DNA from: Chaetoceros tenuissimus
Lineage: Eukaryota > Bacillariophyta > Thalassiosirophyceae > Chaetocerotales > Chaetocerotaceae
Assembly: GCA_021927905.1 (NCBI GenBank)
Contig: BLLK01000045.1
Coordinates: forward strand, 1,860,001 to 1,924,000
Direction of reading: 5' to 3'
Length of the DNA: 64,000 bases
How positions within the stretch are numbered: position 1 is the stretch's first letter; each line of letters begins with the position of its first letter. Position numbers and translations under genes: made by a program. The notes beneath the pieces are model-generated. The model saw only the letters and a program-made list of their open reading frames with translations, had not been told where the DNA came from and made no database searches. This document shows, in pieces, positions 1-64,000 of the stretch.

Positions 1-2
1 AG

Positions 3-716
3 CCAGCGTTTCTATTCGAAAGCAGTAAAGATGACTATTTTGTCCCAATCAAAGACTCTCAAGAGAGCGAGATAAAAGTCCTATTTTTTAGTGGAGGAAA
101 GGACTCTTTCTTAGCTTTACGGGCGTTAGTAAAGAATCACAGGGAGAGAGCGGACAGAAGCAAGCTTTGTATCGTCTTATTGACATCGTTCGATGCAGAG
201 AGTCGTGTTATTGCTCATCAAGAAGTTTCTATTGAAACTGTCACGAAGCAAGCATCTCATCTAAATATTTCACTTTTAGGAGTTCCCATGCATAGAGGAA
301 CTTCAGAGACGTACGTAGATAGAATATCTTTAGCTCTAGATGTTATTCGTCAAAAAGCAAACCTCGCAAATATTTCCCAAATAAATTCTATTGTATTTGG
401 TGATTTAAATCTTGCACACATCCGTGGCTGGAGAGATACAGAACTTAGCAAATTTGGAATTCAATTGGAGTATCCTTTATGGAAAGCGAGTTATAATGAT
501 CTCTTTGAAGACTTGGAGAAATCCTCGGTTGAAGTTGACATTGCTGCGTCTACTAAAGATTATGTAGCGGTTGACCAAAACTTTTCTCGAAATGTAATGA
601 AAACCATTACAGAAAATAACGGTGATGCATTTGGTGAAAATGGAGAATTCCATACAGTTGCAAAAGTATGGGTAACAACACGGGAGCAAGCTCTTGGACT
701 CAGTTCACACACATAA
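3..716 (+). CDS. Dph6-like ATP pyrophosphatase (ATP_bind_4), 3' part
   Basis: The frame is open from the left edge, so the N-terminus lies outside the window; 237 codons plus a stop are visible. Near nucleotide 95 it encodes SGGKDS, the PP-loop that binds ATP in adenine-nucleotide alpha-hydrolases. Further on come FGDLNLAHIRGW, LEYPLWK and, close to the C-terminus, GENGEFHT, a set characteristic of the ATP_bind_4/diphthine-ammonia ligase (Dph6) family. Known members perform the last, ATP-dependent amidation step of diphthamide synthesis on elongation factor 2, but the family also holds members of unknown role, so the exact substrate is inferred. The stop lies only 7 bp from the stop of the convergent downstream gene, so their 3' UTRs must overlap. 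Confidence 0.8.
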   Translation, partial: PAFLFESSKDDYFVPIKDSQESEIKVLFFSGGKDSFLALRALVKNHRERADRSKLCIVLLTSFDAESRVIAHQEVSIETVTKQASHLNISLLGVPMHRGTSETYVDRISLALDVIRQKANLANISQINSIVFGDLNLAHIRGWRDTELSKFGIQLEYPLWKASYNDLFEDLEKSSVEVDIAASTKDYVAVDQNFSRNVMKTITENNGDAFGENGEFHTVAKVWVTTREQALGLSSHT

Positions 717-723
717 AGCTAGA

Positions 724-1626
724 TCATAAATGACTTTTAATGTTAGCACTTTCTCTAAGTTCATATGAAATTGATAATCTTGCCATAGCCAACTCTTGCT
801 TCACTCTATGATTACATGCTTGGATCCCAGGATATATAGCAAGAATTCCCATATTGTCGTTAATATTTAGCGAATCGAGTAACTGGTCTCCAGCAAGAAT
901 GCAGATTAAATCAGAAGCGCCCGAATCGTATTCTTTGTAAAGACTTTCAAACATCGCTAACTTCTCCGGAGTATAAAATTTGCCATCTCTCCTTGACATC
1001 ACTTCTAATCCTGCTACAAGGCTTGACAGTGAAATACAAATTAAAATTCCTCTATCCACATGTTCACTGCAATTTGTCCCAGCTTGTAAGTTTGTATATA
1101 AAAAGTAATCAAGAGGACAGTATGCATCAAACGAATGAGACATCCTTCTCTTCTTGCGCAGATGCTCAGATTGCTCAGATTGCTCACATTCGTCTTCACC
1201 ATCGCAGTATGTACTCATAATATCTTCCCTTATTTTTGAATGAACCTGTAGTAAAATGCTATGCAGAGCAGGGACTAAGTCTTTTGTAGCTTGACAAAGC
1301 TCTCCAGAATCAAAGTCATTTGGCCACGGTTGTTCCTCCAATGAATTACAATCTACAAATTGCGCTCGGAATAAAAGTTTTTGACTACTTGGACGATTAA
1401 ATCCCAATAAAGTACCATTCTTGATATATCTATATTTCTCGATAAATTGTTCTACTTTGTCATTATGCTGACTTGCATGAGAAAGGAAGTCTCGTCCTGC
1501 TTTCCAACTCCTGTTCAATTTGCTTTCAGTGAAGCCGTCTACTCGAAAAACAGCAAAAGAGTGTTGGAGCAAACATTTCGAAGCAGCAGCAACATCTTCA
1601 CAAACATGGATTCCTTCACTCATCAT
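724..1626 (-). CDS. 2OG-Fe(II) oxygenase-like protein (isopenicillin N synthase fold)
   Basis: A 300-residue single-exon protein. It carries HVDRG near residue 188, a histidine in ACNHRVK near residue 271 and RLSISYEL near residue 282. These match the HxD...H iron-binding triad and the RxS motif that binds the 2-oxoglutarate carboxylate in isopenicillin-N-synthase-like oxygenases. The N-terminal QHSFAVFRVDGF resembles the start of the same fold, and an acidic low-complexity stretch (ECEQSEQSEH) interrupts the middle. Two adjacent ATG codons are possible starts; the first is used. Substrate unknown. No targeting peptide is obvious. It converges on the Dph6-like gene with a 7-bp spacer. Confidence 0.65.
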   Translation of the reverse strand: MMSEGIHVCEDVAAASKCLLQHSFAVFRVDGFTESKLNRSWKAGRDFLSHASQHNDKVEQFIEKYRYIKNGTLLGFNRPSSQKLLFRAQFVDCNSLEEQPWPNDFDSGELCQATKDLVPALHSILLQVHSKIREDIMSTYCDGEDECEQSEQSEHLRKKRRMSHSFDAYCPLDYFLYTNLQAGTNCSEHVDRGILICISLSSLVAGLEVMSRRDGKFYTPEKLAMFESLYKEYDSGASDLICILAGDQLLDSLNINDNMGILAIYPGIQACNHRVKQELAMARLSISYELRESANIKSHL

Positions 1627-2019
1627 CTTCCTCCAAGCTTATACCCTGATGTATTGTCATACATACAATATGGCAATGGAGAATAGAACATAACAATAAA
1701 ACATACATACCTTAAATGAAAAGCAAGATGAATGATGAAAAAGGATAGAGAAACAGAAAGAAGTCCCTTTCCGTCTGGCCTTCGATGAAACTAATTTAGT
1801 GAGATGTCATTTTTTGTTTTCATTTTTCATTTGAGTTTTATGAATATGATTCCTAGACTTTAACAATTCTCTTGTAATTGTCTTGAGGAAATCAGGCTTT
1901 CAATAAAATTTAAACCGGAAATCCGATAGAGAAAATAGAAAATACGAAGAAAATGTAAAAAGTGTATCAGTTTTACTCGTAGTTGAAAGAATGTATTCTA
2001 TTGCGAGAGCTAGTCCTGT
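1627..2019. other. intergenic, nothing recognised
   Basis: AT-rich spacer of 393 bp. It should hold the promoter of the oxygenase gene and the 3' UTR of the proteolipid gene, both on the minus strand. I see no RNA gene, repeat or convincing ORF. Confidence 0.5.
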
Positions 2020-2577
2020 CTACTTTCCAATGAAAAATAAAGCAACAATTAGACCATAAAGACCAACAGCTTCGAGAAAAACCAAACACATAAGTAGGGC
2101 GATATATGCAAAGAAGTCAGAAACATCGATCATTACTCCGCGGTTTTCGTACAAGCCATTGGAAAGAAGAGGCTCAGACTCAGTTCCATTAGTAGAATGT
2201 TCATTGGACCCGGTACTTAATACTCTGGTTGATACAAGAGAGAAGTTCAAATACTGCTTGATAAAAATACCCATCCCAATACCACTGCAAAGGCATGCAC
2301 TTCCCACAGCGAGTCCTGCTCCAAAGAAGTGTTGGGAATCTTGCAGAGTGACTGTGTTTGATTTGTCACTTAGTTTCAAAGCTAGCAACACACCAATGAT
2401 TAGGCCATAGATTGCTAAAACTCCTGCAATAATGATTGGGCAGAAGCTTTTAGCTCCTAGTTTCTTGTAGAATTGCAAAACAAATAGTCCTGCATAAATA
2501 GATGCATAACAGGATCCTGCACTAGAAAGAAAGATAGAAAAAGCTGCGCCTGTGGCAGTCCATAGCTCAGGCGACAT
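2020..2577 (-). CDS. V-type ATPase proteolipid subunit c-like protein
   Basis: An intronless 185-residue protein with four hydrophobic helices. Helix 2 (PIIIAGVLAIYGLIIGVLL) and helix 4 (FLEAVGLYGLIVAL) match the proteolipid of the V0 rotor; the Glu in helix 4, near residue 169, is the proton-carrying carboxylate. It should sit in the membrane ring of a vacuolar-type proton pump. Two features differ from an ordinary 155-165 residue c subunit: helix 1 is poorly conserved, and the loop between helices 3 and 4 carries about 35 extra polar residues rich in Ser, Thr, Glu and Asn. A divergent paralogue of subunit c, or a c''-like subunit, is therefore possible. Confidence 0.8.
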   Translation of the reverse strand: MSPELWTATGAAFSIFLSSAGSCYASIYAGLFVLQFYKKLGAKSFCPIIIAGVLAIYGLIIGVLLALKLSDKSNTVTLQDSQHFFGAGLAVGSACLCSGIGMGIFIKQYLNFSLVSTRVLSTGSNEHSTNGTESEPLLSNGLYENRGVMIDVSDFFAYIALLMCLVFLEAVGLYGLIVALFFIGK

Positions 2578-2925
2578 GGTGTATGTTTCAAGAATCTAGG
2601 TATTTTATATGATAGGAAAGATTTTACAAAATAGGAGGTTTACTCTTTATGAAACTGTTATGATCATTTATGAAGCTCGAGGATCTTCGTGTGAAGACCA
2701 GGTTGTTCGCCGTTTACGATGCGAACAGTACTCTGTCACCAATATTCTGACACCCTCTCAATCTTCGTTTTCTCTTTTGAAATGCATAATAATTGTTCAA
2801 GTGTAAAAACAAAGATGGGACTATAATTAGCACATACGTAAACAATAGTAATGATAGTTAAGTTTGATTATGTTAGTTTATAGGTATTTCAAATATGACA
2901 ACGTATTATTATTATGAGCACAATT
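2578..2925. other. intergenic, nothing recognised
   Basis: A 348-bp AT-rich spacer holding the promoter of the proteolipid gene and the 3' UTR of the next minus-strand gene. A 65-codon plus-strand ORF at 2609-2806 has no coding character. Confidence 0.5.
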
Positions 2926-3381
2926 CTATGGCTTCAAATCCCAGAAATTTCTCTTCTTCTTATTCTGTTTTTCGTCTACGAAAGATTCTGCAAACTTGTC
3001 CTCCACATACTGCTCGCCTAGAGAGAAAACATCATGCTCGTGCTGTTCATCTTCGTGTGAGTATTTATCATGAAGAGAGTCGAAGTTGATATGATCACGT
3101 CTAGCTGCAAGCTATTATATCGGGATTAGTAAATAATAGATAGTGATGTAAGTTTTGATCTAATAAGGACGGATTTGAAACCCGCTATCACTTACCAGTT
3201 CTTGTTGCAATTTATACTGTTCTTCGATATCGCTATTCTTACTGCCACTTCCTGCTCCATGGAAAGGTTTGAAGTCAAACAATCCCATACAAAGAGCACT
3301 TCCGTGTCTTGTAATTGGGGTTGGTTGAAATGATGACACGCCAGAAACGAGGAGAACTGTGAGTGATGCAGTGAATTTCAT
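2926..3381 (-). CDS. small two-exon protein with plastid/ER-type presequence (hypothetical)
   Basis: Spliced minus-strand gene, exons 3196-3381 and 2926-3111, with an 84-bp GTAAGT...TAG intron at 3112-3195. Both exons are 186 bp and join in phase 0, giving 123 residues. The N-terminus is a signal peptide ending SGVSSFQP, a diatom-type cleavage site with a Phe after it, followed by a Ser/Arg-containing stretch as in bipartite plastid presequences. The mature part is charged (for example HEDEQHEHDVFSLGEQY) and ends KKKRNFWDLKP. The splice is inferred: exon 2 stays open only in the frame this junction produces, and the sequence past the donor soon runs into a stop. I recognise no family. Plastid or secretory location is inference. 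Confidence 0.6.
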
Positions 3382-3719
3382 AGTTAAGTGTTTATTTCGT
3401 AGATCTCTATTATGAAAGATATGATTTGAATCAGAAGTCTGTCTATCGCAAGAAACATCGAAAAGATTTCATTCTTTTTCATTTTTGTTGATGCCATTGA
3501 TGTCAGGCTTCGCATCTTGACATCGACGCGCGCCAATTTTGTTGTTGGCTAGACAATGACGAAAAATATTTGGCTAGAAATGAGTCCTATGGTCTTTGGT
3601 AGGTATTATTGAAGGCTATTAGTACTGCTTACTACCCCTTGTCTTCTAATCTTGCTTTCATATACAAAGTTACTTCATGTTTCAATTTTAAAAGATTAAG
3701 AAAGTGTTATGTTAAAAGA
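3382..3719. other. intergenic, nothing recognised
   Basis: A 338-bp spacer between two minus-strand genes, with the promoter of the small presequence protein and the 3' end of the RNase HII gene. A short GC-richer patch (cgacgcgcgcc near 3520) is the only local feature. Confidence 0.4.
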
Positions 3720-5156
3720 TTAATCACTTTCAGTATCGATGATTTTACCATCTTTGTCAAAAGTCATATGCTTCAATGGAGCAAAAGTTCTTCGATGAAT
3801 TTTGGATGCACCAAACTGGTATACTTTTTTCATATGCGCAGCAGTTGGATAACCTTTATGCTGTTTCAGATCATATTCGGGATAAAGTTTATCGTACTCG
3901 TGCATCAATCTATCTCTTGAGACTTTTGCGATGATACTCGCAGCGCCGATTGCGTATTCTTTTGAATCACCTTTTACCATTGCCTCAGCTTCGCATGGCA
4001 TTTCTTTTGGAACTCTGTTGCCGTCAACTAGAGCATGATATTGACAATCACCACTGTCGCCCTCTTGGGTCTTGTGATCTGAGAAAAGCGGTTTCCCCTT
4101 TTCGTCATTAATGCCACATACAACGTAACAACCCGTGAGTTCAGAAGAAATTTCATGTTCTTTACGATAAATTGTGGCTGCATCAACTTCACCATTTAAA
4201 TCATTTTCACTTGTTCCTAGCCCCATCAATACTCTAGCTGCATTTCTCATACATTCAAGAGTTGTTTGTAATATATTGATTTCATCAATTCGTTTTGCAT
4301 CACCAATAGCTACTGCCCATCTAGCATTGGGACTAGTCACAATCTTTTCGTAAAGTTCTTCTCTCACTTCTTCCTTTGTCAACTTTTTCGAGTCTGTAAT
4401 ACCTTCAATATCTGTAGGGATAATGGCTGCGGCGGCAACAACAGGTCCTTATTGTACCAGTAGTTCAATGATGGCAGTATTAGGTATTAGATATCTAATG
4501 TAAACAACGTGACAAAATATATGCACATAAATTTACTTACCTGCAAGTGGCCCGCGTCCAGCTTCATCAATACCCATGACATATAACATATTCTTACTAC
4601 ATGAATCATTCTTGTATTTCTCAAGCAAAGTTTCTTCTCTTGTTCGAGGCAGATGTAGTTGCAAATTTTGTTGTTTCGATAAAGTATTGTCCTTCTTTTT
4701 GGGGGTAGTGCGTGTTGACTTGCGTTTTGGGGTAGTAGTTTTTGGTTTGTCTACTTCCTTCGAGATCATTTTGGTTTTGCGTTTCTTATTAGCACTTTCG
4801 GTATTGGAAGATTTTGCATTGCGCTTGCTGGTTTTCCGAGTAGTCTTTTTCACTTGGTTTTCGTGATCTGCACTATTCGATGAAATTGCCTGTATCCTTG
4901 CACTCCGTCTAGGAGGTAAAGATGCTGCTTGTTTCATATTAAATGTGCTTATCGAAAATGTCTGATGATATTGATGTAGTATTGGATTGTTGGTTGAAAG
5001 GCGAGAATATTTGTATCTGTCACCGTGGCTCTTTTTTGTAGAAAAAGACGGATTGCAAAATGTGAAAGCAGAAATAGTACTAGAAAAAGACCGTGATTTT
5101 GATGTAAATACTAACAAGCTCAATGATACTGAGTGCAAACTTTTCATACAAACCAT
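3720..5156 (-). CDS. bacterial-type ribonuclease HII with long N-terminal extension
   Basis: Two exons, 4541-5156 and 3720-4447, separated by a 93-bp intron (4448-4540, GTAAGT donor); total 447 residues. The catalytic start motif GIDEAGRGPLAG spans the junction, and GITDSKKL, ASIIAKVSRD and HKGYPTAAH follow, with C-terminal IHRRTFAPLK. These are the signatures of bacterial RNase HII rather than of the eukaryotic RNase H2A subunit. The enzyme nicks RNA in RNA-DNA hybrids, including single embedded ribonucleotides. About 190 residues precede the catalytic domain. The first 70 are rich in Ser, Arg and aromatic residues and free of acidic clusters, like a mitochondrial or plastid transit peptide; the rest is a Lys/Arg/Thr-rich low-complexity linker. 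Organellar action is inferred. An internal start at MKQAAS would give a nuclear-looking form. Confidence 0.85.
4448..4540 (-). other. intron of RNase HII gene
   Basis: Donor GTAAGT directly follows GCAG of exon 1, and the acceptor AAG precedes GACCTGTTG. Joining restores the uninterrupted motif GPLAGPVVAAAAIIP, conserved in RNase HII, which fixes both borders. Confidence 0.8.
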
Positions 5157-5474
5157 TACAGGACTGAAGAAAATAATATGTTGCTTTGTTGAAAGCGAAA
5201 GGAGTTGGCATGGATGGTGGATGAATTACACATTACATAAATACTACGTATGTTCATTCATCATTGGTGGATGATGTGAGAAGAATCTGTCTACGTCATC
5301 AACTGTCAATTAGCTCTTGCTTGACATCTTCTTTTTGGCGAAGATTTGAATTTCACTGGAGAGAGCTTTTCCTTTCAATTCCTCTCTTTTTCCCACTAGA
5401 GTACATATTCACATTTTCTATCATCGTGCTTCACAACGCAATGTTCATTCACCCAATCGTAGTGACTTTCAAAT
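5157..5474. promoter_or_regulatory. divergent promoter region between RNase HII and kinase genes
   Basis: A 318-bp spacer between two divergently transcribed genes, so it must serve both. No TATA box or other named element is convincing. A plus-strand ORF at 5264-5638 overlaps the kinase start in another frame and is judged a shadow. Confidence 0.4.
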
Positions 5475-7490
5475 ATGGTTGTTTCGGCGAAAGGCAGATA
5501 TCTCGATTCGAAGCAAAAATGGCTCGTTGCAGAACAACTTGGGGAAGGAGCTTGCGGTACTGTTCATGCACTTCATTATCAATCCAAGTCTGCATCCAGC
5601 ACTACCAACACACAATTTGCTGTCAAGTTAGCCATTGAACCCCCTCCATCTACAAATAAAAAGCGTAAAAAGACTCTTGTAGAAAAGAATGCAGATCTAC
5701 TCAATCATGAACACATCCTATATCGAAATGTCCTCAATAATCTACGGGGTACAATGATTCCTGATATTCCAATGGCTTCCTATTCCTCAATCAAGACTCC
5801 TCCTCAAGGCTTTGGATCAATTGATGGTTTCAGATTTCTCATTATGGAAAGAATGCAAGCGCCATTTTCATCTATAGTATCTAGCATATGCAGTTCAAGT
5901 ACAACAGAAATTGACATTGGACCGATTGGCCAACGATTGATTCGTCTCATGGAAGCCATTCACGATACCCATTACATATTTGTAGATGTCAAACCGGATA
6001 ACTTTATGCTCTGTGCTCCAGATGCAGTGAAAAAGGGCAAGTCAAAAAAGAAAAGTTCAGAGATTGAATCATTTGCGGAGAGAATTCGCATGATTGACTT
6101 TGGCCTGTTGGAGTCTAATAAGGATGTCATGAATAATAAACATCGTGCAAATCAGCATCCAGATGGACAATTGGTTGGAACTCCTGTGTATGCTAGTTTG
6201 AATGTTCTCAATGGTCACACTGTGAGTAGAAGAGATGACATTGAAGCTTGTATGTACGTCTTGATGGAGTTCATTCTACAGATTACTGCATGTAGTCAAG
6301 GAAACCGTGATTTGGAAGATTTGCTTCCTTGGAGCAAGGCGAGAAGTGACGAAGAGATTCGCAAAATGAAAGAAGATGCAGTAGATAACAAGGGTTATAA
6401 TATTTGGGACATGCTTGCACAGAATGGGAACAAGCTTTTGAGTAAAAATGTCAAGCAAGTGTTTGAAATTGTTCGTTCTATGGAATTCAAGGATAAGCCA
6501 GATTACGAAGGCCTTTGCAAAATGGTTGCCAAGTGGTCTGTCATAACTGACTTCAAAAAGAAAAAGTCGCGTAGTGGTAGCAAAAAGACAAGCTCCACGT
6601 CTACAACTTCCAAAAGAAAGACGAGAAATTCGCGTGAGAGTGATGACGATGTCAAGGTCGCAGCGTCACCTCCAAAGCGTGTACACACTGATGATCTCCC
6701 GGAAGATTCACCTTCCTACGAATTCGATGAAGACGTTCCTCCAACCGCATCATTGAGTTCAAGAGCTGCTCGTGCTGCTGCAAGATCAGCCGCGAAAGGA
6801 AAGACAGATGATGAAGTTGTTGTCGTGGACAGCACTCCCACAAAGAGTACTCGTGTTGGAAAACTCAAAAATGAATTGAAAGAGGCAAAGTCTACTATTG
6901 CTTCTCTAGAGGAGAAGGTTTTGGAAAAGGAACTGGATGAAGCCCGTTCTCGTATATCCGATCTGCAGGACCAGCTGAGTGATAAAGAAGATGGTGTCAG
7001 TATTATTGACATTGAAATGGAGTCTATGGATGAAAATGACAATGAAAATAATAGTTCTGCAGCTAATTCAGCAGAAGGAATGGATTGGGAGGTAGTTTCC
7101 ACAACATCAAATACATCCAATAAAGATTCTTCTAAGCCAACGAAGAAGAAACAGTCTCTGAAATTGGAATGTATTCAAGGACCACACCAAGGAGAAACTG
7201 TCGAATTATCTGATGTCCTTGTGCTTGGGTCCAACCCTTCAAACAAGAAAGGAGGTCATACTTTTTCTCTATCAAAAGATGACGATGCATGTGCATCTCA
7301 TACAAAACTTGTTCTCAATAGAAGCGGGTCGAAAAAGAATCCAGTATTGATGGTCAAAGTCTTTGATTTGAAGTCAAAGAACGGAACGATGATCAATAGT
7401 AAGGCTCTTCCATCAGGTGCTTCAAGACAGGCATTCATCAAGGATAGAATCCAAGTTGGGAGTAGCGTATTCCGCGTGATGAAAGAGTAA
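5475..7490 (+). CDS. CK1/VRK-like protein kinase with C-terminal FHA domain
   Basis: A 671-residue intronless protein. Residues 1-370 form a divergent kinase domain: glycine loop LGEGACGTV, lysine in FAVKLA, catalytic loop FVDVKPDNFML near residue 170 (Asp kept, the usual His-Arg before it replaced), and IDFGLLE near 206. The layout, including the GTPVYASLN segment, is like casein kinase 1 and VRK kinases. Residues 370-560 are a basic then acidic low-complexity linker with a short coiled coil (LKNELKEAKSTIASLEE). Residues about 565-671 are an FHA phosphothreonine-binding domain, with SHTKLVLN and DLKSKNGTMIN matching its SxxH and NG motifs. Joining a CK1-like kinase to an FHA domain suggests chromatin or DNA-damage signalling, which is inference. 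Confidence 0.8.
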   Translation: MVVSAKGRYLDSKQKWLVAEQLGEGACGTVHALHYQSKSASSTTNTQFAVKLAIEPPPSTNKKRKKTLVEKNADLLNHEHILYRNVLNNLRGTMIPDIPMASYSSIKTPPQGFGSIDGFRFLIMERMQAPFSSIVSSICSSSTTEIDIGPIGQRLIRLMEAIHDTHYIFVDVKPDNFMLCAPDAVKKGKSKKKSSEIESFAERIRMIDFGLLESNKDVMNNKHRANQHPDGQLVGTPVYASLNVLNGHTVSRRDDIEACMYVLMEFILQITACSQGNRDLEDLLPWSKARSDEEIRKMKEDAVDNKGYNIWDMLAQNGNKLLSKNVKQVFEIVRSMEFKDKPDYEGLCKMVAKWSVITDFKKKKSRSGSKKTSSTSTTSKRKTRNSRESDDDVKVAASPPKRVHTDDLPEDSPSYEFDEDVPPTASLSSRAARAAARSAAKGKTDDEVVVVDSTPTKSTRVGKLKNELKEAKSTIASLEEKVLEKELDEARSRISDLQDQLSDKEDGVSIIDIEMESMDENDNENNSSAANSAEGMDWEVVSTTSNTSNKDSSKPTKKKQSLKLECIQGPHQGETVELSDVLVLGSNPSNKKGGHTFSLSKDDDACASHTKLVLNRSGSKKNPVLMVKVFDLKSKNGTMINSKALPSGASRQAFIKDRIQVGSSVFRVMKE

Positions 7491-7573
7491 AGGGAGCATT
7501 TGTAACTTTGTAAAATTTCATAATTTCAATTCAAATATTACCAGTAGTACCTATATTGTTGTTCCATTTTCAA

Positions 7574-7993
7574 TCACTCCAATGCAGCTGATACTTGAAT
7601 TTCAACTAATATTTCTGGTCTTGCCATGTTAGCCTCGACGGTCGCTCTCACAGGCTTATTTTCAGCATCAACCCATGCACTCCATACATCATTCATTCCA
7701 GCGAAATCTTTCTCAATATCTTTCACCCAGATGGAAGCAGTAAGTAGCTTTGATTTGTCAGTTCCAGCCTCAGTAAGGAGAGCATCTACTTTACCAAGCA
7801 CGTCCTTAGTCTGTCCTTTGATATCACCAGCGGTAGGATCTACCTGACCTGAAATGTAAACGATTCCATTGTGAATTACAGTTTGTGACATGTTTGGATT
7901 TTCAGTGCCAAGTCTTTGGATGCTAGAAAGCTGACGGCTAGTAGCCTGAGCAAACTTTGAAGAAATTTTTCTAGATGCAATGCGAGCAAACAT
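7574..7993 (-). CDS. RIDA: RidA/YjgF family enamine/imine deaminase, mitochondrial
   Basis: A 139-residue protein. Residues 1-28 are rich in Arg, Ser and Ala without acidic residues (MFARIASRKISSKFAQ...), a typical mitochondrial presequence. The remainder is the RidA fold: VYISGQVDP, then KDFAGMNDVWSAW, then PVRATVEANMARP with the conserved Arg that binds the substrate carboxylate, and LVEIQVSAALE at the end. RidA hydrolyses reactive enamines and imines released by pyridoxal-phosphate enzymes such as threonine dehydratase, protecting other enzymes. Family assignment is firm; mitochondrial location rests on the presequence only. The gene converges on the kinase gene with an 83-bp spacer. Confidence 0.88.
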   Translation of the reverse strand: MFARIASRKISSKFAQATSRQLSSIQRLGTENPNMSQTVIHNGIVYISGQVDPTAGDIKGQTKDVLGKVDALLTEAGTDKSKLLTASIWVKDIEKDFAGMNDVWSAWVDAENKPVRATVEANMARPEILVEIQVSAALE

Positions 7994-8127
7994 GTTTGTC
8001 TTTCTTGATTCTTCCTATGGTTCAGTACGTATATTCAATTAAAAATAAGAAACTGAAGATGCTTAAAGTAGTCTAGTACTGAATAAGGAATATGGAATAT
8101 GAGCACTATCTTCTATCTTCTTCACAT

Positions 8128-8193
8128 ACTGGAACAAATCAAGTTGCTTCAGCTTTTGTTGCCCATCACCTTTTTCTTTTTGTAATGGTTGGA
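8128..8193 (+). pseudogene. fragment copied from the DUF2214 gene
   Basis: This stretch matches gene positions 8799-8870 almost base for base (ACTGGAACAAATCAAGTTGC, then CTTCAGCTTTTGTTGC) with a few changes and a net loss of 6 bp in the middle, ending at GTAATGGTTGGA. In frame it would read TGTNQVASAFVA and FLFVMVG, after which similarity stops. It lies 5' of the intact gene and has no start of its own. A partial local duplication is the simplest reading. Confidence 0.7.
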
Positions 8194-8361
8194 GGATTGG
8201 AGGATCTCAGATCCATCCATCACTATCCTTGACGTTAATGTGACGTTAAATCCAAAGCTTGAAGTTGCTTCCACAAGCGGTTGTTGAAGGCGTTGAAGAC
8301 ACAACACGCACGTAGCACGATGTATGGAAGTAGGTACTATCTTCAAAAGAAAAGCAAATAT

Positions 8362-8502
8362 ATATTGATTGAATCAGAAAGCTTTGACGACTGTGCACAT
8401 AGCAAATCTATTGATTGAATTAAAAAGCTTTGAACCGACTGTGTACATAGCAATCTATTGATTATATCAGAAAACTTTGTTCCGACTATTTACATAATTC
8501 GT
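8362..8502. repeat. three diverged 47-bp tandem repeats
   Basis: Units start near 8362, 8410 and 8457 and share ATTGATT, an AGAAAGCTTTG-like core and a CGACTGTGCACATAG-like end. They end about 30 bp before the start codon of the DUF2214 gene, so they lie in its promoter or 5' UTR. Confidence 0.7.
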
Positions 8503-8531
8503 ATACGTCCTACGGAAGTGATCACTACACA

Positions 8532-9365
8532 ATGAAGATTCTTTACTACACAATTTTGTCTGGGTTCATTGCAGGATCTTCTGCTTTTGCTCCAATTTCA
8601 ACAAATGTCCAATTGAAATCATCGACATCTTTCTCGCTTCAGGCAAAGAATCAAGTCAATAATGACTTGGAATCTTCTCCTTTGAAAGCTTTTGATTTCC
8701 CAGAGTCCAACTTTGATGAAAATACCTTCAATTTGAAGTCATTGGCTCCATTGGCAGTTGCATCAGTTGCACTCGCTCCATTATCGGCAGAAGCTGCAAC
8801 TGGAACAAATCAAGTTGCTTCAGCTTTTGTTGCATATGGGCATTACCTTTCACTTTTTGTAATGGTTGGATCTCTCATGTTTGAAAGACTTACAATTGAA
8901 CCAAATATGTCAAAAGATACAGAAAAGACTCTTGTATTTGCTGATGCTATCTATGGTGCATCTGCTGTAGCACTTTTGGTTTCAGGATACTTTAGAGCTG
9001 TAGAGTATGGTAAGGGTTGGTTCTATTATTCCCATGAATCTTTATTCTGGGTCAAGATGATTTTTTTCTGTATTCTTGGATCTGCTTCCCTTTTTCCAAC
9101 CATCACATCTATCAAGAGATTTGTCGCTGCGCAGGGAGATTCATGGGAACCAATGTCAGACAAACTTGCTTCAAGAATGAAGTCTGTAATTAATGCTGAA
9201 TTGGTTATGATGGGATCTATCCCTTTGAGTGCAACACTTATGAGTAGAGGTGTGGGATATACTGAGGCTATTCCTGTAGAAATCATTGGGCCAGTTTTAA
9301 CTGCCCTTACAGCTGTTGGGCTTGGAATCAAGTATGCGAAAGAAGCAATCACCTGGGAAGAGTAA
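8532..9365 (+). CDS. plastid-targeted DUF2214-like membrane protein
   Basis: A 277-residue intronless protein. Residues 1-20 are a signal peptide ending GSSAFAP, the classic diatom ASAFAP plastid motif, followed by a Ser/Thr/Lys transit region. A second hydrophobic Ala-rich segment (PLAVASVALAPLSAEAA, about residues 71-88) could be a thylakoid signal or a further helix. The mature part has about four transmembrane helices: AYGHYLSLFVMVGSLMFERL, a helix near ASAVALLVSGYFRA, MIFFCILGSASLFP and a C-terminal GPVLTALTAVGLG. This pattern matches the cyanobacterial DUF2214 family of unknown function. Plastid membrane location is well supported by the presequence. A broken partial copy lies 0.6 kb upstream. 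Confidence 0.75.
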   Translation: MKILYYTILSGFIAGSSAFAPISTNVQLKSSTSFSLQAKNQVNNDLESSPLKAFDFPESNFDENTFNLKSLAPLAVASVALAPLSAEAATGTNQVASAFVAYGHYLSLFVMVGSLMFERLTIEPNMSKDTEKTLVFADAIYGASAVALLVSGYFRAVEYGKGWFYYSHESLFWVKMIFFCILGSASLFPTITSIKRFVAAQGDSWEPMSDKLASRMKSVINAELVMMGSIPLSATLMSRGVGYTEAIPVEIIGPVLTALTAVGLGIKYAKEAITWEE

Positions 9366-9442
9366 ATTGATTGGTGCAAAGGAAACATGCTATGGTAATA
9401 TTACGTCATGCTAACTTAATGTTTTATTCTAAAATATACGAA

Positions 9443-9541
9443 ATGATACATCTCAGGGCAAATATTTGTCACAATTGTGCTTCAATAAATTGAGGAAACA
9501 TCAATTGATCATTCATACGAGCTAGGACTGAGATGTCTCAT
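9443..9541 (-). promoter_or_regulatory. candidate SECIS element in the 3' UTR of the DsbA-like gene
   Basis: Read on the minus strand, a 14-nt arm (9541-9528) pairs at 13 of 14 positions with 9456-9443. Inside, GTAT/ATAT forms a short stem, then ATGA (9512-9509) faces TGAC (9471-9468), giving the U.U, A.G and G.A non-canonical pairs of the SECIS quartet. Above it CAATTG pairs with CAATTG (9507-9502 with 9477-9472); after a bulged A, TGTTTC pairs with GAAGCA (9500-9495 with 9483-9478, one G.U). The 11-nt apical loop CTCAATTTATT holds the expected AA. It starts 28 nt past the stop codon. The distance from ATGA to AA (17 nt) is longer than usual. Folded by eye. Confidence 0.7.
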
Positions 9542-9568
9542 CCCCAATTTAATAAATTGTAAAAAGTC

Positions 9569-10366
9569 TTATTCATTCATCAACTCCTCAAGTTCGGATG
9601 CTATAAATTCAGGAGGATATGCTCCACTGAAAGTAATTGGCTTTGTTTTCTTTGCGCTTTCTCCATCGGTCTTCTCTATTATAAAGAAAGGCACACCGCT
9701 AATTCCTTGATGCTTGTGATATGAATCTTTTTCAAGGACATGTTTCAACATTTCATCGTCTTGCGCAGCCATTAATGCCTTTGAAGCCTCTTCAGAATCT
9801 TCTCCAAAAACATTTCTAACAATTAGGGTTAGGGTATCCACACTGTTTGGACTGAGTCCTTGTTCGAAATAATTCTCAAATAGGGAAGTCATGATACTAT
9901 TCGCCTCTTCAGAATCTTCACCTTTGGTCAGCTTCACATGTTCCATAAGTGCGTGCGCGCGTCTAGCTGGAAATATCTTACGATCCTTCTTGAAAGTGAT
10001 TCCGACCTTTGCAGCTGTTTCGTCCAATTGAGACTTGGCACCTAGAAATCTTTTGGCTGCGGCTGCTCCATACTTTTTTGTTATATATTCTTCGAACTCA
10101 ACTCCACCATCTTCCATATTTGGGTTTAGAAGAAAAGGCTCCCACACAAGCCTATAGTCTACACCCGAATCTTTGCCGGCTTTTTCAAGGTTGCGTAGAC
10201 CGATAAAACAGTAGGGTCACACAACATCCGAAACTATGGTAACCTTTATTGGTGGTGTGTTCTTGCTTGTTGTTGTACTCATGTTGGAAAGATTATTTAC
10301 CCAAAGTTGACTTCTTCGAAATGAATTCCGACTGTCTGCCAATAGCAATGTATGGAGTATTTTCAT
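9569..10366 (-). CDS. DsbA/FrnE-family selenoprotein (UxxC redox motif)
   Basis: The reading frame is continuous from 10366 to 9569 except for one TGA at 10217-10219. Around it the protein reads IKVTIVSDVV, then TGA, then PYCFIGLRNLEKAG, and later WEPFLLNPNM. In FrnE-like DsbA thioredoxin-fold proteins this place is SDxxCPWC, so the TGA replaces the first active-site Cys, giving U-P-Y-C. The rest is the usual all-helical insertion and closing strand with a cis-Pro site (GISGVPFFII). A SECIS-like hairpin lies 28 nt after the stop. Counting selenocysteine, the product has 265 residues from the Met at 10366; starts at 10414 or 10282 are also possible. The Arg/Ser-rich N-terminus looks mitochondrial. 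Role: thiol-disulfide oxidoreductase or isomerase, partner unknown. DsbA-type selenoproteins are known from some algae. Confidence 0.85.
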
Positions 10367-10678
10367 ACGGTTGCGTTCTTGTGTAAGGTACCTGATTTCC
10401 TTTATTTGTTGCAATGAAATGAAAACTGGAGACTGGAGTGAGTCCGTCTTATTTCCAACATTCTTCTACGTACGTACTTTGTAGATGGTATGAGGTATGA
10501 AGCATGTACACTAAACATGGGTAAGAGGGGTTCTAAAAGAGCTCCTAACCAAATACCAAAAAATATGAGATTGTGGTGATGTGTAATGTGAAATGTAAGC
10601 TCGTATTGATGAGCAGATTATCAAAGTTGAGACTCTTTAGTGCATCTAATACTAGGAAATTGATAGGTAAATTTAGAA

Positions 10679-11412
10679 ATGGCAAAGCAAAAGAGACAGA
10701 AGAAAGATAAAGCAGAAGGCGCAGTTAGTGCAGATGCTAAGAAGTCCAATATCGAAGATGAGTTGGAAAAAGCCTTGAAATCTGCAGCCATTGTGAAAGT
10801 TCGAACTGAAGAGGTGCATAGAAATTGGAAGGACCATCTATTTCGGATGGCGTTAGGTATGTTCCTTTTGATTTTGCAACAGTTTATGCGTCGTATAACG
10901 CTCACATTTTTCCAGGAACAATTGTATTATCTACTCATCAGTATATGCAGCCAGTTAGAGAATGTATTATGGACATCAAAAACATCGAGAGAGCAATTGA
11001 ACCATTGACTTCTGCAAAACTCTTATTTAGTAACGGATTGATGGAATTGGTGAATTTGATTATTGCAGGCTTTTTATTTGTGTTCACATCAAAGAAGCCA
11101 GAGGGGGATTTCTTTAACAAAAAAGAATACATAGTAGCTGCTGCATTGGTACCTCTATGTCTAGGATTGTATTATAACACAGAAAAATGTGGATGTATAA
11201 TTGATTCCAATGGAGATATTGTTATTCGTGAAGAAACAGATGAAAGTGATGTTGCCGAACGTCAGTTTCCAGTTGCAGTAGTTTATCATTTGATCTTGAC
11301 AGGATGTTTGTGGTTCATGCAAAAAGGAATGGATCAAGTGACTAGGAATTTGGAAGTAGTTACAACATTGCAAAAGCAATTGCTGGATAAAGATTCACGA
11401 AAAAAGAAGTGA
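10679..11412 (+). CDS. hypothetical multi-pass membrane protein
   Basis: Two exons, 10679-10856 and 10916-11412, with a 59-bp intron (GTATGT...TTCCAG); total 224 residues. The junction G|GA keeps the frame in RMALGTIVLST. The N-terminus is a Lys-rich charged stretch with a short amphipathic helix (IEDELEKALKSAA). Hydrophobic segments are LMELVNLIIAGFLFVF, YIVAAALVPLCLGLYY and FPVAVVYHLILTGCLWF, and the C-terminus is basic (KDSRKKK). No family recognised. Organelle unknown; a basic cytosolic tail would fit the endoplasmic reticulum, but this is weak. Confidence 0.65.
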
Positions 11413-11549
11413 TTCATATATTAAAAATATTTACTTGCGACTGAATGTCTCTTTTGAGTAATACTTTTTTAATAGATTCACTCGCATAGAATCTATCTCG
11501 ATTGTTTACTAAATATCATTCTTGATTGCCGATAAGTTTAAAAATATAT

Positions 11550-12800
11550 TTATCCTCTGACGGAAACTCCTACGTGGTTCTTGCAAACGTAGTCAAAGTT
11601 TTCGTTCACCTTATCCCAGTTCACTACATTCCACCAGTTGGAGACGTATTCTGGGCGTCTGTTTTGATACTTGAGGTAGTATGCATGCTCCCAGACATCA
11701 AGTCCGAGAATTGGGAGATAGATGTCATCACAAACTCCCTTCATCAATGGATTATCCTGGTTTGGAGTTCCAAGAATCTTGAGCTCATCTCCAGCCTTGT
11801 TCACTGCAAGCCAAACCCATCCTGATCCAAATACTGCTCCAGGTGCAGCCTGTGCTTCAAACTTTGCCTTCATCTCATCGAAAGATCCAAAGGACTTGTC
11901 AATCATAGCAGAAAGTTCTGCAGATGGCTTGGTCTTGGATGCTTGGTCATGTGGTGCAAGCTCATCCCAAAAGAATGCTGAAAAGTAAATTAGTAAATAT
12001 TGATATCGTTAATTGAGAACAAGGACAAATAATAATAGTGTGAGACGTACCGTGGTTGTAATGTCCTCCTCCAGAGTTTCTCACTGGGGTAGCTTCGAGA
12101 GCATCAGCCATAAGGTCAAGAATAGGAACCTCCTCCTTTCCTTCGGTTGCCTTGTTGATGTTGGTAACATCTGTGTTGAAAATATGAGAAATATGAGTTG
12201 TCTCCAAATCCATTTGTTCACTGAAAAAATGATTACGTCAATACTTACAAGTTCCATGATGCTTATCGTGGTGGATCTTCATGGTTGGAGCATCAATGTA
12301 TGGTTCAAGAGCATCGAATGGGTAAAGAAGGTCTGGTACAGAATATGCGTTGGATACAGCAGGCGCAGCAACTCCAGCAGCGATAGCAGCACCAGTCTTG
12401 AGGATATTACGACGACTGGAGGATCCAGTGTCTATTCACATTATTATTGGATTCACATTATTATTGGTCAAAAGAAAAATGTTGACATAAAGTGGTTAGA
12501 AGAATTGATTTCTGCAATTGAATTCACATTTCCAAAATATGCACAAGTTAAATCGCAAGGTAAAAAAAACTTTCGTGGAGCTTTCCTTTCGAAGCCAAAG
12601 TGTTCAAAATCATATGATATGAATTGACATGAAGACATCAATATCCTCCAATCCAGAGATAGAATGAGAATTTTTGGACTCATTCTTATTATTCGCACTT
12701 TTCAACAATCAGAAATCAAGAACTCACCAGCCTTCATAGACATGGAGAAAGCATCAGTAGATGCTGCGAGGAGTGCAGAGATGGTAATAGCGAGCTTCAT
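11550..12800 (-). CDS. manganese superoxide dismutase, predicted thylakoid lumen
   Basis: Four exons: 12728-12800, 12249-12431, 12051-12170 and 11550-11977; 267 residues. Introns are 296, 78 and 73 bp, all GT-AG. Catalytic domain: [34 protein letters not shown] and [20 protein letters not shown] give the metal ligands His, His, Asp and His. A Gly precedes HYNH instead of the Gln of FeSOD, and NQDNPL carries the Gln typical of MnSOD, so the Mn form is favoured. Targeting is three-part: an N-terminal signal ending STDAFS, then [11 protein letters not shown] with a twin arginine, a hydrophobic AAIAAGVAA core and APAVSNA as a cleavage site. This predicts Tat export into the thylakoid lumen. It converts superoxide to peroxide. 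A plastid MnSOD is known in diatoms. Confidence 0.88.
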
Positions 12801-13081
12801 GGTAACAATATGTTAAAACTATGTAGAATTTCATAGATCTTTCCTTTGGATCTATTCTTCTAAACACATCACATCACGTCATAAAGATATCCATTATCCC
12901 TCCTGGGTAGGGGGAACAGATTCCAATCGTGTTTTTGGCTAATTTCATGTGTATAATTCATTTTGGCCGTTTTTCTCGATCAACCGTTTTTGCAAGGGTT
13001 TCCAACTTCATTAATTAATTGTAATTGCACTGTTTACATTTTCCTGAATCAGATGTATACTTATTGAGATAGTGTTTCATC
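12801..13081. promoter_or_regulatory. divergent promoter region with one CRE half-site
   Basis: A 281-bp spacer between the MnSOD gene and the next plus-strand gene. ACGTCA at 12875-12880 lies about 75 bp upstream of the MnSOD start. Such half-sites act in CO2/cAMP-responsive promoters of the diatom Phaeodactylum, but a 6-mer is expected by chance many times in 64 kb, so function here is unproven. Confidence 0.3.
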
Positions 13082-13699
13082 ATGCAAAGCATCAACTTCA
13101 GTAATCGATCAATCCTCGGAACGTCACCATCAAATGAGAGGTCAAAAGGTCATCCATACCATACCATCATAAATGAGAAATCTGTTCTCATCACAGGTAA
13201 AAAAGGTTACAGAATATTCGCAAATGCAAACATTGAAGAGACAGGAACATATGATAAAGGAATGAAAGAATGGACTGTCAACATTTTATCTCGTGATCAT
13301 TCTTCATCGTGTCCTGTCAAGTCTTTGATAGATATGGAAGTAAGAGTTGGGGAAGATTACATGAAATCATTTCGAAAAGAAAGTGACTCTATCAAAATAT
13401 GCGTCTATAATCTTCCAACTCGACAAGATGAAAAGAGCTTCAGTTTAACCTTAGGCAACGATATGGTTATTTTAGGTAGAGTTTGTGGATGGCTACAAGA
13501 TGAGCAACGATCTCCAAGTGATGAATATGAAAATGATGATGAAGTGTTCACTGGTTCATTGGAAAGTTTGTTGCAACTTTTGAAACAAGGGACCATCAAT
13601 GATTTCCAACTGAAATTTGGATGTATTGTGTTAAAAGAAAGAATTTTCTCGAGTGACCAAAGTCTAGTAGACGACGACAACTGGGAATCTTTTGAGTGA
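13082..13699 (+). CDS. hypothetical protein, 205 residues
   Basis: A single-exon ORF with normal coding character. The N-terminus is Ser/Asn-rich without a signal peptide. The centre reads as alternating beta segments (SVLITGKKGYRIFANANI, EWTVNILSRDH, SIKICVYNLP, SFSLTLGNDMVILGRVCGW), and the C-terminus is acidic, ending DDDNWESFE. The two Cys residues near HSSSCPVK and GRVCGW do not form a metal motif. I recognise no family. A run of 20-bp repeats begins one base after the stop codon. Confidence 0.55.
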   Translation: MQSINFSNRSILGTSPSNERSKGHPYHTIINEKSVLITGKKGYRIFANANIEETGTYDKGMKEWTVNILSRDHSSSCPVKSLIDMEVRVGEDYMKSFRKESDSIKICVYNLPTRQDEKSFSLTLGNDMVILGRVCGWLQDEQRSPSDEYENDDEVFTGSLESLLQLLKQGTINDFQLKFGCIVLKERIFSSDQSLVDDDNWESFE

Positions 13700-13700
13700 A

Positions 13701-13780
13701 CGTCATTGGATAGGCGTCAATGTCATTGGATAGGCGTCAATGTCATTGGATAGGCGTCAATGTCATTGGATACGGTCAAC
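13701..13780. repeat. 20-bp tandem repeat, four units
   Basis: Three copies of TGTCATTGGATAGGCGTCAA (first base variable) and one diverged fourth copy, starting directly after the stop of the preceding gene, so transcribed in its 3' UTR. Each unit holds CATTGG, the complement of a CCAAT box, and GCGTCAA. Confidence 0.9.
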
Positions 13781-14109
13781 GTCATGTGACATGTATTTTG
13801 TCACGGGCAATTTGTGGGGCGAACATGGAACCAAACTCGAAATAATGTTCAAAATGTATATATTTCCAACTTTGTGTCTATTCACTATTTTGATAGAAAA
13901 TGATGATGGAACATACGAGTAAGCTAAAAGCCAATTTGTGTACAATATACACTTTTCCTAGTGATTCTTTCTATTGAAATGCATGGTTCCATTCATCCTG
14001 ATCAGTCACCAGTCAATTGCCTTTATTCAAATGTTTGCCAGTAGCGTCTACAGTTGATATAAGTGGTTTGACTTGAGTGCTAGTGTTGGTGAGCTCAATA
14101 GTCTGAGAT
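13781..14109. other. convergent intergenic, nothing recognised
   Basis: AT-rich spacer between convergent genes. A 60-codon ORF exists on each strand, but neither has coding character. Confidence 0.4.
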
Positions 14110-15075
14110 CTATGACTGCCAAAAGTTCTCGTCTGTATCCTTCAGAAAAGATTTCGTTGATTGGTTCAAACACCATGATATAGACTGTTCCAACCAGCTT
14201 GAGTTCCTATTAGTATTGCTATCCTCATTTTCAACAATAGGAACAACAGGTTTCCGTTTCCATCTAACTCCCATGTTGAAAGCAATACGAATAGGATGAC
14301 CTTTTGACGCTTGGCCTGCTGAATGGACAAGAAATGGATGCATTAAGAGTATATCTCCAATGCCACATGGTGCTATTTCCTTGATCAACTCATCTGGCCA
14401 AAAACGGGCGATATGGCTCAAGTTCTGAGTTTGATTTTTGGGAATTCCATTGCCTTCCCGTTGCAATTGTTGTGCGAAATATATATGACTCTTTTCTAAA
14501 ACAATTGTATTTCCTCCACCTTCTTGTACTGATCTGATCATTGGTAGAATAATTATAGATTGTTCTGGTGAATCAACAAAGTGTGGCGAAAAGTGTCCAC
14601 CGTCAACATGATACGTAGATAACTCTTTCTTTTCCTTGATAGAATCAATAGGTAGCCGGACATGTATCCATCCGATATTGGTATGAAGCCATTGCCAATT
14701 TCGATCGAGATCTTTGTTTCCATCACTTATATTGTGTAATTGATCTAAAATTGGATGAAGCATTGATAAATCAATACAGTCTACATCATTTATTGGATCG
14801 CTACCATCAGGCTTGCGTATCATGACTCCAGGAAGGATTTCAGGGATATTTTTATTAAAATCTCCAGTAGCCATTGACTGCAACAGAGACGAAGTCCATG
14901 TAGTCTCATCTGATTCGTCTAACCCACCATATTCTAGTAGAGCTGGTAGTACGATTTCCTTGTCGAACTTTCGACATGTTTCTTTGTCGAGAACTCCTGA
15001 TACAAGGCAGTATCCTTTTTCCCTAAAATCTTGAAGCTGTTGGTCGCTAAGCTGCAAAAGTTCAGATTCAGTCAT
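14110..15075 (-). CDS. phytanoyl-CoA dioxygenase (PhyH) family protein
   Basis: A 321-residue single-exon protein; the ATG at 15075 is used. The N-terminal FREKGYCLVSGVLDKETC is the typical PhyH start (a strand, then acts on a helix after the pivot Gly). YHVDGGHFSPHF near residue 155 gives the HxD iron ligands, HPFLVHSAG near 247 the second His and HPIRIAFN the Arg that holds 2-oxoglutarate. Family members hydroxylate substrates from phytanoyl-CoA to small metabolites, so the substrate cannot be named. No peroxisomal or plastid signal is visible, and the C-terminus is not a PTS1. Confidence 0.78.
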   Translation of the reverse strand: MTESELLQLSDQQLQDFREKGYCLVSGVLDKETCRKFDKEIVLPALLEYGGLDESDETTWTSSLLQSMATGDFNKNIPEILPGVMIRKPDGSDPINDVDCIDLSMLHPILDQLHNISDGNKDLDRNWQWLHTNIGWIHVRLPIDSIKEKKELSTYHVDGGHFSPHFVDSPEQSIIILPMIRSVQEGGGNTIVLEKSHIYFAQQLQREGNGIPKNQTQNLSHIARFWPDELIKEIAPCGIGDILLMHPFLVHSAGQASKGHPIRIAFNMGVRWKRKPVVPIVENEDSNTNRNSSWLEQSISWCLNQSTKSFLKDTDENFWQS

Positions 15076-15473
15076 CACGCTGTCAAGTTGGAGATTTTGT
15101 GGAGTGTTGGAAGAGTGTTCATGATGTAGAAGAGTTGTACTGGGTACCGAGAACTGAGAGAGTTATTCTTTCTTTTTTACTATTGTTGGTGCACTGATGA
15201 GAATGGACTTTCACGTCTGTCGTCGTCGGAAGATTCATTCTACCAAAATTAGAATCTTTTCGTTTGACTCTCATGGATGAAGAATCATCCATTCACCATT
15301 CACCGTTCATGCAATCAAATACACTTCCATAAGAAGAACCTTTCAATTCACATATTCATTCACTGAAGTAACTTAATCATTGAGTATTAGTAAAAAACAT
15401 ATTCATTCACTGAATACAATCGGATACTTCAGCATTATTTCATATTCAGTGCTCTTTATATTACGGAACTAAC
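15076..15473. promoter_or_regulatory. divergent spacer with short repeats
   Basis: A 398-bp spacer between the PhyH gene and a tiny plus-strand ORF. The sequence ATATTCATTCACTGAA occurs twice (near 15351 and 15400), and ATTCACC/ATTCATT-like runs are frequent around 15280-15420. No named promoter element is evident. Confidence 0.35.
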
Positions 15474-15623
15474 ATGGTATTGTACGATTTACATCGAGTT
15501 TGGGACGACGTCCCTTTTTATGGCAAAGCTATAGCTGCGACGGCGGTGGGTCTTCACGTCCTCATCATATTTACTTGGGTGACGAAAATGAGAAGAGAAG
15601 TGCAGAAGCACAAGAATGATTAG
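15474..15623 (+). CDS. tiny single-pass membrane protein, 49 residues (candidate)
   Basis: An ATG-to-TAG ORF of 50 codons in a stretch clearly richer in GC than its flanks. It encodes MVLYDLHRVWDDVPFYGKA, then a hydrophobic helix (IAATAVGLHVLIIFTWV) and a basic end (TKMRREVQKHKND). The topology, with about 20 residues, one helix and a positive tail, is like accessory subunits of respiratory or import complexes, but I cannot name a family. It is too short for statistical support from sequence alone. Confidence 0.45.
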   Translation: MVLYDLHRVWDDVPFYGKAIAATAVGLHVLIIFTWVTKMRREVQKHKND

Positions 15624-15870
15624 AATAGATTACAGCTAGAAATTATGTGGAATAGAGAAAGGAGATGTATATTCAATATTATAAATGTCATCTGAGAAAG
15701 ATATTACTGGGATAAAATAGTTTGGAAAGTTAACCAATCAAATTTAGATGATTTTGAATGGGCGATGTAGCTTTTTAAGTTGAACTATGTTGTAATCAAA
15801 TTTGAATTTGAAACAAAAAGAGAAATTGTCAAGAATCATCGGACGAATAAAGACTCACTGAGAGATTTTT

Positions 15871-16821
15871 ATGGAGACAATGGGGGACAACGATGCTCCT
15901 TTCGAGAAAGCAACAGTGAATGGAACACCAATGTCTGTCATCTTTGATCAAGCTGTGAAGCTTCGTACAGCAAGAGATGCAGCACTACGATCAAACTTTG
16001 ATAAACTTCCAATCTTTCTCCAAAATTCGTGGATCTATAGAGAGCTTTCTGAGAAACGAGACCTTCCATTCGATTCAAGAATTGATCTTGCAAACAGTTT
16101 CAAACTGGAGGGCAATGAAAAAGTGAAGGAAGGACTCTTTAGTGAAGCTCTGACACTATATGAAAAGTCTTTTGCCCTCTTTAGATGGGTGGAAAATACC
16201 AATCCAAACTGGCGTAACGACACCATCAAAGACGAGTTTATGAAAGAGCACTCGTTTGGATCCAACAATCTAGATGAGATAAACCAAGTGAACCAATTAT
16301 TGCAAAATGTATGCAATAATATTGCCATCGTACGTTTAAAGCTCAAACAGTTCTCGCTTGCTATTTCCGCTTGTGATTATTCTTTACAAATTGATGAGGA
16401 ACCTTGTGTGAAATCCTTGTACTTGAGAGCTAAAGCAAGAACAACGCCAAAGTCTGCAGGACAGGCTGAAGAAAACCTAGCTCTGAAGGACTTGTCGTCT
16501 GCTATAGCTATTGAACCTAATAATAGAACTGTAAGAAGAGAGCTTGATAAGATACTCCGTCAGAAAAAAGTTGTAGAAGTGAAGAGGAAAAAAGTGTACT
16601 CGGGTTTCTTACAACAGCAAATCGAAGATCCAGGAAGTAGCTGTACTGAAGAAGAAAACTCTAACTCTTTGTCGAAATCTATTGGAAGAAGTTATTGGAA
16701 TAAAAAAGATGACAGCGCGGAGCAACATTTTTGGAAACCACCAGCACAATCAACATCCACATTCCTCGTCATAACTTGTGCTTTGGTTTTTATACTCGTG
16801 GTGATTCCATTCAAAATTTGA
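15871..16821 (+). CDS. tail-anchored TPR protein
   Basis: A 316-residue intronless protein. Residues about 72-230 hold tetratricopeptide-like helices: ANSFKLEGNEKVKEGLFSEA, then NIAIVRLKLKQFSLAISACD, then KSLYLRAKARTTPKSAGQAE followed by DLSSAIAIEPNN. The arrangement resembles FKBP- and AIP-type co-chaperones that bind Hsp90/Hsp70 tails, but no prolyl isomerase domain is present. A single C-terminal helix (STFLVITCALVFILVVIPF) followed by KI is a tail anchor, so the protein probably sits on the ER or mitochondrial outer membrane facing the cytosol. Chaperone binding is inference. Confidence 0.7.
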   Translation: METMGDNDAPFEKATVNGTPMSVIFDQAVKLRTARDAALRSNFDKLPIFLQNSWIYRELSEKRDLPFDSRIDLANSFKLEGNEKVKEGLFSEALTLYEKSFALFRWVENTNPNWRNDTIKDEFMKEHSFGSNNLDEINQVNQLLQNVCNNIAIVRLKLKQFSLAISACDYSLQIDEEPCVKSLYLRAKARTTPKSAGQAEENLALKDLSSAIAIEPNNRTVRRELDKILRQKKVVEVKRKKVYSGFLQQQIEDPGSSCTEEENSNSLSKSIGRSYWNKKDDSAEQHFWKPPAQSTSTFLVITCALVFILVVIPFKI

Positions 16822-16855
16822 AAAAAGGCTCTTCTATAATTACAAAAAGAGAGCA

Positions 16856-17005
16856 TTAATCTTCTAAAGATTCCAGAATTTGTTCATCTTCAATGAGGTT
16901 GCTATCTCGATCATCCACCTCTGTTGTTGGAGCATTTGCATTGACCTCGTTCCAGAAGGAAAGAAATAGAGTATCACTACGAAAATCAGTCAAAATTTTT
17001 GTCAT
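16856..17005 (-). CDS. tiny acidic ORF or last exon, 49 codons (candidate)
   Basis: Minus-strand ORF from ATG 17005 to TAA 16858. It reads MTKILTDFRSDTLFLSFW, then NEVNANAPTTEVDD, then an acidic end (IEDEQILESLED). The amphipathic start and acidic Leu-spaced end look coding, while the flanks do not. It may be a stand-alone micro-gene or the last exon of a gene whose other exons I could not find. It lies 35 bp from the convergent TPR gene. Confidence 0.3.
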   Translation of the reverse strand: MTKILTDFRSDTLFLSFWNEVNANAPTTEVDDRDSNLIEDEQILESLED

Positions 17006-17387
17006 TTTATAAGGAATTTTAACAAAGTATGTACACCTAAATAATTATGAAAATCATGTAAACATATGTGCCGAAATACATGTAAACATACATGTCGAAA
17101 TAGGTCGCGGCACCGAAGGCCCAAGACTTGTTTCTGCTTTCGACCCATTCCCCTACCCTCCAGCAAAAGGTTATATGTTATGCCTCACTTAGAGCTATAG
17201 TAGATTTGAAACCCAGCCATATCCGCAACATTCAGACTAAGACACTAGTAACCTGTGAAAGTAGACCTAATGATGAACAAATCTAAACTTTAAATAAAAT
17301 AACTATATACAAATCTAGATTATAATATACAAATCTAATAGTACAATATCCCTTTGAGACTTGATACCTCTCAAAAATACCAAGTAC
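17006..17387. other. intergenic with a 24-bp tandem repeat
   Basis: Two 24-bp copies of CATGTAAACATA plus TGCCGAAATA or TGTCGAAATA lie at 17055-17078 and 17079-17102, followed by a GC-richer patch to about 17160. The rest is the 3' flank of the formin gene. No ORF. Confidence 0.5.
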
Positions 17388-20300
17388 TTATTCAAGAATC
17401 TTGCCATCCATATCTAAAGAGAGATTCGTAGCCCCCAGACGTTTTCGAGCCGCTTCAGCAACAGCAGCAGCAATAGGATTATGCCCGATACTATCCCCTA
17501 ACGAGCAAGTTGAGTCGTCATCTCTACAATCACTTGAGCTTCCAATACTACTCGAAACTTGTGCTTTGGATGATCTCTTCTGAGCTGCAAGAGCTGCCGC
17601 TGCTGCAATGCCGCCTCCTGCCAGTGGATTGAAAGATGGTCTGCTATCATTATCTACAGAAACGGTTTCTGTATTCTCTTCATTCGACTCCTTCACTTCA
17701 CTTTGAGCTTGTGCTTTGGATGATCTCTTCTGAGCTGCAAGAGCTGCAGCTGCTGCAATGCCGCCTCCTGCCAGTGGATTGAAAGATGGTCTGCTATCAT
17801 TATCTACAGAAACGGTTTCTGTATTCTCTTCATTCGACTCCTTCACTTCACTTTGAGCTTGAGCTTGAGCTTTGGATGATCTCTTCTGAGCTGCAAGAGC
17901 TGCCGCTGCTGCAATGCCGCCTCCTGCCAGTGGATTGAAAGATGGTCTGCTATCATTATCTACAGAAACGGTTTCTGTATTCTCTTCAATCGACTCCTTC
18001 ACTTCACTTTGAGCTTGTGCTTTGGATGATCTCTTCTGAGCTGCAAGAGCTGCCGCTGCTGCAATGCCGCCTCCTGCCAGTGGATTGAAAGATGGTCTGC
18101 TATCATTATCTACAGAAACGGTTTCTGTATTCTCTTCATTCGACTCCTTCACTTCACTTTGAGCTTGAGCTTTGGATGATCTCTTCTGAGCTGCAAGAGC
18201 TGCAGCTGCTGCAATGCCGCCTCCTGCCAGTGGATTGAAAGATGGTCTGCTATCATTATCTACAGAAACGGTTTCTGTATTCTCTTCATTCGACTCCTTC
18301 ACTTCACTTTGAGCTTGAGCTTGAGCTTTGGATGATCTCTTCTGAGCTGCAAGAGCTGCCGCTGCTGCAATGCCGCCTCCTGCCAGTGGATTGAAAGATG
18401 GTCTGCTATCATTATCTACAGAAACGGTTTCTGTATTCTCTTCAATCGACTCCTTCACTTCACTTTGAGCTTGTGCTTTGGATGATCTCTTCTGAGCTGC
18501 AAGAGCTGCAGCTGCTGCAATGCCGCCTCCTGCCAGTGGATTGAAAGATGGTCTGCTATCGTTGGATTCTTCCGTGCTGTCTTCAATCGACTCCTTCACT
18601 TCACTTTGAGCTTGAGCTTTGGATGATCTCTTCTGAGCTGCAAGAGCTGCCGCTGCTGCAATGCCGCCTCCTGCCAGTGGATTGAAAGATGGTCTGCTAT
18701 CATTATCTACAGAAACGGTTTCTGTATTCTCTTCAATCGACTCCTTCACTTCACTTTGAGCTTGAGCTTGAGCTTTGGATGATCTCTTCTGAGCTGCAAG
18801 AGCTGCAGCTGCTGCAATGCCGCCTCCTGCCAGTGGATTGAAAGATGGTCTGCTATCATTATCTACAGAAACGGTTTCTGTATTCTCTTCAATCGACTCC
18901 TTCACTTCACTTTGAGCTTGAGCTTTGGATGATCTCTTCTGAGCTGCAAGAGCTGCAGCTGCTGCAATGCCGCCTCCTGCCAGTGGATTGAAAGATGGTC
19001 TGCTATCGTTGGATTCTTCCGTGCTGTCTTCAATCGACTCCTTCACTTCACTTTGAGCTTGAGCTTTGGATGATCTCTTCTGAGCTGCAAGAGCTGCCGC
19101 TGCTGCAATGCCGCCTCCTGCCAGTGGATTGAAAGATGGTCTGCTATCATTATCTACAGAAACGGTTTCTGTATTCTCTTCAATCGACTCCTTCACTTCA
19201 CTTTGAGCTTGAGCTTTGGATGATCTCTTCTGAGCTGCAAGAGCTGCAGCTGCTGCAATGCCGCCTCCTGCCAGTGGATTGAAAGATGGTCTGCTATCAT
19301 TATCTACAGAAACGGTTTCTGTATTCTCTTCAATCGACTCCTTCACTTCACTTTGAGCTTGAGCTTTGGATGATCTCTTCTGAGCTGCAAGAGCTGCAGC
19401 TGCTGCAATGCCGCCTCCTGCCAGTGGATTGAAAGATGGTCTGCTATCATTATCTACAGAAACGGTTTCTGTATTCTCTTCATTCGACTCCTTCACTTCA
19501 CTTTGAGCTTGAGCTTGTGCTTTGGATGATCTCTTCTGAGCTGCAAGAGCTGCAGCTGCTGCAATGCCGCCTCCTGCCAGTGGATTGAAAGATGGTTTTT
19601 GATTTTTCTTCGTTTTATCCTTACTTGAATCAGATCTTGTTGTCTTTTCGTTGATCAGGGTATTTGGACGGAGGACTGTGCTATTAAATGTTTGTCTTCC
19701 TTTTTTCCCTGTAGGATGGGTAGAGTTGGAGTCTATGTATGTTCCTCTTTGCAAATTTACAAAGTTTGAATCTTCATTCTTTTCATTGTCTTTCTCAAAA
19801 TTTGGTCGCTTTGCCAAAGGTTTTACAATTATTGTAGGGGAGTCATTCACTGCGATTTTGTTCTTGTCATGAACATCATTATTTTCATCTAATTCAGTCA
19901 TGTCTTTTTCAAAGTCTCGAACCACTTCAATTGAATTGAGTTTCTTGTTCTTCTTCTGAGCAGCAAGAGCCGCTGCTGCAGCTATTCCTCCAAGTCCCAT
20001 TGGCGTTGCTGCAGGCTTCTTCACCGTTGCCTCATTACTGTCATCATCTTGAGCCTTCTTGTTCTTCTTCTGAGCAGCAAGAGCCGCTGCTGCAGCTATT
20101 CCTCCAAGTCCCATTGGCGGTGCTGCAGGCTTCTTCATCGTTGCCTCATTACTGTCATCATCTTGAGCCTTCTTGTTCTTCTTCTGAGCAGCAAGAGCCG
20201 CTGCTGCAGCTATTCCTCCAAGTCCCATTGGCGGTACTGCAGGCTTCTTCACCGTTGCCTCATTGCTGTCGTCATCTTGAGCCTTCTTGTTCTTCTTCTG

Positions 20301-23300
20301 AGCAGCAAGAGCAGCTGCTGCAGCTATTCCTCCAAGTCCCATTGGCGGTGCTGCAGGCTTCTTCATCGTTGCCTCATTACTGTCGTCATCTTGAGCCTTC
20401 TTGTTCTTCTTCTGAGCAGCAAGAGCCGCTGCTGCAGCTATTCCTCCAAGTCCCATTGGCGGTACTGCAGGCTTCTTCACCGTTGCCTCATTACTGTCAT
20501 CATCTTGAGCCTTCTTGTTCTTCTTCTGAGCAGCAAGAGCAGCTGCTGCAGCTATTCCTCCAAGTCCCATTGGCGGTGCTGCAGGCTTCTTCACCGTTGC
20601 CTCATTACTGTCGTCATCTTGAGCCTTCTTGTTCTTCTTCTGAGCAGCAAGAGCAGCTGCTGCAGCTATTCCTCCAAGTCCCATTGGCGGTACTGCAGGC
20701 TTCTTCACCGTTGCCTCATTACTGTCATCATCTTGAGCCTTCTTGTTCTTCTTCTGAGCAGCAAGAGCCGCTGCTGCAGCTATTCCTCCAAGTCCCATTG
20801 GCGGTACTGCAGGCTTCTTCACCGTTGCCTCATTACTGTCGTCATCTTGAGCCTTCTTGTTCTTCTTCTGAGCAGCAAGAGCCGCTGCTGCAGCTATTCC
20901 TCCAAGTCCCATTGGCGGTGCTGCAGGCTTCTTCACCGTTGCCTCATTACTGTCATCATCTTGAGCCTTCTTGTTCTTCTTCTGAGCAGCAAGAGCAGCT
21001 GCTGCAGCTATTCCTCCAAGTCCCATTGGCGGTACTGCAGGCTTCTTCACCGTTGCCTCATTACTGTCATCATCTTGAGCCTTCTTGTTCTTCTTCTGAG
21101 CAGCAAGAGCCGCTGCTGCAGCTATTCCTCCAAGTCCCATTGGCGGTGCTGCAGGCTTCTTCACCGTTGCCTCATTACTGTCATCATCTTGAGCCTTCTT
21201 GTTCTTCTTCTGAGCAGCAAGAGCCGCCGCAGCTGCCATACTACCCATTTCCATTTGTTTACTTTTTGGTGATGTAATATTTTTCTTAGGTGAGTTTGAT
21301 GCCTTCTTTGCTTCTTTTTCCCTTTTCGCGGCAGCACGCCTTTCATCTCTTCGCCGTTGCTCTTCTTGTCTTTCAAAGAAATCCTTTTCTGATTCAAAAC
21401 ACTGAAGGAAAGAAGATAATGTTCCAAAGAAATCTGTTGTTGACATCTTGTCATCTTCGCCAAAATAATTCAATACTGAGCTAAATCCATCTTTGACCTC
21501 GTCAGTTTTTTCGGTTGCTTCCAATACTTGGAATTCTGCAGATTGAGAAAATATTTCCATTGGTGTGAATTCTTTCTCATGCTCCATCTGGTTGAAGTAT
21601 TTAACTCCGTTTATTATGCGATTTGATGTCTTCTGTTCTTTTAGTTCTGCGATAGTCATTTTAATGTTTGGATTTGTCAACTTGCCATCATCACCTCGTA
21701 GCTTATCTCCTTCTGCTTCAGCGGACTTTTTTACTTCTTCAAGCTCGGATTGAAGCTGTTTTAGGTCCCCTAACATCGCATCTAAGGTAATATTCTTCGC
21801 CTTCTCTATTGATAAGATTTCTTCCTTGAATTTCAGAATTGTCGGATCATTTTTATTGATGACTTTAATAACATATTGTAGAACACTTGTTTTTTTGTCG
21901 AAAGCTTTTGCCTGTTCAAAAAATATTTTAGTTAATTTTCGAAGAAGAAAGAGAAAAATCAAGCAATTAAAATTCAATTCACGTACCTCATTAAGCTTCA
22001 ACAGAGCATCCAAAGTGAAACCAGCTGCCATGTTTCCATCCCCGCCAGTGTTTATTTGATTGCCAATCGTTAAGATTATAGCCATTAGTTTTTGTAAACG
22101 TTCTGATGATTTCACATCATTACATGCAGTAAGGAGAGTCTCAATAGATTCACTGATTTCTTCAATTCTAGATTTGAATTGGATTTGAAACAACATACAT
22201 TTGAACTTGGAGGCAGCATTGGGCACGCCCATCATGGCAACCATATACTTTTCACACGGACACAAGTCATTCATCATCTCTTCCCGTTTTGCCTTATTTT
22301 TGGTTGCATTTGCAACGTATGACCTTAAACCTGCAGCTTCGTCATCTGTTGGGAGAAACTCGTGCAATGCCTTCAATTGAGTAGAGTCAAACTTTCCATA
22401 TACCCTATAGACACCATGTGAGAAAAAGTCACAGACAAAAATATCAAGTACACGTATACACTTACATATGATCGACAATTCGTGCAAGTTCTGCAAAATC
22501 CATCTTCAGACGAGCCAGAATAATTCCTCCGTTCATTCCTCGTTTCCCTTCTATCACTTGTACGCTCTTTTTCTGTTTAGAGGCATTTTTTTCCGACGCT
22601 GCTTTTTTCTTTTTCTGACTTGGATCTAGTGTTTCTGTGAAAAGGTTTTCAAATTCAGTTGTATCGATCTCCAACTTTTCCATTCCAATGAGACCTTTAA
22701 TCTTTCCCCATAGTGAATCTTTGTTCACCTTCGATTTATCTAGGGCATTCCAGTAGATTTTCTTTCTACGAACTTTGGGTTTCTTCTCTTTCTTAGTTAT
22801 TTTCCCTCCTTCTTTTTTCTTCTTCAATTGGAAGTCAACTGATTTATTTGGATCTAGGTCCATCACAGAAGGGTCTTTTCCATCGCGCTGCAATGCATTT
22901 TGTACAGCACCCATTGGCAAACCCATCTTTAACATCTTGAAATACTTCTGATACTCGGGATCATCCTTCAATGGAACTCCAGTGTCTACCTCCTCGCCAT
23001 CCGCCTTCTTTGGTCTACGCTGGAACTCTACAGATTGATTAGGATCTAGGTCCATCACAGAAGGGTCTTTTCCATCGCGTTGTAATGCATTTTGCACAGC
23101 ACCCATTGGCAAACCCATCTTTAACATCTTGAAATACTTCTGATACTCGGGATCATCCTTCAATGGAACTCCAGTGTCTACTTCCTCGCCATCCGCCTTC
23201 TTTGGTCTACGCTGGAACTCTACAGATTGATTAGGATCTAGGTCCATTATTGTCGGATCCTTGCCATCGCGTTGTAATGCATTTTGTACAGCACCCATTG

Positions 23301-26300
23301 GCAAACCCATCTTTAACATCTTGAAATACTTCTGATACTCGGGATCATCCTTCAATGGAACTCCAGTGTCTACTTCCTCGCCATCCGCCTTCTTTGGTCT
23401 ACGCTGGAACTTTTCAGATTGATTAGGATCTAGGTCCATTATTGTCGGATCCTTGCCATCGCGTTGTAATGCATTTTGTACAGCACCCATTGGCAAACCC
23501 ATCTTTAACATCTTGAAATACTTCTGATACTCGGGATCATCCTTCAATGGAACTCCAGTGTCTTTGTCTCCAACTTCGTTACTACTGTCTACTTTTTGTT
23601 GACTTTTAAAAGACTTGTTAGGATCTAGGTCCATCACAGAAGGATCTTTTCCATCACGCTGTAATGCATTTTGCACAGCACCCATTGGCAAACCCATCTT
23701 TAACATTCTAAAGTACTTTTCAAATTCCGGATCATCCTTTAAGGCAGGATCTCCATGGGAATCATTCTTTGACGTGAGATCTGCCTCTTTCTGAGATGCA
23801 TCTGTAATTTTCGGTGAGGCATCTTCTGCCTCTTTCTGAGATGTATTTGTATTTTTCGGCGAGGCATCTTTTTGCGGCGCGGCGAGGTTTCCTTCAGAAG
23901 CTTTCGTTTCTTCATTTTTTCTCGGTCCTTTGTCTTGCTCAATTTCCATTTCTGTCGTAGAACTTCCATTAGAACTAACAATCTTTTTATCACTCTGATC
24001 AGAGTTGATATTCAATTTGCCATCTTGAAATAGAGAAGCAGGAAGGCGAATAATATAGAACTTTCCATCCTTGGCAATTATCTTTCCTCCCTCGCATAAT
24101 TTTCCTTCAATCATTACTGACATCTTTTGGCTACAAGTTTCTAGACTTTCGGCATTCGAGTTAAAAATTTTCAAGGACTTGAACCTCATAGGATCTGAGT
24201 TTTTACTTTTCTGGCGCTTTATAATAGTAGATGAAGTTCGCTTTTTGCCCTTAATTTCTAGAGTCTCTTTCGACAGTGCCACAGCTAAAGACAGAGTATT
24301 AGCATCTTGAAGTAGACTCTTTAAGTCATCCATTTTTAAATCTGTGTGAGACAATTGCATCAGCATATCTGTGGTCACAATGAACTCAGCCTCATCATTG
24401 TCAATGTCTATTCTTCCAGTAGAAATCATATCAGTGGATATTTCCCTAGTTTCCTCAGGTTGAGCATCATTTTCAAGAGTGGGTTGAAGTAGCTTAAGTT
24501 GAGTCAGTATGTTCCTAAGTTTTTCCTGTAATAAATCTTTGGTCTCATCGAATCTGTTTATACCCTCTGATTCTGCAATAACTTTCCCTCTTTTGCTCCT
24601 TCTTTTACTGCTATCAAGTAGATTCCTTCTTTTATTACCTCTTCGGCCTAGTGTAGGACTTAATGCATTGGTTTGGAATGTCTCTGATGATGACGATGAG
24701 TCATCGTACCCCAAGTATTGTGCCAAATCTCCATCATTAAGTTGCCCCCTTTGCTCATAAAGAGGTAACTTTAACAAATTTCGATCTTCTTCTCTAAATG
24801 TTGTATCGGAGTCAACACAATCTTGAAATTCCACATTATGCACCAAATCCAGAAACGATCCTTCTGTAGATACAGAGCAGTCATCTCCATTGTCACCTGA
24901 CAGACTTATTTCCACAGATAATGATCGATTAATAGATGGCGGTTCAAACTCCTCAAAAGCAGGAATGTCCTTACTATCAACTTCTTCGACCGTAAATAGA
25001 GATTGGTGAATGTCAGGTATGTCATTTGAATATTGACTTTGTAATGGCATTGAAAAAGGATTTGGAGTTTGAGTATCTTTCCAAATACTTTTCATGTCTC
25101 TCTCTAGATATTCATTTACAGCTAATGAGATGTCACCATTGGACAACTGAAGGGCCAATAAAAGAAGCGCACTACTAGGTGCAGCATATCTCATACTCTC
25201 CACATCAAAGCCACCGTGGTAGTAGTTTTGAAGAGCATCAACATCATCTTTCCAAAAAGGCATCTGAGCAGTAAATGTCGAGTTGATGACATGATTTTCA
25301 TGTATAGTATACAAGCCTTTGTAGAATGCTTCTCTCTGTTCCAATACTTTTACATTTGAGAGTGATGTATCCAAAACTTTTTCAGATTCGATGACTGACT
25401 CGAAAAGAAATGTCATGAGAAAGTCTTCCTCTGCTACCTCGTCGGCGTAGCGTCTCATTATATCAACTTTGGTTTTTGGCATTTCGTGAATGGACGGGTA
25501 TAAAAAAGATGCATTGTTTGCATATCTCAGAATCACTTTTGTTGGATCATCAGTATCCTGTGCAAACTCTCCCCCAAATCTACACAACAAAAGAAAATCA
25601 CCAATGATCTTCTTGTTCACTCTATAAAAAGCGTCATCTTCTGCCCATAAGGCCTTTCTGTTCATAAATTTTTTCTGTAGAATTTGATCAGTATCAATGA
25701 TACTTCCTTTTTCCCCATTTCCAATAGAGACATTATCATTTGACAAATCTAAAGTTGCAGATACATCATCATTTTCATCGACTTTGGAATGGCTTGAGAA
25801 AACTAATCCAGTCTCATCCCAAATATCAACTCTTGGCATATCTTCCACAGGTAGTCCTTGTAAAGTAACTGCTCGTAAGAACATAGTTTCTGTTTGAACA
25901 GGTCCACCGCACTCCACTAACGAATCAAAGTTAATAAACCGAGTTTTCAAACTTGGTGGAATCAAATTATCAATTTCTTCTTTCCGAACTATATCTTGAC
26001 AAGTTTTGCTGCAAAACAAGCGAAATCCATCAAGTGATGAAGAAATACCCTCCTTTTTATTTGTTCTTTCATAGATGTATTTCAGATAACAAGCAAATGC
26101 TATTCCCGTTCTAGTTTTTCCATTACTGCAATACAATGCAGCAACATTTTCTGGATGCAATTGCAAGTATGCGTCCAATGTGTAACATATATTCAAGAGA
26201 CATCTGAGAGTGGGTATAGATGCAGCTGTTGGTGCTGTTGTGTCCGATGATTGCAATTCTGACGTCCGTATACCTGGACAATCCCACTGTAGATTTACAA

Positions 26301-26982
26301 TTTGATTATTGAACTGTTGACTTATCTTTGTAGATGGAGTAGTTGACGAAATGTTGAATAATAAATGATGATTTGCATGATGCTTTTGCAAATATCGGGC
26401 AACTTTTCTGGGGCAATTTCCCTTTGATTTTGCTTTTTTGTAATTGTCTTGGTCATCTTTTTCGTCTATCTTTCTTTCATCTTCGTCTTTACTTGATACA
26501 GGTATTTGATCTTCTGATGGACTTTGAGGTCTAGGCGATGGTATAGATGTATCTCGTTCCTGAATAGGCCCTTCATTACTTCTTGAATTCACTACTATAC
26601 TTTCCACTTCCTGCTCCTTTGGAGCCACTAAACTGATAATTCTATTCGTCACGTAAAACAAGTCTGGCATTTCATCATTTTCGCTTTCCTGATTAACATC
26701 ATCTTCGTAATCATATGTTTCGTAGTGCAAAGGTTTTGTTTGAGGTAGAGTATCAATATCCAGTTCCCTTTCTCCTAATAAGCTGTGGTTGTCTATTTCG
26801 TTCAAGTCTTCCGTATTGGTATCCATCGTCTGTGGCTGCATTTTAATGATCTCAATCTCATCATGTTGACTTTCCCCCAAGGTGAAACTGTGAATTGTAC
26901 TTCCTATCGTGCCTACACTGATACCATCAAAATCCCGAAGAGAATCGCTCGCTTCAGACAAAAGTGATGACGAAGAATCCAT
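17388..26982 (-). CDS. giant PTEN-domain formin with WASHC3-like and Ala-helix repeats
   Basis: Exons 22466-26982, 21987-22404 and 17388-21911 give 3152 residues. An N-terminal PTEN-like phosphatase (YCSNGKTRTGIAFACYLKY near 285; the Cx5R signature is kept, but Tyr replaces the usual His) is followed by a C2-like region (FLLLCRFGGE). Residues about 1080-1380 hold five copies of KYFKMLKMGLPMGAV, each ending MDLDPN, where other formins have a proline-rich FH1. FH2 begins at KKIYWNAL near 1400 and includes KLMAIILTIGNQINTGG and TLDALLKLNE, ending near 1850. The tail has two arrays built on GGIAAAAALAAQK followed by basic residues: 12 copies, then 14, then one degenerate terminal copy (NPIAAAVAEAARKR). 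Formins nucleate and elongate actin; PTEN-formins also occur in plants. The 75-bp second intron has no stop and keeps the frame, so retention would add 25 residues. Confidence 0.85.
17569..19594 (-). repeat. formin array B: 14 repeats of 150 bp (some 138 or 156 bp)
   Basis: Unit of 150 bp (about 50 residues) encoding SRPSFNPLAGGG, IAAAAALAAQKRSSK and a Glu/Thr/Ser-rich spacer. Variants: AQAQ or AQAQAQ (6 bp), Ile or Asn in KES(I/N)EE, and two shortened copies with DSTEESND. A GCT GCC or GCT GCA choice in the alanine run also varies between copies. The mosaic of shared variants suggests repeated unequal crossing over. Confidence 0.95.
19945..21237 (-). repeat. formin array A: 12 repeats of 114 bp
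   Basis: A 114-bp unit (38 residues) encoding AQDDDSNEATVKKPA, PPMGLGG and IAAAAALAAQKKNKK. Copies differ at a few sites, such as Ala/Val after KKPA and Val/Met before KK. The first copy is truncated (MGSMAAAAALAAQ). It shares only the Ala-helix core with array B. Confidence 0.95.
21912..21986 (-). other. in-frame, stop-free intron of the formin gene
   Basis: GTACGTGAATTG donor and TTTTTTGAACAG acceptor, 75 bp. Removing it joins KLNE to AKAFDKKTSVLQYV, which is continuous in FH2 domains. Its length is a multiple of three and it has no stop in frame. Confidence 0.75.
22405..22465 (-). other. first intron of the formin gene
   Basis: 61 bp, donor GTAAGTG after CATAT, acceptor TCTATAG before GGTATATGG. 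Splicing joins IVDHM to VYGKFDSTQ within FH2 and links the two long coding blocks. Confidence 0.8.
22845..23750 (-). repeat. five WASHC3-like motif repeats in the formin
   Basis: Five units, mostly 180 bp apart, each encoding DPEYQKYFKMLKMGLPMG, then AVQNALQRDGKDP, then MDLDPNQS or similar. The three inner units are nearly identical at DNA level; the first, starting DPEFEKYFRML, is more diverged. The motif (K-hydrophobic-K-x-G-hydrophobic-P-x-x-A-V) is the one seen in CCDC53/WASHC3-type proteins of actin regulation. Confidence 0.85.
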
Positions 26983-27424
26983 TATGAAATATGATTGAGA
27001 CGCGAAGACTTTCCCGTGCTGAAATGTGGTATTCTAAAACTTCTCAGATGTTCCTCCTGTTTTGACTAGAAAATTGCTTCTATCCTTAATATGAAGGTAT
27101 CAACATCAACTTTGCCCACCCTAGCTTTCTTATTCCAAATTTACAAAGCTTAAAATATCTTGGCTTAAACATATATATGATAGTGATGTGAAGTGTGTCT
27201 CTTTTCACTACTAATTAATTGAATGGAGATGGTGTTGTTTCACTTCATACTTGACCTCTCTCTGTGTTTTGATATTTGAAATAAAACGGCTGAATACCTG
27301 TATTATTTTAAACGGTTGCATACCTGTATTGTACACGCGAACAATTCTAAAAAAGAACGCAATACTTCAGTGATTCATATTTTTGATTTTTCAAGGTAAA
27401 TCATTGTCTTATATGTGTATTTGT
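26983..27424. promoter_or_regulatory. formin promoter region with a 26-bp direct repeat
   Basis: A 442-bp spacer between two minus-strand genes. AAACGG(C/T)TG(A/C)ATACCTGTATT occurs twice, starting at 27284 and 27310. No other element recognised. Confidence 0.4.
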
Positions 27425-30295
27425 CTACTTCTTGTCCCCATTAAAAATATCCATTAAACTAAACCCAGTATTTCTATCTTGAACAGTGTCATCATCATCT
27501 TCAGGGCCATCTCTAATCATGGATCTTCTGACGCTATTAGTATTGGTGACATCTACTGCTTGTTGTAATCGGACTTGCGCATCGTGTAACAGCTCCAATA
27601 ATTCACTCACTTCCCTTCCGACACCAGATACTGTTTGAACTTCCATTTCCTTTGCTGTGTCGGATAATAACTTTGAATAATTTGCTGTACATGCTCCACA
27701 ACAAATGAGACCTCCTGGGCCACCGGTGGGACACTTGTTGTAGGTGATGACATAATTATCAAATTCCGTTTGACTCCAGGTGACTTCACGCTTCAACTTG
27801 GCAGCATCCTTTGCTTGTGCAAGCGATTCACCAACTTTTCCTTTTTTCTTCGTTGCTTCGTTCAACTTCTCGATGCGTCTTTTTTCCGCACGTACTCTTC
27901 TTGAAATTACAGTTTGAAGACATCGATGACACATGAATGCATCATCTACTTCAGGCTCACGAATATTCACCTTTGACTTTAGGCATTCCAAATGCTCCGA
28001 ATTGACACAAAATTCACAGTCCAATACATCATCACTCTCTGTCTTACAATGAAAGCAAATATTGAGTCTCTCACCATTGTAAACTTTCATGGATGGGTAC
28101 CGACCACCACGAACTTCTTCCACTAGAGGTCTCATATCTACAATTATAGGAGCTGCAGGTTTTACCGGAACTGAGTTCGAGGCTGATTCCGTTTTCCTTC
28201 TTCGGCGTAGTCTCTTTGGAGGCTGTGAAGTTTTCGCAGTTGTTTCAGTTGGATTTGGCTTAGCTACAGGCTTTCCTGATGCATTGATAGGTTTACGATG
28301 ATTTTCATTCAATTGGATACTGTTTGAAATGGATGTTGGCATTTTGATTGTAGGGAGTTGTGGCATAGCCACTGGCAGAGGAGGCAACGGAGAGTCAATA
28401 TCAAACTCTTGTGGCACAAAATCATCATCATCATCTCCATTGTCGATATCATTGTTTTCTATCTTGATACCAATGGAATCTATCATCTGTGACACCTTTC
28501 TAGTTGCAGCTTTACTTGCTGCTCGAGATGATGACTCCCTCTTCACAACATTATCGACGTCAGGAAAGAGAACTTCCTTCACCCCAGGATAAATTGTCTC
28601 TTTCGAAATATCAAACAATTGATTGACTTCGCTAACAATGGCCTGTGCTGTCTTCTTCTTTGCCCTACTCTTGCGTTGCCTTTTCCTACCAGGTCCAACT
28701 TCATCCCACTTTTTGAGCATGAACTTGCTGTTATTACTTCCACGTTTCAACTTCAGAAATTTAAAGACGCTAGGATAGATTGAACTTTTCGCTGGATGAA
28801 ATTGGAGCCAACCTGGAAGCTGTTTACTTCGCTTTCTCTTCTTTTCTCCGGGCTGAGCTTTGAGTGGTGGCAAAATCCATGGCGGTGCTTTAAATCCCTC
28901 TTCAGTGATGGCATTATCGACCTCAATTAGCCTTTCTTCTCTTCTTTCTCTAAAAGCTTCTTTCTCACTCTCGCATGACTTGCTAGATAGGTGGCTGCGG
29001 ACCCCAGCCTGAGATGCAAATGCCTTTCCACATTTCGAACAACACCATCTGGTCAAATTAGCATCGTAAATCTGACCGAGTTCCCGCCTTTTTATGAATA
29101 TTTTGAGTCCACTCTCGTGTACATCTTTATTAATATCGTCTGAAGATTTGTCTCTCTGCTTCGATTTTTTTGACTTTTTAACAATCTCGAGAGCATAGTC
29201 AATTTTACTGAAACGAGTATCTCCTTCCTCATCGAAATCGTACAGAATCCTTCGTTCATCTTTGACGAGAATACATTCAACCATCCTATTCGGACAAGAA
29301 GCATCTGGTTCCGCTGGGTTTTCACCATAATTTAGAAATTCCACAGCTTGCAAGTTTGGCTTCACTGATTTTGTATAAATGCCACTCAGAACTTCTTCCA
29401 CAGTAGCATGGGGGTAGTAATGTTTCCATACTCCACTAGCGAATTCTTTCTTTGGAGTTCCACTTAGATGAGATTTATCAAATTTCTTGTAGTGATTGAT
29501 CAGATCCTGTCTTCTTCTTCTCTCTTCTTGTGCAACAAAAAGGTGGACTTTCTCTTTCTTCGTATTGCTTTTCTGGATTCTGGATCTATACGCCTTATTC
29601 GATTTCACGAAATCCGCTGAAATCTTTGCTTTGTGGCAATCTTTGTCACCACGATCATCTTTAATAACTTTCACTATACCGTATTTTGTTTCAAACTTTT
29701 CACCAGGTTTCAGTCTTGGAAACGGTATACTCCCGCAAACACTTCGCCTACCGCTTGAACTTCTGTTGTTTTGACATACTTTATGTTCGAGATGATAAGC
29801 TAAACCAGTGACAATTGAAAAAACTTTTTTACAAAATGGACATGTTCTCTCGCTTATCGGTCCATAGTCACGCCCAGAGGTCGACGAACGTTTTGGATTG
29901 GTTCCCTTTTTTGGCCTTCCACGTTTTCGCCTCGGAGTTATTTCTTCGATAGAGGAATCACCATCATCATCAAGTTCAACAACTTCATCATCATCATCAT
30001 CCTCTTTTCCAAGCTCAAAATCATCATCTGATGATTCAAAATGAATTTTTGGACGTTTCGAGTTATTCTTTTTGCTGACATCTTTTTTTAGTTTTGGTCT
30101 TCCTCTCTTTTTGGCAGAAGATTTGGTAGTTTTCTTGGGAGATACCTCCTTTACAGATTCATTGTCACTGTCGTCTTCTGAATCATCCGATGAAAGAACA
30201 TTGATATCTTCATCATCACTTGCTGGTTCAGCGTATGTTTTGGTCGTTGTAGATCTTCTAGTGCTCCTTCTCGAACTTTGTCTACGCCCACTCAT
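27425..30295 (-). CDS. nuclear zinc-finger protein with two C2H2 fingers and a PHD-like finger
   Basis: A 956-residue intronless protein; the Met at 30295 (MSGRRQSSRRSTRRS) is preferred to an upstream in-frame Met that would add 19 hydrophobic residues. The first 130 residues alternate basic and acidic runs with GRPK/GRPKK AT-hook-like motifs. C2H2 fingers: CPFCKKVFSIVTGLAYHLEH near 143 and CSKCGKAFASQAGVRSHLS near 415. Near 745 a PHD-like finger starts at CFHCKTESDDVLDCEFC and ends MCHRC. Near 852 there is a further Cys cluster (CPTGGPGGLICCGAC). DNA or chromatin binding is a sound inference; target genes are unknown. Confidence 0.7.
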   Translation of the reverse strand: MSGRRQSSRRSTRRSTTTKTYAEPASDDEDINVLSSDDSEDDSDNESVKEVSPKKTTKSSAKKRGRPKLKKDVSKKNNSKRPKIHFESSDDDFELGKEDDDDDEVVELDDDGDSSIEEITPRRKRGRPKKGTNPKRSSTSGRDYGPISERTCPFCKKVFSIVTGLAYHLEHKVCQNNRSSSGRRSVCGSIPFPRLKPGEKFETKYGIVKVIKDDRGDKDCHKAKISADFVKSNKAYRSRIQKSNTKKEKVHLFVAQEERRRRQDLINHYKKFDKSHLSGTPKKEFASGVWKHYYPHATVEEVLSGIYTKSVKPNLQAVEFLNYGENPAEPDASCPNRMVECILVKDERRILYDFDEEGDTRFSKIDYALEIVKKSKKSKQRDKSSDDINKDVHESGLKIFIKRRELGQIYDANLTRWCCSKCGKAFASQAGVRSHLSSKSCESEKEAFRERREERLIEVDNAITEEGFKAPPWILPPLKAQPGEKKRKRSKQLPGWLQFHPAKSSIYPSVFKFLKLKRGSNNSKFMLKKWDEVGPGRKRQRKSRAKKKTAQAIVSEVNQLFDISKETIYPGVKEVLFPDVDNVVKRESSSRAASKAATRKVSQMIDSIGIKIENNDIDNGDDDDDFVPQEFDIDSPLPPLPVAMPQLPTIKMPTSISNSIQLNENHRKPINASGKPVAKPNPTETTAKTSQPPKRLRRRRKTESASNSVPVKPAAPIIVDMRPLVEEVRGGRYPSMKVYNGERLNICFHCKTESDDVLDCEFCVNSEHLECLKSKVNIREPEVDDAFMCHRCLQTVISRRVRAEKRRIEKLNEATKKKGKVGESLAQAKDAAKLKREVTWSQTEFDNYVITYNKCPTGGPGGLICCGACTANYSKLLSDTAKEMEVQTVSGVGREVSELLELLHDAQVRLQQAVDVTNTNSVRRSMIRDGPEDDDDTVQDRNTGFSLMDIFNGDKK

Positions 30296-30844
30296 GATAT
30301 ATAATGATATGGGCTTGATAATATAGATCTGCCAAATATATCTATCTGTCAAGTTGCTACAAAAGAAGCCTCAAATGAGATCCCTAGAAGTATAGGCAGT
30401 ATTATGAAAGGAAAAAGGATAGAACAGTCGTTTGAATGAAAGTGATGGACAGATAGATAGGTAATAGACTATCAAAGTACCATAATTAATGAATGGAATG
30501 AATGAAAGTTACTACTGTGAAAATCTCCATGAAAAGATTTCTTGTACATACTACAACAAGTACGTACGTTTAACCTCCTTCTTTCTTTCCCTTTTCTTTC
30601 GATCCGTATAAGTACATCCATTCAAAACATGTGTGAAATTTTGATAGATATGCATTTCAATAGTGTATTTCATGGAAAAAAGAATAGAAAGGAACTACCC
30701 TACTTCATGAATACAAATAATTAAAGAATAAAGACGAACAACCAGGATAAGATTCAAGTTGGTATCGAAAAGGGAATAGAATTTCAACAGTAAAAGGAAG
30801 AGAAAGCAGTCCACAAGTCAAAACGACTTTTTGAATGAATCAAA
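30296..30844. promoter_or_regulatory. divergent promoter region between zinc-finger and nucleoporin genes
   Basis: A 549-bp spacer shared by two divergent genes. Short repeats of GAATGAATGAAAG type and ACGTACGT near 30562 are visible. No TATA box is convincing; the purine-rich stretch just before 30845 looks like a 5' leader. Confidence 0.35.
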
Positions 30845-33800
30845 ATGGATCTATCAGAAGCACTCAAATTCAATTCCAAAGAATGCGTCAAGAAATCAGA
30901 AGTAGAACCGACACTTAGTAGAAATAGGTCAGGACTCACTCACTCCTGTGCTAGTTCCAATGGGACAGCTCTATTTCATTATTTACCTCAAACACAAACT
31001 ATTACATTGTATCAATCAAGCACCAATTATACTCCTTTGTCCCAATTCCATGCAAAAGACGTTATTCATATGTCGTGTTCATTTGATGGAAGGTTGCTCC
31101 TTTTACTACATTCAGATTCATCAGTTACATGTATAGATGTTACCTCTGGAGGAATGACTGTTAGATTTACGCTTCAGGATGTGCATTCCCACTCCAGCGT
31201 TTATGGAATGCACACTGTTGGGAAAAGGCTACGAGCAAATATACATCGAGGTCCTGTACATTCAGTCACATTCAATAATACATCTGGGTATGATTGTCTA
31301 GTAGTAGATGCAGTCAAGGGAATTATGCTGATTGACTGCCAGGCGGGAGGAATCAAACGTACTATTTCCAATCAGAGTCTTCCATCGAACATTTTGTGTG
31401 CGGATTGGGACTACAACGGCGAAGATGGCGACCTTGTGGCTGGTTTTGAAGATGGTAGTATTGCACTCATGCATACTCAAGATGACATGGAGATTATCAT
31501 TCCAGATGCTGTAGAAGAAAATGATGAAGAAGTCAATTGGTCATGTACACATATTCAATCATTTCCAAACCATATCGCAGTTGGGTTATGTCGCGTATTT
31601 GATGGGGAAGATGAAAATGATAATGATATCTCTGAAGAAGATCTGGATGAAGATGATGAAGCATCACATGAAGCAAACTTACTGATTTACAGTAGAGAGT
31701 CAAGAGAGTGGACTGAATTGGGAGATGTGGTTGCCTTTTTTGCAGTTCCAATGTTTGGGCGCCACGTGTTTTACACTACTTTTCTGTCGAAGCAAAATAT
31801 TTTACTCGTTGGATGTAATGTTACCGGTGAAGCAGGGATTGTCGCCGAAACTGATGGCGAGTGGCAAGTGTGTGAGTTACAGGAAGGAGATAATGCCACT
31901 ACTCCACTCACAGAGGATGATGAATTCACACTTCCAACTGGATTATCATGTGTACCCGATGGAAGTAGTCACTTGAATCTAGTCATGAGTTCCACAGATG
32001 GCTCACTTTCAGTTTTTGATATAGAGCATATTGAAGATGATAAATTTGCTGTATCAGAGAGTGTTGGCCCTTGGGCAGTTACAAATGCAACCGTTGAGGA
32101 GACTGTACTGCAGGAAGAAAAAAATGCAGCAGTAGAGACTACCAGGGAAGTTGAAGAGATACAAGGTACTGACAAAGATAGCAATGCAGAGACAAGTGTA
32201 GTTGAAGAAGCGGAACAAAACCAAGAGAAAGAAGGTGTCACTTCTGCGTTTGGTAGTGGCTCAAGCAGTGGTTTCTCGTTTGGGACATCGACAGCGACAA
32301 CGCCAGCATTCGGTAGTGCTACTTCTAAACCTGTATTTGGTTCAACGACGCCTTTTGGCTCACCATCTACATCTACTCCAACTTCAGCTCCGTTTGGTGG
32401 AGCTGTATTCGGAAGCACTTCGGGACTATCTTCCACAACATCTTCATTTGGATCTCCGGCCTTTGGTCTATCTAGTGTGAAACAAGGCGCATTCTCACTT
32501 GCGTCAAAGGCAACTCAGAGTGAATCTGCCCCACAGCTGTCAGAAGCTGAAAAGAATGCGCCTGTCTTTGGCTCAGGGTCTTCAGCTCCTGTCTTTGGAT
32601 CTGGAACAACCCCTGCATTTGGATCAGGATCTTCAGCACCTGTTTTTGGTTCGGGGACAAAACCTACATTTGGAACGACATCAAGTGGGTTCGGTTCTCT
32701 CGCACAGTCTTCAGTCAATGGATTTGGAGCTTTGGCATCTACAGTCACCAGTGAGAGCAAAGAATTTGGATTCAATAATACCCCAAGAAAGCAGCAATCA
32801 ATATTTGGCATGTCTACACCGATAGACAAAACAAAATTGGATTCTAGTATGATAAAACCATTGTTTAGAGAACAAAGCCCAGTAAAGGACGGTAACTTGG
32901 ACAGAGCCAATCCTACCAAAAACACGAGGGATGATATTGTAGACATTGTTCCTTCAACAGCCCAAGCTAAACACGCTGAAAAAGCCTTCGATATCATTGA
33001 CCAAGACAAGGCTCAAAAAGTACCTACTAGCAAACTTGATGAGCTTGTTGATGAGGTCGGTGAAGGTCTCCATGGTGATGAGCTTGATAAACAGCTAGCA
33101 ATCCTTGATCCTGATAGCACAGGATACATCACACGTACATCTTTCATCCACTGGTACTGCAAGCTTGTCGAAGGCAGCGATGATGATGATGACGGCTCCC
33201 TTGACACCGATGAGCGCGAAGAAAGAGAAGAAGAAAGAAACAAAGCCACGGACGCGTTTGACTCAGTTGCAAATGCTGGTATTATTCATAAGTCCGAGTT
33301 TGGCGACTTGATGGAAGCCATGGGTACAACCTACTGCGAAGAAGAGCATCGTCGTACTTTGCGTAAGATCAGTGATGATGATGGCAATATTACTCAAGAA
33401 GCATTTGTGAGCTGGTACATGGACTGGCTGTTTGGTGATGGAGACTCTGACTCTGACTACTCCGACGAAGAGAATGACGAAACAGACCAGCAAGACAGTA
33501 CTGCTGGTGCTGCATCGTCTTCATCAGGCTGGGGTAGTACATTTGCTGTAGATAAGGACTCTTGGAAGTGTGAATCATGTATGCTTCGCAACAAGGGCAG
33601 TGATGTGAAATGCGTAGCATGTGAGACAGTCAGACCAGGTCATGAGGACAAGGTGACTGCAGTCGACAAGAAAGATACACCGAGCTCATCAACGGGTAGC
33701 GGCTTTACTTTTAGCTCTGCCAATGCGAATACAAGTGCAGCAACAGGAGGAGGAGGAAGTAGTGGTGACTTTTCGTTTGGTTTCAGTGGGACACCTGCAC

Positions 33801-36800
33801 CAGCGCAATCATCGACAACGACAACTGGAGGTGGTAGTGGAGGATTTTCGTTTGGTTTCAGTGGGACACCTGCACCAGCACCAGCCACATCATCAACTGA
33901 TAAAAAGGAAGGAGAAGCTGTTCCAAAGAGCACTACTGGTTTTACTTTTGGATTGCCTGCGTCGGATAAAAATGAAAAACCATCAGCTGATATTGTAGAC
34001 ATTGTTCCTTCAACAGCCCAAGCTAAACACGCTGAAAAAGCCTTCGATATCATTGACCAAGACAAGGCTCAAAAAGTACCTACTAGCAAACTTGATGAGC
34101 TTGTTGATGAGGTCGGTGAAGGTCTCCATGGTGATGAGCTTGATAAACAGCTAGCAATCCTTGATCCTGATAGCATAGGATACATCACACGTACATCTTT
34201 CATCCACTGGTACTGCAAGCTTGTCGAAGGCAGCGATGATGATGATGACGGCTCCCTTGACACCGATGAGCGCGAAGAAAGAGAAGAAGAAAGAAACAAA
34301 GCCACGGACGCGTTTGACTCAGTTGCAAATGCTGGTATTATTCATAAGTCCGAGTTTGGCGACTTGATGGAAGCCATGGGTACAACCTACTGCGAAGAAG
34401 AGCATCGTCGTACTTTGCGTAAGATCAGTGATGATGATGGCAATATTACTCAAGAAGCATTTGTGAGCTGGTACATGGACTGGCTGTTTGGTGATGGAGA
34501 CTCTGACTCTGACTACTCCGACGAAGAGAATGACGAAACAGACCAGCAAGACAGTACTGCTGGTGCTGCATCGTCTTCATCAGGCTGGGGTAGTACATTT
34601 GCTGTAGATAAGGACTCTTGGAAGTGTGAATCATGTATGCTTCGCAACAAGGGCAGTGATGTGAAATGCGTAGCATGTGAGACAGTCAGACCAGGTCATG
34701 AGGACAAGGTGACTGCAGTCGACAAGAAAGATACACCGAGCTCATCAACGGGTAGCGGCTTTACTTTTAGCTCTGCCAATGCGAATACAAGTGCAGCAAC
34801 AGGAGGAGGAGGAAGTAGTGGTGACTTTTCGTTTGGTTTCAGTGGGACACCTGCACCAGCGCAATCATCGACAACGACAACTGGAGGTGGTAGTGGAGGA
34901 TTTTCGTTTGGTTTCAGTGGGACACCTGCACCAGCACCAGCCACATCATCAACTGATAAAAAGGAAGGAGAAGCTGTTCCAAAGAGCACTACTGGTTTTT
35001 CTTTTACTACGTCGGCTTCGAAGTTGACCTTTGGTGGCAATAATCAAGTTTCTTCATCGTCATCTTCAGCGTTCCCACCTATGTCAGCAAAGGCTCCTAC
35101 TCCTTTTGGTTCTACAAACAAGACTACTACTACTACTACAGCGAATAAGCCAGCTTCTTCTTCTGCGTTTCCACCTATGTCAGCAAAGGCTCCTACTCCT
35201 TTCGGTGGTGCAACAGCGAGTAAGCCAGCTTCATCTTCAGCGTTCCCACCTATGTCAGCAAAGGCTCCTACTCCTTTTGGTGCTACAAACAAGACTACTA
35301 CTACAACAGCGAATAAGTCAGCTTCCTCTTCAGCGTTCCCACCTATGTCAGCAAAGGCTCCTACTCCTTTCGGTGGTGCAACAGCTAGTAAGGCAGCTTC
35401 ATCTTCAGCGTTCCCACCTATGTCAGCAAAGGCTCCTACTCCTTTTGGTGCTACAACCAAGACTACTACTACAACAGCGAATAAGCCAGCTTCATCTTCA
35501 GCGTTCCCACCTATGTCTGCAAAGGCTCCTACTCCTTTCGGTGGTGCAACAGCTAGTAAGGCAGCTTCATCTTCAGCGTTCCCACCTATGTCAGCAAAGG
35601 CTCCTACTCCTTTCGGTACTACAAACAAGACTACTACTACTACAGCGAATAAGCCAGCTTCATCTTCAGCTTTCCAACCTATGTCTGCAAAGGCTCCTAC
35701 TCCTTTTGGTTCTACAACCAAGACTGCTGCATCAACTAGTAAGCCAGCTTTATCTTCAGCGTTCCCACCTATGTCAGCAAAGGCTCCTATTCCTTTCGGT
35801 GCTACAATCAAGACTACTACTACTACTACAGCGAATAAGCCAGCTTCATCTTCAGCGTTCCCACCTATGTCAGCAAAGGCTCCTACTCCTTTCGGTGCTA
35901 CAATCAAGACTACTACTACTACTACAGCGAATAAGCCAGCTTTATCTTCAGCGTTCCCACCTATGTCAGCAAAGGCTCCTACTCCTTTTGGTGCTACAAC
36001 AGCTAGTAAGCCAGCTTCATCTTCTGCGTTCCCACCTATGTCAGCAAAGGCTCCTACTCCTTTCGGTGCCACAACCAAGACTACTACTACTACAGCGAAT
36101 AAGCCAGCTTTATCTTCAGCGTTCCCACCTATGTCAGCAAAGGCTCCTACTCCTTTCGGTGGTGCAACAGCTAGTAAGCCAGCTTCCTCTTCTGCGTTCC
36201 CACCTATGTCAGCAAAGGCTCCTACTCCTTTTGGTGCTACAACAGCTAGTAAGCCAGCTTCATCTTCAGCGTTCCCACCTATGTCAGGAAAGGCTCCTAC
36301 TCCTTTTGGTGCTACAACCAAGACTGCTGCATCAACTAGTAAGCCAGCTTTATCTTCAGCGTTCCCACCTATGTCTGCAAAGGCTCCTACTCCTTTTGGT
36401 GCTACAACCAAGACTGCTGCATCAACTAGTAAGCCAGCTTCATCTTCAGCGTTTCCACCTATGTCAGCAAAGGCTCCTACTCCTTTTGGTAATAACGAAG
36501 GAACAAATGTTAGCAAGTCTACGATGCAGTCTGTCATATCTGCAAGCAGGAAAATGGATTATGTTCCAGCAAATGAATATGAATCTCAATTTTGGAGGAT
36601 TTTATCCGATTACGAAAAGACACTGCAAGATCTCAAGTCTGTCGACTGTGAGCAGAAAATTGACACTAAAGGAGTCAATTCTATGGTCCAACAAATTGAG
36701 AAAGCCCTTGGCGAGTTGTCGTCGTTAAAAAGTGATGTATGTAGTGACAATGATTTTTCTCTCCTACTTTTGAGTCGCAGTGATGATATTGAAAGACAGA

Positions 36801-39658
36801 TTGATGCATCAAAGAAAGTAATAAGTGCCCATTTTGATCATGATCAGAAAGTTAGCGAAAGTGACTCAGTCCAATCTTTGGATATCGAATCTGAAAGAAA
36901 TAGACGAAAAATATTACACAAATCCTTGGGCATCAAGAATTCCATTAATCGCCTTAATGATTTGATTGATCTGACATCTTCCATGAAGAAGAAGACAGAG
37001 GTTGCCTCAAAACCTAACTTATTTTCTTGGACACCTTCACGTCGTACTAGGAAGAGCAGTGCTCCTAGAGGTGACAGAATCCTTGTGAAGCAGCTCATGT
37101 CTGGATATGAGCGCGCGAAGGAACTAGAAAGACATGTACACTCTGCATCACGAAGACTTGAAGAGTTCTCGCATGTAGAAGCAGAGAAGAAAAAATTGTC
37201 TTTGTCAAATGCAGTGGTAACAAAAACAAAAGGAGGCCGTAGTAGGATTACAGCACTTCCATTTTCATCTCCAAAGTCGAAATCTTTTGCTGCTCCTTCG
37301 CAGACTTGCAAAGTATCAAAAATTCTTGCAAAGGATGCAATGAAACTTATGCAGGAAAGTTTTAGCATTAATCCAAAATCATTCAAGGTGCATTCGTTAT
37401 CTTCGTCATCAAATGATCAAAATCAATCTACATCATCTTCTTGGCGGACTAAAAGTACTTCGCAAATGATGAAACTAGGTACTCATCCTGCAAGCAGCGG
37501 CAAAAGCACTTCAAATTTTCTTTTAACAAGTGGGGAAAATAGTGCAAGTGCTAGATCAATTTGGCACCAAAGTGACTCAGCAGGTATGGAGTCTGTAAAG
37601 TTATCTTTGCCATCAACTCTCAAGCAAATTGACGCTGCCAAGGCCGCAAAAGAAGCTTTGGCTCCATTTGGAGTCACTCCAGACGAAATGACTACGGTGA
37701 AAAAAGCTTTGCATCGAGGGGATACTCTGAGTGTCGAAAATCAAGCAACTAAGCCTACAGTCAAGGTTGCAGTCAAGAAGGGAAATAAGACTGCTGCTTT
37801 TCCACCATTGTCTGTGAAGGCTCCAACACCTTTTGGTGCTTCCAACTTAGTCGGTACAAGCAAAGGACCTACTTCGTCGTCTTCAACAACCGCAACTTCT
37901 ACCACAAAACCATTAGAGTCTTCTGCAAAAAATAAAGAATTGAAGAAGACTAATAGTTCTGCAAAATTTCCTCCAATGTCTACCAAAGCTCCAACCCCTT
38001 TTGGTGCAACTACAAAACAAAGCGCTGACTCAAAATCAGAAAATAAGGCAGCGGTTGCATTTTCTTTGCCAAAGACAGATATTTCTCTTTCAAAAACCAC
38101 AAGCAACGATCAGATGAAACAGAAAGAAAGTACGAAAAGCAGTCTCTTTGGAGGTTTTGGTGGTATGGGGAAAGCTCTTGATATACCGTCTACAAAGCAA
38201 GATCTTTTTGGTTCGACTACGAAAAAAGGTGACGATTCTGTGGACTATCTTACCATCATGACTAAGTTTTACCAACAGCATAATCCTTCTAAAGTCGGAG
38301 AAGTGCCAAAGACTCTACAAAAATATCAGGTAAGCGCAGATTTATGTGTTTTTCATTACATGCATAGAATATTTGTCAAGTTTCTTACAGAATAATATTC
38401 AATAGGGGCGGGAAAAAGAACTTTTCGAGAAACTTGCAAAGAAATATAATGTTCCTAATCCACTTAATGAGAAGAAGGCAGAGCAAACTGCTCCTCCTCC
38501 TCCAACTTTTGGAAGTACAAGTCAAACTACACAAATTTCCACATCAAGTGGTTCTTCGCCTGATTACAAGGCAATTTTGACCAAATTTTATCAAACCCAC
38601 AATCCTTCAAAGATATCAGAGGTTGAGAAGAACCTTGTCAAATATCAGGTACGTACGCCATGAAAAACGTTCTCTTATTCAGATGTATTTTTCAATTAAC
38701 ATGGGATTGTTTTGAACAGGGTCGGGAAAGGGAAATGTTTGCAAAACTCGCGTTGAAGTACAAGGTTCCAGATCCATTGTCGGAAGAAAGTGGTACATCG
38801 CCATTTGGAGGAGCTCAAGCTTCTACAGGATTCGGTGCATCAAATACATCGTCAGGCTTTGGCGCAATCAGTAGCTCTTCTCCTTTTGGAAGTACTCCAC
38901 AAAAGGCTTCATCTTCTAACGTTTCTCCATTTGGAAATTCTGGAAACTCTTCAACCCCTTTTGGAGGTGTAGGAAGCTCAGCAATCAAACCTTCAGCATC
39001 ACCTTTTGGTCAGTCGTCAGGTTTTGCTCCTTCTCCCTCTCCCTTTGGTCAACAAGCCCCAAGTCCGTCACCATTTGGTCAATCTGCAGCTCCGTCACCA
39101 TTTGGTCAAACTTTGGCACAGACTTCAACCCCTTTTGGTCAACAGGCTTCATCACAAAAGCTTTTTGGTGGAAAAACGGCTCGTGAACACCTCACTCTCT
39201 TCTATCAACAAAAAAATCCATCGAAAATTGGAGATGTTGATAAGCTTCTAGCTAAATATGCAGGAAAAGAAGAGCAGCTCCTTGCGAATCTTGCAAAGAA
39301 ATACAATATCAGTCCAGCAACATTTGGACTTGGCGGTGCTCCTGTGGCTGCTCCAGCTTTTGGAAGCCCGTCAGCCATGGGTGGAGGTAATGCATTTGGC
39401 CAAACTTCACCTATGGGTGGAGGTGGTGGATTTGGAAGTCCATCTCCGGCACCTAGTTCTGGATTTGGGTCGTTTGGAGCAGCAGCTCAAGCCCCTTCAC
39501 AAGGATTTGGAGGATTTGGTGCTGCTCCAGCATCTGGAGGTTTTGGTACAGCGGCACAAGCTCCAAGTGGCTTTGGAGCTACTGCTCCAGCATCAGGAGG
39601 TTTTGGATCCAGCTCAGGGTTTGGTGCAGCTACACCATTTGGATCAGCAAGAAGATAA
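30845..39658 (+). CDS. giant FG-nucleoporin (Nup214/Nup159-like) with EF-hand and RanBP2 zinc-finger modules
   Basis: Exons 30845-38329, 38406-38648 and 38720-39658; 2888 residues. Residues 1-430 look like the beta-propeller of Nup214/Nup159. Residues 463-680 have FG/GFG motifs. A module of about 337 residues occurs twice (about 696-1033 and 1048-1385): four EF-hand-like helix pairs (AFDIIDQDKAQKVPTSKLDEL, LDPDSTGYITRTSFIHWY), an acidic spacer, a RanBP2-type zinc finger (WKCESC...CVAC) and FG sequence. Residues 1407-1882 repeat SSAFPPMSAKAPTPFG about twenty times. A helical region follows, then three copies of an FYxxxNPSK...LxKY-G-(R/K)-E module with FG sequence between. It should lie at the cytoplasmic or nuclear face of the pore. 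Both introns fall at the same codon of the terminal module (KYQ|GRE). Confidence 0.82.
32932..34999 (+). repeat. near-perfect 1-kb direct duplication within the nucleoporin
   Basis: Bases 32932-33943 recur at 33988-34999, offset 1056 bp, with 44 bp between. By eye I found one difference, C at 33120 and T at 34176, changing Thr to Ile in DPDS(T/I)GYI. The unit encodes the EF-hand, zinc-finger and FG block. Confidence 0.93.
35060..36490 (+). repeat. FG repeat array PPMSAKAPTPFG
   Basis: About twenty units of roughly 57-81 bp, each encoding SSAFPPMSAKAPTPFG followed by a Thr/Lys/Ser/Ala linker of variable length (for example GATTASKPA or TTTTANKPA). One FG per unit. Two further diverged units occur near 37800 and 37970. 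Antisense ORFs across this array are artefacts of repetition. Confidence 0.95.
38330..38405 (+). other. first intron of the nucleoporin gene
   Basis: 76 bp; donor GTAAGC after KYQ, acceptor CAATAG before GGGCGGGAA (GRE). Phase 0. Confidence 0.75.
38649..38719 (+). other. second intron of the nucleoporin gene
   Basis: 71 bp; donor GTACGT after KYQ, acceptor GAACAG before GGTCGGGAA (GRE). Phase 0, same codon position in the repeat as the first intron. Confidence 0.75.
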
Positions 39659-40011
39659 AAACCATACACGTATATTAAGCTAAATAACTAAAATATAATT
39701 ACTACCTTACATGAATAATTGACAAGTATCTTCTCATTGCTCGAAAGCTTCTTTTTGGATTCAAGCCTTGTAGGTAAATAGAGACGTTATAGATAATATC
39801 GTTTACCTTTATAAGCTCAAATAGCCACCTACTGATTGGTCGAAACGACCCAACTAAACAAGTATGACAAAATTTAGTAAATAAGAGCAGATTCAACCTA
39901 ACCGAGTTTCCTCAGCAAGCTGTCCGTGTGATTCTGCCTTTTCACATATTTTCACCATGAAAGTCAAATTTTATTCTACAGCTTCTCATATTTGACAATC
40001 CTTTCTTCGAA
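39659..40011. other. convergent intergenic, nothing recognised
   Basis: 353 bp of AT-rich sequence between the nucleoporin and ankyrin genes, holding both 3' UTRs. No ORF or repeat of note. Confidence 0.5.
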
Positions 40012-40539
40012 TTAGACTTCACCCCCGTAGTCTCTTGCCTTTAGACCATCCCTGTTGATAATGTCAGGATTTGCACCCTTCTTCAATAGATACTCACCAA
40101 TACTTTTTGCCGTTCCATAACGATATGAGAAATGAAGAGCACTGTTTCCTTTAAAGTTGATTGAATTTATATCTGCCCCATGACGTAACGCAATCTTGAG
40201 TATTCTCTTGTTCCCATTTTGAGCTGCAATACAAATTAGCGTATTGCCTTGATCATCTCGAGTGTTTGGATCGAAGCCATCCAACAGTAATTCGTCCAGA
40301 GCCTCAGCATGACCATGTCTTGCGAGGGAGAAAGCATTTGCAACTTTTCTCATGCCTTCGTTCGCTCCTTCTTGACTTTCCACGTCCACATCATTCTCAG
40401 CATAAGATGAAGATAGTCTTTCATTCTGTCTTTGCTGTGGCGGTAAGAAGCGAGGTGTGTAATATTCATTATCAGATGTTGTTGAATTTGAGCGAGAGGT
40501 GGAGACTTGTGCGCGAGGAGTGTAGAATCTATCATCCAT
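40012..40539 (-). CDS. small ankyrin-repeat protein
   Basis: A 175-residue intronless protein. The first 70 residues are polar and Ser/Arg/Glu-rich (phosphorylation-prone, disordered), with YTPR occurring twice (FYTPRAQVS and YYTPRFLPP). Residues about 75-170 hold three ankyrin repeats: ARHGHAEALDELLLDGFDPN, then GNTLICIAAQNGNKRILKIA, then GNSALHFSYRYGTAKSIGEY followed by LLKKGANPDIINRDG. Ankyrin domains mediate protein binding; the partner is unknown. The start lies only about 260 bp from the divergent hypothetical gene, so they probably share a promoter. Confidence 0.75.
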   Translation of the reverse strand: MDDRFYTPRAQVSTSRSNSTTSDNEYYTPRFLPPQQRQNERLSSSYAENDVDVESQEGANEGMRKVANAFSLARHGHAEALDELLLDGFDPNTRDDQGNTLICIAAQNGNKRILKIALRHGADINSINFKGNSALHFSYRYGTAKSIGEYLLKKGANPDIINRDGLKARDYGGEV

Positions 40540-40799
40540 AGTTTTGAACTATATCACAAGGATTAGATTATCAGGTATATTATTCCCTTCACTCAGCCAA
40601 CATTCACTATCAAATGACAAGCCAAAAATCAAATTTGAATTTTCTGCTCAGTTCTTTTTTCAAACAAATTCTTTCCAATCGAATCCATACGACTACGCAA
40701 TACGACTTGATCAAAGTAATTATCTTCAAATTGAAATATAGGAGTAGGAAGCGCCATCAGTACAAAACCTTGTTGAGAAGATCACAAAACGCTCTGAAC

Positions 40800-41792
40800 A
40801 TGACCCAGTGGAAACACCAATTTAAAAGCCCGAGAAAGGAGAAGGATCAACGCAAGTTTTGGTTGAATGAAACTCCGAAACACCTTCGTAAATCAGCTGA
40901 AATGCCTCCCATAGAGCAAAGAAACTTTCAGGATCAACAGTTTCAAATGCTGTCTCTATGCTTGAAACATCTCGAAGACCGCGGGGCATGCCTCTTTACC
41001 TCTGGAACTTTAGAGTCAAATGACGAATCGCAATTTATAGCTTTCCTAGATATTGCCGCTAATGAGAGCCTTGACGAATATAGCCAATCTTTCATTTGTA
41101 CGGGGATTAGAACCCTATTGGAGTCTAGAAATGTAGTTCATTCCATCTTTATTGAGAAGGAGATATTGAATCTAAACAAGTGCAAAGACAAAGAGTTGAA
41201 CAAAGAAATCAAGAATCTTCTTAGCAATGATGCGTGGAATACATCTCACTTGTTGATGATGACAACCTTGATTGATCATGCCTTGAATTCTATTCGCATG
41301 GACCCTGATCGATTCAAAGATACAAATGCCTTCAATTTTCTGGCAGGGGAACTTTCATTCCTAGTATTTCCACGTGACAACTATGAGGATCAGTCAATGT
41401 TGTCTTCAATGATTTCCTCATCAATGTATTTCTCTTTAGAAAGACGTAGAAGACGTGCAATAAAGAGAATTCTTCGCTCTTTGCTTTTCAAGTCAGAGCA
41501 TAATAATACAGTACGCACAACACCATCCAAGAGAAGAGACGATGTTATTTGTGAAGACCGCATCTCGGAGCACAGTGACCAGCAAGTCAATGTTCAGAAA
41601 ACCTTATTCGAAGAAAAATCCAGTGATTCGAATACTTCATTTGAATATGGGAACTATTTCGATACACAAGAATTCTCGAATGAAGTCAAGAAACTGATTA
41701 GCCAAGATGCAATTTTATTGGAAAATTCTCGTTTACGTATAGATAGAGCTATTAGCGTACTGAATGAAATGAAGCCTGACTGGGCATTCTAG
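40800..41792 (+). CDS. hypothetical protein, 330 residues
   Basis: A single-exon ORF; an earlier in-frame ATG at 40614 is possible, but its first 60 codons look non-coding, so the Met at 40800 (MTQWKHQFKSPRKEK) is used. The N-terminus is basic; the rest is predominantly helical with Leu/Ile-rich segments (ESLDEYSQSFICTGIRTLLE, TSHLLMMTTLIDHALNSI) and a C-terminal helix (LENSRLRIDRAISVLNEMK). No signal peptide or membrane helix. Helical repeats of an ARM-like kind are conceivable, but I recognise no family. Confidence 0.55.
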   Translation: MTQWKHQFKSPRKEKDQRKFWLNETPKHLRKSAEMPPIEQRNFQDQQFQMLSLCLKHLEDRGACLFTSGTLESNDESQFIAFLDIAANESLDEYSQSFICTGIRTLLESRNVVHSIFIEKEILNLNKCKDKELNKEIKNLLSNDAWNTSHLLMMTTLIDHALNSIRMDPDRFKDTNAFNFLAGELSFLVFPRDNYEDQSMLSSMISSSMYFSLERRRRRAIKRILRSLLFKSEHNNTVRTTPSKRRDDVICEDRISEHSDQQVNVQKTLFEEKSSDSNTSFEYGNYFDTQEFSNEVKKLISQDAILLENSRLRIDRAISVLNEMKPDWAF

Positions 41793-42220
41793 AGGTTGCG
41801 GGAACGCCTATTATTATTTGACTTGCGATTCAAAGTCCAATTACAAACCAACGAGGTTCATCTAATTGAAGTTTGTGGCATTGTTAAAAACTTGAGAGGA
41901 TGTAGGTACCTAGTTGAAGTTGTGCAAATTGTTTGGTCAAAATTTTAGTGATACCTTTTGATATTTTAAGAGTTCATAAACACCTTTCCTTAGTAAGGCC
42001 CAATAGATGTAAAATAGAAGAATCTCAATACTTCTTTGCTTCGTCATTGGAAATACCCGTCAAATAACGCTCATTAAATGGCGCCTTTGAGAGCCATTAA
42101 AAGTCCTTCCCGGATCCTGGAAATCTTTTTCTTGAACATTCATCTTCACTAATGAAATAAGTGACATACTATAAACACTTCTACACTCTTATCCACTCTT
42201 AGTACATTCAACAATAAATC
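41793..42220. promoter_or_regulatory. promoter region of RPA12
   Basis: A 428-bp spacer between two plus-strand genes. CGTCATTGGAAATACCCGTCAAAT (split here as CGTCATTGG and CCCGTCAAAT, near 42040-42065) resembles the 20-bp repeats at 13701. No other element seen. Confidence 0.35.
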
Positions 42221-42574
42221 ATGGGCTGGCCATTTTGTCCTTGTTGTCATTCAACTCTTAATGTAGACGGAACGGGTGCAATTCGATGCTCTATTTGTTC
42301 CTACACATCAAATTTATCAGCGATGGACAAATTACCAACATCTGTAACTTATTCCATAGACACTGCTGTTCCTCTCTGGGCTAAATCTGATGAAGAGCAA
42401 CAAGCTCTGAGAGCTGCGAAGGAACCAAAACGTGCAACTGTAGAAGAACCTTGCGTGAAGTGCAGTGCACCAGAAGTAGGATTTTACACTGTTCAAATGA
42501 GATCAGTTGATGAAGGTCAAACAGTGTTTTATGAATGTCCAGATTGTAAGCACACTTGGTCTGTGAATAACTAA
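42221..42574 (+). CDS. RPA12: RNA polymerase I subunit A12
   Basis: A 117-residue protein, the normal size for RPA12/POLR1H. It has an N-terminal zinc ribbon (FCPCCHSTLN and CSICSYTSN) and a C-terminal TFIIS-like zinc ribbon (CVKCSAPEVGFYTVQMRS, DEGQT, CPDCKHTW). The acidic pair Asp-Glu in SVDEGQT is the one that reaches the polymerase active site to stimulate RNA cleavage. It works in the nucleolus as part of RNA polymerase I in rRNA synthesis, proofreading and termination. The sequence RSVDEGQT (RSADEGQT in most species) and the short length separate it from RPB9, RPC11 and TFIIS. Single exon. Confidence 0.9.
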   Translation: MGWPFCPCCHSTLNVDGTGAIRCSICSYTSNLSAMDKLPTSVTYSIDTAVPLWAKSDEEQQALRAAKEPKRATVEEPCVKCSAPEVGFYTVQMRSVDEGQTVFYECPDCKHTWSVNN

Positions 42575-42776
42575 TGGATTAGATAGTCATGGCTATATGG
42601 ATTTGAATACATGCGACCTCAAGGATAAAAATACTGTTTATTCCAAGGGTTATTTAACAATTACGGGAACAAACATGAGCACTTTTAGCAGGTTGGCTAT
42701 CATCATGAAAAAGTGAATAACTGTTTTTTCCTAAATGATATGCTAATATTTGGAGCAATGAATTCATGATATAGAA

Positions 42777-43133
42777 TTATGCACGAATCGCTTTTGAGTC
42801 AAGTACAGATTGTAAATTAAAACGAAAATCAACCAGATGATCGATGTCTTCGCGTATTCCCATTACAAACATCCTATGTTGCTTGACAGCACCTGGAGGC
42901 ACACCTGCACGAAGCATTCTTTTCAGAGTTTCAATTTTAGATTCTTGGACGCCATAGACTCTTACATCTTTTGCACAAATGCGGCTTGGACTTGTCAACA
43001 GACCCTCTCGTTTCATAGCATGAATCACAGCATCAATGGGTACCCCCACTGCAATCATTTTGTTGATTTTTTTCTTCTTTCGAAGCTTCTCAGCCATTTG
43101 ACTTGGGTTTAGACAGGCAGAATCTGTAATCAT
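42777..43133 (-). CDS. small protein with two WASHC3-like motifs
   Basis: A 118-residue single-exon protein. It carries two copies of a short motif: KMIAVGVPIDAVIHAMKREG near residue 25 and LKRMLRAGVPPGAVKQHRMF near residue 70. The pattern (K-hydrophobic-x-x-G-V-P-x-x-A-V-x-x-x-M) is that of CCDC53/WASHC3 and the repeats of the formin in this same window. WASHC3 is a subunit of the WASH complex that activates Arp2/3 on endosomes; this protein is shorter and keeps little else, so orthology is not claimed. No targeting signal. Confidence 0.6.
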   Translation of the reverse strand: MITDSACLNPSQMAEKLRKKKKINKMIAVGVPIDAVIHAMKREGLLTSPSRICAKDVRVYGVQESKIETLKRMLRAGVPPGAVKQHRMFVMGIREDIDHLVDFRFNLQSVLDSKAIRA

Positions 43134-43372
43134 TTTTCAGTCAAAACAAAAAGCGGAGGTGTAGGCGTTTATGTAATGACGATGATAAATTCTGCGATAC
43201 TCTTTTTGTTTTTGCAACATCATGGAACAATAATGAACTTCCAAGCTGTTCCTATAGCTAGGTAACGATTTTGTTCAATTTCTTTGAGAACAGTTTTGAC
43301 TGTTCACACTATTATTGATGACTGCACATTACTTATAAAATTTGCAATATACACAAACCAGACATTGGTGAT

Positions 43373-44053
43373 ATGAGCAAGCACGGCATTATATACTGGA
43401 AATCAAAACTTGGCACAAACTATGTTAAAGATGAAGTCGAAGTTAACCACAAAGCGAACCTAGCATATCTCGACAAGTTGAGAAAATTGCCAGAAAATAG
43501 AATCTGTGCTGATTGCGGAATTGGTACAACTATCTGGGCTTCTGTAAATCTTGGAGTATTCTTATGTTTACGTTGTGCTTCACTACACAGAGGCGTTGGG
43601 ACACATATATCAATTCCCAAAGGATGTTCTGGTACATACCTCTGGGGAAGAGATGAACTAGAACAGATGGAAAGACTAGGTAATGGCCATGCTGCCGAAG
43701 TTTATGGTGGAAGTGACATCTGTCCACCCCAAGATGCTAGTGATACTATTTGGAAACAGTTTATAGTGGACAAGTATGCTAACAGAAAATATGCCTCTCA
43801 ATCAAAACCAAGAAAAGAAAAGAATCTTGTTCCCTCTTATTCAACACCAAAGCAATTGAAAAAGGGGGGCTTACCAAAACTACAGAAACTTCCAAAACAG
43901 ACAACTTCTATTCCATGCACTTCTAATGAAAAGGTTCCTGTAGAAGATCTGTTGAACATTGGAAATACTCATTCTAACAATCATATACCATCTGTTTTCC
44001 AATCCGGTACCGTCGAAAAACAAACGGACTTCTTTGCACAGTTTGGACTTTGA
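43373..44053 (+). CDS. ArfGAP-domain protein
   Basis: A 226-residue intronless protein. Residues about 20-135 are an ArfGAP domain: zinc site CADCGIGTTIWASVNLGVFL with CLRC, then the arginine finger in SLHRGVGTHIS. The domain activates GTP hydrolysis by Arf GTPases in vesicle traffic. The variable tail is basic (SKPRKEKN, KKGGLPKLQKLPKQ) and ends TDFFAQFGL. Compared with the usual domain, the stretch after HIS is unusual (IPKGCSGTYLWGRDELEQM). Cytosolic; membrane partner unknown. Confidence 0.85.
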   Translation: MSKHGIIYWKSKLGTNYVKDEVEVNHKANLAYLDKLRKLPENRICADCGIGTTIWASVNLGVFLCLRCASLHRGVGTHISIPKGCSGTYLWGRDELEQMERLGNGHAAEVYGGSDICPPQDASDTIWKQFIVDKYANRKYASQSKPRKEKNLVPSYSTPKQLKKGGLPKLQKLPKQTTSIPCTSNEKVPVEDLLNIGNTHSNNHIPSVFQSGTVEKQTDFFAQFGL

Positions 44054-44172
44054 CCCATGCAAATCATAAGTTTAAAAGAATAAAGCCTTATCACTATCTA
44101 CCATAATGGCTCTGTTCCATCCATATGTTTGATTGACTCTACCAGTCCACGATGTGCGATCTGAATTCGTTT

Positions 44173-44973
44173 CTATGCTGTTTCAGCCATTATAAGAGCT
44201 GGGCGAATGTGCTTTGCAACTTCCATCTCAGGAAGTGGATTAATCAATGCTCCAACGTAGAATGCCTTCTCGCTCGGTTGATTTGAAGATGGTTCTTCGC
44301 CAATGTCACCTAGAAGAAGGTCAATTTGACCTTCTCTTTTTTCATTTAATCTAGCTAATGCAATCCAAATCTGCATCAGATCTGTGAGTTGAGATGCCAT
44401 TAATTTTGCTCTATCAATACAAGTATGGTCCAATTTCTCTTCTTCCTGTTCCTGTTCCTCCGAGTCTAAATATTTGATACTTGCATCTTTCCATCCTTCA
44501 ATATTTTCATCTTCAGAAAGAATTTGGAACCGTCTCTTTGCTTTGAGCATCAACAACGCTTTATTACCTTCTTCTATAAAGTTCGGTTTTGACATGATCT
44601 CCACTTCTACTCCATTCAATAATGGTACATCATGACTATCAGTACCTCTAACTCCAAATGTTGGAGTTTCATCAAGCCATCGTTTTTTCACAAGTCTAAC
44701 AATTACAGGATCACTCAATCTTACTCTTAGTACTTGGCGAGGTAGCATACAATCAAGAACAACCAAAGGACAAGTATTTTCTCGATTCTTTTCAATGTTT
44801 AACCTCGCATTCAAATCGGACATAAACTCATTATCTGCATCATTTGGATTGTTCATATACAAACTCCAAGTAGCATAGAATCTTCGTCTCATACAACCAT
44901 CTGACTGAGAAAATGAGTAGACTTCACGGAGAAAAATGAAGGTAAAGAGTAGACGTATCTTTTTCAAGAACAT
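44173..44973 (-). CDS. LON substrate-binding-domain-like protein with signal-type N-terminus
   Basis: A 266-residue single-exon protein counted from the Met at 44973; an upstream in-frame Met at 45060 would bury the signal peptide. The N-terminus (MFLKKIRLLFTFIFLREVYS, then FSQSDG) is a signal peptide ending at a Ser-Phe site, so ER or plastid entry is likely. The core MLPRQVLRVRLSDPVIVRLV...LLNGVEVEIM...ALLMLKAKRRFQIL resembles the PUA-like LON N-terminal domain (hydrophobic core strand followed by an alpha/beta part and a helical C-terminus). Such stand-alone LON proteins occur in algae and plants. Function not known; protease and ATPase parts are absent. Confidence 0.55.
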   Translation of the reverse strand: MFLKKIRLLFTFIFLREVYSFSQSDGCMRRRFYATWSLYMNNPNDADNEFMSDLNARLNIEKNRENTCPLVVLDCMLPRQVLRVRLSDPVIVRLVKKRWLDETPTFGVRGTDSHDVPLLNGVEVEIMSKPNFIEEGNKALLMLKAKRRFQILSEDENIEGWKDASIKYLDSEEQEQEEEKLDHTCIDRAKLMASQLTDLMQIWIALARLNEKREGQIDLLLGDIGEEPSSNQPSEKAFYVGALINPLPEMEVAKHIRPALIMAETA

Positions 44974-45259
44974 TGGTCCTAATGAGCATATATTTACCTT
45001 TATCGACAACGTTCCTAAGTATATTCTTCTGCAGTTTAAAGATTGATGAGATGGGAACAAAAGATACTTCGGGAAAAAAGAATCATCAACACAAAAGAAT
45101 TCTGAAAGATCCAGGATCCAGATTAGACAATACTAAAGCAAGTACATACAGAGACTATAGATAATTTCTACATATAGTTTACTAAGTATGGTACTGTTAT
45201 GGACTTTTGGAGTTATTCTTGAAAAATTTTTAGTCAGAAAGAACAAAATCCAAAGGATA

Positions 45260-46441
45260 CTATGGCTCAGATTTGAACGTCGATTTCAATGAATAGTCAT
45301 CTTGAAATTTATCATCCACCATTTTGTAGCCAAACTTCTCGAAGTCAGGTTTAGCAAAGTCATTGATCATTTTGATAGATTTTGAATCCAAATCTTTGTA
45401 CGAAAGTTTCTTTTCATTGTTGGTGTAAACTCCACTCTTTTCTTTTGAAGGCATTGTTGCATCAATTCCGAACTTTGCCATGAGAGCGTCAAATTCTTTT
45501 CCTAAATCTTCGTAATGAACTAAATGTTGCACTATTACTTCATCACCATCAAAAACATATTCAGCTTGATTTACATAATGCTTTTGTGCCAAAATATATT
45601 TGTCTTCATTGACTCCCTTGCTTTGTTCAAGCTTCATGATGCCATCTTTGTTCTTCATTTCAAATTCTTCCGTCGCATTTTTCAATGTTGAAACCATATT
45701 TTGGACCCACCAGTTCAAATTCACTGGATCATTTGGATCCTTGTCCTTCTTGACATTTTTTCTATACTTTGCCTGAAAGCCAAGCCAAGGGCAATAATAT
45801 TCACTAATGATTCTGTCATATGGATTACGAATGACCACAAAGAGTTCTGCATCTGTGTATGGATATTGTGCAGTTTCAACATACTTTTTCAATAATTTAG
45901 GAGGAGTATGCCATGGACTTGTCAATGCATAGGACTGATAATTAGGTGCAATATACTCTATATCAGCTTTATCACACCCAACTTCTGTCAAGTTCATGTA
46001 ATGGCATGCTCCCCATATGATTCCTTCCCCTGCACCCACCTTTTCGACAGCCGATCCTCCCGTCTTTGTAATATGTACAAACTCTAGTCGCTTCTCAATA
46101 ACGGTCGGCTTGTTTTCTTGCTTTTTTGGTGTTTCATCATCATTTTGTTCCTTTTGCAGCTTACCACCATCTGCACTTTGTTTATTAGAATCATCACTAT
46201 CATCACTTTGGGGAGCTTGAGTTACGACTGGTAAAGATGGTTGAGCAATATTCTTGGAACCTGATTTGACTAAAGTACCTTTGCCGGACGCAGTAGCTTC
46301 CTTATCATTAAACATATATACAGCTTGAAACAGAAGTAGACCTGGGATTATTATCAGTAATGCCTTCAGGAATCCAAAAGACGACTTCCTTTCGCGAGAA
46401 GCAATTCCAAAACCTAGTGATCGAGATGACATTGCTACCAT
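45260..46441 (-). CDS. type II membrane sulfotransferase
   Basis: A 393-residue intronless protein. Residues 1-45 are basic followed by one transmembrane helix (FLKALLIIIPGLLLFQAVYM), the topology of Golgi type II enzymes, and about 70 residues of Ser/Asp/Gln-rich stem follow. The catalytic part starts with FVHITKTGGSAVE, the 5'-phosphosulfate loop that binds PAPS. VVIRNPYDRIISEYY is the 3'-phosphate motif with the RxP...S signature. It should transfer sulfate from PAPS to a glycan in the Golgi lumen; diatoms make abundant sulfated polysaccharides. The acceptor cannot be told. A second ATG three codons on is equally possible. Confidence 0.82.
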   Translation of the reverse strand: MVAMSSRSLGFGIASRERKSSFGFLKALLIIIPGLLLFQAVYMFNDKEATASGKGTLVKSGSKNIAQPSLPVVTQAPQSDDSDDSNKQSADGGKLQKEQNDDETPKKQENKPTVIEKRLEFVHITKTGGSAVEKVGAGEGIIWGACHYMNLTEVGCDKADIEYIAPNYQSYALTSPWHTPPKLLKKYVETAQYPYTDAELFVVIRNPYDRIISEYYCPWLGFQAKYRKNVKKDKDPNDPVNLNWWVQNMVSTLKNATEEFEMKNKDGIMKLEQSKGVNEDKYILAQKHYVNQAEYVFDGDEVIVQHLVHYEDLGKEFDALMAKFGIDATMPSKEKSGVYTNNEKKLSYKDLDSKSIKMINDFAKPDFEKFGYKMVDDKFQDDYSLKSTFKSEP

Positions 46442-46994
46442 AATTTTGCAAAATTTTTACTTTTTGTTGTGAGCTCTACAGGATCGTAATAGCAGTAGCA
46501 AAACGATATTCAGAATGTGTGTGTGTGTTAATGTAATACGTTAGACTTTGAACATAAGATGTGATTGATTGTATTCAGTTTGATCTGATGGATGATGGAA
46601 TATGGAATGAATATGGTATGGAATTTCATCAGGGTTCTTGCTGGTTGTTGTTGTTTCCGTTGCATTTTACAGGATGGCTATGTAAAGATATATTTCACTA
46701 GCTAGGGAGTAGATTTACAATGACGACCGATGGACTGCCTTCAGATGCAATAAAGCAAATTCAACCTATTTTTACTTGGGAAACACAGGGCTTGAAGTAA
46801 TTGAAGAAAACTTTTCTATGTTTTTAACAACAGAATATAGCAGAAATATTTAAAAATACGTTTATAAAGTTTCTCATTAGTATGATTAGAAGAATGGGGA
46901 CCGATATGGAAAGTTTTGTGGATAGTATACATGGTGTTCATGATTATGAACGAGAAGCCCCTCTCATACTTCATAACATTTAATATTTCCTTCT
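46442..46994. promoter_or_regulatory. promoter region of the sulfotransferase gene, with a GT microsatellite
   Basis: A 553-bp spacer between two minus-strand genes. A (TG)6-7 run lies at 46515-46528, and several GGAATATGGAATG-like short repeats lie at 46595-46625. A 73-codon ORF over its right part overlaps the next gene and is judged spurious. Confidence 0.4.
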
Positions 46995-47249
46995 CTATTG
47001 AAAAGAATTGACTGTTGTTTCCCATCCTGAGATACACTCTCCTTCATCAGCTTTGAGATTCTTTTTCTGATCATGATAGTGTGGAGCACAAGGCTGTGTT
47101 CCTGTATGAGCGTGATGATAGTCTTCAGTCGAATAGGAATTCATTGTTATTTCCCAACCTGATATTTCAGGTGTCTGTGGATCTTGGAATTGCAGATTTT
47201 CTTTCTTTGTAGAAGAAACTTGACCTTGGTGCTTGTTTGGGCTCGACAT
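46995..47249 (-). CDS. small repeat-bearing protein, 84 residues (hypothetical)
   Basis: Single-exon ORF with an A-rich leader before the ATG and normal codon use. It is polar and holds two copies of one short motif: ISGWEITMNSYS in the middle and ISGWETTVNSFQ at the very C-terminus, joined by a His/Tyr-rich linker (EDYHHAHTGTQPCAPHYHDQ). No signal peptide or membrane helix. I recognise no family; the paired Gly-Trp-Glu motif suggests a small binding element in duplicate. Confidence 0.5.
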   Translation of the reverse strand: MSSPNKHQGQVSSTKKENLQFQDPQTPEISGWEITMNSYSTEDYHHAHTGTQPCAPHYHDQKKNLKADEGECISGWETTVNSFQ

Positions 47250-47885
47250 TATACTTTTTCTTTTGTTGCTTATATTGCTTTGTTCTTGTAATTATGTTAT
47301 TCATATCAAAAGTTATGTTTTGCATGTTACATGCTACTGAAGGCGGAAGACCTGAAACCAGAAGCCCTCTGTGATTGATTCGACGGTTATGGCACAGTAA
47401 TGTCAATCAATGGATGAAGTAGTCCACTCGTAGCGGAATGTGGAAGTAGTGGTGAGAGGTTTTCCTGTTCAGTCATCACATTTTCCAGCCTTCTCACTGA
47501 TGAGATGCCCACGGGCTTCCCTATCCAAAATGTCCTCAAGACTTTTCCTTCATTCCATCATTCCACCCCTTCCCCTCACTGTCATATAGCTTTTTGGCAT
47601 CTCAAATGGAAATGAGTACAAATACAATTACAATGAGTTTAGCTTCGGAGCTTTTACTCATTTCATTAGCAATACAAGGGAGTAGTACATTTTAAAACTT
47701 CATGTAAATGGAAAAATCATAGCGGCATTGAATCGTACGTATTTAATTTATTCTTCGATGACGTAGCAGGACGTTTCGTCTTTATTTCGTCCGACGGTGA
47801 ACCCCAATGACCACTGAAGTGAAGGAAGGCTTCTCCTCAACTCGTTTGAGGAAACTTCACACCTTCCTCTCATAAAAAGAGGAAC
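47250..47885. promoter_or_regulatory. divergent spacer between two small genes
   Basis: A 636-bp region. TGACGT lies at 47759, CCTCAAACTCG..TTTGAGG forms a short hairpin near 47836-47852, and CATAAAAAGAGG at about 47873 resembles a TATA-type element immediately before the next ATG. No ORF with coding character. Confidence 0.35.
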
Positions 47886-48542
47886 ATGTTATCTGCGAAG
47901 ATACAAAAGAGGAATATGATGCAGAAAGCGCTGCATGCAGTGGTGTTTGCGTTACTATTTATCAATGGTTTCGCATCCTCACTAAGAGGATTTTCCACAG
48001 AAAGAGAAGGGCCAGGCATCGAACACAGCGAAGAGAGAGAGCTCATGCTTGCAATACCACCTCCTGTTGGTGGCAAAGAAGCTCCTGCTTATAATGCACA
48101 AATAGAGTTTGAAGAGGTCTCCTACCTGCATTCTTACATGAAGTCAAGTAGCACGAACCGATCCTATGAGTCCATGATTGCTTCCTTGACCATATCATAT
48201 CCAAGCGACTTTCTCACAGTTATGGAAATCAAATACAACATTTTCAACGGCCCAGCAAACCGTAAAAATTTACTCGTTACAATACGGAAGGGACCAGATT
48301 GTGAAGAACCTGGAGGAAAATCATTCTACAATAAAGCAAAAGTAAGAAGGAATCCATTTAGAAGGAAGCCTCGACCAGTAATCATCACTGATGAAAATGG
48401 AGATGGATCGGGCATAATCGAAATCGACAATGGTGCTTCAATGGAGGAGAATGAAGGTCATGTAATAGCCATCTACAATAAGGCTAGATTGAATAAAGCT
48501 GAAATGATTGCTTGCGGAGTGCTCAGGAGAGTTGTAAATTAG
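47886..48542 (+). CDS. secreted protein of unknown function
   Basis: A 218-residue intronless protein. The second ATG (codon 11) opens a signal peptide, MMQKALHAVVFALLFINGFA, so the mature protein is exported. A polar pro-like region with SEERELML follows, then a beta-rich domain (MIASLTISYPSDFLTVMEIKYNIF is split by charged turns). The C-terminus GHVIAIYNKARLNKAEMIACGVL resembles the closing strands of Cu/Zn-SOD-like and CHRD sandwich folds, but the copper ligands are missing. Function unknown; cell wall or extracellular location is inference. Confidence 0.6.
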   Translation: MLSAKIQKRNMMQKALHAVVFALLFINGFASSLRGFSTEREGPGIEHSEERELMLAIPPPVGGKEAPAYNAQIEFEEVSYLHSYMKSSSTNRSYESMIASLTISYPSDFLTVMEIKYNIFNGPANRKNLLVTIRKGPDCEEPGGKSFYNKAKVRRNPFRRKPRPVIITDENGDGSGIIEIDNGASMEENEGHVIAIYNKARLNKAEMIACGVLRRVVN

Positions 48543-49017
48543 CAAAACCAATTTTATTCATAATAATAGGCTTTTATTTCTTAACAGATCGTAGCGATGC
48601 TATTGCTACTCTACTTTCTACCCCGATAATTTGGCAAGATTTTATTTTATTATGCATTTGTATAAACCAGATCTAGGTTGTGTTTCTTCTTATGTTCAAG
48701 CACTTACCGAATCGAATCATCATCCACAAAAAACTAACTGAAAACTTTCCCACTTCTGCAGGATTTCAGGCTTCTCAACTCAAGAAGCCAAAATTTAGTT
48801 CGGCTATGCGCATAGACATGTTGTTTTCTTCCTTTTTGCTGGCTGTTTGTCTCTGGGCTTTCCGCTTTCCATCCCACTTCTTCTTAATCAATTTTGATTC
48901 ATTTTTTAAACAGTTGCAACTTTCACAAGATTATCCAGAATCATGTATTCATGCGTGCAAAAAATTCCTTTTATTATAACAAAGTATCTGAGCTCTCTTG
49001 AAACTCATCTTTAGTTG
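48543..49017. other. spacer with a coding-like minus-strand stretch and a small hairpin
   Basis: On the minus strand, a frame from about 48930 to the TGA at 48775-48777 reads SCNCLKNESKLIKKKWDGKR, then KAQRQTASKKEENNMSM and a stop. It has no ATG of its own and could be an alternative last exon of the Mpv17-family gene. A perfect 7-bp hairpin (GGCTTCT...AGAAGCC) lies at 48769-48789. A 99-codon plus-strand ORF here looks like the antisense shadow. Confidence 0.35.
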
Positions 49018-49941
49018 TTACCTAGATCTATGTGCCATAAAGTAAATAACACCATCCCATATTACACTCGTGAAATTCATTGATAAAGTTCTTAGTGAAA
49101 GTGGCAAATAGCGAAAACAGAGAAACTCAATCGGAACCAATGCTGTGCTCGTTGTCCACGACGCAGTCAAAGCTGGAACATAATCTGATTTGAATTGAGG
49201 GATAATTTCTGACGTGAAAGAAAATCCCTCCAATAATCCTGTCATTGTCATGGCTGTCGCAACAAAAATGGAATCCAATAAAACACTATCTGCTAGAACA
49301 TGGACAATTGCTGCAAAAGATCCACCAGAGGAAATCGGTAAAATACGTTCCATGAAATCATAAAACAAGTGCATAAGAGGTCCTGAGATTAGTAATCCAT
49401 CGCACATACATGCCAACCCTCTTCTAGTATCGTGTCTGAACAATGGTTTTACTACAGATTCAATGCCATTCCTTTTAATGTGTATCTTGTGTGCAATATA
49501 TTGAGCAAGAAAGTCACCAGCTCCTGCAATGACTGACGCAGTGATTGCTTTGGTCATGAGAGGATGCTTCTCCAACATTGACACATACCACTCAACAGTT
49601 AATTTTGCATTCAATCCAGGAATTTTCAGAATAGATAGTCCTTCCTTAGCTTTATTCTTTGTCTTTTCAGCAAAAGCTGCAGAGAAAGCGGCACCAAATA
49701 CAAAATTCTTTTTGGAACCATCTTCATCATCACCAAATGAGCTTGATCCCTTACCAACGATATTTCCTCCTCCATTACCCCCAATGCCTCCAGAACTTCC
49801 TTTCCCTACACTGAATAGAGGATTCTTTCTTGTCAATCCATTTCTGTTACTCCTGATGACTTTTGAGTTGAAACCATTTGTCGAGGATACAAAAGAATAG
49901 ATGTTTAGTATGAAAAAGGAGATCGCGAAATTCTTTTTCAT
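49018..49941 (-). CDS. Mpv17/PMP22-family membrane protein with plastid-type presequence
   Basis: 307 residues from the Met at 49941. The first 25 (MKKNFAISFFILNIYSFVSS, then TNGFNSK) form a signal peptide ending before a Phe, followed by a Ser/Arg/Asn-rich transit-like stretch, as in diatom plastid proteins. After a Gly-rich linker comes the family core: WYVSMLEKHPLMTKAITASV, then GAGDFLAQYIAHK, RRGLACMCDGLLISGPLMHL, WTTSTALVPIEFLCFRYLP and WDGVIYFMAHRSR. Four membrane helices are expected. Members form or regulate channels in mitochondrial, peroxisomal and plastid membranes; the solute is unknown. Confidence 0.82.
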   Translation of the reverse strand: MKKNFAISFFILNIYSFVSSTNGFNSKVIRSNRNGLTRKNPLFSVGKGSSGGIGGNGGGNIVGKGSSSFGDDEDGSKKNFVFGAAFSAAFAEKTKNKAKEGLSILKIPGLNAKLTVEWYVSMLEKHPLMTKAITASVIAGAGDFLAQYIAHKIHIKRNGIESVVKPLFRHDTRRGLACMCDGLLISGPLMHLFYDFMERILPISSGGSFAAIVHVLADSVLLDSIFVATAMTMTGLLEGFSFTSEIIPQFKSDYVPALTASWTTSTALVPIEFLCFRYLPLSLRTLSMNFTSVIWDGVIYFMAHRSR

Positions 49942-50274
49942 GGTTAAAAGTTCGGTCAACTGAAAATGCTGATTTGAGCAATGAATGAAACTAAGCACCG
50001 TACTTTTTCTTTCTTAGTAGGAAGGTAAGTTTAGATGAGACCAAGAGACTGCATTGCATTTCATCAGTACTTCATTCCTTCATCCATCATTCGCTCAAAA
50101 CGTAACTAAGGTCGGACTCGTCTGTCTGACAAAGCACGACCCAAACCATGAAAAGTCGGTGAAGAGTGGCTTGAACGCAAAAAAATTTGCTTTCTTCATT
50201 ACGTATTGCCTCTTCTTCATTGATGCATTGTTGGACATAGATTGTTCATCTTCAGGAGTAATATATCTGTTTCC
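49942..50274. promoter_or_regulatory. divergent promoter region, nothing specific recognised
   Basis: A 333-bp spacer between the Mpv17-family and exonuclease genes. AT-rich with TTCATTCC-like short repeats near 50075; no named element. Confidence 0.35.
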
Positions 50275-51297
50275 ATGATTCGAGAGGGAACGAAACAAGT
50301 TCTATCATTAATTGAAAATGCAAGGACAACGAGGATGTTTGTGGTTGCGATAGTTCTATTCTTGACTTACATCATGTATGTATATCTAGTAAGAAGGAAC
50401 AAAGTGCCCATTACAGAGAGTTCAAGTGAAAGGAAAGCAATTCAACCCAGCGGAAAAAAACATCATAAGAAGAAAAGAAGAAAAGGAAAAAGGAAACATA
50501 CCAGACGTTCAACCAATGATCCCTTAAATTCAAAATACAATGACCCACACCCCTCAAAATTGATACATCGTCTTCAAACAGCTTTCAGCTATGCTGAACA
50601 TACAACAGAAAATGAATCAACAACAGAGGAAAAATCAATAGAGGAAATTCAATACATAGGTATGGACTGCGAGATGGTTGGCTATGGACGAAATGGAAAT
50701 ATGTCAATGCTTGCTCGATGTTCCCTAGTCACATTTGCAGACGAAACCGACAAGGAGTCCACATCTGAATTCCCAAAGCTCAAAGTCGTCTATGATGTGT
50801 ATGTGAAGCCTACCAGAAATGTGACAGATTATAGAACTAAATACAGTGGCATATTACCGGAACACTTGAGTAGTGAACATGCAGTTTCATTTGAAGTCTG
50901 TCAGTCTACAGTAAAACGGATTCTGCGCTCAAATGAACAGAAGAAAGTGATTCTTGTTGGACACGCATTGGAGAATGATTTCGAAGTATTGAAATATTGG
51001 CACCCTAGAGAATTTACTAGAGACACAGCATTTTATAGACCATTTATGAAACCAGTGAGGAAAAAAATGCGATCAAAGAAACTAAGACATTTAGTGGAAG
51101 AGCATTTGGGAATTGGAATTCAGAACAACTCAGAAAATGAGATAGACATTGACCATGGTAATCATGCGTCATCGCATGGTGAACATTCAGAAGGACATAG
51201 TAGTGTAGAAGACGCCTCTGCTACTCTTTTATTGTATAATAAGTTTTCTACAGTATGGGAAAATGATCTGAAAAAGAAACCTATGAGAAGAGGTTGA
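50275..51297 (+). CDS. REXO4-like DEDDh exonuclease with N-terminal membrane anchor
   Basis: 340 residues from the ATG at 50275. Catalytic motifs: IGMDCEMVGYG (Asp and Glu of Exo I, near 129), GHALENDFEVLKYW (Exo II, near 228), and HSSVEDASATLLLY (Exo III with His and Asp, near 308). The order and spacing match the REXO4/ISG20 group of 3'-5' exonucleases that trim structured RNA. Residues about 22-40 (MFVVAIVLFLTYIMYVYLV) form a clear transmembrane helix, followed by a strongly basic KKHHKKKRRKGKRKH run. A membrane anchor is unexpected in a family known mainly as nucleolar. The basic run could be a nuclear or nucleolar signal if the protein sits in the inner nuclear membrane or ER. Confidence 0.82.
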   Translation: MIREGTKQVLSLIENARTTRMFVVAIVLFLTYIMYVYLVRRNKVPITESSSERKAIQPSGKKHHKKKRRKGKRKHTRRSTNDPLNSKYNDPHPSKLIHRLQTAFSYAEHTTENESTTEEKSIEEIQYIGMDCEMVGYGRNGNMSMLARCSLVTFADETDKESTSEFPKLKVVYDVYVKPTRNVTDYRTKYSGILPEHLSSEHAVSFEVCQSTVKRILRSNEQKKVILVGHALENDFEVLKYWHPREFTRDTAFYRPFMKPVRKKMRSKKLRHLVEEHLGIGIQNNSENEIDIDHGNHASSHGEHSEGHSSVEDASATLLLYNKFSTVWENDLKKKPMRRG

Positions 51298-51392
51298 ACT
51301 TTTACGACATAGTGAACAGAAAAAAGTCAGAGTTACTCTTGGCTTTTAATATATTTTACTACTTGACACAAAATTTGTAATTAATTTTCTGT

Positions 51393-53599
<2,207 letters not shown>

Positions 53600-53948
53600 C
53601 TTGGTGGTTGAGTATTCTAATTACTTTTCAAGCCAAAAGTGAGCTCTGTGAGAAAGATAAAAGTGCCGGTTTTTTCTTTAGTTCCTCCTTCCAAACAACG
53701 GTACAATTCATTGGCGATAGAAAAATTGTGCGGTTGGGAGAGCATCTACATGATGACGTCATCTTGAGGATATGACATACATACGTACACCTATCGTAAC
53801 CACCAAAAATCGAGCGAGCCCGCTCCTCCACCGACCACCGACTCATCGCCAGATTTAGGACTTTGTTTTGTGGATCGCTTGTTGGATCGAAAGAGTTCTT
53901 TCCTTTTTCTCATAACAACCATCCTTTGTACCTTTTTAAATCTTTATC
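53600..53948. promoter_or_regulatory. bidirectional promoter of the two GAPDH genes, with a CRE palindrome
   Basis: The 349 bp between two divergent start codons must drive both genes. GATGACGTCATC at 53752-53763 is a perfect 12-bp palindrome around TGACGTCA (53754-53761), the full cAMP-response-type bZIP site, 155 bp from one start and 188 bp from the other. In Phaeodactylum related TGACGT elements mediate CO2/cAMP control. The 8-mer alone is expected about once per 64 kb by chance; the 12-bp palindrome and its position raise the odds of function. Confidence 0.55.
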
Positions 53949-55434
<1,486 letters not shown>

Positions 55435-55743
55435 GCTTTTTCATAACAATATTTAATCATATTTTTATTCTTCAATAGAGAGATTTACATTTACTCGTGA
55501 ATAAAAAGAAAATAGGTTTGAGAGAAGGAATTGAAAGGTTATATGGCCGTTATTAGGAGAGAAGAGGGAAAAGGGAAGGGAGAGACAGATCTTGGCTTTC
55601 TATTTTCTTCCTTTTTCTTTTAACTAGGGCTCCTTGTTATACACTCGTAGTTTAGTGTTACTCTTCTTAGCATCGTAGTGTTCAAGCCACAATATATAGT
55701 CCTTCTTACTGACCTTTCTTTGAGACGATAAGTATTTGGTAGG

Positions 55744-57663
55744 ATGGGGCAAGAAAATGAAGAAAAGGCAGAGCTTATTGCGACAATTCAGCATGAACAT
55801 GTAGCTATGAAAACATGGTACAATACTCACTCACACGCAAAAGCTCTCCATCCCAAGTATGGTCCCACATACCCTGCTTTTTGGAGAGATGTAGTGAATT
55901 GGGACGGGTGGAAAGCATGTAGAAAATTGTATCTTCAGTCAGTAGAAAGAAGCTCAAAGAATAATTCTCAAAGCAAATCACCGACGACTGGATCGAATAA
56001 TGAGTCGAATGCAGTTCCTAGAAAACGCAAGAGTCGTTGGGCAACCGCTGATAATTCATCGTCAAACCAGGCATCTCCTCCAAAGAGAAAGTCGAGATGG
56101 GCAAGAGGACGAGACCCTGCACCAGTAGCACAGCCACAACCTTCAGTCTTGGGTCTACTTCCTGGTTTACCAAGTAATCTTTCTGCGGAACAGTCTGCAG
56201 AGTTAGAGAAACTGAAAAAGACCATCAGAGAATGTAATGCAAAACTAGAGAACTTGGAGAAGGAAGCAGCAAGAGTTGATGCTTTACCAATTGGTCATCG
56301 TGATAGATCTCCCTCTCCTCCACCAGTCTATGGAGCCGACGGAAAACGTAAAAATACTCGTGCGGTGCGCTGGAGGGAGCGTTATACTGATTTAAAACAA
56401 GACACTTTGGAGAAGATGCTCAAGTTGACATCTGGAGGAAATGCTGCAGCATCAGTTGCACCATCGCTTTTTAATCGTAAACGTACAAAGAAGATTTATA
56501 TTCCTGTCGATGAGCACCCTACATATAATTTCATAGGTTTGATTATTGGTCCCAGAGGGAAAACACAAAAAGAAATGGAAGGGAAAACTGGATGCAAAAT
56601 TGCTATACGTGGTAAAGGATCTGTGAAAGAAGGAGCTAGAGGAAGAAGAGATGGAAAAATTATGGAAGGAGATAATGAACCACTTCATGTTGTTGTTACT
56701 GGCGAAAGTCAAGAAAGTGTTGATAAGGCAGCTAAGATGATCGAAGATATGTTGGTTGTAATAGATGACGATAAAAACATCCACAAACAAGCTCAGCTTA
56801 GAGAATTAGCTTTGTTGAATGGAACATTGAAGGATGACAATGAGTATTGTCCGCTATGTGCTGAGAAAGGACATCGTCAGTTTGAATGTCCAAAGAGATT
56901 TTCTGGAAGTAAGCAAGCTGGCTTACAACTTAAATGTGCAATCTGTGGAGATACATCACATCCTACTCGTGACTGTAAGCAAAAAAGTCTGCCTACAACA
57001 GAAAATGACACTGCACAAATGGATTCGGATTACTTGGCGTTTATGAATGAATTGGACGGGAAACCTGCAAATTCAACTGATACTACCACAACTGCACCTG
57101 CCATTCAGAGCCTAGTCACTTCCATCGGACCAGATGGAAAACCTATCGGAGGGGCACCCCTTTGCCAACCCGTAGCACCAGTTGTGGAAAAGAAGGAACC
57201 CCCAGTTTCGACAGGTTCATTAATTACTACTATTTCATCAAGAGTTGTCAAAGCTTCTGAAACAGCTCCAGATGAAGAATCCGAAGTAATTCCTGGTACT
57301 GTTCCTAATCCTCCACTTCCAACTGTGTCTGCAGTGCCACCTCCACCCGTTCCTCCAGCTACTTTACATCCAGCTACTTTACCTCCACCCCCTGCCGGAA
57401 TTCCACCGACACAGCAATACTATGCTCAACCACCACTCCCACCACAGCCTCCTCAACAACAGTATTATCAACAACAAGCTCAATATGGTTATGGTGGGTA
57501 TCAGCAAGGGGCACAAGGATATCAGCAACACCAAATGTATCAACAGGGCCAACAAGGTTATCAAAATCAACAGAATGGTTGGAATTATAACAATTACTAT
57601 GGAAACAATGACAATAATAATTCTGGTGGAAGTGGTTTCAACTGGTGGGATGCAAATGAGTAG
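55744..57663 (+). CDS. SF1: splicing factor 1 / branchpoint-binding protein
   Basis: A 639-residue intronless protein. Near residue 95-120 two UHM-ligand motifs occur, RKRKSRWATA and PKRKSRWARG; human SF1 has one such motif for binding U2AF65. The SF1 helix-hairpin follows (TRAVRWRERYTDLKQ). The KH-QUA2 domain spans about 240-350: NFIGLIIGPRGKTQKEME with the GPRG loop, then DEYC-type zinc knuckles at about 367 (CPLCAEKGHRQFEC) and 397 (CAICGDTSHPTRDC). The tail is Pro/Gln/Tyr-rich and disordered. It recognises the intron branch-point sequence in early spliceosome assembly in the nucleus. Family assignment is firm. Confidence 0.93.
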   Translation: MGQENEEKAELIATIQHEHVAMKTWYNTHSHAKALHPKYGPTYPAFWRDVVNWDGWKACRKLYLQSVERSSKNNSQSKSPTTGSNNESNAVPRKRKSRWATADNSSSNQASPPKRKSRWARGRDPAPVAQPQPSVLGLLPGLPSNLSAEQSAELEKLKKTIRECNAKLENLEKEAARVDALPIGHRDRSPSPPPVYGADGKRKNTRAVRWRERYTDLKQDTLEKMLKLTSGGNAAASVAPSLFNRKRTKKIYIPVDEHPTYNFIGLIIGPRGKTQKEMEGKTGCKIAIRGKGSVKEGARGRRDGKIMEGDNEPLHVVVTGESQESVDKAAKMIEDMLVVIDDDKNIHKQAQLRELALLNGTLKDDNEYCPLCAEKGHRQFECPKRFSGSKQAGLQLKCAICGDTSHPTRDCKQKSLPTTENDTAQMDSDYLAFMNELDGKPANSTDTTTTAPAIQSLVTSIGPDGKPIGGAPLCQPVAPVVEKKEPPVSTGSLITTISSRVVKASETAPDEESEVIPGTVPNPPLPTVSAVPPPPVPPATLHPATLPPPPAGIPPTQQYYAQPPLPPQPPQQQYYQQQAQYGYGGYQQGAQGYQQHQMYQQGQQGYQNQQNGWNYNNYYGNNDNNNSGGSGFNWWDANE

Positions 57664-57993
57664 AACCAGTGTTTCTGTTATAATTGTAACGCTTTCTCTT
57701 TTCATTTGTAGAAGTTGGTTATCATAAAATAAACTGGAAGGTACCTTTTCACTCTTCACCCTAACCAAAAAAAGAAAAAATAGAACACGCATGTAGCATG
57801 CGCACATTTTAAATTTCGCGCGATCGAAAAGAAAAAATAATCCACAGAAATTTCCAAAAACGCGAAACAAAAATGAGGGTCTTTTTCTTTTGGGCATTGA
57901 AGCATTGAATTCATTTCTTTTTGTTTACTTGAACCTTGTGATTCCATTTCTTTCTAAGCAATATCTACAAGATCAAACCTTACTATTGGCCAA

Positions 57994-59166
57994 ATGAATT
58001 CAACGATACCTATAGTATGTGGTAAGCCACACCGAATAGAAATTACTTCCAAGAGCTGCAATGATGACGAATGCAATAGAGCCTTCTATATATACCTTCC
58101 ATCAATCATGTGTCAAGAAGAAGAAATGGAAAATATAAATGCCCTACCACTCGTTTTTGTCCTTCATTGCTTTGGTTGTCAAGCGCAAAGTATGTTTCCT
58201 TGGCTGGAAGTTGCTTCAGATTTCAACTTTGTTATGGTTATTCCCGTAGGTTTAGAGAATAGTTGGAATGCAAAGTATTGCTGTGGATATTCTCTGAAAA
58301 ACGAAATTGATGATGTAGGATTTCTTGGTGAGGTTATCAACAAGGTAACAAACGAAATGTCAGTCGTTCGCAGAGACATGATATATGGAGTTGGCTGGAG
58401 CAATGGCGGTTATCTAGTTTCCCTTGCAGCAAACTTCTTTCGCAGCATCGTACCTATAGCAGGATATCAATATGATGATGATGTAATCCATTCTATTGAA
58501 AATGACCAGAAGTCCTTGTCAATATTTCAACATCATAGTTTAAATGACAATATAGTCCAATATAATGGCTGCTGCAATAATCCTTTGGAAGCACAATGTT
58601 GTTGCAGCATCTCTCAAAGCAGTCCCGAGCAATGCATGTCAGTGGAATCATCATTTGACGATTGGGCAAACAATGTGAACAAGTGTTCGTCCATGGAAAT
58701 TGCATATAAAGACCAAAACCGAGGAATCGAATGTAGAACTGGGGTTGGTTGTTCTGCAAACTCAACTTTGTGTATTTACGAAAAAGCTGGGCATTTTGGG
58801 GCAAAACATTTCCCAATGTTTGACGAAGTTGGTGATTTCTTTGCTAGACATGCATGCGAGTCAGATGGATTTGGCTCATGGGATAGCAGTGAAAGGCATT
58901 GCACGTGCAAAGGTGGTGATGCAGGAAGTGCTTTATACTGTATCCAAGGATCATCCAGTTTGAAATACTCAGCAAATGCAACGCATGAGTACGGAGAAAC
59001 ATGGTTGAAAATACTGTCGATAAGTTCCTTATTGATTGCTACGATATTGGCAATCTACTACAGAAAAGTATGGAAATACCAGAGAAGAATTAATAAGAAA
59101 GGCTGGGAGTCTCTTTCAACAGTAGACACAGATATTTCTGATATCGAACTCACTGAGCACAGTTAG
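57994..59166 (+). CDS. membrane-anchored esterase of the PHB depolymerase/feruloyl esterase type
   Basis: A 390-residue intronless protein. The alpha/beta-hydrolase core begins PLVFVLHCFGCQAQSMF, has VGWSNGGYLVSL near residue 132 as the nucleophile elbow (G-W-S-N-G, Ser nucleophile), and probably HFGAKHFP as the catalytic His near 270. This layout is that of the PHB depolymerase/LpqC esterase family. Many Cys (CCNNPLEAQCCC, CESDG...CTCKGG...C) suggest a disulfide-bonded, EGF-like C-terminal module outside the cell. A transmembrane helix (ILSISSLLIATILAIYY, near 340) and a 30-residue cytosolic tail follow. A cleavable signal peptide is not evident, which leaves topology uncertain. Substrate unknown. 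Confidence 0.65.
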   Translation: MNSTIPIVCGKPHRIEITSKSCNDDECNRAFYIYLPSIMCQEEEMENINALPLVFVLHCFGCQAQSMFPWLEVASDFNFVMVIPVGLENSWNAKYCCGYSLKNEIDDVGFLGEVINKVTNEMSVVRRDMIYGVGWSNGGYLVSLAANFFRSIVPIAGYQYDDDVIHSIENDQKSLSIFQHHSLNDNIVQYNGCCNNPLEAQCCCSISQSSPEQCMSVESSFDDWANNVNKCSSMEIAYKDQNRGIECRTGVGCSANSTLCIYEKAGHFGAKHFPMFDEVGDFFARHACESDGFGSWDSSERHCTCKGGDAGSALYCIQGSSSLKYSANATHEYGETWLKILSISSLLIATILAIYYRKVWKYQRRINKKGWESLSTVDTDISDIELTEHS

Positions 59167-59275
59167 TGGAAGAGAAACTTAATACGTAAATGTAAACAAA
59201 CTCTTTACTACTAACAAAAAATTTTGTACCGCTAGAAAATCACCAAGAACTTTTGCTTTGCCCCAAGATTGTTCA

Positions 59276-60372
59276 TTACACGGTACCCTCATCATCTACA
59301 ATACTTGCATCTGCATGGGTGCCCTCCATTGAAATCTTGCCAACACTTCCAAGGAGAAGTGAAGCAGCATATCTAGGACTCTGACCCTCCAACGTGGTTC
59401 CATTAATATTAAATACAAGATCACCAACAAGGAGTTCAGATGATTCTGCGAGACTTCCTTGCTTGATATTGGTAACAACTACAGAAACACACAAGAACGT
59501 TAGAGATCGTACTTCAAAACCGCTGTAACATATCAAAGGAACTTACCAACCTCGCCAGATGTATTCGAACCAAAACGTAAACCGACCTTCATGTCCTGCT
59601 TTGGCTTGGTAATAAAAGTCAAATATGTACCTGGAAGTTGTCTCTTACCAGCTTCTTCTTCGTCAGTTTCTGGAATCTCTTCGTACCCTTGTCTCGAAGG
59701 CAATGGGGAGGAGGAGATCTTGGTCATCATGGCAATTGGTAGCATAAGGAGACCAAGAATTCCGAATGGAAGGGTAAAGATGGTAAGGAATACGGTTTCG
59801 ATTAATGTCACAAACTTGAAAAGGGATTCATTATTGGATGGGAAAACCTTGAGAATCATGAGTCCAAGTACCATCAAAACGTAAAGAGGAAAGTAGTAAA
59901 GGAAAAACAAAATTTCGAACACAATATTTTGTTCAGCTCTGCTCTGTCCTTTCAATGTTCCTCTGAGGAAAGTGCCAATAGTGTTACTGACAAGATCCTG
60001 CCAATACTGTTGATACGCCATAGCTTCCACAGACTTTGCTGCCATGTTGCCTTTTCCAGTAGCGATCTCATCAAAGACTGCCCACATGCTGGTGCTGGTA
60101 CCGTCAGAAAGCGCAAAGGAACGAGCATATCCTGACACTGCTTCAACACCTGCAATACCATCGAGTCCAGAAATGCGGGTCATTTCCTGATGATAGAATC
60201 TGCTGATACTTGCTTTATTTACACCACTGATTGTTTCCTGTACTGCCTCAATCTCCCTAGCAGAAAGGAACAATGGAGACGCAAACATCATAGGAACTCG
60301 GATGAGAATGCGCACTGCATCAACACTGCAGGACATGAAAGTCCATTGTTTCTTGCTGCTATCAGAACTCAT
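59276..60372 (-). CDS. membrane protein with C-terminal PDZ domain
   Basis: Exons 59547-60372 and 59276-59478 with a 68-bp intron; 342 residues. The first 130 residues are polar and helical. Two hydrophobic stretches follow: IVFEILFFLYYFPLYVLMVL through LMILKVF, and LIETVFLTIFTLPFGILGLL. After an acidic linker, a PDZ domain runs from TYLTFITKPKQDMKVGLRFG through the junction (SGEV|VVTNI) to IKQGSLAESSELLVGDLVFN and INGTTLEGQSPRYAASLLL. The junction G|TT restores the domain across the intron. PDZ domains bind C-terminal peptides; this may anchor partners at a membrane. Family of the membrane part not recognised. Confidence 0.7.
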
Positions 60373-60782
60373 ACTTCTATTTGAGACTGTTATGGTTGAG
60401 AAGAGTTGGTTAATGTACTACAAGAGTAGAATGCTATCGGTTATAGGACCACCTAAGGTCGCACATCGTCGAATGGAAAAGATGGTGAAAGATGCGCCGT
60501 GCACCTTTTTTCTCTTCCGTCTTTTGCGAAAAATCCTAAGGTACCTTACGCTAAATTAGCCATGTCAACTTTCAAAATTTTATTGAAGAGTTAAACAATA
60601 CAACCTTCAAAGGCATCTACAAATTCCTGAATAAGTAGAGATTTATGAGTTTTGAAGTTGAAAATACTTCGAAATTTTTATAGTATTAGTCCGTATAAAT
60701 TTTTCATACGAAATTGGATCGCTTCGGAAGAAACTGTCAATTTATATCTATGCATTGCTGCTAGATGTTACTCGTACATATC

Positions 60783-61535
60783 CTAAACCTTTCCAAGAGC
60801 AAACTCGGAGAGTTCACGAATAGTCTTTTCTCTATCTGCAACGACTTCCTTAATTAAGTCTTTGATGGAAACAATTCCAACTAATTTCTCTCCATCCATA
60901 ATAGGGAGATGACGAACACTCTTTGTCATCATTATCTCCATCGCTTTCTCGACAGAGTCGTCAACAGATGCAGTCTTTACATTTCGGGAATGAACATAGA
61001 TATCTTTGATTGCGGTTTCTTTGCTTGTCTTTCCAAGAAGAGCAATCTTCTTAATATAGTCTCTTTCACTGATGATACCTGAAAAATTACCTACAAATAA
61101 ATAGTTCCTTTGTTAGTATTTGAAAGTAAAAATAGGAAGTGATCCTGATCCGACTTTTCCTTTGTATTTTCATGAAGTCTTTGTGTATATATTATTGGTT
61201 TATTTTCACTTATTCAACAGATTCACTCCAGCATGAAATAATCTGTTTCCGTTCCATGCACACACCATATGTAGTACAAAAAGCTTACCTTCATCATCTA
61301 CAGTTACAAGGGCACCCACATCGAAAGCAGCAAACTTTTCAACTGCATCAAATACGGTTGAGTTTTCATTAATTGTGTAGTCCATCTCATGGTAACAACT
61401 TTTATTCCAAGCATCTACTATACTTCCATTCTTCTCACTAGTTCCGAATTTTGCAATTTGGATAGATGGAGTCGCTCTAGCAACAGGTGCAAACTTTGCA
61501 GCTCTGCTAAATGATGACGCTACGGTTCTAAGCAT
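60783..61535 (-). CDS. mitochondrial two-CBS-domain protein (CBSX3-like)
   Basis: Exons 61289-61535 and 60783-61090 with a 198-bp intron; 184 residues. The N-terminus MLRTVASSFSRAAKFAPVAR is a textbook mitochondrial presequence. A pair of CBS domains follows: STVFDAVEKFAAFDVGALVT, VDDEG|NFSGIISERDYIKK across the junction, then DDSVEKAMEIMMTKSVRHLP, IMDGEKLVGIVSIKDLIKEV. CBS pairs bind adenosine nucleotides and act as energy sensors. The size and targeting fit plant CBSX3, which regulates the mitochondrial thioredoxin system; that role here is inferred. A longer upstream in-frame Met (61718) is less likely. Confidence 0.85.
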
Positions 61536-62303
61536 ATTGATAGGGATTGTTGCTGTTGATTTGAATGTTCGTTGAATTTTATGTTTTGGAGGGATCCAGG
61601 AGGAAGATAAACGAAAGATTTCGCAGTGTTCTTGTTGATGCTGCATTTGCACTGTGTTCAAGATCTTCAAGGTTCCATCGTATTCTCCCCAGCAAAGAGG
61701 CCACGAATATACCAACATGTACGTACGTAAAATTCCGATTGTCGATCAAAAGTTCAAGTTGATGTCAAGATACAACAGAATTTAAAGAGAGAATATCCAT
61801 ATCCAGTTGGGCTGCCGTCGGGGCGGTTTTCGCGCCAAAAACCCCGCCCCGACGGGAAAAGAAAAAACATCAACTTTCCAACGAAAAAACTTACATAAAC
61901 TAGACATGAGTTTTTATCTGAACTATTCATTACTTTACACAACAACCAACCATGTTTCACCTTCCATATTTCATCAAGATATACAATAGGTGACAATCTA
62001 ATAGAATCGTGATCGGTAAGTTATAGTTTTGCGATTTGCAGCCAAACGATAAATTTGAAAGTGATGACTAATTTTTCCTTTTCAAAACGATTTTTCTAGA
62101 AGCTAGGCGAGAATTGGGGTCATGGAGGTGGTGTAGAATAGTGTTGCAACGGTTCAAGAGTTGATTTGGGGTCTAATGCGGATATGCGCAAGGTTGGATT
62201 GGCGATTCTAAATAGATTTAAGAGTAAACAAGAAATTAAATATTTTCATTTCTACGTAAATTAATTTCCACTCGATCATGCTTCCTTTCTACACCTGTAC
62301 TTC
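61536..62303. other. 768-bp spacer containing a GC-rich hairpin
   Basis: AT-rich spacer between two minus-strand genes, with the CBS promoter at its left. An isolated GC-rich inverted repeat at 61815-61855 stands out; the rest has no ORF of note. Confidence 0.5.
61815..61855. repeat. perfect 12-bp GC-rich inverted repeat
   Basis: CCGTCGGGGCGG (61815-61826) and CCGCCCCGACGG (61844-61855) are exact reverse complements, separated by 17 bases. A further TTTT/AAAA pairing inside, with a small bulge, extends the hairpin. The surrounding sequence is about two-thirds A+T. Confidence 0.9.
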
Positions 62304-62900
62304 TTACAAAAAATCGTGAGTAGGCCAGCTTTGACTGTTTGGGCCGTCACCGTCCACATCGTACTCAACTTCATCAGTTTCCTCCTCAATTTCCTCTTCA
62401 GCTTCCTCCTTCAATTCTTCCTCTAAATTTTCTTCAGCATTTTCTTTCTCATCAACTTTCTCAGTGATCTTTTTGGTCTTGGCCAAAACCTTCAATTGGT
62501 GCATGAAATTATAAACATCAAGAAAGTTTCTTGCGGTCATTTCTCCGTCTTTGCTATCCTTGAATGATACGCAAAAGTTACGAGGAAATCCTTCGCGAAA
62601 AATGGAAACATCAAACGCATTGAATACAACCGTATCCTTGCGCAACTGGTGGAACTTGGCTGGCAAATCCGAAATGCAGCTATTAAGAACAAGCTGATGA
62701 CCAACATAAGCGACCACAAAAGCATGATTTGAATTACTTCCTTTCTTTTTAAGAATATAAATTTTGAGTCTATTCTCTTCACGATCCTGCTTACCCCCCT
62801 TTCGGTAGGTGTCTCCATTCTTCCTTCCGATACGAAACATGTATGAAAATTCGCTTTGGTAAAGCACAGCGAAGTTTTCGTCTTTGATTGAGATTGCCAT
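62304..62900 (-). CDS. hypothetical protein with acidic tail
   Basis: A 198-residue intronless protein. Residues 1-140 form alternating beta segments and a final helix (RNFLDVYNFMHQLKVLAK), the order seen in PH-like/EVH1-like domains: FAVLYQSEFSYMFRI, LKIYILKKKG, HAFVVAYVGHQLVLN, VVFNAFDVSIF, NFCVSFKDS. The last 50 residues are almost all Glu/Asp (NLEEELKEEAEEEIEEETDE). A similar layout, with a small beta domain and acidic tail, occurs in histone-binding and trafficking proteins. Identity not established. Confidence 0.5.
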   Translation of the reverse strand: MAISIKDENFAVLYQSEFSYMFRIGRKNGDTYRKGGKQDREENRLKIYILKKKGSNSNHAFVVAYVGHQLVLNSCISDLPAKFHQLRKDTVVFNAFDVSIFREGFPRNFCVSFKDSKDGEMTARNFLDVYNFMHQLKVLAKTKKITEKVDEKENAEENLEEELKEEAEEEIEEETDEVEYDVDGDGPNSQSWPTHDFL

Positions 62901-63168
62901 TGTTATATTTACGTATTTGTTTTTATGAGAAAGTGATTGCAGTTTTTAGTCTTGTTCCATCGGAATCACTTATGGCAGTAAGTCATGGATATGATTTAAA
63001 AATCAGTCCCATTTTGAATAAGGATTCTTCTTTTCTATAGGCAAAGACTTCGTAAACTCGAAAGTTCTAAAGTGAACATACATTCTAAAGCAATCAGTAG
63101 AAAAATGTTTCAATCAATATGGACACAAGTACTTCAAGATTACTCTTACACTATATGATTTCTGCGAA

Positions 63169-64000
63169 ATGGCTGGACCAATTCAGCAATCGTTTGAAGA
63201 AATAGACTGGACTCTTATCAAAGAAATTGAAGAGTCAGAGTTGTACTTTGATACTCCAAATGAATTTGAGGATTGTATTTTGAATGCAGAAGAATTGAAA
63301 GTTTTTTTAACTCCTCCTGCTGCGGATGAATGGAAAGACTTCTCCAGCAATGAAAATGCCACAATTTTTAATATCGACGATGCAAAAGAAAGACAATGGC
63401 AGATGGGAAAAGTCGAGATAGAACATCTACGGAATAAGTTGAAAACAACTTTTGGTATTGATTATCAATCTCTATCCTTGGAGGATCTTGCATCATCTAT
63501 TATCTTCACAACACTTGGTCCAGAAAGTAAATTTGGTTCGTTTTTCGCTGAGGAACTTTCGTTGAGTAAAATGGAATATGCGGCTTTTATGTGCACTCTT
63601 TTTACTCAAGCTGCCTATCGAGTTAGTGTAACCGAGCTTTATTTGCCTCAGTCTAGATTGAAAGTGCCTATGGAAGAAGAGGATTATCTCAAGGTGTGGG
63701 AGAATATGGCAAAAAAAAAGAAGATTCCAGAGTTTGAAATGCGCACACCTATGTCACCTATTCCGCTTTGGAAAGGTGTTGAAGAAATAGTAAATACACT
63801 CTTGAGAACTGTATCTATTATCGACCGAAGGGAAATCATTTCTATATCGCTTGATGATGATAAAGTTTGGTTTGGTTCAACAAAAGCGCGAACAACAGAT
63901 CAATTTGATATTAAGTTTACAACTCATGTCAAACCGAATAGAAAAGGCATCGTGGTACATACTGCTGTAACTACAGGGGTAATGGTTCCTGTTGCTGCAA
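63169..64000 (+). CDS. unidentified long ORF, 5' part, open at the right edge
   Basis: From ATG 63169 the frame stays open for 277 codons to the window end, so the C-terminus is outside. It starts MAGPIQQSFEEIDWTLIKEI. Recognisable features are few: an acidic N-terminus, SKMEYAAFMCTLFTQAAYRV, and a strand-like IISISLDDDKVWFGSTKA followed by NRKGIVVHTAVTTGV. A hydrophobic strand ending in Asp, then a K-x-NRKG stretch, recalls the first catalytic strand of DDE-type DNA transposases, but this is only a shape likeness. No terminal repeats or target-site duplication could be checked because the element would run out of the window. Confidence 0.6.
   Translation, partial: MAGPIQQSFEEIDWTLIKEIEESELYFDTPNEFEDCILNAEELKVFLTPPAADEWKDFSSNENATIFNIDDAKERQWQMGKVEIEHLRNKLKTTFGIDYQSLSLEDLASSIIFTTLGPESKFGSFFAEELSLSKMEYAAFMCTLFTQAAYRVSVTELYLPQSRLKVPMEEEDYLKVWENMAKKKKIPEFEMRTPMSPIPLWKGVEEIVNTLLRTVSIIDRREIISISLDDDKVWFGSTKARTTDQFDIKFTTHVKPNRKGIVVHTAVTTGVMVPVAA

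Follow-up and report, generated by a model that had tools for sequence, protein, structure and literature searches.

The locus examined here raises the question of whether an in-frame TGA, on the minus strand of a 64,000-nucleotide stretch of Chaetoceros tenuissimus DNA (the window), is a stop codon or a codon for selenocysteine (Sec). The reading frame runs from the ATG at 10364–10366 to the TAA at 9569–9571 (coding sequence 9569..10366, minus strand; 265 codons plus the stop) and is open throughout except for a single TGA at codon 50 (10217..10219, minus), in the context SDVV-U-PYCFIG. Two starts are possible, Met1 and Met29, the latter encoded by a second ATG at 10280–10282 (minus). The readthrough protein has 265 residues and a mass of 29.7 kDa (with Cys in place of Sec); without readthrough the gene shows up as two frames, and an ordinary gene finder would split it into two ORFs, as an earlier note on this DNA had anticipated. 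The product is very probably a DsbA/FrnE-type oxidoreductase with Sec as the attacking residue, its UGA decoded by means of a SECIS element.

The readthrough protein matches the DSBA family (PF01323) over residues 42–259, with an E-value of 4e-20 and a score of 72.8 bits against a curated cut-off of 25.6, while a search of NCBIfam returned one match only, far under its cut-off. One of its nearest known counterparts is FrnE, which we take to be bacterial. At E ≤ 0.001, the sole matches to sequences of solved structure were FrnE (PDB codes 5cnw and 5cp1; E 3e-16) and SCO1869 (PDB code 3gl5; E 9e-8). The FrnE structures align over residues 33–249 with no gap through the TGA site, and the homology therefore spans the TGA. 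The active-site motif is CPWC in FrnE and UPYC in the window gene, such that FrnE has a Cys at the first position where the window gene has its TGA. The earlier note had placed the TGA where the first active-site Cys belongs, with the protein running on normally on either side; both points hold, as the frame is intact and the homology crosses the site. In an alignment of 16 sequences, one of which starts after the TGA site, Pro51 and Cys53 are near-invariant, and Val225 and Pro226 are invariant. Cys53 (codon at 10208..10210, minus) is the second, resolving Cys of the U50-P-Y-C53 motif, and Pro226 (9689..9691, minus), in the V225-P226 pair of the GVPFF loop, is presumably the cis-Pro of the thioredoxin fold. 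Removal of the TGA by splicing or through a sequence error, such that the mRNA reads Cys or skips the site, is very improbable on this evidence, since homology is gapless through the site and excision would delete conserved residues.

A protein search with the window protein found 473 relatives, and the residue at the TGA position was counted in the 120 that were listed. This residue is Cys in 72 (68 CPWC and 4 CPFC) and Trp in eight, all WPFC; the other 40 start downstream of the site. The comparison with homologues that the earlier note proposed as a check thus aligns the in-frame TGA with a Cys, in these relatives as in FrnE. The four CPFC relatives are of an algal-looking type, and judging by them, the site does not hold Sec in every case. 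A Trp in an otherwise like site would be the output expected from gene calling that reads TGA as Trp. The five closest of the listed relatives, which are 60–96% identical, start at residues 84–89, a pattern that an upstream stop codon would produce. One of them, P0004, bears an identifier of MMETSP, presumably the transcriptome project. Among viral contigs, the DNA of the relatives yielded one Cys-type locus (L037, ICPWC), and the same search in genome contigs found no locus.

The relatives predicted to begin after the site could also be expected if the gene were decayed, its TGA being a stop that disables it and the frame beyond either a leftover or a protein with a start of its own. We regard decay as highly unlikely: the frame is unbroken before and after the TGA, one relative is 96% identical over 182 residues past the site, the upstream SDVV part aligns with both the Cys and the Trp relatives, a SECIS-like element follows the gene, and a TGA at the same site recurs in two diverged paralogues (described below). 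Splicing or error is opposed here too, because the five closest listed relatives come from other sources and are likewise predicted to begin after the site, P0004 with its MMETSP identifier among them, and because the two paralogues show the same pattern.

The SECIS-like element lies in the 3′ UTR (9440..9544, minus) and comprises outer stem arms at 9528–9544 and 9440–9456, a quartet in which ATGA (9509..9512) faces TGAC (9468..9471), and an inner hairpin (9472–9508) with helix II and the apical part, all on the minus strand. Its ATGA core is 57 nt past the stop codon. The fold computed for the 139 nt that follow the stop has an energy of −34 kcal/mol, compared with −23.0 ± 3.5 kcal/mol for 200 dinucleotide shuffles (z −3.1), two of which were equally good. 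The ATGA facing TGAC and the 12-bp helix II with one bulge, both described in the earlier note, are seen in the computed fold. The hairpin does lie past the stop, but its outer stem begins 25 nt after it rather than 28, and this stem has 7 + 9 bp around one mismatch instead of the 13/14 bp first proposed. The stop of a convergent neighbouring frame (8532–9365, plus strand; 277 codons) and the far arm of the element are 74 nt apart, so the two 3′ UTRs may overlap.

The identity of the apical motif depends on spacing. The rule for eukaryotic SECIS elements, as set out in the available part of PMC2375036, calls for an NTGA/GA quartet with AA or CC 10–13 nt away and, in its continuation, a GA 15–39 nt beyond the AA or CC, together with energy limits. 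The AA assigned by the earlier note to the apical loop is placed there by the minimum free energy (MFE) fold, but it is 17 nt from ATGA, outside the 10–13 nt range. When the rule was recoded by us from that part of PMC2375036, with helix filters added and for ATGA only, the element passed with ATGA, a CC at 13 nt and 23 nt on to GA, with energies of −6.5 kcal/mol for the inner hairpin and −26.6 kcal/mol for the whole. The CC (9494..9495, minus), 13 nt after ATGA where AA is usual, is unpaired in the type II reading; leaving it unpaired adds a 4-bp mini-stem (TCAA/TTGA) to the inner hairpin, in a fold that costs 1.8 kcal/mol relative to the MFE fold (−6.5 versus −8.3 kcal/mol). Because of the published spacing (13 versus 17 nt), the apical motif in these modelled folds is better read as the CC of a type II SECIS than as an AA in an open apical loop, and type II, CC form, is the class of SECIS that suits the predicted element best.

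Further scans used a descriptor of our own (an AATGA or GATGA core, a closed inner hairpin, TGA and an outer stem); an earlier version of the scan had allowed any base before ATGA. The thresholds were set after the first candidates and positives had been seen, and the match rates therefore support the assignment and do not prove it. Over both strands of the window (128,000 nt) the descriptor matches two places, one of which is the element above. The second, at 35234 (minus), was set aside as a chance match antisense to a long repetitive frame at 30845–38395 (plus). That frame has 2516 codons, and the antisense translation near 35234 consists of many near-identical tandem units. Three places in the window pass the published distances, namely the element of the window gene, 37688 (plus) and 60291 (minus). 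On random order-1 sequence the descriptor gave 11 matches per 1.024 Mb. Rfam models returned no SECIS family on 9300–9700 at E-values up to 10, where two matches to other families were at chance level (E 6–8), and no SECIS on the whole window at the gathering score. RF00031 (SECIS_1), the only Rfam SECIS family run on the genome, found none there, with 133 of 890 candidates scored. This model seems insensitive in this genome, since other selenoprotein genes exist in it and yet were not matched.

The genome (41.03 Mb in 68 contigs) contains the machinery for Sec. Five matches to tRNA-Sec exceed the Rfam cut-off, three of which are called by ARAGORN as tRNA-Sec with a TCA anticodon, and SepSecS, SelD and an eEFSec domain were found as well. 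The other two tRNA-Sec-like matches, L004 and L005 (match from 1501), are over the Rfam cut-off and are not called by ARAGORN. The L005 match is longer by 12 nt, additional bases lying near TCA, and so would be an intron-bearing or decayed copy. The SelD match (L024, G000:C19) has no TGA within the matched stretch, in contrast to Thalassiosira pseudonana, where SPS2 is listed in the selenoproteome in the available part of PMC2375036.

Internal TGAs also occur in other selenoprotein families of the genome: three of five GPx matches, one of three Rdx matches, the single Sep15/SelM match and three of 11 MsrA matches contain one, and some SelT-type genes carry a TGA at the Sec site. The readthrough frames give the sites NVASKU, NVASRU, NVASEU, CTSU, CSGU and, twice, GUFW; L028, with its TGA at an exon start, is less clear. 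We take NVAS-x-U, CSG-U and G-U-FW to be the Sec sites of GPx, SelM and MsrA. Within 100 nt after the stop, the descriptor matches in seven of the 11 TGA-bearing loci, window gene included, in every case with an AATGA 5′ core 45–88 nt after the stop. It has no match in L016, L018, L028 and L030, and in the case of L018 and L028 the gene may extend beyond the exon that was found. The published distances are passed by four of the 11 loci, L012 (the window gene), L013, L014 and L023, the last a SelM-type gene that also passes as a CC form; L017, L021 and L029 pass the descriptor and fail these distances, and the four loci without a descriptor match fail both. As a control, the descriptor was run on 35 loci (L001–L035; 236,850 nt, both strands), where it matched seven distinct places that each follow the stop of a TGA-bearing gene, plus two distinct places elsewhere (one in L005 and one shared by L009 and L013). 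It found nothing in the 13 loci, drawn from these families and the machinery, that lack a TGA within their match (L015, L019, L020, L022, L024–L027 and L031–L035, with L020 and L022 overlapping).

These loci also bear on whether the TGA is decoded in another way than as Sec, either as Trp by a change of code or by plain readthrough. The Trp found at the site in some listed relatives would fit such a reading, which is nevertheless extremely improbable, as the genome has tRNA-Sec, Cys is the residue at the site in 72 of the 120 listed relatives (of 473), and TGA falls at NVAS-x-U, CSG-U and G-U-FW. Moreover, TGA ends eight of the 26 ATG-started window frames of at least 200 codons, some of them possibly spurious, and from these frames it seems to serve as a stop too in this genome. 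The earlier note had inferred Sec insertion from the coincidence of TGA and SECIS; that reading is now supported by the Sec machinery, the paralogue TGAs, the other selenoprotein families and the pattern of Cys, absence or Trp among the relatives.

All three DsbA-family loci found in the genome with the window protein (P0001), the window gene included, carry one TGA each, at the same site. The two paralogues, L013 and L014, are diverged (28% and 26% identity). The third locus was first found with PF01323 by a partial match that missed the TGA, and the protein search revealed it; matches to dPPR10 in the third paralogue (residues 178–279) were disregarded, as no stretch was significant alone. 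In L013 (minus, G000:C56) the site is SDLA-U-PWC, the N-terminus is hydrophobic and signal-like by eye, and a SECIS-like element has AA at 13 nt and its core 45 nt after the stop. Among the 120 relatives listed of 278, 98 begin after the site, 20 align only after it, one has Trp and one has Cys. In L014 (1336–2244, minus, G000:C54) the site is SDTL-U-PNG, which lacks the second Cys, and the SECIS-like core is 88 nt after the stop. Its 120 listed relatives (of 481) include 103 that start downstream of the site (to within 12 residues of the start) and seven whose alignment is confined to the part after it, different sequence standing upstream; the rest show WPNG (three), CPNG (one), other residues (five) or a gap (one). 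Some relatives of L013 and L014 carry the names Chaetoceros, Skeletonema, Thalassiosira, Cylindrotheca and Nitzschia. From these sequences, the L013 and L014 proteins look like conserved, often misannotated subfamilies, and the U-P-N-G type is apparently conserved in diatoms. This type, without a second Cys, is the least familiar part of the findings; its chemistry would involve a single selenol, through a selenenylsulfide or a glutathione-type reaction, in place of the customary disulfide exchange, which uses two residues. A tentative extension, to which we give slightly less than an even chance, is that this organism, and probably diatoms generally, has a three-member set of Sec-containing DsbA proteins (U-P-Y-C, U-P-W-C and U-P-N-G), of which U-P-N-G would be a diatom-wide, mostly misannotated one-selenol subfamily.

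In the U-P-Y-C protein of the window, UGA at codon 50 would be decoded by tRNA-Sec(UCA) delivered by eEFSec, as directed by a kink-turn SECIS in the 3′ UTR (type II, CC form). The selenolate would then attack or donate disulfides in thiol-disulfide exchange with substrates, and Cys53 would be its resolving partner, both by analogy with the family. We infer the insertion of Sec itself, as well as the redox reaction, its substrate and its compartment.

The window gene belongs to a known kind, since DsbA selenoproteins have been reported from algae and marine invertebrates. The available text of Jiang et al. 2020 (PMC7539508) describes algal selenoproteins of the DsbA kind, its discussion counts DSBA among the most widely distributed algal Sec proteins, and it gives diatoms 20–44 selenoprotein genes each; the window gene shares the family name and the use of Sec with these algal proteins, a likeness at the level of description. 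For Thalassiosira pseudonana, the available part of PMC2375036 gives 16 selenoproteins and names a thioredoxin-like protein and no DsbA. In animals, Ciona and Branchiostoma have DsbA selenoproteins with Sec at the first active-site Cys, as in the window gene, according to the consulted sections of PMC2874816; unlike the source of the window these are animals, and they are likened here by description rather than residue by residue. Form II is the type of both Ciona DsbA SECIS elements, the C. savignyi one with CC for AA, as in our reading; the Sec TGA of the C. intestinalis and B. floridae genes was formerly annotated as UTR (same sections of PMC2874816). Other marine invertebrates also have DsbA selenoproteins, as reported in the accessible part of PMC3473315. 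CC replaces AA apically in the SECIS elements of mammalian SelM and SelO as well, according to the excerpt of PMC3316567; those genes are unrelated, and the CC of the window element is read from spacing and fold.

The window gene thus adds to the DsbA selenoproteins already known from algae and animals. If the SECIS reading is true, it is also a case of a CC-type element in an algal DsbA gene. In each of the five closest listed relatives the predicted start lies past the site, so annotation tends to strip this redox enzyme of its active residue. What the genome contains points towards a set of Sec-dependent DsbA proteins in diatoms, which bears on their use of selenium.
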